NCBI GenBank assembly: GCA_903899985.1
Contig: CAIULL010000033.1
Span: forward strand, 1 to 35,583
Reading direction: 5' to 3'
Source: an uncultured Schlesneria sp.
Lineage (GTDB): Bacteria > Planctomycetota > Planctomycetia > Planctomycetales > Planctomycetaceae
Length of the DNA stretch: 35,583 nucleotides
Shown here: positions 1-35,583 of the stretch, piece by piece
Layout of the letters: each line of letters opens with the position of its first letter
How positions within the stretch are numbered: position 1 is the first letter of the stretch
Made by a program: the position numbers and the translations under genes
The notes under the pieces: model-generated
Database searches by the model: none
Seen by the model: only the letters and a program-made list of their open reading frames with translations
Told to the model about the DNA's origin: nothing

Positions 1-42
1 GATCTCGGGAATGTGCTTCCTTCATTCCGTTCTGATTATTCG

Positions 43-90
43 CGAAGCGGAGCTTCGGAAAGCATTGTTCCCAAGCAGGAGCTTGGGAAC
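43..90. repeat. Two adjacent short inverted repeats
   Basis: Two perfect palindromic hairpins lie side by side. CGAAGC at 43-48 pairs with GCTTCG at 52-57 around GGA. GTTCCCAAGC at 67-76 pairs with GCTTGGGAAC at 81-90 around AGGA. No gene is visible between the window start and the end of the RidA gene at 183. The pair looks like a dispersed palindromic intergenic element rather than a classical terminator, since no T tract follows. Whether it is repeated elsewhere in the genome cannot be judged here. Confidence 0.6.
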
Positions 91-182
91 AAGAACTGAG
101 GCCTGCAAAAACGCTATGAAACAGGGAACTCTGCCAACTTTGCCAACTTTTCTTCGACGGGCTCAGGTGGACCTTTATCGTT

Positions 183-620
183 TTATTTGATCTCAAAGAT
201 CGCTTCGACTTCCACTGCGGCGTTCGTAGGGAGTTGTGCGAAACCCAATGCACTTCTTGCGTGATAACCGTCGGTTGTTTTGCCGAAGATTTCGTGTAAC
301 AAGTCCGAGGTTCCGTTAATCACCAGATGTTGTTCGTGGAACTCCAGCGTTGAATTGACGCAACCGAGAACTTTGATCACGCGTAATCCGTTGAGAGTCC
401 CGTGAGCGTTATAGACGGACCTCAGAATCTTGACGGCGCAATCTCGCGCGGCTTGATATCCTTGTTCAACAGTGACGCCGTTTCCAAGTTTGCCCTTCAA
501 ATCGCTGACATGCCCCGAGGTCATCAGCAAATTGCCAGTCCGAACGCAAAGGTTTAAATAACCTGGTTCCGATTTCGGAAACGTCAGCCCGAGTTTTTCA
601 GCGATTTCTTGAGGTGTCAT
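183..620 (-). CDS. RidA/YjgF-family protein
   Basis: A 145-residue protein of the RidA (YjgF/YER057c/UK114) family. Members are small trimeric enzymes, the archetype being an enamine/imine deaminase that removes reactive 2-aminoacrylate. The length and the opening (MTPQEIAEKLGLTFP, then VRTGNLLMTSGH) fit the slightly longer YjgF-like subgroup. The C-terminal block HARSALGFAQLP followed by VEVEAIFEI is the usual family signature with its conserved arginine. The start at 620 is chosen because family homology begins there; the open frame continues upstream into DNA that codes for the SMP-30 protein on the same strand. The gene lies 58 bp downstream of that SMP-30 gene and may be co-transcribed with it. 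Substrate is unknown, and members of this subgroup need not have the RidA deaminase activity. Confidence 0.88.
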   Translation of the reverse strand: MTPQEIAEKLGLTFPKSEPGYLNLCVRTGNLLMTSGHVSDLKGKLGNGVTVEQGYQAARDCAVKILRSVYNAHGTLNGLRVIKVLGCVNSTLEFHEQHLVINGTSDLLHEIFGKTTDGYHARSALGFAQLPTNAAVEVEAIFEIK

Positions 621-678
621 TTTTCTGGAGTTTTTCTGTTTAAGGTTTGGATACAAAAACACGCAACACGTGCGTCGA

Positions 679-1563
679 TCATTTGGCCGTCGACCAGCGT
701 TTCCAGGCGAGTCCCGGTTTATCAACTCGAAACTGAACAAGACGGGTCTGTTCAACTTCGGTGACATAGACGGTTCGACCATCCGGGCCTCCAAAGCAAA
801 GATTACTGGGCTGCTTTCCCAGGACGTCGATCTCTCGCAGTTCGTTTCCTTCGGGGGACAGCACCACCACAGTCCCTTTTCCATAACGAGTGATGTAGAG
901 ATTGCCATCGACATCGCATCGCATGCCGTCAAATCCGTGATCGGGAAACTGCTTCAGCAATCGCTTTTCGCCGAGCGATCCATCGGGCTGGATTGGGAAT
1001 GACCAGACATAACGCTGAGCGGATTCGTTGACGTACAGCGATTTACCATCAGGGCTGACTTCAATTCCGTTTGTTGTTCCCATTTTATCGGCGATCAATT
1101 GCACCTTACCGGTCACATCGATCTTCCAGAGTTTTCCTGTCGAGTTGCCCCAGTTCGGGTCGCTGGCATACAGGGTACCATCCGGGGCGATCGCGAGATC
1201 ATTCGGTTGATTCATCTCGTCGTGATGGGCAAAGACTTCGATATTGCGGGACTTCATATCAATCCGAAGAACGTTATGGCCGACATAATCAGCCACGTAC
1301 ATTCGGCCGAGCGGGTCGAAAACGATCCCGTTTCCGGTGCTTTCTCCCGGCAGAGTGACAAAGATTTCCGCTTTGCCATCCGGCGAAACTTTGCCGATCG
1401 TCTGCTGTTTTTCAAAATTGACTGCGTAAATATTTCCTGCTCGATCGCACTGCGGTCCTTCAATCCCTGGCGTGAATTGTTTGGGCTGAGTCAGTGGCGT
1501 GGCAATGAACAATTTTTCGTTCGGTTGACTGAAGAGCATCATCGCCAGCGCAAGAATTTCCAT
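679..1563 (-). CDS. SMP-30/gluconolactonase/LRE-like protein
   Basis: A 294-residue six-bladed beta-propeller of the SMP-30/gluconolactonase family, whose members hydrolyse sugar lactones using a divalent metal. Visible features are the blade-1 motif GIEGPQCD with the metal-ligand glutamate at about residue 35, then PNDLAIAPDG, TNGIEVSPDG and FDGMRCDVDGNLY, which carry the expected Asn and Asp ligands. The start at 1563 is set by GAAGGA at 1573-1578 on the minus strand, 9 bases upstream; the open frame reaches 1683 but that extra N-terminus looks unrelated. The N-terminus MEILALAMMLF is a short hydrophobic stretch that could be a weak signal peptide, so location is uncertain. RidA follows 58 bp downstream. 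Substrate is not predictable from the sequence. Confidence 0.88.
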   Translation of the reverse strand: MEILALAMMLFSQPNEKLFIATPLTQPKQFTPGIEGPQCDRAGNIYAVNFEKQQTIGKVSPDGKAEIFVTLPGESTGNGIVFDPLGRMYVADYVGHNVLRIDMKSRNIEVFAHHDEMNQPNDLAIAPDGTLYASDPNWGNSTGKLWKIDVTGKVQLIADKMGTTNGIEVSPDGKSLYVNESAQRYVWSFPIQPDGSLGEKRLLKQFPDHGFDGMRCDVDGNLYITRYGKGTVVVLSPEGNELREIDVLGKQPSNLCFGGPDGRTVYVTEVEQTRLVQFRVDKPGLAWKRWSTAK

Positions 1564-1572
1564 GTTCAGCAA

Positions 1573-1578
1573 TCCTTC
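1573..1578 (-). promoter_or_regulatory. Shine-Dalgarno that fixes the SMP-30 start
   Basis: GAAGGA on the minus strand, 9 bases before the ATG at 1563. It decides between this ATG and an in-frame start 120 bases further upstream that lacks family similarity. Confidence 0.6.
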
Positions 1579-1735
1579 AGAGCAAATCGATTTTGAATGA
1601 CGGCTGATATCCTGCCGTGACAATGCGACGGTCGTCAACCGGGCGAGCGTCGAGTACATTAAAGTTTGTTCTCTTTGAGACAAAATAAGAACTGTCGTCG
1701 ATCTATTTTTCGAAACTCATGCTGACGGATTGCAG

Positions 1736-2056
1736 ATGGAACCGGACGACACGATTTGCTACTGCTTCCACATTTCCAAGCGGAAGATTCTGAACTTTAT
1801 TCGCGTGCATCGACCACGACGCGCCAGTCAGATCAGCGAATGTGGAGGTGCAGGAACAGGTTGCGGATGGTGTGTTTCCTACCTGAAGCGTTATTTTGCG
1901 GAATCACAGGGTGAAGTTGCCAGCGGGACTGAAGTGTTAAGTCCAGCCGATTATGCGAAACAGCGTGCCGCTTATATTCAAGCGGGGCATGGAAAACCCG
2001 CCGCAGGAGCAATCCCATTGCCGGCAGAGACACCGACAAACAAGTCAACGGAGTGA
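1736..2056 (+). CDS. BFD-like [2Fe-2S]-binding protein
   Basis: A 106-residue protein whose first half is a BFD-like (bacterioferritin-associated ferredoxin) [2Fe-2S] domain. Cys8 and Cys10 (CYC) and Cys43 and Cys46 (CGWC) reproduce the C-x-C ... C-x2-C ligand set at nearly the spacing of E. coli Bfd. The remaining 50 residues are low-complexity, rich in Ala, Pro and Gly, and probably disordered. The ATG at 1736 is preferred; a TTG two codons upstream is an alternative. The gene is divergent from the SMP-30 gene (172 bp between starts) and convergent with the phosphodiesterase. Bfd releases iron from bacterioferritin, but no bacterioferritin gene is present here, so the redox partner is unknown. 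Confidence 0.85.
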   Translation: MEPDDTICYCFHISKRKILNFIRVHRPRRASQISECGGAGTGCGWCVSYLKRYFAESQGEVASGTEVLSPADYAKQRAAYIQAGHGKPAAGAIPLPAETPTNKSTE

Positions 2057-2216
2057 AAATCTTTTGTGGAATGCCGAAGCGTAATGACACTCGTATCGGC
2101 AAAGAATCCTGACATGAATGATCTTGGCAACCCGATGGGAGGCCGAGGTTCTCGCCAAGTCGATGCGTGTACCTGTTTAACGGTACTGCAGGAGCCTCGC
2201 CCCGCCGCTGAAGAAC

Positions 2217-2735
2217 TCAATTTGTTATCACAACTTCTTCAGAGGATTTTGAAATCAGCACAATCCGGGCTGTCAGGTTGCTTGTATCAAGAATCGCCAC
2301 TGACGGACGCCCATGTGACCAGCCGCTGGTTTCTCCCGGGTTAATGAACAAGCGGCCTTTTTCATCATGTGTGATGCTCGGTTTATGTGTATGAGCATAG
2401 ATGGCGACGTCGAATTCTCCCTCTAAATCTCGCAGAGTTCGGTCCATGTGAGTCACAAGAATCTTTCGGCCGTCGGGGGTTTTAAAGCCAAAAGGAGGCT
2501 CGCCGATCGTGCCGATGATTTTCATTCCTGCCGTAACACCTGGTTTGTTCCCTTCGTTATCGCCGAAGCAGGCTATGACTTTGCACTTCAATCCTCTGAG
2601 CGGCGGGACGGCAAACGACGAAACGAGGTCACCTGCAAAAACGACGAGTTCGCATCCAGCATCATTGAACACGTCAACCGCTCGACGAATATGATCCAGA
2701 TGATCATGACTATCTGCAAAAACACCGATCAGCAT
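2217..2735 (-). CDS. YfcE/MJ0936-type metallophosphoesterase
   Basis: A 172-residue calcineurin-like phosphoesterase of the compact YfcE/MJ0936 class, which cleaves phosphodiesters with a dinuclear metal centre. The ligand set is complete: D8-x-H10 (FADSHDH), D36 (AGD), N60 (GDN), H96 (THM), H115 and H117 (YAHTH). Length is typical for the class. The start at 2735 is supported by an AGGA Shine-Dalgarno at 2742-2745 and by homology starting at MLIGVFADSH; the open frame runs 14 codons further upstream. It is a single minus-strand gene between the convergent BFD gene and the divergent transketolase gene. The natural substrate cannot be assigned. Confidence 0.92.
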   Translation of the reverse strand: MLIGVFADSHDHLDHIRRAVDVFNDAGCELVVFAGDLVSSFAVPPLRGLKCKVIACFGDNEGNKPGVTAGMKIIGTIGEPPFGFKTPDGRKILVTHMDRTLRDLEGEFDVAIYAHTHKPSITHDEKGRLFINPGETSGWSHGRPSVAILDTSNLTARIVLISKSSEEVVITN

Positions 2736-2993
2736 CGTAAATCCTGTTGTTTGACTGGTAGATTTTTGCTGACACAATTTATTCCATGAATTTTACGGGG
2801 TAGTGGGTCACATCAAACCGTCAGTGACCTCAATCTACGGAATTTCTTGAAGTTGGTAGCGACTTTCAGACCCTCCATTTCGCGCATTCTGGACGGTACT
2901 GACATCTTCCGGGTCAAAGTGACTTTGAAGGACGCTGTTTCGTCGATAAAGTACGCATGCATTTTGACGAACGAAATGGCAAAGGGAAATCAC

Positions 2994-5048
2994 ATGTCTG
3001 ATAATCAAATAGTTCAATTGTCGATCAATACAATCCGTACGCTTTCCATGGATGCCGTCCAGCAGGCGAATTCCGGACATCCGGGCACACCGATGGCATT
3101 GGCGCCGCTGGTTTACACGCTTTGGAATCGAACCATGCGATTCGATCCCAAAGATCCGAATTGGCCTAATCGCGATCGATTCGTTCTTTCCAACGGTCAC
3201 GCATCGATGGTGCTCTGGTCGATTCTGCATCTCAGCGGGACGCAGCAGGTGAATGCCGAATCCAAATCGGACGGCCCAGCGATTTCTCTCGACGACATCA
3301 AGCGTTTTCGGCAGCTGGGAAGTAAAGCGGCCGGACATCCCGAATATCACATGGTTTCCGGCGTCGAAGCAACGACAGGTCCGCTTGGACAGGGTGTTGC
3401 AAACAGCGTGGGGATGGCGATTGCTCAAAAATGGCTGGCAACGCACTATAACCAGCCTGGTTTTGATATTTTCGACTACAACGTCTACGCGGTCTGCGGA
3501 GACGGCTGTCTGATGGAAGGGGTCGCTTCGGAAGCAGCGTCTCTCGCGGGACACCTGGGTCTGGATAATCTCTGCTGGATCTTTGACAACAACCATATCA
3601 CGATTGAAGGAAGTACAGACCTCGCGTTTACCGAGGACGTGGCGACTCGATTTGTGAGTTACGGATGGAATGTGTTAAGGGTTGTGGACGCCAACGACAT
3701 TGAGCGAATTGAGCAGGCCATTGCGGTATTCCACAAGACCAAGAGTCGCCCCACTTTGATCATCCTGGACAGCCATATTGGCTATGGATCGCCCCACCGT
3801 CAGGATACTTGTGAAGCTCACGGCGAACCACTTGGCGAAGCGGAAGTTCGTCTCACGAAACAATTTTATGGCTGGCCCGAAGACGCGAAATTCCTCGTGC
3901 CGGAAGGGGTCCGCGAGCATTTCGACGCCGGTATCGGAGCTCGTGGCGCTGCGGCCCATAAGAGCTGGACGGAACTGTTTGCGGCCTATCGTGCCAAATT
4001 CCCCGAACTGGCTGCTCAGATTGATCAAATGCAGAATCGCGAACTTCCCGCCGGATGGGATCGGGATCTTCCTGTTTTTCCCGCCGACGCAAAAGGTGTT
4101 GCGGGACGCGAGGCTTCAGGGAAAGTTTTGAATGTGCTGGCACAAAACGTCCCTTGGCTGATTGGGGGATCTGCCGACTTGGGATCGTCGAACAAGACGC
4201 AGCTCAAATTCGCTTCGGCCGGCAGCTATCAGGCAGGAACCCCTGGCGGACGGAATTTCCACTTTGGAATTCGCGAGCACGCGATGGGTTCTATTATGAA
4301 CGGCCTGTCGCTTTCGAGGCTCCGGCCCTATGGCGGCACCTTCTTTGTTTTTAGCGATTACGCTCGACCTGCAATTCGTCTTTCGGCGTTGATGGAGATT
4401 CCGACGATTTTTGTCTTTACGCACGATGCGTTGGGAGATGGTGAAGACGGCCCGACGCATCAGCCGATCGAGCACCTGATTTCGTTACGCGCAATGCCCG
4501 GCTTAGTTCTGCTGCGACCGGGAGATGCAAATGAAGTCGTGGAAGCGTACCGGTATATCATGCCGTTGAAGCATCATCCCGTCGCCCTGGTTTTGTCCCG
4601 TCAAGTATTGCCAACGCTCGATCGTAGCAAGTATGCGTCCGCAGCCGGGGTTTCCAAGGGTGCGTATGTTCTCGCCGACGCGGCTAACGGGAAACCAGAA
4701 GTTATTTTGATCGGAACCGGCGGTGAACTCAGCCTGGTTGTCGAAGCGCATGAAAAACTCACCGCGAAAGGGATTCGCTCCCGAGTCGTGTCGATGCCGT
4801 CATGGGATATCTTCAGCAAACAAACGCTTGAATACCGAAACAGCGTCTTGCCACCTGAAGTGACCGCTCGTGTCGCTGTTGAACAAGGGGCAACATTTGG
4901 CTGGGAACGGTACGTTGGCGAGTCAGGACGGGTCATTGGAATGACGACCTTCGGTGCTTCAGCGCCGTACAAAGACCTTCAGAAGCACTTCGGTTTCGAT
5001 GTCGAACACGTGGTTGCTGCGGCGACAGAGCAACTCGGTTCGAAGTAA
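2994..5048 (+). CDS. tkt: Transketolase
   Basis: A 684-residue thiamine-diphosphate enzyme of the non-oxidative pentose phosphate pathway, transferring two-carbon ketol units between sugar phosphates. The N-terminal PP domain holds the ANSGHPGTPM motif with His29 and the GDGCLMEG cofactor motif (G169-D170-G171) followed by DNNHITIEG. The substrate loop SHIGYGSPHRQDT is present. The Pyr domain has GIREHAMG (residues 425-432) with catalytic Glu428, then LGDGEDGPTHQPIEHL. A C-terminal transketolase domain closes the protein. The ATG at 2994 is chosen because AAAGGG lies 8 bases upstream and homology starts there; an in-frame ATG at 2976 and 49 open codons upstream lack homology. All expected motifs are intact. 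No other pentose-phosphate gene is adjacent. Confidence 0.96.
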   Translation: MSDNQIVQLSINTIRTLSMDAVQQANSGHPGTPMALAPLVYTLWNRTMRFDPKDPNWPNRDRFVLSNGHASMVLWSILHLSGTQQVNAESKSDGPAISLDDIKRFRQLGSKAAGHPEYHMVSGVEATTGPLGQGVANSVGMAIAQKWLATHYNQPGFDIFDYNVYAVCGDGCLMEGVASEAASLAGHLGLDNLCWIFDNNHITIEGSTDLAFTEDVATRFVSYGWNVLRVVDANDIERIEQAIAVFHKTKSRPTLIILDSHIGYGSPHRQDTCEAHGEPLGEAEVRLTKQFYGWPEDAKFLVPEGVREHFDAGIGARGAAAHKSWTELFAAYRAKFPELAAQIDQMQNRELPAGWDRDLPVFPADAKGVAGREASGKVLNVLAQNVPWLIGGSADLGSSNKTQLKFASAGSYQAGTPGGRNFHFGIREHAMGSIMNGLSLSRLRPYGGTFFVFSDYARPAIRLSALMEIPTIFVFTHDALGDGEDGPTHQPIEHLISLRAMPGLVLLRPGDANEVVEAYRYIMPLKHHPVALVLSRQVLPTLDRSKYASAAGVSKGAYVLADAANGKPEVILIGTGGELSLVVEAHEKLTAKGIRSRVVSMPSWDIFSKQTLEYRNSVLPPEVTARVAVEQGATFGWERYVGESGRVIGMTTFGASAPYKDLQKHFGFDVEHVVAAATEQLGSK

Positions 5049-5086
5049 CGATTGTTGGCGAATCGATGAATTTCGTGTCTCGCTAT

Positions 5087-5127
5087 GCGGCGGTTCCGTT
5101 GTATAATTCACACGACGGTTCCGCCGT
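5087..5127. repeat. Imperfect inverted repeat between tkt and the GNAT gene
   Basis: Arms 5087-5102 (GCGGCGGTTCCGTTGT) and 5112-5127 (ACGACGGTTCCGCCGT) flank a 9-base loop. As RNA, 14 of 16 positions pair (two G-U), interrupted only by a double T-T mismatch. It starts 38 bases after the transketolase stop. It could end tkt transcription, although no T tract follows, or be a binding site for a regulator: a TATAAT-like hexamer at 5102-5107 lies in the loop. Confidence 0.6.
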
Positions 5128-5193
5128 ATCATTGACGAAGCTTTGGTGTCCGAATGGTATCGGGTTACTTTTGCAAACGAAGGTAATTTAGTC

Positions 5194-6162
5194 GTGGTGG
5201 CCTACCGCCAGTTTCGAAACTCCGATCCGCCGCACGTCGTGCGTCTTTGGAACGAATCTGGATTGGGTCGTGGGGCAGCACAAGGAATCAGTTGCGACAT
5301 CTTTGATGGTCTTGTGATTTCCCAGACGTACTTTGATCCAGCGGGAATGATCCTTGCGACTTCAGATGACAAACGGGTCATCGGGTTTGTCCATGCAGGA
5401 TTTACAGCAGATGAATCAAAGTCAAAGTTATCAAAAAAGACGGGTATCATTTGTGCTGTCATTGTAGACCCGCAGTATCGTCGACAGGGAATCGGTCGTG
5501 AATTGATTCGCCGTGCTGAGGAGTATCTGCGCAATTCAGGGGCAGAAACAATTTTTGCAGGGTGTGCGGCCCCACGTGACCCGTTTTATTTTGGTTTATA
5601 TGGCGGTTCTGAACCGGGTGGTTTTCTGGAATCGGACCCTGCAGCAGCCCCGTTCTTTATTTCACTTGGGTACGCCACAGCCGAACGACACCTTGTATTT
5701 CAAAGGACTCTCGGCCCTGGTGGGCCTGAAATCATGTGTGTTCGACTACTGAACGCAAAACGGCAATCCAAGTTGGCGGCCGCCACCGCCTACGAACCCA
5801 AAGATTGGTGGTGGTCGACCCGACAGGGGCGTCTTGATTCCATGCAGCTTGGCTTAGTGCCAAAAGCAGGCGGAAATTTAATCGCCAGGGTCTGCGTTGT
5901 CGGCCTGGACGTGTACTCAAGCAGCTGGAAAACGCGCGCGATCGGAATTACCGGGTTACAAGTTGTCGAGCAGCAGCGTCGAAAGGGGTATGGGCAATTA
6001 CTGCTGGACGAAGTCTGTCGACGTGTACGGGATCAGATGATTCAACTGGCTGAAGCACATGTCTTGGAAACGGACGTGGCCGGAATTGCCGTTCTGAAGT
6101 CCGCCGGGTTTCATCAGGTCGATGCAGGAACGGTCTTTCGCAAACCAGAACCGTTGGTCTGA
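5194..6162 (+). CDS. Tandem GNAT N-acetyltransferase (two GNAT domains)
   Basis: A protein of about 322 residues with two GCN5-related N-acetyltransferase domains, which transfer acetyl groups from acetyl-CoA to amines. Each copy has the acetyl-CoA-binding motif A: VDPQYRRQGIG at about residues 91-101 and VVEQQRRKGYG at about 257-267. The two copies are divergent, suggesting an old duplication in which one may be non-catalytic. The start is uncertain. GTG at 5194 is preferred because GAAGG lies 10 bases upstream and the next residues (AYRQFRNSDPP) look like a domain start; TTG at 5143 would add 17 residues. It reads in the same direction as tkt, 145 bp away, and ends 12 bp before the convergent DUF1501 gene. 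Substrate unknown. Confidence 0.85.
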   Translation: MVAYRQFRNSDPPHVVRLWNESGLGRGAAQGISCDIFDGLVISQTYFDPAGMILATSDDKRVIGFVHAGFTADESKSKLSKKTGIICAVIVDPQYRRQGIGRELIRRAEEYLRNSGAETIFAGCAAPRDPFYFGLYGGSEPGGFLESDPAAAPFFISLGYATAERHLVFQRTLGPGGPEIMCVRLLNAKRQSKLAAATAYEPKDWWWSTRQGRLDSMQLGLVPKAGGNLIARVCVVGLDVYSSSWKTRAIGITGLQVVEQQRRKGYGQLLLDEVCRRVRDQMIQLAEAHVLETDVAGIAVLKSAGFHQVDAGTVFRKPEPLV

Positions 6163-6174
6163 AGAATCGTTTGT

Positions 6175-7413
6175 TCAAACAAATCCAATTGGGTCAAATT
6201 GTTGACCCAGCACGGATTCGCCTGGAATCTGCAACCAGTTCAGCAGCGAAGCATAAACGGAACGAAAATCAGAGGTATGTTTCAGGTCTCCGTCATCAAG
6301 ATCCGTCAAACTGGGATGACTTCCATACAATCCCCCTTTGTTGGGAGCCAATGCAAACAGCATTGAGGCGGCACCGTGATCGGTTCCCAGGCTGCCATTT
6401 TCAGCAACTCTTCGTCCGAATTCCGAAAACGTGGAAAGCAGTACTCTGTCAGCCAGGCCGTGTCCGGCCAGGTCTCGTTGGAACGCCAGAATTGCTCCTC
6501 CAAGTTCCGCCAACAACGCCGAATGGCCAACTTCTTGTTGTGCATGCGTATCAAAGCCGTCTAAAGAGACGAAATAAATTCTCGCCGGTAATTCCGCAGC
6601 GATCATCTGTGCAATCAACTTTAACCGAGTTGCTAAACCGGTGCTTGGGTAGTCAACGGTCGTCTTATAGTTGGAATTCAGCGATTTCAGACGATCCGCA
6701 CTCGTCAGGGCCGTGGCCGTCGTGCGGCGGAGAAAATCAAGCTCTCGATCATTCGGCGCTGTCGATTGAATGACTCGATGAAGTGTTTCTTTTTTTAATT
6801 TCAGTTGAGATTCAGGACCATGACCGGCGACGAGTTGAAAATCTTCGAGGCGACGCAACGTCGGAACGCTCACTCGGCCACCGACAAAGGCTAACGGAAG
6901 TTTATCAGTTCCCAGAGCGAGACCTTCAGCCCGTGCCGGTTGGCGATCGAACTGCCAGTCCAGTGCCCGTCCAAGCCAACCATCGCGAGGTGCGGGGTTT
7001 AAAGGTTGAGCAGACTGCCAGATATCCATTGACCGGAAATGTGAACGATCTGTTTGGGGGTAGCCGACACCTTGAACAATCGCGAGATTTCCCTCGTCAT
7101 AAAGTTCCTTCAAGCCGACTAATCGTGGATGCAGGCCGACGTAATCGTTAATTCGCAGGACCTGATTCTTCGGAATCCCGATCCCCGGACGTGCTTTATA
7201 ATAAGCGGGATCGCCATAAGGGATCAGCGAATTCAGCCCGTCATTTCCGCCAGCGAGTTGTAATAAGACGAGAACGCGCTGGTCGCGATTCGTCGCTGTT
7301 GCCGCCAAATCAGCTGCAGACGCCAGAAATTGGGGCGGAGTCGCTGACAGTGAAACCACTCCAGCGGCCCCAACTTGCTTGAGAAACTCGCGTCGATTCG
7401 AGGTCATCATCAT
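6175..7413 (-). CDS. DUF1501 family exported protein
   Basis: A 412-residue DUF1501 protein, a family abundant in planctomycetes and related to the alkaline-phosphatase/sulfatase fold. A twin-arginine leader is visible at the N-terminus (SNRREFLKQVGAAGVVSLSA), implying export as a folded protein. Core motifs are VLLQLAGGNDGLNSLIPYGD, YPQTDRSHFRSMDIW, YFVSLDGFDTHAQQ, TFSEFGRRVAENGS and TDHGAASMLF. An AGGAG lies 6 bases before the first of three consecutive ATGs, so the start at 7413 is well supported. Planctomycete DUF1501 genes often sit beside DUF1800 or DUF1549/DUF1553 cytochrome-like genes; here the neighbours are a convergent acetyltransferase and a small membrane protein. Function is not established. 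Confidence 0.9.
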   Translation of the reverse strand: MMMTSNRREFLKQVGAAGVVSLSATPPQFLASAADLAATATNRDQRVLVLLQLAGGNDGLNSLIPYGDPAYYKARPGIGIPKNQVLRINDYVGLHPRLVGLKELYDEGNLAIVQGVGYPQTDRSHFRSMDIWQSAQPLNPAPRDGWLGRALDWQFDRQPARAEGLALGTDKLPLAFVGGRVSVPTLRRLEDFQLVAGHGPESQLKLKKETLHRVIQSTAPNDRELDFLRRTTATALTSADRLKSLNSNYKTTVDYPSTGLATRLKLIAQMIAAELPARIYFVSLDGFDTHAQQEVGHSALLAELGGAILAFQRDLAGHGLADRVLLSTFSEFGRRVAENGSLGTDHGAASMLFALAPNKGGLYGSHPSLTDLDDGDLKHTSDFRSVYASLLNWLQIPGESVLGQQFDPIGFV

Positions 7414-7611
7414 GCCTGACTCCTGAGCGTTTTTATGCGGTTGGCTACAGATTGGTACCTGCTCACTCGACTCAAGGTTTCACAGGCATTGCTCAAATGT
7501 TGCCCCGAATCACCCGTTACGCAGCCGTTTTTTCCGCGAGAATTGAGTTACGGAAAAGAAAAGCTCCGTTCGTCGACATTTCTGGTCAATTCAGCGCCAC
7601 GATTATCGCGA

Positions 7612-8121
7612 TTAAGCAGGATCTTTCGCTGCAGGCGGCTCTGCCGGTTTTGCACCGTGAGGAACCTGATGCGGCGTATAATAGGCCACGGTGATGATAC
7701 AGATCCCCATGCCGATGATGCCAAGCCATAGTCGAGGATCTGCCTGAGTCTTTGTCGTCAGCACAGCGATTATCGCGCTGACGGTCACGGCGGTTCCAAA
7801 AACGATTGGCATGACAACCTGAGGCATCGCGGTTCCTCCGGTATACATGGCGAGCGTGAGCGTTAATGCTCCCCATGCGCCGAGAGTTCCTGCCGCGAAC
7901 CCCCAAATGGTCCCATTCCTCGTAAAGCTGAAGCTGTCTCCTTTGGCGGCCATCCCGATCAATCCACCGATAATTCCCCAGATCAAATAGGCAATCCCGA
8001 TCATGACGTACGGTTTGAATGGACTTTTTTCAAAGGCCCGGGCTTGACCGAGCACCGGTCCGTAACTCCCCCAGCATAATCCCGTTAACAAGGCAAATAT
8101 TACCGGCAAACTGTCTTTCAT
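7612..8121 (-). CDS. Small membrane protein, five predicted helices (half-DMT-like)
   Basis: A 169-residue hydrophobic protein with five predicted membrane helices at about residues 5-24, 37-59, 72-95, 100-122 and 129-147, ending in a Pro/Ala/Lys-rich cytoplasmic tail. The opening LLTGLCWGSYGPVLGQ resembles the first helix of EamA/drug-metabolite-transporter proteins, and the size equals half of a ten-helix member. The start at 8121 (MKDSLPVIF) is chosen because the open frame upstream is charged and unlike a membrane protein. It reads in the same direction as the DUF1501 gene 198 bp downstream. A transport role is inference; neither substrate nor family is certain. Confidence 0.65.
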   Translation of the reverse strand: MKDSLPVIFALLTGLCWGSYGPVLGQARAFEKSPFKPYVMIGIAYLIWGIIGGLIGMAAKGDSFSFTRNGTIWGFAAGTLGAWGALTLTLAMYTGGTAMPQVVMPIVFGTAVTVSAIIAVLTTKTQADPRLWLGIIGMGICIITVAYYTPHQVPHGAKPAEPPAAKDPA

Positions 8122-8370
8122 TTTGTGTATTCTCAAAGACTGTTGTGAAGTTTGACTGCAAACGCGACAGAATCGTAGCGGCAGATCATTCGTTCTGCAC
8201 GTCCGCAAGCGGCCAAAGTCAATTGCTCACGAATTCTGAAACTTCAAGTTTTCGGATGATGATAATGGTCAACACCATCTGCGAACATTGCGTTCAACTT
8301 CGTGTCGAGAATATCATAGTGCAGGCGCCAATCTGTTCATGACCATATTGCTTTTGGAAGAGCATCCAAC

Positions 8371-8730
8371 ATGCCGACAGTGACTTTTGTTAACGAGAAA
8401 AAAACGATCGAAGTCCCAGCGGGATCGAACCTGCGACGAGAGGCCATCAAGGCTGGTGTTCAACTTTACCCTACCCCTCACAACTACGTGAATTGCATGG
8501 GGTTTGGACTTTGCACCAGTTGCAAGGTGATTGTGAAGAAGGGACTTGAAAATGTCTCAAATCAAAGCCTGTTCGAAAAGGTTTCAATGACCGCTCATCC
8601 CCTGACCTTCTTTGCGCGGTTGGGAAACGAGACAAACCTTCGTCTGGCTTGTCAGATGCAAGTCAATGGTGATGTTGAGGTTCAAACACAGCCTCCAATG
8701 AACTGGCATGGTGAGAACTTCTGGAGCTGA
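8371..8730 (+). CDS. Plant-type 2Fe-2S ferredoxin
   Basis: A 119-residue protein with a 2Fe-2S ferredoxin fold. The N-terminus VTFVNEKKTIEVPAGSNLR is the usual first beta-hairpin. The ligands are Cys42, Cys48 and Cys51 (C-x5-C-x2-C in NCMGFGLCTSC), with the fourth at Cys94 (RLACQ). The loop between the first two cysteines is one residue longer than the classical C-x4-C of plant-type ferredoxins. The ATG at 8371 has GGAAGAG 8 bases upstream. It stands alone between the divergent membrane-protein gene and the convergent nadB gene, and no partner oxidoreductase is adjacent. Confidence 0.88.
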   Translation: MPTVTFVNEKKTIEVPAGSNLRREAIKAGVQLYPTPHNYVNCMGFGLCTSCKVIVKKGLENVSNQSLFEKVSMTAHPLTFFARLGNETNLRLACQMQVNGDVEVQTQPPMNWHGENFWS

Positions 8731-8745
8731 TTCAACGCTTTGCGG

Positions 8746-8849
8746 AGGACAATCGGGTCTGTCGCAGGATGGTCAAAGTCGCGTCTGACGCACGATTGTC
8801 AAAGTCGCGACTGACGCACTATGGCGACAATCGTGTCTGTCGCACTCTA
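8746..8849. repeat. Four tandem degenerate 26-bp repeats (ABBA order)
   Basis: Four units of exactly 26 bp fill the convergent gap between the ferredoxin and nadB genes: 8746-8771, 8772-8797, 8798-8823 and 8824-8849. Units 2 and 3 share GTCAAAGTCGCG-N-CTGACGCAC (21 of 22). Units 1 and 4 share GACAATCG-N-GTCTGTCGCA (18 of 19). All four keep the TCG...CTG.CGCA core. Each unit is partly self-complementary, and AGTCGCGACT at 8803-8812 is a perfect palindrome. The last unit ends exactly on the nadB stop codon. The array could terminate both convergent transcripts or bind a protein. Confidence 0.75.
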
Positions 8850-10505
8850 TGGCTGAGCGAGCAGTCGGATATGCTCGGCTTGGGTTGGGTCCGTACCGGG
8901 GAAATCGCTACGGTAATGCGTGCCGCGACTTTCTTTACGTGACAGCGCGGCAATGACCATTAATCGGGCCACAAGCAGCAAGTTTTGTAATTCCCAACCC
9001 TTGGTCATTGCAAACTCGTGTGGTCCGACGTAGCGATCCCAAAACTCAATCTGACGAAGGGCCGACTCTAAATCGCTGTCGTTCCGTTCGATGCCCACGT
9101 TTCGCCACATTTCGCTGTTGAGCGAATTCAATAAGTCGTCCAGCTTCAGAGTTGATGATTCAAGTGGTTCCTCGTGTCCGGCAAATGCCCCCTCAACTGG
9201 CAACATCTGCATCGGATCGGTTTTCAGGGCGAGTGCAGTAAACTGGTCTGACTCTCCACAGGCTGCATTTGAGGCATTGATTCCGGCTCGAAGTCCAAAA
9301 ACCAAGCCTTCGAGAAGACTGTTGCTGGCAAGCCGATTCGCACCATGTAGTCCACTGGATGTCACTTCCCCTGCTGCCCACAATCGCGGTAACGAGGTTC
9401 TCGCCTCGTCGTCTACAGTGATTCCGCCGATCATGTAATGTGCACCGGGACGAACAGGAATCTGGTCGCGTAGTAAATCGAGACCGAACTGCGTACAGAC
9501 TTGGCGAATATGCGGAAAGCGTTCGAGAACAAGCGACTTTGGCAAGTGAGTGAGATCGAGATAGACGCAATGGTGACGAGTCTTCTCCATCTGACGTGTG
9601 ATTGATCGGCTGACAATGTCACGAGGGGCCAGTTCTGCTGCGGAATCATAGTCAGGCATGAAGCGATGCCCGGTACAATCTCGAAGAATCCCACCTTCAC
9701 CGCGTGCAGCCTCAGAAATTAAATGGCGCGATGAACCTGCGATATATAGCACCGTCGGATGAAACTGCATGAACTCCATGTCCCTCAATTCACATCCGGC
9801 ACGAAACGCCATTGCATGGCCGTCGGCCGTGGCAATTTCCGGGTTCGTGGTTTCACGATAAAGCCTGCCGGCGCCGCCGGTCGCAAGAATTGTCTGCTTG
9901 GCCCAGACGAATGTCTTTCCGTGGCTCGCGTTCCAGACAAGAGCTCCTCGACATTCACCGCCGTGTGTCAGCAAGTCAATCGTAAACGTATTTTCCCAAA
10001 TATCGACTTGCGGCGCACTGCGAATTTGCTCGATTAAAGCTCGCATCACCTCTTTGCCCGTCGCGTCGCCAAGAGCGTGTACGACGCGTCGATGGCTGTG
10101 TCCCCCTTCCTGAGTCAACGCAATTTCGCCATCCGTTTGATCAAAATGCGCCCCCATGGAAACTAATTCACGGATCCGCGCGGGTGCTTCTCTGACGACG
10201 GTGTCAACGATCGCTCGATTGCACAGTCCCTTTCCGGCAGCCAAAGTGTCTGCGACATGATTGGCAAAATTGTCAACGGGATCGAAGACGCCTGCGATGC
10301 CGCCTTGAGCATAAGCGCTGTTCGATTCCTTGAGCCGGTCCTTGGTTGCAAGGACAACATTCAGATTCGGATCAATTGCTAATGCCGCTCTAATGCCAGT
10401 GATTCCAGCACCAATCACGAGGACATCCGTGAATAAATGGGGCACTCGTTTGGGGTTAAAGCGAACGAGATAACGTCGTTTTGGCAAAACTATCTGAGGA
10501 AGCAT
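8847..10505 (-). CDS. nadB: L-aspartate oxidase
   Basis: A 552-residue flavoprotein of the fumarate reductase/succinate dehydrogenase flavoprotein family, assigned as L-aspartate oxidase, which makes iminoaspartate for de novo NAD synthesis. The FAD dinucleotide motif is VIGAGITG (residues 30-37), followed by NSAYAQGGI (62-70), a strong NadB marker. Further motifs are TQEGGHSHRRVVHALGDATG, MEFMQFHPTVLY, HYMIGGITVD and SSGLHGANRLASNSLLEGLVFG. Length and C-terminal helical domain are typical. About 25 residues precede the FAD motif and no clear Shine-Dalgarno precedes the ATG at 10505. A lipoprotein gene ends 31 bp upstream on the same strand, so the two may be co-transcribed. nadA and nadC are not in the window. 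Confidence 0.95.
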   Translation of the reverse strand: MLPQIVLPKRRYLVRFNPKRVPHLFTDVLVIGAGITGIRAALAIDPNLNVVLATKDRLKESNSAYAQGGIAGVFDPVDNFANHVADTLAAGKGLCNRAIVDTVVREAPARIRELVSMGAHFDQTDGEIALTQEGGHSHRRVVHALGDATGKEVMRALIEQIRSAPQVDIWENTFTIDLLTHGGECRGALVWNASHGKTFVWAKQTILATGGAGRLYRETTNPEIATADGHAMAFRAGCELRDMEFMQFHPTVLYIAGSSRHLISEAARGEGGILRDCTGHRFMPDYDSAAELAPRDIVSRSITRQMEKTRHHCVYLDLTHLPKSLVLERFPHIRQVCTQFGLDLLRDQIPVRPGAHYMIGGITVDDEARTSLPRLWAAGEVTSSGLHGANRLASNSLLEGLVFGLRAGINASNAACGESDQFTALALKTDPMQMLPVEGAFAGHEEPLESSTLKLDDLLNSLNSEMWRNVGIERNDSDLESALRQIEFWDRYVGPHEFAMTKGWELQNLLLVARLMVIAALSRKESRGTHYRSDFPGTDPTQAEHIRLLAQP

Positions 10506-10536
10506 ATGGGTATCGTTGCGAAAGAGTTATCACGAT

Positions 10537-11769
10537 CTATTTGAAATCGACGTGGATCGTTCGGGTTTCGAGGTCCAGGCGAACGTCTGCCGCGTCGAAG
10601 TGTTTCGCCACGAGTGATGTCAGGGCCTGAATATCGGAAACAGGGATAAATCGACAGCGTGTTTTTCCGTTGTTTGGAATCAGTTCGTAATCTGCATCAG
10701 GAACCGAGTTTTTGACCATTGTCATGACCGCCTCTTTAAATGCCGTTAACTCAGGGTCATTCAATTCGCGGTTGACGATACAATAAACAGCATTTCCTTT
10801 CCGAGGCGTGGTGACGGCCTCCCTCATCGATTGTTGCGCCATCTGGGCTCCAAATGCGATTGTAAAAATCAGTGGTGCAACCGCCGCGTTGAATTCGTCG
10901 GAAGTTCTGGCACTTTGCAGTTGTTCGATCATTCCTCCAATTGCATCGATCTGTTTCATATATTCGGGCTTTACCGCCGAGATTCGATGCGGAAATTCAT
11001 CCAGCATGGCTTTGACTTCGGCAACACCAGAAGACCACCCGTTTGCAATTGATTTTGGCAGCCACTTCCCTTCGATCAAAACGAACTCAACTTGCTTCGG
11101 GTCACCATCTTTGGTTTCACGGTAGGACAACGTCGCCGCGGTCGAATCGGATTTAACAGTCATGACTTGTAGATCGCCAAACGGAGGAAGCGGCATTTGT
11201 CGCAACACCTTACTCGCCGACGCCACCAGATCACGGACATTGGCCTGTTTCAGTTTTGACAGGTCTGTCACATCGCTGGATGAAATGTCACGAATTCCGT
11301 TTGCAATCGCATCCCAGTGCGGCTTGATTGACTCAATCTGCGGGTTATTCTTCACTCCGTCCAGACTGAGAATCAGTGTTTTCCTCGACGTTAAGAGATG
11401 GGAGACTTTTGTCAGCAAATTGAACGAAGATGACCAGATTTCGGGATCCATTTTTCCCGCAAAATCATGAACGAGTGAATTAACGTCGGCCTGATACGAA
11501 GGTGGCAAGAAGTCGAAGACAGTTTCAAGTCGCCCTTCTTGAAAGGCGATCAGAGTCTGTTGAAACGTCGATTCTGCAGTCCCTTCCTTCGCTGTACTCA
11601 CGAGCGGAATGGATACGGTTGGTTTCGGCTGTTGACTGGTCTCGTCGATGACCACTGACGCCTTCGTCTGTTTGGCTGGCTCGGGTGCAACGGAGACCGG
11701 CTTAGACTGGCCACAACCCATGATGAATATTAAGGCGCAAAACGACTGTAATTTCATCAATCGATCCAT
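10537..11769 (-). CDS. Hypothetical lipoprotein
   Basis: About 410 residues that I do not recognise. The N-terminus has a lipoprotein signal: a basic start, a hydrophobic stretch and the lipobox IMGC with Cys19 (Met at -2 is unusual), followed by a Pro/Lys/Thr-rich tether to about residue 55. The rest is soluble and mixed alpha/beta, with sequences such as LKQANVRDLVASASKVLRQMP and a tail reading VRLDLETRTIHVDFK. AAAGGA lies about 11 bases before the ATG at 11769; TTG at 11775 and ATG at 11757 are alternatives. It is divergent from uvrA and lies 31 bp upstream of nadB on the same strand. Probably anchored to a membrane facing the periplasm; function unknown. Confidence 0.75.
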   Translation of the reverse strand: MDRLMKLQSFCALIFIMGCGQSKPVSVAPEPAKQTKASVVIDETSQQPKPTVSIPLVSTAKEGTAESTFQQTLIAFQEGRLETVFDFLPPSYQADVNSLVHDFAGKMDPEIWSSSFNLLTKVSHLLTSRKTLILSLDGVKNNPQIESIKPHWDAIANGIRDISSSDVTDLSKLKQANVRDLVASASKVLRQMPLPPFGDLQVMTVKSDSTAATLSYRETKDGDPKQVEFVLIEGKWLPKSIANGWSSGVAEVKAMLDEFPHRISAVKPEYMKQIDAIGGMIEQLQSARTSDEFNAAVAPLIFTIAFGAQMAQQSMREAVTTPRKGNAVYCIVNRELNDPELTAFKEAVMTMVKNSVPDADYELIPNNGKTRCRFIPVSDIQALTSLVAKHFDAADVRLDLETRTIHVDFK

Positions 11770-11911
11770 TTGCAATCCATTCCTTTAAAGACGGCGTATC
11801 AATCGCCAGTGACTCTGACGGAGTCCAGCCAGTTCCCGAAGAATCATAACGAATCCCAAGACAAAAGAAGAACCCTCGTCGCCGAGGTTGTTGATTGACA
11901 ACTGGCAAGAC

Positions 11912-11939
11912 TTGCTGGCAGGTGCGGGTGGCCTATACT
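11912..11939 (+). promoter_or_regulatory. Candidate uvrA promoter
   Basis: TTGCTG at 11912-11917 and TATACT at 11934-11939 are spaced by 16 bp, resembling a sigma-70 promoter (4 of 6 and 5 of 6 matches). They lie 62 bases before the uvrA start in the 232-bp gap between the divergent lipoprotein and uvrA genes. A TTGACA at 11895-11900 is too far from this -10 to pair with it. I did not see a recognisable LexA box. Planctomycete promoter consensus is poorly known, so this is tentative. Confidence 0.3.
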
Positions 11940-12001
11940 TCCTGAAGTCTTGAGCAGATTGCTGGACGACGACTCTTCCTCTATACGGTGTTGTTTTGCC
12001 C

Positions 12002-15000
12002 ATGCCCGCTTCTGATATCGTGATTCTCGGTGCTCGCGAGCATAATCTGCGAAACATCAGTCTGACTTTGCCTCGAAATAAATTGATCGTGATGACAGGG
12101 GTGAGTGGCTCGGGAAAGAGTTCGCTCGCCTTCGACACACTCTATGCGGAAGGGCAGCGCAGGTATGTCGAGTCACTTTCTTCTTATGCACGCCAATTCC
12201 TGGGGCAAATGCCAAAACCTGAGGTCGATTCGATCACGGGTCTGGCACCATCGATCTCGATTCAGCAAAAGGCGAGTGGGCGGAATCCCCGCAGTACCGT
12301 GGGGACAATTACAGAGATCTATGACTACCTGCGGGTCCTTTTTGCTCGCGTGGGGACACCAAATTGCTATCAATGCGGAAGAGCGATTACGGCGCAGACG
12401 CGTGAGCACATTCTCGATAATGTTTTGAGGCTTCCCGAAGGGACCAGGTATCAGGTTCTCGCCCCGCTCGTTCAAAGACAAAAGGGTGAATTCAAAGATT
12501 TATTTGTCGATCTTCTGAAACGCGGCTTTCTGCGAGCTCGTGTCGATGGCAACGTCGTTCAACTGACGGACGATTTGAAACTCGATAAACAAATGAAGCA
12601 TACGATCGACGTTGTGGTCGACCGGCTGATTGCAGGAAAGAGTCCTCGAGCGCGTGTTGCCGAAGCGATCGAAACGGCTCTAAATCTTGCCAAACGGAAA
12701 TTAGTCATTGCCCGTGAAGACGATCGTGATCAAGCCGTCGTTGAGAATCAGGAGGTAGACTCAACCGAATCCGCGCAATTCACGGGTAAAAAGTCGCGAG
12801 TCGAGAGAAAGGGTGCGTCGCGTTCAGAGAAATTACAGGAAGTCGAAGTTGAAACCCAATCAACAATTCCTTTCGAGCAGCTTTATTCCTGCGACTATGC
12901 CTGCACGCATTGTGGTATCAGTTATCAGCAACCTTCTCCGCAACTGTTCAGTTTCAACAGTCCACAAGGAATGTGTGCCGATTGCCAGGGACTTGGGATT
13001 CGGTACGACTTTGCGATTGATCGACTGGTTCCTGACGACAGTCTCACGATTCAGAAAGGTGCGATCGTCGTCCTTGGGAAACTCAGTTCTGTGGGTAAGT
13101 GGCGAAAGCACATTTTGAAAGGGGTTGCCCGAGCGATTGAGATAGACCTCGGATTGGATGAGGACTCGTTTTTCAAGACGAAATGGCGAGATCTTTCCGA
13201 GGCAGCGAAGCATCTGTTCCTTTATGGAACCGGGTCACGAAACATCACGTTTGCCTATCGAACGGGGAACGGTGTCTGGAAACGTGGGGGAACTTACGCC
13301 GGTTTCATACCAGAACTGCTCGAAGAATATCGCAAGACACGTAACCCGATGCGACGTGTCCAACTGGAAAAATACATGCATGAGACCAGATGCGCCAGTT
13401 GCGGCGGCCGTCGTCTGAATAAGGAGGCCAGCAGTTATCGACTCACTTCGAGAAGCGCTGAACTCGCGTTGGATGAACGCCGGGAAGCCATAGAACGCTT
13501 GAACGATCCGGAAAAGAAAGCCAGGCGAGTCCCTTCGACAAACAGCAAATCGACAAACACAAGCTTGGCGCTTTCACTGCCGGAAGTGTGTGCGCTGAGT
13601 ACTTTGGCGGCGTGGTCATTTTTTGATGAGCTCGAACTTTCGGATACGGGACAATTCATTGCGTCCGAGGCATTGAAGGAAATTCGCGGACGGCTGGGCT
13701 TTTTGCTCCGCTGTGGACTGGATTACCTGACTCTCGATAGAACGGCACCGACACTTTCCGGAGGCGAAAGTCAGCGAATCCGTCTGGCCGGACAAATCGG
13801 GTGTGGACTTGTGGGCGTGGTTTATATTCTGGATGAGCCTTCGATTGGTCTTCATCCGCGCGACAACACGATGCTGCTCGACAGTCTTAAAGATCTTCGA
13901 GATCAGGGAAATACCGTCATCGTTGTCGAACACGATGATGAAACGATGAAAGCGGCAGATCATCTGGTTGATTTTGGCCCTGGGCCAGGCGTGCGAGGGG
14001 GAGAAATCGTTGCCGAAGGGAGCGTCGATGATATCAAAAATTCGAAACGGAGCCTGACAGGCGCATTTCTCAGCGGTCGACGGACAATTGAGGTCCCAAA
14101 AGTTCGTCGACCAGGCAACGGGCTCTGCATCGAGATTTACGGCGCCACTCATCATAATCTGCGCAATGTCACTGCTAGATTTCCATTAGGAAAATTCATC
14201 TGCGTGACCGGCGTAAGCGGTTCTGGAAAGAGTTCGCTTGTTAACGATATTCTCTGGGAGGTACTTAATCGCGACGTCAATAAGGGAACCGGGCGACCGG
14301 GCGAATGCGCGAAAATTGCAGGCCTGGAACATATTGATAAGGCGATCGACATCGATCAAAGTCCGATCGGTCGAACCCCTCGATCGAATCCCGCAACTTA
14401 CGTCAAGTTGTTCGATCTGATTCGCGACCTTTACACGCAGTTGCCAGAATCCAAATTGCGTGGGTTTAAGCCAGGTCGTTTTTCGTTCAACGTCCCGGGC
14501 GGACGTTGTGAAGCGTGTGAAGGAAACGGTTCTAACAAGCTCGAAATGGACTTTCTCGCCGACATCTGGGTGACATGTCCAGTTTGCCAGGGGAAACGCT
14601 TTAACAAAGAGACGCTTGAGGTTCGTTTCAAGGGAAAGTCTGTCAACGATGTCCTACAGCTGGATATTCAGCAGGCGCTCGAGCATTTCGAACATCAACC
14701 AAAACTCATGAAATCTTTGCAAACGTTGCATGACGTGGGACTAGACTACATTAAGCTAGGCCAACCATCACCGACTTTATCCGGTGGTGAAGCCCAGCGC
14801 GTGAAGTTAGCAAAAGAACTTAGTAAGCGTTCGACAGGCAAAACGGTCTACATTCTCGATGAGCCAACAACCGGACTTCACTTTGTCGATATTGAGCACC
14901 TGCTGCGCGTTTTGCACGGATTTGTTGATGCTGGCAACACTGTCATCGTAGTTGAACATAATCTGGATGTGATCAAAACAGCAGACTGGATCATCGATCT

Positions 15001-18000
15001 TGGTCCTGAAGGAGGATCAGGCGGTGGGCGAATCCTGGTCGAAGGGACGCCCGAAGAAGTCATGCGGTGTGAGGAATCTTATACAGGTAAGGCATTGCGC
15101 ACTGTACCCGGACTCGTACCAGCCGAATCAGGTTCACCCCCAAAACCAAAAAGGAAAACTGCCGCGATCAACGTTTCCAGCGTCATAAATTCGAAGCCAG
15201 GTTCGCGTTGGCAGACCTCCGTACCGTTACGACAATCGACAGATGGGGCAGAGACTTCGATTGTTGTGCGCGGCGCGGCGCAACACAATTTGCAACACCT
15301 GAATCTGAATATCCCCCGAGATCAAATGAGCGTTTTTTGTGGTCCGAGTGGTTCCGGAAAAAGTTCGCTCGCAATGGACACGCTCTACGCGGAAGGACAA
15401 CGTCGATACGTTGAATCGCTATCGTCATACGCGAGGCAGTTTCTCGGCCAGATGCCAAAGCCAAGGGTTGACCACATTCACGGATTGCAGCCGTCGATTG
15501 CAATCGAACAAAAAACCGTTGGACACACCCCTCGTTCGACAGTTGGCACAGTCACAGAAATTTATGATTACCTGCGAATCCTGTATGCTCGACTGGGGAC
15601 GCAATACTGTCCTGACTGTGAAATCCCCGTCAAATCGCAAACCATCGATGACGTCATTGAGCGTCTGATCGAGCTCGGTAACAACGTTGACTCAACCAGC
15701 GATCAGAAAACTTCCGAAATGAATGCGGCCAGTACGCCTGATTCAATTCGGGCTCTCGTACTTGCTCCGCAAGAAGTCGCAGTTGGTCAACAATACACAA
15801 AGCTGTGGGAACGACTCCGCGATCAGGGGTTCCGGAGAGTTCGAATCAATGGAGCGACTTACCTGTTGGAAGACGTGCCGGACATCGATCGAAAGCGAAA
15901 ACACAATGTTGAGATCGTCATTGACCGAATCACAATTTCCAGATCAACCCGATCTCGCCTGGCGGAATCAGTCGAACTCGCGTTCGATCTGGGCAAGGGA
16001 TTGATTCGAGTCGCGATTGTTGATGACAATCGTGAGGAAAAGAAGTGGAAAATCCTTCCATTCAGCCTGTTTCGTGCCTGTGAATCGTGTGGGCGTGGAT
16101 TTGAAGAGCTTGCCCCTCATAACTTTTCTTTCAACAGCCCACTCGGTTGGTGTAGTACCTGCGAGGGGATCGGTATTCAACAAGGAACAAATCTTGCTGC
16201 ACTTGTTTCGGATCAGACAAGTTCGTTATTACAGGGTGCCGTCAGTGCCTGGCCGGACCCGGTGAAATCGCCACTCTTTCGACTTATGCTCGAATCAATG
16301 GCAAAGGAATGCGATATCCCGCTGAATGTTCCTTTTTCCCAGCTTGATCCGCTTCAACAACGAGCCGTATTGTTTGGCACCGGTGATACGTGGTTTCCTT
16401 TAGCGAAATCATTGGTTGACCAGGTTTCTCGACCTTCTAAAAGCAAATCAAAGTCGTCGTCAGTCGCTGCTTCCAGGCCAACTTCCGGGGGAAGCGTTCG
16501 CTTTCAGTATAAAGGGCTTTATCCGGCAATTGAGCAAGCAGCGAGCCTTTCATACGACCACCGCATGAAACTCTTCGGACTTGTCGGTGACGTTCCCTGC
16601 TCCACATGTAACGGAAGTCGATTACGCGACGATGCGAGTTTCGTGAAAGTCGGATCTCAGACGAAGGGGACTGTCGATGCGGAACAGATCACAAATCGGT
16701 CTAACTCGATAACGAATTCCAATGGGAGTGCATCAGGTAAGACGCTAAAACAAGTTTGTGATCTGCCACTGAAAGATGCGTTCGAATTCTTACGTGAGCT
16801 GAAATTGACAGCGTCACAGAAGCGGGTCGGTGGAGACCTTCTCGCCGAAGCGACGTCGAGGTTGAAGTTTCTCATCGACGTCGGCCTTCACTACCTGACA
16901 CTTGGCCGAACCTTGCCAACGTTGTCCGGCGGCGAAACACAGCGAATTCGACTTGCCGGTCAAATCGGCCGTGCATTGACTGGCGTCCTTTATGTTCTGG
17001 ATGAACCGACAATCGGTCTGCATCCCAGCGATAACGGTCGTCTGCTGACGGCGCTCGTAAAACTTCGCGATTTGGGCAATACGATTGTCATGGTTGAACA
17101 TGATCGCGATGTCCTGAAAGCAGCCGATCGGTTATATGATTTTGGTCCGGCGGCCGGTCGATTTGGCGGAACCATTACTGCTCAAGGAACCCCTCGCGAA
17201 ATTCAAAAAAGCGATCTGTCGCTTACCGGAAAATATCTCTCGGGTCGTGAAGAGATTGTCGTCCCAAAACAACGACGGATGCAGCGAATTACGGTCCAAC
17301 AGACTTCGGACGTCGCGAAATCACGGTCGAAAAAGGTGATTAAGCAAACTAAGGCGCTTATTTCCGAGATCGGGCGGGTTGCCGACATCGTCGACGAAGC
17401 CCCTCTCTCATTGGTGAGTGATCAAGCTTCGTACCATACTCCTCCAGGAGGTGGTTGGCTCGAACTGTTAGGGGCTCGACAGCATAATTTGCGAAACGTC
17501 GACTTAAGAATTCCTCTCGGGACGCTGACTGCCATAACGGGCGTAAGCGGAAGCGGTAAGAGCTCACTGATTGATGACACATTGGCCCGTGCGATCGCTC
17601 AAAAGCTGAACCGCGCCACGGCACAACCAGGTCCCTATGACGAACTGAACGGCCTTCAATTCCTCAGCAAAATCATTGTGGTGGACCAGCAACCGCTTGG
17701 GACGACACCTGCATCAAATCCAGCGACATACACCGGTGTTTTCGAACATATTCGCGAACTATTCTCACGAATGCCCGAAGCAAAGGTGCGCGGATTCAGT
17801 GCCACTCGTTTCAGTTTCAATCGAGCAGGCGGACGCTGTGAAGCCTGTGAAGGAAATGGTCAAAAGCTTATTGAAATGCACTTCCTGCCTGATATCTGGG
17901 TGGAATGTGATACCTGTCGAGGAAAGCGATACAACGCCGAAACACTCGCCGTCACCTATCGTGGTCAAAGTATTGCCGACGTGCTGGCGATGTCGATCGG

Positions 18001-19579
18001 ACAGGCATTGGAATTGTTTGATAACATTCCGAAAATTCGTGGTCCTTTATCTGTTTTAGCAGCGATCGGACTTGACTACCTCACTCTCGGACAGCCGGCA
18101 CCAACGTTGTCCGGCGGAGAGGCCCAACGAGTTAAACTAGCTGCCGAACTGGCTCGACCGCAGTCAGGAAAAACGCTTTATCTTCTGGATGAACCAACCA
18201 CCGGATTACATTTTGATGACATTCGCAAACTGTTGAAGATTCTCAATAGCCTCGTCGATGCTGGAAATACGGTCGTCGTAATTGAACATAATCTCGACGT
18301 GATAAAGACGGTTGATTGGATTGTCGATCTGGGCCCACAAGCGGGTGCCGAAGGTGGTTGGATCGTTGCTGAAGGAACGCCTGAAGATGTCGCTCATCGC
18401 GCGATTAACCGCTTGAATTCGAATCTTGAAACTCGCCAATCAATTGGGGGCAAGCGAAAAAAAGCATCGTCCATCTCGCTTGCTGTTTCCGATGACTGCG
18501 ATCAGCAGGCAACGACGGCAGATCACCGTAGTTTTACGGGCGAAATTCTTGCAAAGGTTCTAGCGGAGGGAGGTCGCGGCGACCGCGAGACGTTTGACGC
18601 AGAAGCTGTTCGTAAGAAAAAAGCAGGTGACCTTGATCCGACAAAAATCGGCGCGGATGCCAAGATGCCATGGGAAGTCGATGGGCGAAAGTGGCATACG
18701 ATCGATGGGTTAGCGAACAATGGTAAATCGCGGCGATGGAAAGGTGCAATTCTCGCCCGTATCATCGATGAACTGGAATCGTCAGAGAAGTTCAACCCGA
18801 CGAACTGGAATGAACGCAGTACAGTTGAAGTGGCAGCCAAATCCAAAGGGGTTGGCTGGTTCCTGCATGCGTATACGGGTGACGAATGGTTGTTGACGTT
18901 AAAATTTCGCGTTCCCAAGCGAACCTTCACTGAAGCGACACTCATCAACGAACTTGGGCTCAAAGACGTAAATGATCTCGATGAAATCCCGGTCTATAAT
19001 CGTCAACCACGCGTTCGAATTCGTCCATCCACAAATGGGCCGTTTGAAGACGTTACGATTTCAATTGTCGATATTGCTGAGACCGAGACCGTAGCATTTC
19101 GAAGTTTTTTTGCGAGGTCCGTAAAATCGTTTGTTGATCGAACCAATCCCGAGTCACTGAATCTCGAAGATTTGACTCCTTGGAAAAAACTCGGTCGAAA
19201 ATGGCATTTCATGCGCAAGGGTTTTCTTCAGGGCGCGATTGGATGGGAGCCTATCGTGCTGGAAGAACTTGCGTCTCTTCTCAGCGAACTCCTTCCGTCG
19301 GCTGAAGTTGATTGGACGCAAAAGATTGTCGTGAACTATTCGATCGATAAAACCCCAAAAGCATCGCTCGTGACAAAGCGACCGTCGTCCTTAGAACTGG
19401 GAATCATCGTCAAATCGGGCACGGTCCAGTTGGGACAAATTTCAACCTTGGGAATCGATCGCGAAATCTCATCGCGCGACAACAGTGGATTCGATGTGAT
19501 TCGCCTGCGGTTTACTGACGTGGAACAGGTAAAGTCACTGGATTTGCGAAGGTTTTTGTCGGAGCAATGGAAACGATGA
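12002..19579 (+). CDS. uvrA: Tandem-fused excinuclease ABC subunit A (double UvrA) with duplicated C-terminal extension
   Basis: A 2525-residue protein, about 2.7 times the usual UvrA (~940), which detects DNA damage for nucleotide excision repair with UvrB and UvrC. It holds two complete UvrA units: residues 1 to about 1031 and about 1083-2187, joined by a Pro/Lys/Ser-rich linker. All four ATPase sites look intact: Walker A at 33, 737, 1114 (GPSGSGKSS) and 1847; LSGGE at 585, 926, 1641 and 2036; Walker B Asp at 611, 953, 1667 and 2063. The CxxC zinc-finger pairs are kept in both halves (CTHC/CADC, CEAC/CPVC, CESC/CSTC, CEAC/CDTC). Low-complexity inserts sit near residues 238-285, 1228-1248, 1477-1500, 1547-1581 and 1754-1817. 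Residues 2188-2525 form an unrecognised extension with GRKWH at 2228-2232 and 2398-2402. ATG 12002 is preferred to TTG 11996. A single chain could replace the UvrA dimer; that is inference. Confidence 0.95.
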
Positions 19580-19651
19580 ATACGGTCGAACGCAAAGCCA
19601 ATCAGTTGGCGAAGTAGAAAGAGGGTTGCCAATTTCAACTTGAACCAGATT

Positions 19652-20425
19652 CTATTCCAGCAACCTTACAGTGCCAGCGTAGTGTTTTTCCAGGGCGAAT
19701 GCTGTTCTCAACAAGAGTGCCCCGTCTGAATCGATACCAGCACATACGCCGATGCTTTCCAGGTTCCCATTGATGATTTTCACGGGAAAACCAGAGAGGA
19801 CACATGCTCGCGACCAACGCTCAACAAGATTAATGGATCCGTCAACAACGTATTGCGTTAAGGTCTTCCACTCCTTCAGGAAGCTCACGAGAACATCCGT
19901 TCGGGAAAAAGTGTTTCCGCTTGCCGCGTCGGTCATCGAGGTCGCAATTTGCCTCATGTCTTCCGGAGCGCATTCAAAAGAGTTATTCACATTCAGACCA
20001 ATTCCTACGATCAGTCGATCCGGGGATCGATCGCACTGCTCGATCAGGATTCCACACACCTTTCTTCCTTGCAGCCAGACATCATTGGGCCATTTGAGAC
20101 CTACTGCCGAACCCGGAATAAACGACGATAACATCGTCGAGATCGCCAATCCGGTCACCAGGGAAAACCGCGGCCAGTCAACCGGAGTGAGTCCAATACT
20201 GGTCATGTCAACCACAACGGAAAACATAAGCGATCCATCGGAACCCCACCACCGATTTGTTCCACGGCCACGCCCCGAGACTTGTCGATCCGCTCCGATC
20301 AAATACGGAGTTGGTAGATTCGGCTGAATTGCGAGTAGCAAGGCCCGATCGTTCGTAGAATCAATTTCTTCAAACCATTCGACCTTTTTCAATTCGGTTT
20401 CGGCAAGCAAACGTGGGATATCCAT
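19652..20425 (-). CDS. birA: Biotin--[acetyl-CoA-carboxylase] ligase
   Basis: A 257-residue biotin protein ligase, which activates biotin to biotinyl-AMP and attaches it to the biotin carboxyl carrier protein of acetyl-CoA carboxylase. The catalytic domain shows IDSTND (residues 21-26), the biotinyl-AMP loop GRGRGTNRWW (51-60), KWPNDVW (111-117) with the active-site lysine, and GILIEQ (125-130). A short C-terminal domain ends in LRTAFALEKHYAGTVRLLE. There is no N-terminal helix-turn-helix, so it is the monofunctional ligase, not the bifunctional repressor. ATG at 20425 is preferred over a TTG four codons upstream; no strong Shine-Dalgarno is seen. It is convergent with uvrA and lies 152 bp downstream of the MBL-fold gene on the same strand. 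Confidence 0.92.
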   Translation of the reverse strand: MDIPRLLAETELKKVEWFEEIDSTNDRALLLAIQPNLPTPYLIGADRQVSGRGRGTNRWWGSDGSLMFSVVVDMTSIGLTPVDWPRFSLVTGLAISTMLSSFIPGSAVGLKWPNDVWLQGRKVCGILIEQCDRSPDRLIVGIGLNVNNSFECAPEDMRQIATSMTDAASGNTFSRTDVLVSFLKEWKTLTQYVVDGSINLVERWSRACVLSGFPVKIINGNLESIGVCAGIDSDGALLLRTAFALEKHYAGTVRLLE

Positions 20426-20577
20426 CACAATCGTCAAGAGCTTTCCATTGGAGTTCGTACCATCCTCAACGCGATGACGGAACTCCTTGTGCCGTGTTCA
20501 AGGCGTATGAAATCAACTCCCGTTTCGCCTTCAAAATTGTTGAAGTACTGTTTGCAACAGCAGCTGATTTCCACGGA

Positions 20578-21612
20578 TTATCTCGAATCAAATTTACGCA
20601 ACTTGCCGTCAGATCCAACTTGCACGGTATAACTTTCCCCATTTTTCGCAACAGAAGCCTTAATCCATTTTCCTTGACAATTTGCCGTTTCGGCAAGGTT
20701 TGCGATCTGATCGATCGGCGCCTGATCCTTTTCGTCGAGCCTCACATTTCGATGAAGCTGAAACATCGCCTGCAGGGATTTGACCCGATTCAGTGTCTTG
20801 ATAGTTTCCGGGTCGGCGCCTTTTGTCGGGCCGTTACAGCTGATACAGACGCGCGGATCAAGAGCCAGAACCATGACAGGATTATTGCTCACGTTTAATC
20901 CATGGTGAGTCGCCATAAATAGATCGATCTGCCCGATCGGGTTGTTCGGTGTCATTAACTTGGCCTCAGTATTCCAGGTTAAGTCGCCACAACAGAGAAA
21001 CTTGAATCGGCCATAAGTCAACAAAAGGCTGATGCTTTTCGCGTTGTCGGATGGGTCATCTGGCTGTGGCTTATACTCAGAAGCGAATGAGTTGGGTTCA
21101 CCCCGATTGGGGATGACTTCCCCGCTCGCCGTCGCAACTTGAGCTTTGATTGGTGTTGCCCCGACTTTGAGCGGTAAGTAATCGCCTGCTTTTAACGTTT
21201 TTGATCGGTTCTGACTGGCGGCTCGATACGGAGCGACCCGGTCAATAAACCCTGGATCTTCAACGAGTAATTCCGGAATTCCCCTGTCCCAGAAATTGAC
21301 GATTTTTAATTTTGCGGCAATTGCTGCGTGATTGCCAAAGTGGTCCAAGTGCCAGTGCGACACAACAGCGTGATCAAGATGTTCGAGCTTCGCAACGTTT
21401 TGAATGACGTCAAGAATCCGATCCCTGTCGCGACCTCCGTTATCAGGATAGCCCGAGTCAATCAGCATTGACTCCCCCTCGGGGGTAACGATCAACGTTG
21501 CCGCTCCACCTTCAACGTCCACAAAGTAGAGATCGAGCCTTCCATCTCCAATTCCGGCGAAAACAGACCCCGAAAATAAGCAAAGATATGTGGCGAGTGC
21601 GATTCTGTTCAT
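20578..21612 (-). CDS. Exported ComEC/Rec2-like metallo-beta-lactamase-fold protein
   Basis: A 344-residue MBL-fold hydrolase of the ComEC/Rec2-like type without membrane domains. A signal peptide is evident (MNRIALATYLCLFSGSVFA, likely cleaved after residue 19). Metal-binding motif HWHLDH is at residues 86-91, preceded by LIDSGYPDNGG; later ligands appear in LCCGDLTW and ATHHGLN. Family members are typically dinuclear zinc hydrolases; in ComEC this domain is proposed to degrade one DNA strand during uptake, but standalone secreted copies may act on other substrates. The start at 21612 has AAGG about 8 bases upstream and is the start that exposes the signal peptide. It lies between the nucleotide-sugar enzyme and birA genes, all on the minus strand, with gaps of about 150-170 bp. 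Confidence 0.87.
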   Translation of the reverse strand: MNRIALATYLCLFSGSVFAGIGDGRLDLYFVDVEGGAATLIVTPEGESMLIDSGYPDNGGRDRDRILDVIQNVAKLEHLDHAVVSHWHLDHFGNHAAIAAKLKIVNFWDRGIPELLVEDPGFIDRVAPYRAASQNRSKTLKAGDYLPLKVGATPIKAQVATASGEVIPNRGEPNSFASEYKPQPDDPSDNAKSISLLLTYGRFKFLCCGDLTWNTEAKLMTPNNPIGQIDLFMATHHGLNVSNNPVMVLALDPRVCISCNGPTKGADPETIKTLNRVKSLQAMFQLHRNVRLDEKDQAPIDQIANLAETANCQGKWIKASVAKNGESYTVQVGSDGKLRKFDSR

Positions 21613-21778
21613 CTTGCGGCCTTGTGTGTATGGGTAGGATAACACTCAAAGCAACATACCGCCGAAGGGAATTCATCTCTACTGAATTGATCGGAATTCT
21701 GCCCTGTGAATCAATTTGAAAAGAGGTCCTTCACCAATCGAGTGCCATCGCCCCTATGTCGAATCGCAATATTGATCG

Positions 21779-23656
21779 TCACGCAACTTTTCTCGTTGGA
21801 GCTTCGACCGGATGAAATGGACGAATCATCGGAGTCGAAACGTCCTCATTGACGTATTCGGAGATGACGCTGCGGATTGCGTCTCGCGCTTCGGCTGCAC
21901 TTCCACGAGACGCTCGCTCCAGATCTACGATGTGCCGTTTAATTGTCGTTGGAGAAATCGGTTCTCGATCGGCACAAAAGATCTTCTCGTGAATTTTCTT
22001 GGCGGTCTTTTCATTGCCGTAAAAGAGTTCTTCATACATTTTTTCACCCGGCCTGAGGCCAGTGAACACAATGTCAATGTCTTCGGGATAACGTAGCCCG
22101 GAAAGACCAATCATATCTCGGGCGAGATCGACAATCTTAACTGGTTCACCCATATCAAGAATCAATACCTGTCCATTGTCTCCAATCGCTCCCGCTTGCA
22201 GGACGAGTTGCACAGCTTCAGGGATTGTCATGAAGAAGCGAGTCATATCTGGATGAGTGACCGTGATCGGTCCTCCTTCGAGGATTTGACGGCGGAATGT
22301 CGGTACGACGCTCCCAGCAGAGTTCAAGACATTTCCGAATCGAACAGTGATGAATTTGGTCTTCGATTTCGTCGCAACGGCTTGCAAATACTTCTCACCG
22401 ACAAGTTTAGTTGAGCCCATAATGCTCGTTGGACGAACCGCTTTGTCCGTCGAAATCATTACGAATCGTTCGACGCCGAATCGGTCTGCCAAGTCAACAA
22501 TCGATTTTGTTCCCAACACATTATTGCGGATTGCAATTTGAACATTGTGTTCCATCAATGGCACATGTTTGTACGCGGCGGCATGGAAAACCAGATCGGG
22601 AAGATATTCGCCGAAGACTCGTCCCAGCGTTACCTGATCATTAACGTCAGAAATCACATAGACCAGATTAACGTTCGCAATTTTACGCGCGATAAGTTCC
22701 TGCTCGATCTGAAACATACCAAATTCAGACTGATCTACCAGAATTAGTGTTTTTGGCTTGAGATCGACGATCTGACGGCAGCACTCCGACCCAATGCTGC
22801 CCGCAGCTCCGGTCACAAGGACCGTTTTGTCTGCAATGCAATCGATGATACTTGCCAGATCCAGTTGTGTTGGCTCGCGTCGTAATAGATCGGAAATGGT
22901 GACATCACGAATCGTCAGTTTTACCCGACCGGCCACAATTTCGTTGACGTCAGGAATCACGCGAGCCGTGAGGCCGTGTTCCTGGCAAACTTGATGTAGT
23001 TCCCGCACGATTTGTCCGGGTATCCCATTGGGAATCAGTAAGTGGCTGGCGCTGAATCGATCAGCGATCCTTGAAACGCCGTGAGTCGACGTTACAACCG
23101 GCACCCCGCCGATCAATGATTTGGCTGCGACTCCAGACAGATCGACAAGCGCGACAACCTTATACTCAGATTTCGCCGACTGAAGAGCGCGTAAGATGGC
23201 AATCGACTTCGCGTCGGCACCGAAGACCAACGCCCTTAGTTTCTTCGGCTGGGTTCGTTGGTAATGAGCACTCTCAAGGGCCATACGAACTGTGGCTCGC
23301 AGAAGACCCGTGGCGAGAATTGTCAGTAACCAGTCGATCGCGATTACAGAACGTGGCAAGTTATTGCCAAATCCTTTGGACAAATGAATGGCCAACAAAA
23401 TCACGGAACTCAAACTTGCTGTTGAAACGATCGACGCGACATCATTCATCGTCGTATATCGATGTCGTCGTCTCCATTCCCGCGTCACGGTAAAGATCGA
23501 CGCCTTTATCAGTAAGGCGAGCGGCATTGATTCCATCAATCGACCTGTCAGGTCTGCATCGATTTCCAGGTCGAAACGAAGCACGAAGGCTGCCGTCAAC
23601 GACAAGGCATAAAGCGCGAGATACACCGGTAGCGTGGTGAAGAGTCGATACTTCAT
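21779..23656 (-). CDS. Membrane-bound UDP-sugar dehydratase/epimerase (PglF/WbpM/CapD class)
   Basis: A 625-residue polysaccharide biosynthesis protein. Residues 1 to about 130 hold four predicted membrane helices. Residues ~140-235 form a first Rossmann-like CoA-binding domain (LRALVFGADAKS). The catalytic extended short-chain dehydrogenase domain follows, with the NAD(P) motif TGAAGSIGS at 282-290. The active site reads STDKAVRPTSIMGSTK: Ser/Thr402-403, Met413 and Lys417, i.e. the Ser-Met-Lys triad known from WbpM-type 4,6-dehydratases in place of Ser-Tyr-Lys. RPGEKMYEELF near the C-terminus is also class-typical. Such enzymes start synthesis of rare amino sugars for O-antigen, capsule or glycoproteins. 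ATG 23656 is preferred; TTG 23680 would add eight residues. No glycosyltransferase cluster surrounds it. Confidence 0.93.
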   Translation of the reverse strand: MKYRLFTTLPVYLALYALSLTAAFVLRFDLEIDADLTGRLMESMPLALLIKASIFTVTREWRRRHRYTTMNDVASIVSTASLSSVILLAIHLSKGFGNNLPRSVIAIDWLLTILATGLLRATVRMALESAHYQRTQPKKLRALVFGADAKSIAILRALQSAKSEYKVVALVDLSGVAAKSLIGGVPVVTSTHGVSRIADRFSASHLLIPNGIPGQIVRELHQVCQEHGLTARVIPDVNEIVAGRVKLTIRDVTISDLLRREPTQLDLASIIDCIADKTVLVTGAAGSIGSECCRQIVDLKPKTLILVDQSEFGMFQIEQELIARKIANVNLVYVISDVNDQVTLGRVFGEYLPDLVFHAAAYKHVPLMEHNVQIAIRNNVLGTKSIVDLADRFGVERFVMISTDKAVRPTSIMGSTKLVGEKYLQAVATKSKTKFITVRFGNVLNSAGSVVPTFRRQILEGGPITVTHPDMTRFFMTIPEAVQLVLQAGAIGDNGQVLILDMGEPVKIVDLARDMIGLSGLRYPEDIDIVFTGLRPGEKMYEELFYGNEKTAKKIHEKIFCADREPISPTTIKRHIVDLERASRGSAAEARDAIRSVISEYVNEDVSTPMIRPFHPVEAPTRKVA

Positions 23657-23872
23657 CGAGGGGCACTCTTTTGATTGCAAATTACGAAGGGAGATAACCG
23701 AGTCCGAATGCCGTGACCAAACTAGTCATTTGAAAGACTTGTGTCAGAGACCACCCGGACAAAACCGATGAAACGAAATTCCGAAATGAATTGAGACAGG
23801 GAGGCGCGTGGTATATTCGATTTTGAAAATTGTGTCCAGACGGGTCTTCTATCTGATGTTACGACGCTTTTA

Positions 23873-25003
23873 TCACTTCACAAAACCTCCAACTGGTTGA
23901 ACCCAGATCGTCGGGGAGCTGATTTTTCCGAGCGACTCAATTCGGTGAGGATCTTGCGAAATAATAAATCTGAGCCGATCAGCAAGACGAAAGCCGGCTA
24001 GTACGATGCGGCGCTCGGCAAGTGCATGCACATGGTCAATCCACTGTTGCGACATTGCTGGAACGCTTTCAGCCGTCAATTCGTGCGATTCGACCCGAGA
24101 AGAGAGCGCATAGTGAAGGTGCCCATCTTGATAGATGATCTCCTTTGCCGCCTGATAGCTCTCTTCTGCAAATTCCCAGGCCAGCCTTCTTCGCGTGAAT
24201 TCGGGCAGGCGCGAAACGTAAAGCCGTGGGTCGTGTGACAATCGCTCCGCTAATTGAACGACTTTCTCGTACCGCGGATTTGTTCCCAGCAGGTCATCAC
24301 ACACCGCATGCAGGTTTCTTGGTGTTGATATGTGATTAACACGAATTGACAGTTTGTTGCCACCGTCGTCCCCGTGTTCAAGCACTGGAATTCGAGGCTC
24401 GACAAACGTCGTCACATGAAGAGGTTGATGGATGTCTCCCATCAAATGAAAGAGCCAGCAGAGACGTACAGCGCGGATTTCCGCAGGATTCAATTCGCGT
24501 TCTGGTTCAGAAAACTCACGCTCGCGCCCGCGAACAATAAGATAGGAATGGTCCAGTTGTTCAATGATGTTGGTCTGGTCTACTGGATTTGATGGTGCAG
24601 GATGATGCGGCAACGGGTGGCGGGGAAGCGCCGTTTCTTGCTGTCCGGCTCGATATTCGAAGTTGGCATAGTGCCAAGTCGGATGGTGATACCGGTAAAC
24701 GGGATGTGATGACACAGGTTCTCGATGATGGTCTCGAGGCGGGCGAACGTTATCAGGCCAGGTCGCCGCCTTGAGAAACAGCCATTCTTCGACCTTGGCT
24801 TGTGACGGACGGTCCTTTAGCAGCAACTCATTAAGTTGAGGATGATGCCTCAGGATTGCCAAAATTGCCGCCCGCTCTGAATCACTCAATTTTTCGTAGG
24901 CAATCCGCGCTACTACCATGTGCCCAACGTCGTTCCAACCCCAGATCGGACTGCCCGAAAACGTTAAAAAGCATAGAAATATCAACGATTGAATTCGCTT
25001 CAT
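23873..25003 (-). CDS. Exported S1/P1-type nuclease
   Basis: A 376-residue S1/P1 nuclease, a three-zinc enzyme cutting single-stranded nucleic acids and removing 3'-phosphates. The signal peptide (MKRIQSLIFLCFLTFSGSPIWG) is cleaved just before Trp23, whose free N-terminus is the first zinc ligand; His28 follows with the family W-x4-H spacing. Other expected ligands are in TWPDNVR, WHYANF, FHLMGDIHQPLH and NLHAVCDD. The last motif is usually NLHxxWD; here Cys replaces Trp, while the His and Asp ligands are kept. A His/Pro-rich insert (about residues 95-140) enlarges the protein over the usual ~270. The start at 25003 has AAAGGA about 8 bases upstream. It is a single minus-strand gene, divergent from hisF. 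Confidence 0.92.
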   Translation of the reverse strand: MKRIQSLIFLCFLTFSGSPIWGWNDVGHMVVARIAYEKLSDSERAAILAILRHHPQLNELLLKDRPSQAKVEEWLFLKAATWPDNVRPPRDHHREPVSSHPVYRYHHPTWHYANFEYRAGQQETALPRHPLPHHPAPSNPVDQTNIIEQLDHSYLIVRGREREFSEPERELNPAEIRAVRLCWLFHLMGDIHQPLHVTTFVEPRIPVLEHGDDGGNKLSIRVNHISTPRNLHAVCDDLLGTNPRYEKVVQLAERLSHDPRLYVSRLPEFTRRRLAWEFAEESYQAAKEIIYQDGHLHYALSSRVESHELTAESVPAMSQQWIDHVHALAERRIVLAGFRLADRLRFIISQDPHRIESLGKISSPTIWVQPVGGFVK

Positions 25004-25220
25004 GACAGAATCCTTTCCGTCGAGTTGCTTTTCTTAGAAATCAGGTTACGAACCGAAAAATGGACGTGATGCGTCGGTCGACGATATCGTCCGTCATATG
25101 ATTGAAATGAAATGTAATGTAAGCAGAGCAATTTGAGCGATTCTCGACAAGATGAGTATTTTGATTCGACCTTTGCGATCGATTAAGTCCTAAAAATCCA
25201 AACGGATTCGCCAATTCGAT

Positions 25221-25248
25221 TTGACGTTTTCAGGTTGCTTGCTTTAGA
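25221..25248 (+). promoter_or_regulatory. Candidate hisF promoter
   Basis: TTGACG at 25221-25226 and TTTAGA at 25243-25248 with 16-bp spacing, 52 bases before the hisF ATG. The -35 matches sigma-70 well, the -10 poorly (3 of 6). It lies in the 297-bp gap between the divergent nuclease and hisF genes, in which I see no gene. Confidence 0.22.
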
Positions 25249-25300
25249 GTCGAGGTTTCAGCGTTACCGTAACTTAATTATTTGGATGACTTCACAACCT

Positions 25301-26089
25301 ATGCTTGCCAAACGAATAATTCCATGCCTTGACGTCCATGCGGGGCGAGTCGTTAAAGGGGTGAATTTCCTTAATCTCCGCGACGCAGGCGATCCGGTAC
25401 AGGTTGCGGCACGCTATGAGGAAGACGGTGCCGATGAACTTGTTTTCCTTGATATCACAGCCAGTCATGAACAACGTGGAATCATTCTGGATGTCGTTCG
25501 ACGCACGTCGGAAGTCTGTTTTATGCCTTTGACCGTGGGCGGAGGCATTCGAACCATCGAAGACATCCGAATGCTTCTGAACGCAGGCTGCGACAAAGTC
25601 TCGATTAACTCCGCTGCCGTCAAGAATCCGGCTTTTGTACGCGAAGCCGCATTAAAGTTCGGAAGCCAATGTATCGTCGTAAATATCGATCCCAAGCGTG
25701 TACAGCGTGATGGCCGTGAAGTTTGGGAAGTGCATGTCAACGGCGGTCGAGTTCCAACCGGCTTGGAAGCGGTAGCCTGGGCCAAAGAAGTCGAACGCCT
25801 TGGTGCTGGAGAGATCGTATTGACGTCAATGGATGCGGATGGGACACAAGACGGTTATGACGTGCCGATCACCCGAGCAGTAGCTGACGCCGTTCAAATC
25901 CCAGTTGTCGCTAGCGGTGGTGCCGGGAATCCTGAACATCTTAGAACAATTTTTTCAGATGGGCATGCCAGCGCCGCACTTGCAGCAAGTATTTTTCATT
26001 ACGGAACTCACCCGATTGGTGTGACAAAGGCCTATCTTGCGGAAAGAGGCATTCCGATTCGGTTCAATACGTTGGAAGAACGAGAATGA
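25301..26089 (+). CDS. hisF: Imidazole glycerol phosphate synthase, cyclase subunit
   Basis: A 262-residue TIM-barrel enzyme that uses ammonia from HisH to convert PRFAR into imidazole glycerol phosphate and AICAR, a step shared by histidine synthesis and purine recycling. It opens [12 protein letters not shown] with catalytic Asp11, and the second catalytic aspartate is Asp130 in IVVNIDPKR, both at canonical positions. Phosphate-binding motifs are LTVGGGIRT and [22 protein letters not shown] is also typical. The length is slightly above the usual 252-258. The start at 25301 is set by homology; an in-frame ATG five codons upstream and a longer open frame exist, and no strong Shine-Dalgarno is visible. 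hisH and other his genes are absent here, so hisF is separated from any his operon. Confidence 0.96.
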
Positions 26090-26191
26090 AATTTGAATCG
26101 CCTAATGGAACTTGAGCGATGAGCTCGATTTTTCGCAAAAACCTCATTCCGCAGATGAGCATTTTATTCACATCGTACGAAAGGAATTTGG

Positions 26192-26956
26192 CTACTGAGG
26201 CAAATCCCAGGTTTCCGCTTGCAATTGCGAGAGATAAGCTTTCTCCGTGAGATCAAAGTGAAGGGGCGTGATTGTAATATCTCCTTCTTGAAGTTGTTTG
26301 ACGTCGGTTCCTTCGTCCAGCAAATGACTGCGAATCGGGTTCAATCCACTCCAGTAATAGCTTCGGCCACGTGGATCGACCCTTTTTTCGATTTCTTCTG
26401 CCACACGATTGACCCCTATTGCGACGAATTTTACGCTTCTCGGCCATCCCTTTTTCGGCGGAGGGAAATTGATATTCCACAATTGACCTGGTTTGGTTTT
26501 CGGGAGCAGTTTTTGACAGATCGGTATCGCCCGGCGGGACGTCGCAGCAAAATCAGGTGGTCCATCCATCCACTGCGACAACGCAAAGGAAGGGATGCCA
26601 AAGAACGCTCCTTCGATCGCTGCCGCGACGGTCCCAGAGTAAAGCACGTTGATACCGATATTTGCTCCTGCATTAAGGCCACTCACGATCACATCCGGCT
26701 TCGATTGGCAGAATTCCAGCACACCCAACTTGACACAATCAGCCGGACTTCCCTCCAGTTTCCAACCGAAAAACTCGCCATTCTTGTATTCTTTATGTGC
26801 CACAAGCGGGTGCAAGTACGTAATCGAATGACCGACGCCACTTTGTTCGACCGCAGGAGCCACAACGGTAACATCGCCCCATTGACATAATTCTGCATGA
26901 AGCGCATGAAGACTTGGAGCATGAATCCCATCGTCGTTGACAAGCAAGATTTGCAT
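26192..26956 (-). CDS. surE: 5'-nucleotidase SurE
   Basis: A 254-residue SurE, a metal-dependent 5'/3'-nucleotidase and exopolyphosphatase linked in other bacteria to stationary-phase survival. All four metal ligands are present at canonical positions: Asp8 and Asp9 (LVNDDG), Ser39 (EQSGVGHSIT) and Asn95 (SGLNAGANIG). YSGTVAAAIEGAFFGIPSFALS is the usual dimer/active-site block. The length is typical. The start at 26956 gives the canonical N-terminus MQILLVNDDGI. It is convergent with hisF (102 bp) and divergent from the GT-C-like gene (58 bp between start codons), so those two promoters must overlap. In proteobacteria surE often neighbours pcm and rpoS; neither is here. Confidence 0.96.
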   Translation of the reverse strand: MQILLVNDDGIHAPSLHALHAELCQWGDVTVVAPAVEQSGVGHSITYLHPLVAHKEYKNGEFFGWKLEGSPADCVKLGVLEFCQSKPDVIVSGLNAGANIGINVLYSGTVAAAIEGAFFGIPSFALSQWMDGPPDFAATSRRAIPICQKLLPKTKPGQLWNINFPPPKKGWPRSVKFVAIGVNRVAEEIEKRVDPRGRSYYWSGLNPIRSHLLDEGTDVKQLQEGDITITPLHFDLTEKAYLSQLQAETWDLPQ

Positions 26957-27014
26957 AAAAGAGTTTCTTTAACATGTACGAAGAAAACAAAAGACGAACA
27001 GCAAAGATTAAGCC

Positions 27015-28604
27015 ATGACGCAACGAAACTCCGAAAGCGAATGCTCATCGTCACAACGAATGCTGTCAAGCGACTGGTTACTTTGTGATTGGATTCCCTT
27101 GCATTTACGAGCTTCGGTCGGATTTGTCGGAATGACGTTTGTTCTTGGGCTTCTTTACTCTTACCTCTGTTCCCTTCCTTTATGGCATACGGACATCTGG
27201 GGGCATCTCAGCTACGGACGATTCATCTGGGAGACAAAAACGTTACCTGCGACCGAACCATTTTTACCTCTTTCAAAAGGGATTCCAATTATTGATGGTC
27301 CTTGGCTCAGCCAATTGATTGGATTCGCCATTATCAGCACTCCGCGGCTTCAACTTGCTGGTTTACAAGGATTATTTGCGATCATGGTGACATCATGCGG
27401 CGCAATGTTATCTTGGAGTTCTTATGTCCAGACTAAAAGCAGTTTATTCGCGTTTCTGACGCTGAGCGTTTTTTTGCTTGTCGGCTCGGACCACCTGATG
27501 ATCTTGCGACCTCAGCTGGCAGGAACAGTCTGTTTCGTTTTCGTTTTAACGCGCCTGTCATGTTATCCATGCTCTAAATCAAACTGGGTCGTCATTCCAG
27601 CTGTCTTTGTTCTGTGGGCAAATCTCCATCCATCGTTTCTTGTCGGAATTGGCTTTCTTGGATGCCTCTGGTTGGGCCGTAATGTGGATTTGATTATACG
27701 GACGCGCAGCGTTAGAGGCTGTTTACACGACAGTCATTCTCACCGTTTTTTTTTGTTAATGATTCTTGCAGCTGCTGCGGTGCTCATTAACCCGTACACA
27801 TTTCGGCTTTACCAAGAAGCACTATTTTTCTCGGCGAACAAGAATTTGCAAGATTTATCCGAATGGCAGCCGTTGACGATCAAAGACCCTCTTGGGCAGA
27901 TCATTGCCGGCATGGCAATCATTCTGGCTGCTGTTTGTCGCGTATCTCCCCGGAGGGTTCGGTACTGGGAAGTCTTGACTTCATTAAGTCTTGGACTTGC
28001 AACACTATGGTGCTCTCGCATGGTTGTGTGGTTAGCCCCGGTTATTGCATTGATCGTTACTCGCCACGCATTTGCAGTCTGGCGCAAATTGACTTGTGTA
28101 AGTCGTGTCTTGGCGCAGCCCGTTCGAAGTTCGAAATGGTCATTGATTGCGTTGGTTGGAACATTTTTTCTTCTCAGTCCGCTTGGGATTGCAGTCCTGA
28201 CTGGAAAACAAGAAGCCACGATTCATTCGTTGTCCAAAGAGACTCCTGTTTTTACTGCCGAGTATCTAAACGAAAACCCGCCCAGTGGGATGGTTTTCGC
28301 CACATACGAATGGGCCGATTACCTGCAATGGGCTGGGCCTGAAAACATGCATTTATTTGTTAATTCCCACGCTCATCTTATTCCACGTGACGTCTGGCTT
28401 GCCTATATGACTGTAATTGAGCAAAGAGTCGGGTGGAAAGAGATTCTTGATTTCTACCAGATCAACACGCTTATTTTGGACAGAGCAAATCGCGAGCCGC
28501 TAATTGAGACGCTGAAAATCGACCCCACATGGATTTCACCACCCATCGAATGGGAGGGTCAGGTTATTTTTACTCGCAAACCTTTGGAAATTGATCACAA
28601 ATGA
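27015..28604 (+). CDS. Polytopic membrane protein, GT-C glycosyltransferase-like
   Basis: A 529-residue integral membrane protein with nine or ten predicted helices from about residue 33 to 405, followed by a soluble C-terminal domain of about 120 residues. An acidic-aromatic motif after the first helix (LWHTDIWGHLSYGRFIWE, residues 56-73) resembles the first-loop D-x-D/D-x-H position of GT-C glycosyltransferases, and PWLSQLIG and ANLHPSFLVGI fit proteins of this kind. GT-C enzymes use lipid-linked sugar donors at the outer membrane face; that role here is inference. The start at 27015 has no good Shine-Dalgarno, and Met16 is an alternative. It is divergent from surE and followed two bases after its stop by a hairpin. 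Confidence 0.7.
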   Translation: MTQRNSESECSSSQRMLSSDWLLCDWIPLHLRASVGFVGMTFVLGLLYSYLCSLPLWHTDIWGHLSYGRFIWETKTLPATEPFLPLSKGIPIIDGPWLSQLIGFAIISTPRLQLAGLQGLFAIMVTSCGAMLSWSSYVQTKSSLFAFLTLSVFLLVGSDHLMILRPQLAGTVCFVFVLTRLSCYPCSKSNWVVIPAVFVLWANLHPSFLVGIGFLGCLWLGRNVDLIIRTRSVRGCLHDSHSHRFFLLMILAAAAVLINPYTFRLYQEALFFSANKNLQDLSEWQPLTIKDPLGQIIAGMAIILAAVCRVSPRRVRYWEVLTSLSLGLATLWCSRMVVWLAPVIALIVTRHAFAVWRKLTCVSRVLAQPVRSSKWSLIALVGTFFLLSPLGIAVLTGKQEATIHSLSKETPVFTAEYLNENPPSGMVFATYEWADYLQWAGPENMHLFVNSHAHLIPRDVWLAYMTVIEQRVGWKEILDFYQINTLILDRANREPLIETLKIDPTWISPPIEWEGQVIFTRKPLEIDHK

Positions 28605-28605
28605 G

Positions 28606-28637
28606 CCACCGCTTCGACTGAGACGGTGAAGCGGTGG
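28606..28637. terminator. Hairpin in a convergent gap, probable bidirectional terminator
   Basis: CCACCGCTTC at 28606-28615 pairs perfectly with GAAGCGGTGG at 28628-28637 around a 12-base loop. It begins two bases after the stop of the GT-C-like gene and lies 35 bases beyond the stop of the convergent CaMKII-association-domain gene. Position and the 10-bp GC-rich stem suit a bidirectional terminator; there is no clear T tract on either side. Confidence 0.6.
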
Positions 28638-28672
28638 TCATTAGGTTGATTTCGTTGAAGTTCAAAGTCCGC

Positions 28673-29059
28673 TCAGCATGGTGTTCGGTGAAAGTGAACG
28701 TGCTTCCAGCCGGCGGACGTTTTGTGCCATACGCGGGTTTCCATCGCAGCGGCAGTCACAGGAGAACCTTGTCCATCGAGTTTCTGAACGACTCGAACGT
28801 AGGTCACAATTGCCGAATCACCAATCAAGCGAACTCTTGGTGACGCAATTGACGACTGTTTTGCGGGCTTTGTCGCCGTCGCGGGAAGATCAAAATAGAA
28901 TTTATGAAAGGGCAATCCTTCAACGAGATGACCAAGCGCTTCCGGTTCAAAGCAGGTAATCGATGCGTCGCACATCGAGGCATACGTCGACCAGTCGCCC
29001 GTATCAATCGAATTAAGCAATTTACGACTCAAATCGAGAAGTTCTACTTCTGCAGACAT
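28673..29059 (-). CDS. CaMKII association-domain-like (NTF2-fold) protein
   Basis: A 128-residue single-domain protein resembling the association (hub) domain of calcium/calmodulin-dependent protein kinase II, an NTF2-like fold that forms large rings in animals. Matching blocks are NSIDTGDWSTYASMCDASIT, CFEPEALGHLVEGLPFHKFY, VRLIGDSAIVTYVRVVQ and ETRVWHKTSAGWKHVHFHRT. No kinase domain is attached, as is usual for bacterial members, whose role is unknown. The start at 29059 begins at homology; the open frame extends 15 codons upstream without it. The gene is convergent with the GT-C-like gene and divergent from the ABC cluster. A related SnoaL/DUF4440 NTF2 assignment is the alternative. Confidence 0.85.
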   Translation of the reverse strand: MSAEVELLDLSRKLLNSIDTGDWSTYASMCDASITCFEPEALGHLVEGLPFHKFYFDLPATATKPAKQSSIASPRVRLIGDSAIVTYVRVVQKLDGQGSPVTAAAMETRVWHKTSAGWKHVHFHRTPC

Positions 29060-29476
29060 CCGTCCATTTCCTTCAATTTTTCGTTCGAGGTTATGCCACC
29101 GCAATCTTGCAGGCGGCGCCAGGCAACATAGTGAACCGTACGCTGCATCGAAACAAGCTACCTGTATAAAAAAACCAGGGGAACAATAACAATCCCAACT
29201 CCGGTACGCTCAATACCGATCGTCCCTGCGCCGACTAACTCGAAACTTGAGTTTGGATGGAGTCTTTCCGCGATTTTCCTTTCTGACGCAGGTCATTGAA
29301 AGTTTCTCGTTTCATTGAGGCGTTTTTCTTCTCGCGTACTGTTTCATTTTTGGATCGTTGGTGTCATCTTATTCGCACTCAGACGGAATGCCTTGATATA
29401 CTTCCGCTGACTCGCAAGTTGAAGAAAATTGGGAATGAGCCGGTGACGTGAATACGACTCTGGAGAGGGTAACGAC
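29060..29476. other. Intergenic region, 417 bp, no gene seen
   Basis: This is the divergent gap between the CaMKII-association-domain gene and the ABC cluster, and should hold both promoters. I see no convincing ORF, RNA gene or repeat. TATACT at about 29397 resembles a -10 box but lacks a good partner at the right distance. The GGAGAGGG just before 29477 is the ribosome binding site of the next gene. Confidence 0.5.
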
Positions 29477-31384
29477 ATGAGCGCCTGTCATACGAGGAAG
29501 TCATCGAACGAAGCGTTTTGGTATCGACAGCGATTGAATCGGTTGGTGTTTGTCTTCTTGTTCGGATTGAGTTGGACCGGACTGGCTTCGTTCGCAACCG
29601 CTCTGGACGTGGCGGATTACAAATGGGGATTCAACGGTAAAGTTGCTCCACACCGTTTCAATGTCCTCTCAGTGCTGCTTAACAATCCGACGCCTCAGCC
29701 TTACAACGGCGAGGTGCTTTTGCGGAAATCGCTCGGCGGAGCCGGAACCGTCGATGCGACTCTTGTCGAATCGGTCACTTTGTCTCCGAATTCGTCAAAG
29801 TGGATCCAGTTTTATCCATACATTACTAGCGACGGTGGGTTCAGCAGTGAGAACTGGCGAATTTCGTATCGAGGAGGCAGCTATGACTTGCCAATCCCAC
29901 GTATCGCCAAGTACCAACGAATTGTCCTCGATGATCCTAACAGTGTGATGGCCAAGGGTGGTTCGATCAAATTTCATCTGCCCGACAACCTGTTTCCGCC
30001 GTTTGTGACTGCGACAGATGCGCTGCAGCTGGTCGCACTTGATCACGTCCCTCGCTGGGAGGAAGCAAGACGTCAGGCGTTTCTTGATTGGATCTACCTC
30101 GGCGGAACGGTTGTTATCCTGCAAGAGGCAAGCGGCAAATTTCCTGACTTCAATGGACCGCTCGTCGTTCTTAAAACTTCCCTCGAAGATCAGATGTATG
30201 GTGCTGGACGCGTTCTTCGAATTCCATTGACTCGACCGCAGTTCGGTGACGAAGAGCTTCGGCAAATCTGCGCCGGGCTACCCAAAAATTACCATGCTCC
30301 GAACACAGAAAAGTCTGATGACATCATCGACCATGTTGATGAGTCTCAACAAATCACACCAAACCAGAATTTCGGTTACGGAGACGGGACCGACCCGTTC
30401 AAGTCGAATTCGTTCCTCAGTCAACTTAAGCAGATGACCAAGCCGGATCACAATTGGGTTCTTCTGCACCTGATGTTCTGGGTTTATATCGGTCTCGTGT
30501 TCCCCGGTTGTTATCTTCTTGGAAAGAAATGGTCTGATTTTCGCGTCGTCTACGCTGGCTTGCTTGGCACGGTGGCGCTTTTCAGCTTGCTGTTTTCTTA
30601 CGTAGGCCAGCGAGGTTACGGCGAGGCGACTGCAGTTCATACCGTTGCTGTCGCCAAACCATTGCCTGACGGCCAGATGGACGTTGCGAGCTGGTCAAAT
30701 ATTTTCGTAACGGGAGGTGCAGACTATGAGATCCGCCACAACGCTTCTGGTTCACTCTATTCGACGTGCAACGAACACGAACAGGTGAAAGGTGAAATTA
30801 ACAACGGGGCCGAAGCGGTATTCAAGGTCGATATCCCCCCGTTTTCTAACCGTGAATTGGCGGCGCGAACGAAAATGCCGTTCGAAGGCCCAAAGCTCAC
30901 AATGTCTTCGCTGAAACTGCAGGATGGCCGGTTGGCAGAACTTGAGATTGACGTCGTCGGGCTGAAACAAGCGGAAGTCGAAAAACAGTATGTGTTAATT
31001 GGTAACACGTTCTACATGCTCAACTGGCGAGAAGACAAACTCGTATTGGCCCATGAGGCGGGAAACGCTGTGGCGATGTTGCGAGTTCAAGAAAAGCACA
31101 ATCAATATCCTTATTATCAAAACCCTTACAACCAATACGGCAATCAAGCAACGAAGGGAGAACGATATAACCAGATGTTCGATCTGTTGCTGTCTCGCAG
31201 TCTGAGCGTCAGTCGCGTGAGAGACGCGGAACAGTTGCGACTGCCACCCAATATGATTCGCATCTACATCTATGCGAAAATGCCGGGTGAGTTCGCCGTG
31301 CAGAACAATCGACTGGGAAATCAGGAAGGCCGGGTTTTGTACTGTATCAACTTATCAACATCAGATTTCAAAGCATCCAAATGA
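29477..31384 (+). CDS. Exported, membrane-anchored protein of the ABC cluster
   Basis: A 635-residue protein with no named family that I can assign. Residues 1-42 are a signal peptide or anchor (hydrophobic VFVFLFGLSWTGLASFATA). Residues 43 to about 325 form an extracytoplasmic region containing WEEARRQAFLDWIYLGGTVVI, a pattern seen in GATase-like-fold proteins next to GldA/GldG-type ABC systems. Two membrane helices follow at about 327-347 and 357-378. The rest is soluble and includes a Tyr/Asn/Gln-rich stretch at about 542-557 (NQYPYYQNPYNQYGN). GGAGAGGG lies 9 bases before the ATG. The ABC ATPase starts 173 bp downstream and the permease follows, so it probably works with that transporter, perhaps as its extracytoplasmic component. 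Confidence is in the gene, not in the function. Confidence 0.75.
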   Translation: MSACHTRKSSNEAFWYRQRLNRLVFVFLFGLSWTGLASFATALDVADYKWGFNGKVAPHRFNVLSVLLNNPTPQPYNGEVLLRKSLGGAGTVDATLVESVTLSPNSSKWIQFYPYITSDGGFSSENWRISYRGGSYDLPIPRIAKYQRIVLDDPNSVMAKGGSIKFHLPDNLFPPFVTATDALQLVALDHVPRWEEARRQAFLDWIYLGGTVVILQEASGKFPDFNGPLVVLKTSLEDQMYGAGRVLRIPLTRPQFGDEELRQICAGLPKNYHAPNTEKSDDIIDHVDESQQITPNQNFGYGDGTDPFKSNSFLSQLKQMTKPDHNWVLLHLMFWVYIGLVFPGCYLLGKKWSDFRVVYAGLLGTVALFSLLFSYVGQRGYGEATAVHTVAVAKPLPDGQMDVASWSNIFVTGGADYEIRHNASGSLYSTCNEHEQVKGEINNGAEAVFKVDIPPFSNRELAARTKMPFEGPKLTMSSLKLQDGRLAELEIDVVGLKQAEVEKQYVLIGNTFYMLNWREDKLVLAHEAGNAVAMLRVQEKHNQYPYYQNPYNQYGNQATKGERYNQMFDLLLSRSLSVSRVRDAEQLRLPPNMIRIYIYAKMPGEFAVQNNRLGNQEGRVLYCINLSTSDFKASK

Positions 31385-31407
31385 CAATTTGCTGAACGAT
31401 TGCTGCC

Positions 31408-31424
31408 CCGCTCTTGAAGAGCGG
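31408..31424. repeat. Small intercistronic hairpin
   Basis: CCGCTC at 31408-31413 pairs with GAGCGG at 31419-31424 around TTGAA; the inner bases can extend the stem. It lies 23 bases after the stop of the membrane-anchored protein, in the 173-bp gap before the ABC ATPase. It might attenuate transcription or protect the upstream message; no T tract follows. Confidence 0.35.
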
Positions 31425-31557
31425 ACATCAAGGAGAGCACACGTTTGGGACTTTTCAATTACGCGGCAACTTCGTTCATTCCTAACCATCAAAAGTTTCG
31501 TTCTCACACGATCTCTATATTTCATCAACATCATCCTTCCATGCCGAAAGCCCAAAC

Positions 31558-32526
31558 ATGAGCAGTTCGACAAACGGCAATTCTCAGCGACCCGTCATCG
31601 AAGTCGACGACGTCGTTCATTCCTTCAAGGGACGACGAGCGCTTGATCACGTCAACTTCAAAGTGATGCCCCAATCACTGCACGGTTTTGTCGGACCAAA
31701 CGGAGCCGGAAAGACAACCTCGCTTAAAATCATTTGCACACTGCTTAGACCTCAATTTGGTATCGTCAAAGTTTTTGGACATGACGTCGTCGACGAACAG
31801 AAGATGGTCCGTCGCAAAATCGGATTCATGCCCGACCACTTCAGCACTTACCGTCAGATGACCGTTTACGAATATCTCGACTTTTTCGCGGCTGCTTACG
31901 GCCTCCCTTTTGCGCAAAGAACGCGCGTGATCGACGAAGTTCTTGCATTAACGGATATGGAAGGCCGAAAAAACGACCTGATTAGCGGTCTGTCACGCGG
32001 AATGCAGCAGCGCACCAGCCTGGCTCGAGTTCTTGTGAATGACCCGGATCTACTTCTTCTTGATGAACCGGCGTCAGGCCTGGATCCACGCGCTCGAATC
32101 GAATTGATGGAGATTCTGAAGGCGCTTCGTTCTATGGGAAAAACGATTTTTATCAGCTCACACATACTTCCCGAACTGGCCGAACTTTGTGATGCGGTCA
32201 CGATCATCGACAAGGGAAAAGTCATGTACAGTGGTTCGATGAGCGGCCTGCAAGCCTCAACGAACGAACATCCGACCTGGCGAGTGACCCTCGGAACAGA
32301 AGTGGAAGGGATCGTTGATCGGATGAAAGGCTTGCCGGGAGTTGTCGACGCGGATCAAGTCGAAGGCCGACCCGATTACCGAGTCTCATACGACTGGACG
32401 GTCACTGACACGAACAATTTATTAAGGGGTTTACTCGATCTCGGCGTTCCGATCGTGGGATTTACCGAAGACAAGCGGCACTTGAATGACGCCTTTATGG
32501 ACTTGACCACTAAAGGGGTGAAATAA
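31558..32526 (+). CDS. ABC transporter ATP-binding protein (ABC-2 type, GldA-like)
   Basis: A 322-residue ATPase subunit that would power the permease encoded 97 bp downstream. Walker A is GPNGAGKT (residues 46-53), the signature is LSRGMQQR (145-152) and Walker B is LLLLDEPASGLDP (165-177), with the switch histidine in ISSHIL. Two positions are non-canonical: the signature reads LSRGM instead of LSGGQ, and Asp93 (FMPDHFSTYRQMTVYEYLDFF) stands where the Q-loop glutamine is usual. Both are common in this GldA/CcmA-like subgroup. An extra domain of about 90 residues follows the ATPase core. No Shine-Dalgarno precedes the ATG. It is probably co-transcribed with the genes on both sides; the cargo is unknown. 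Confidence 0.92.
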   Translation: MSSSTNGNSQRPVIEVDDVVHSFKGRRALDHVNFKVMPQSLHGFVGPNGAGKTTSLKIICTLLRPQFGIVKVFGHDVVDEQKMVRRKIGFMPDHFSTYRQMTVYEYLDFFAAAYGLPFAQRTRVIDEVLALTDMEGRKNDLISGLSRGMQQRTSLARVLVNDPDLLLLDEPASGLDPRARIELMEILKALRSMGKTIFISSHILPELAELCDAVTIIDKGKVMYSGSMSGLQASTNEHPTWRVTLGTEVEGIVDRMKGLPGVVDADQVEGRPDYRVSYDWTVTDTNNLLRGLLDLGVPIVGFTEDKRHLNDAFMDLTTKGVK

Positions 32527-32623
32527 CTTAGGGTGTGTCACCGCTGCTCTGTCTCAAGTTGAACTGCCCGTGTTGAATTGTCGCCTCGCCGACTTTGACC
32601 TTCTCATTTTCTCGAGTGAGTCC

Positions 32624-34201
32624 ATGTATTACGGTTTAGTCGCACTACTGACCCGAGCATTGAGGATGGACGCCCGCCAGTTACGGAATCATTTGTTCCG
32701 ATTGGCATTCGTTGGTTTCATCTATCTTTCCATGCTGATGGCGACGATCCAGAGTGCCTTTTTAGGGGCACCAGGACTGCTGTTCTTTTCGCAGATTGCC
32801 TGGTTAAACGTCCTGTTCATCACCTGCGCAGGGATTGGCTATTTTTCTTCAGCAATCACAGAAGAAAAGGAAGAAGAAACAATTGGCCTGCTACAGATGG
32901 CGGGGCTGAACCATATCGGTATTCTGCTGGGGAAATCGACAAGTCGGCTGATTCAAGTGATGTTGTTACTGGTCGTACAATTCCCATTCATGTTACTCGC
33001 GGTCACTTTAGGGGGGGTGACCCGTCATCAGATTTTTGCCGCCTACGTCGATATTCTGGCCTTCACTGTGTTGCTGGCGAACACCGCGTTGGTCTGTTCA
33101 GTCGTTTTTCAACGCGGCGGCAAGGCCGCGGCTGTCACGACGCTGATGATGATTCTTTACGCGGTCATTCCTCCAATTGCCGGATTGGAATTAAAAGATC
33201 TTGTTGCGACGGGTTGGACCAAATCCGTCTGGTGGCAGTCGTTGATTTTGACGTCGCTTGAATGGATCGAGAAGTCATGCGTTTACTATCAACTTCAAGA
33301 AGTCATGCAGACGGGGTTTAACCAACCGATTCTGACAAAACAGGTCATTTCTAATATCATTGTCGGAATCGTCTGTTTTGGACTGGCCTGGCTGCTTTTC
33401 GGGCCAAGCGTTAATAACGCCGCTCCTGGTGGTGCCTCTCGAGGAGTCGTGCTCAAATCGACAAGTCGCGTTCAATTTCTCAGCCCTGGTCGGTGTTGGA
33501 GCAATTCATTCATTTGGAAAGATTTTCAGTTCATCGGCGGGGGCTATTCACTTTTTGTCGGCAAGCTCCTGGCCTATGTCATGCTATTCGCTTTGATCTG
33601 CGCCGTTTCCGTCTACAACCGCAATTGGCTGGGGACCAGCCTGAACGATGTCGGTGGAATCTACGCTGGCTGTATGTTGGCGATCTTGTTGATCGAAGCC
33701 TGTGTTTCGGCATCCCGGGTGTTTCACGATGAGATCCGGTTACAGACAATGTCGTCGCTATTGATGCTTCCACGATCAATTCCCTATATCGGATATTCGA
33801 AAGCGATTGGCTGTTTGATGGGGCTGGCACCTGCCGCAATTTGCCTGGTGGGTTCTGCTTTTCTCATGCCAGAGTTTCGCATTGCCAATTTTGCCAGGTG
33901 GTTGATCGAACCTTATTTCTGGGCGATCCTGATGGGGATTCTGATTTTTCTCCATCTGGTTGCATTGCTGAGCCTGTTCGTCAAATGGGGCGCATTACCG
34001 TTGGCCTTTTTTATGATGGGTCCGATTTCGACTTGTTGCCCCGTCTGGCAATTGATGTTAGTCGCCGTGGGTCCCAGCGGCCTACAAGATATCTGGGGAA
34101 AGCTTCCCGCCACGATTACGGTCTGGATACTGACCGGATTGGTCTGCTTCGTGTTTCAGATGATGATCGCTGCACGGCTGCAGGAACTGGGAACGAAGTA
34201 A
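32624..34201 (+). CDS. ABC-2 type transporter permease, twelve predicted helices
   Basis: A 525-residue membrane subunit with about twelve predicted helices, twice the six of a standard ABC-2 permease, so it is probably two fused half-permeases. A cytoplasmic motif after the second helix, EEKEEETIGLLQMAGLNH followed by GILLGKSTSRL, is characteristic of ABC-2 permeases and would contact the ATPase. A matching element in the second half is DEIRLQTMSSLLMLPRS followed by YIGYSKAIG. The start at 32624 (MYYGLVALLTRALRMD) is chosen because the upstream 18 codons, opening with TTG, read poorly; GAGTGAG is a weak ribosome site. It forms a cluster with the ATPase and the anchored protein upstream. Substrate unknown. 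Confidence 0.88.
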   Translation: MYYGLVALLTRALRMDARQLRNHLFRLAFVGFIYLSMLMATIQSAFLGAPGLLFFSQIAWLNVLFITCAGIGYFSSAITEEKEEETIGLLQMAGLNHIGILLGKSTSRLIQVMLLLVVQFPFMLLAVTLGGVTRHQIFAAYVDILAFTVLLANTALVCSVVFQRGGKAAAVTTLMMILYAVIPPIAGLELKDLVATGWTKSVWWQSLILTSLEWIEKSCVYYQLQEVMQTGFNQPILTKQVISNIIVGIVCFGLAWLLFGPSVNNAAPGGASRGVVLKSTSRVQFLSPGRCWSNSFIWKDFQFIGGGYSLFVGKLLAYVMLFALICAVSVYNRNWLGTSLNDVGGIYAGCMLAILLIEACVSASRVFHDEIRLQTMSSLLMLPRSIPYIGYSKAIGCLMGLAPAAICLVGSAFLMPEFRIANFARWLIEPYFWAILMGILIFLHLVALLSLFVKWGALPLAFFMMGPISTCCPVWQLMLVAVGPSGLQDIWGKLPATITVWILTGLVCFVFQMMIAARLQELGTK

Positions 34202-34349
34202 ACCGCGTTGTTACAAATTCAGGCGCTGGCAGAAGCCATAAATGCCGATATGATGTAACAGCGATCAACCAAAGTTTCCTGCCAAGTCGTCTTTGTCGTA
34301 TGGGTCCTGAAAGTCCCATCTCGGCTGACGACCCTGCCGAGGTTTACCG

Positions 34350-35583
34350 ATGTCCGCAATTCGAATCCCGCATTGTCAGTCCTTGACGTCACGACGTGAT
34401 TTCTTGTGTCGAGCCGGGGGTGGATTCGGTGCGATCGCACTCGCCGGACTGATGGCCGACGAGCAGCGGCGATCTGCTGCTTCCGCTCAAGAAACGGTCC
34501 TGAAGCCACATCTCCCCGTCAAAACCCGAAATGTCATTTTCCTCTTCATGGATGGCGGGCCAAGTCATCTGGATACATTTGACCCCAAACCCCTCGTCAA
34601 CGAGTACGCAGGAAAGCCGCTCCCGTCATCGATTAAACGCGTGATCACACCGATGGGCGTCACCGAAAATGGCTTACTCGCCTCCAAAAGGACCTGGAAG
34701 AATTACGGCCAAAGTGGCATTCCCGTTTCTGACTGGTACCCACTCGTTGGTGAATGTGCCGACGACCTTTGTGTCATCCGCTCGTGTAAATCAGATGCTC
34801 TGAACCACGTTGGGGGTGTTACGCAGATGAACACAGGCAGTATTCTTGCCGGTCGCCCCAGCCTCGGCGCGTGGGTCAATTACGGACTCGGCAATGAGAA
34901 CCACAACTTACCGGGTTTCGTCGTCTTGTTGGACAGTGATCGCGAACCACCGGGTGGAAACAGGGTCTGGGGTTCCGGGTTTATGCCATCTGGCCATCAA
35001 GGGACAAAGTTCCTGACCGGCAAACACCCGATTCTACACCTCAATCCGCCGCCCGAAATCAGTGAGGAAAGACAGCGTCATAAACTAGCCTATATCAACC
35101 AATTGAATCGCGAACATCTTGCCAGCCGAAGTGTCGACAGCGAGTTGGAAGCCCGGATCGCTTCTTATGAGCTGGCGTTTCAAATGCAGGCCCACGCGCC
35201 GGAAGCGGTCGACCTGTCTCAGGAAACCCAAGAGACTCAAGCCGCCTATGGTTTGAATGAAAAGCGAACTCAGGCTTTCGGCCAGAACTGCTTGCTCGCA
35301 CGCCGGCTGGTCGAACGAGGCGTTCGGTTTATCGAACTCTATTCCGGTTCGGGCAGCAAATGGGACGCGCATGCGAAGATCGAACAGAACCATACCGAAC
35401 ACTGCGGGGCCACCGATCGACCAATCGCAGCACTCTTAAAAGACCTCAAACAACGGGGCTTGCTCGACGAAACTCTGGTCGTCTGGGGAGGCGAATTCGG
35501 TCGCACTCCGATGAGCGAAAAAGGTGACGGACGGGACCACAACCCGTATGGATTCACGATGTGGCTCGCAGGGGGCGGCGTCA
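34350..35583 (+). CDS. DUF1501 family exported protein (3' end cut by window)
   Basis: An open frame from ATG at 34350 running without a stop to the window edge, giving the first 411 residues of a DUF1501 protein usually about 470-490 long. A twin-arginine leader is clear: SRRDFLCRAGGGFGAIALAG. Core motifs are IFLFMDGGPSHLDTFDPKP, LNHVGGVTQMNTGS, PSLGAWVNYGLG, FIELYSGSGSKWDAH, VVWGGEFGRTPMSE and GRDHNPYGFTMWLAGGG. The last is a typical family signature, with sulfatase-like metal and active-site residues. GAGG lies 9 bases upstream of the ATG. In planctomycetes this subtype usually pairs with a DUF1549/DUF1553 cytochrome-like protein, here possibly beyond the window. It is a different subtype from the DUF1501 protein at 6175-7413. 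Function unestablished. Confidence 0.9.
   Translation, partial: MSAIRIPHCQSLTSRRDFLCRAGGGFGAIALAGLMADEQRRSAASAQETVLKPHLPVKTRNVIFLFMDGGPSHLDTFDPKPLVNEYAGKPLPSSIKRVITPMGVTENGLLASKRTWKNYGQSGIPVSDWYPLVGECADDLCVIRSCKSDALNHVGGVTQMNTGSILAGRPSLGAWVNYGLGNENHNLPGFVVLLDSDREPPGGNRVWGSGFMPSGHQGTKFLTGKHPILHLNPPPEISEERQRHKLAYINQLNREHLASRSVDSELEARIASYELAFQMQAHAPEAVDLSQETQETQAAYGLNEKRTQAFGQNCLLARRLVERGVRFIELYSGSGSKWDAHAKIEQNHTEHCGATDRPIAALLKDLKQRGLLDETLVVWGGEFGRTPMSEKGDGRDHNPYGFTMWLAGGGV

Follow-up and report, generated by a model that had tools for sequence, protein, structure and literature searches.

The tandem UvrA gene of the window

The window, i.e. the whole stretch of 35,583 nucleotides analysed here, contains on its forward strand a gene (positions 11996-19579) encoding a tandem UvrA with a C-terminal extension. 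Few bacterial repair proteins have been studied as thoroughly as UvrA. Translated from a TTG codon to a TGA stop, the gene product comprises 2527 amino acids and is matched by the models NF001503 and TIGR00630. An in-frame ATG at position 12002 yields a protein of 2525 amino acids, and this ATG numbering was used in a preliminary description of the DNA. The first UvrA unit (11996-15103, forward strand; residues 1-1036, TTG numbering) has Walker A motifs at residues 35 and 739 and ABC signatures at residues 587 and 928. The second unit (15224-18556, forward strand; residues 1077-2187, TTG numbering) has Walker A motifs at residues 1116 and 1849 and signatures at residues 1643 and 2038. All four Walker A motifs and all four LSGGE signatures are intact, and each unit possesses two ATPase cores. 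The UvrA equivalog model TIGR00630 gives 1271.9 bits for unit 1 and 1155.8 bits (joined) for unit 2, both of which are above the cut-off of 729.8. Moreover, two stretches of the protein match the UvrB-binding domain (PF17760) and two match the DNA-binding insertion domain (PF17755), and the translation shows some C-x2-C pairs, of the sort that form the three zinc modules of a UvrA unit. The usual working form of UvrA is a dimer (PMC7835731). The protein encoded in the window is an intact tandem UvrA, i.e. a UvrA dimer that is made as a single chain.

Several additional observations concern the UvrA units and their surroundings. In 9 of the 37 aligned tandem UvrAs (L040, L041, L045, L047, L050, L051, L052, L057 and L154), LSNGE takes the place of LSGGE as the first ABC signature of unit 2, which, as far as the alignment tells, suggests a functional asymmetry between the units. 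A stretch of unit 2 near the UvrB-binding domain (about residues 1215-1330) is 116 amino acids long in the window, 123 in L036 and 96 in most of the other aligned tandem UvrAs, pointing to a small insertion that may have occurred near the lineage of the window. A loss of Walker A from unit 2, which had been suspected from a pattern allowing GxxGxGKS only, was rejected; the motif reads GKT in the sequences concerned. The genome of the window (G000) has two more UvrA-type genes for 852 and 818 amino acids on the contigs C113 (L089, L092) and C283 (L091, L093). Their products score above the UvrA cut-off and lack the module described below. Finally, three long frames near the tandem UvrA gene (10540-11775, reverse strand; 27015-28601 and 29477-31381, forward strand) had no Pfam match at an E value of 1e-5.

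Two homologous modules at the C-terminus

Some 340 residues follow unit 2, which closes near residue 2187. A link (18557-18640, forward strand; residues 2188-2215, TTG numbering), which is modelled with low confidence, leads to module 1 (18641-19153, forward strand; residues 2216-2386, TTG numbering), and module 2 (19154-19576, forward strand; residues 2387-2527, TTG numbering) completes the chain. The preliminary description had reported two 10-residue motifs at residues 2223-2232 and 2393-2402 (ATG numbering), 170 residues apart, and both the positions and the spacing proved to be exact. These signature motifs of module 1 and module 2 are encoded at 18668-18697 and 19178-19207 of the forward strand, respectively, and the latter is followed by the conserved basic stretch FMRKGF. 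A second pair of motifs, again of 10 residues each, lies at residues 2268-2277 and 2437-2446 (ATG numbering). The helical stretch that was said to follow the motif in both copies is recovered in the predicted structure (H63-75 and H232-245).

The idea that the extension is a duplicated module gains from the comparison of many sequences. In a self-comparison of the window sequence alone, the Smith-Waterman score of 49 was reached by 6 out of 1000 shuffles and is only moderately significant. The profiles of copy 1 and copy 2, each derived from 25 sequences, were aligned by hhalign over 137 columns with an E value of 1e-9 and a probability of 96%. The score was 62, whereas 200 column shuffles did not go beyond 23.8 and the reversed profile scored 10.1, and the duplication of the module is thus firmly established. 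Ten columns (P10, W11, G15, W18, H19, G28, W33, L38, W56 and T79) do not vary across 16 module sequences from both copies, and the copies share the pattern P-W-x3-G-x2-W-H ... G ... W ... L ... W ... T. The alignment of the extension from 25 sequences, from which the near-copies L053 and L054 were left out (L043 as well in the module sets), has 47 invariant columns.

The duplication is old, since the sole direct DNA repeat that was found in the extension consists of two 14-base stretches, which are 32 bases apart. A tree was calculated from 34 first and 36 second modules. It covers G559 and G582 with their extension frames as well as the out-of-class carriers G118 and G186, whose second modules are weak matches of 18.6 and 15.3 bits. 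In this tree, a single branch with full SH-aLRT support separates all first from all second modules. The same split of the two kinds was obtained in an earlier tree of 32 first and 33 second modules, which lacked the frames of G559 and G582 as well as the second modules of G118 and G186 owing to a length filter. Since the two copies are separated, G118 and G186 included, a single ancient duplication that predates the split of the class from these out-of-class carriers is most likely, judging from the module sequences.

The extension had been called unrecognised, and in Pfam, NCBIfam, PHROGs, PADLOC and the sequences of the PDB it indeed has no significant match. Pfam was searched with single members, with 25 members and with typed consensus sequences, and the best E value among the 25 extension members was 0.0068 for HTH_32 (4 of 25). 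The best values were 0.045 in NCBIfam, 0.0067 in PHROGs (an unnamed family, 7 of 25 members) and 0.81 in the PDB. When the whole protein was used as the query, DUF4350 scored 33.4 bits (cut-off 30.4). This candidate was rejected: the match spans residues 2050-2193, i.e. the last ATPase of unit 2 plus six residues of the extension, and it is absent when the extension is searched alone. A mobile origin was rejected as well; plasmids and phages gave no match, and none of the 46 pattern matches in viral contigs was confirmed. A literature search, for which subscription journals and preprints were mostly out of reach, retrieved no description of the extension. The extension is a real, conserved and duplicated domain pair without family assignment on a known protein.

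Distribution, selection and partial forms

The extension was detected in 54 of 59 relatives by a search with a single sequence, and the extension profile matched 225 of the 248 genomes of the class (205 of 222 when only genomes with a completeness of 90% or more and a contamination of 5% or less are counted). In a sample of 392 genomes of the phylum, 42 were matched, of which 40 belong to the class, the genome of the window included, and two lie outside (G118 and G186). In the class of these two genomes, the extension occurs in 2 out of 9. The suggestion that the domain is specific to a lineage agrees with this distribution. A merged single-module profile again matched 42 of the 392 phylum genomes and, among the matches listed, all lie at the extension loci of UvrA; the search also listed short frames in G144, G248 and G414. 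In the genome of the window, the module profile has two matches, both within the tandem UvrA gene. A pattern scan of genome contigs, which also reached phyla other than Planctomycetota, used the window sequence as the single query, so that divergent copies could escape it. It gave 26 confirmed loci, of which 25 are titled as planctomycete groups and one (L052) as 'bacterium'.

Ka/Ks ratios were determined for four pairs of close relatives (NG86). They range from 0.066 to 0.096 for module 1 and from 0.102 to 0.162 for module 2, from 0.055 to 0.076 for unit 1 and from 0.077 to 0.127 for unit 2, from 0.187 to 0.595 for the linker between the units and from 0.015 to 0.272 for the 28-codon link before module 1; dS exceeds 1 in several segments, and L035 and L036, which were only aligned, do not enter the ratios. 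The values of the modules are close to those of the UvrA units and mostly well below those of the inter-unit linker. Judged by these ratios, the extension is under purifying selection. It has to be considered that the extension is absent or reduced in some members of the class, as would be expected for a functionless read-through product, a misassembly or a decaying remnant. However, this explanation is extremely improbable in view of the matches in 225 of 248 class genomes, the Ka/Ks ratios of 0.066-0.162, the 47 invariant columns in 25 sequences and the confident structural model. A read-through or assembly error, which the preliminary description had associated with absence from related UvrAs, is ruled out by the conservation and the Ka/Ks ratios.

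Among the 23 class genomes without a match to the extension, 14 were examined. In G466, G480 and G540, the UvrA match runs out close to a contig edge (base 206, 62 and 22, respectively), and these cases may be assembly cuts. A tandem UvrA is retained in G055, G571 and G539, but its tail measures 97, 33 and 42 amino acids, respectively, and has no detectable module. Thus, the extension is dispensable for the tandem UvrA. In a quickly calculated tree of the ATPase domains, which has many weak branches and several long-branched rows and lacks the frames of G559 and G582, G055 is placed with extension-bearing relatives of the family f2 (SH-aLRT 93) and G539 inside a mostly extension-bearing group (SH-aLRT 91), while G571 is unplaced. 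Three domain pieces (G118, G571 and G061) did not group with the others in this tree, probably because their boundaries were cut wrongly. Outside the class, frames of 1903-1943 amino acids with two units are present in 5 of 15 genomes (G061, G063, G071, G073 and G075), and in the two of these tandem UvrAs whose complete sequence was inspected, the chain stops 9 and 2 residues past the point at which the extension starts. The simplest reading of these sequences would be one gain of the extension onto an already fused UvrA, followed by losses. A separate observation concerns G455 (L121), whose tandem UvrA has a tail of 301 residues, similar in size to the extension. This tail showed no detectable sequence likeness to the modules (hhalign probabilities of 0.9% and 0.3%), which suggests a diverged or replaced domain; a divergent module is not supported by the profile comparison.

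Partial and split forms were found by comparing 39 usable regions. Only module 1 is present in G046, G042 and G559 and only module 2 in G043, G525, G605 and G054. Hence, the module copies can be lost singly. In G559 (L138), module 1 has an insert of about 50 residues, and the tandem UvrA is encoded by two overlapping frames of 1327 and 1144 amino acids with the change within unit 2, which may be due to a frameshift, to fission of the gene or to faulty assembly. In G018 (L117, L118) and G519 (L119, L120), the tandem chain is made from two genes that are about 12 kb and 0.8 Mb apart, respectively. Both chains are split at the same point inside unit 2: the first gene ends at residue 1365 of the window protein with a C-x2-C pair and has kept the UvrB-binding domain of unit 2, and the second gene starts at 1367 and encodes the remainder of unit 2 and both modules. 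In G162 (L115, L116), a piece of unit 2 starts at 1363 and lies far from a piece that starts at about 1803 and carries both modules. In all three split chains, the piece that bears the C-terminal ATPase of unit 2 also bears both modules. The split in these genomes falls between two C-x2-C pairs that resemble one zinc module, and such a putative zinc module would therefore form from two chains. No Rfam families were found near the split (six loci, E values up to 1).

These forms bear on the idea that the extension is an intramolecular brace, i.e. that the modules pack on the UvrA units, one on each, and keep the single-chain dimer in a working shape without any outside partner. A brace would suit the presence of two modules for two units, the strict link to UvrA in cis and the retention of the modules on the C-terminal piece of split chains, where it could hold the pieces together. 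However, both units are kept in genomes that have copy 1 only (G046 and G042) or copy 2 only (G043, G525, G605 and G054), and tandem UvrAs outside the class do without the extension, so that a brace is unlikely.

Fold, charge and possible role

The whole extension was modelled by AlphaFold2 with a mean pLDDT of 82.3 and a pTM of 0.51, and module 1 alone with a pLDDT of 90.7 and a pTM of 0.86. In both copies, the model of the whole extension has the order helix, three strands, helix, two strands and helices, and copy 2 has a short extra strand. The extension is thus predicted to consist of two repeats rather than of one non-repetitive known fold, in line with the preliminary description. For module 1, no match at an E value of 0.001 or better was obtained by searching the PDB with Foldseek. 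The best probability (0.92; TM 0.48 by target length, E value 0.029) was assigned to a SycH-type secretion chaperone. The likeness to these class I type III secretion chaperones (PDB 1ttw, 4gf3) lies in the order of the elements. We take the order of the chaperones to be helix, three strands, helix, two strands and helix, which is comparable to that of module 1. In contrast to SycH-type chaperones, module 1 has a Trp/His-rich N-terminal segment, and it has neither a sequence match to them nor a secretion context. YbjN (PF10722) and YjbR (PF04237) presumably belong to the same secretion-chaperone-like fold class. A kinship of the module with either family was not found: the hhalign probabilities were 0.10-0.82%, with small alignments of 7 and 4 rows. 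The YbjN set did not include L169 because of the length of this sequence.

When the whole extension was used as the query, Foldseek matched the DNA-binding domain of T4 MotA (PDB 1kaf; probability 0.99, E value 0.02, TM 0.53 by target length and 0.20 by query length) and a phage MotA model (probability 0.99, E value 0.0034, TM 0.42). The 50 matches listed for module 1 do not include this C-terminal 'double wing' domain of MotA. In a library of viral structures, one match to the whole extension had an E value of 0.001 or better, an uncharacterised archaeal virus protein with a TM of 0.20. A LAGLIDADG nuclease (E value 0.0008) was rejected, as the TM was only 0.14-0.17. The fold of the extension is therefore modelled with confidence but without a known family; the nearest folds are weak likenesses, and that to MotA appears less firm than that to the chaperones.

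The MotA matches, together with the fact that UvrA acts on DNA, give some weight to the main rival of the reading preferred here, namely that the modules are extra DNA-binding domains, which would give the UvrA dimer a longer footprint or keep it on DNA during the search for damage. The preliminary description had taken the aromatic and basic content to suggest binding of DNA or of a repair protein. The computed net charge is only +0.6 per module at pH 7 with a pI of about 8, and since the net charge is near zero the basic content, taken over the modules as a whole, does not support DNA binding. The one strongly basic and conserved part is a stretch of 16 residues at the N-terminus of copy 2, in which K16, R21 and K22 (module numbering) are invariant and which would favour contact with nucleic acid. 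It speaks against DNA-binding modules that MotA is missing from the matches listed when module 1 was the query, and the other DNA-binding proteins that matched the whole extension (LAGLIDADG nucleases) had TM values of at most 0.25. Taken together, we regard DNA-binding modules as rather less probable than a docking arm, and the internal brace comes next.

The extension is probably a dedicated accessory for repair. More specifically, we tentatively favour, at somewhat less than even chances, a putative docking or regulatory arm in cis of the single-chain UvrA pseudo-dimer, which would serve a repair partner or UvrA itself. Here, the pair of homologous alpha-beta modules on the C-terminus of unit 2, derived from one ancient duplication and a usual part of the protein in the class, would work as an arm dedicated to UvrA. 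The arm may pack near the C-terminal ATPase of unit 2 and dock a partner, be it another repair protein, some portion of UvrA or the DNA beside the lesion. As the fused UvrA is a single-chain dimer, a single C-terminal arm would render it asymmetric, and the docking of a partner would give an otherwise symmetric dimer one special side. Such an arm fits best because of the linkage in cis, the two copies, the neutral charge, the invariant motifs rich in aromatic residues and histidine and the chaperone-like topology. The conservation of the extension (225/248 class genomes and 54/59 relatives), the tie of the modules to UvrA, the purifying selection, the retention of the modules in split chains and the losses of single copies were also counted in its favour. 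We lean towards the docking of a protein because of the weak fold likeness to peptide-binding secretion chaperones and the near-zero charge. The docking arm is weakened by the basic stretch of copy 2, which suits nucleic acid, by the matches to MotA-type domains, by the class members that lack the module and by the out-of-class genomes G118 and G186 that have it. Furthermore, the invariant Trp, Gly and Pro residues may belong to the core rather than to an interface. A more far-reaching proposal, which we consider doubtful, is that the class, after fusion of the dimer, built a new permanent arm of UvrA, i.e. a duplicated domain, not known otherwise, that provides bacterial nucleotide excision repair with its own one-sided recruiting or control element and was kept after re-splitting.

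With its single arm, the one-chain dimer would make it possible to probe whether damage is recognised and UvrB is loaded asymmetrically, which a homodimer does not permit. The fused UvrA of Planctomycetes, with two units in one chain, has already been published (PMC8567305). Neither section 25 of that paper nor its Figure 13 legend mentions the C-terminal extension. The paper used Pfam 32, and the extension is still without a significant match in a 2025 copy of Pfam. In our judgement, the list of UvrA domains is usually treated as complete; most of the sampled genomes of the class add to it a conserved, duplicated domain.
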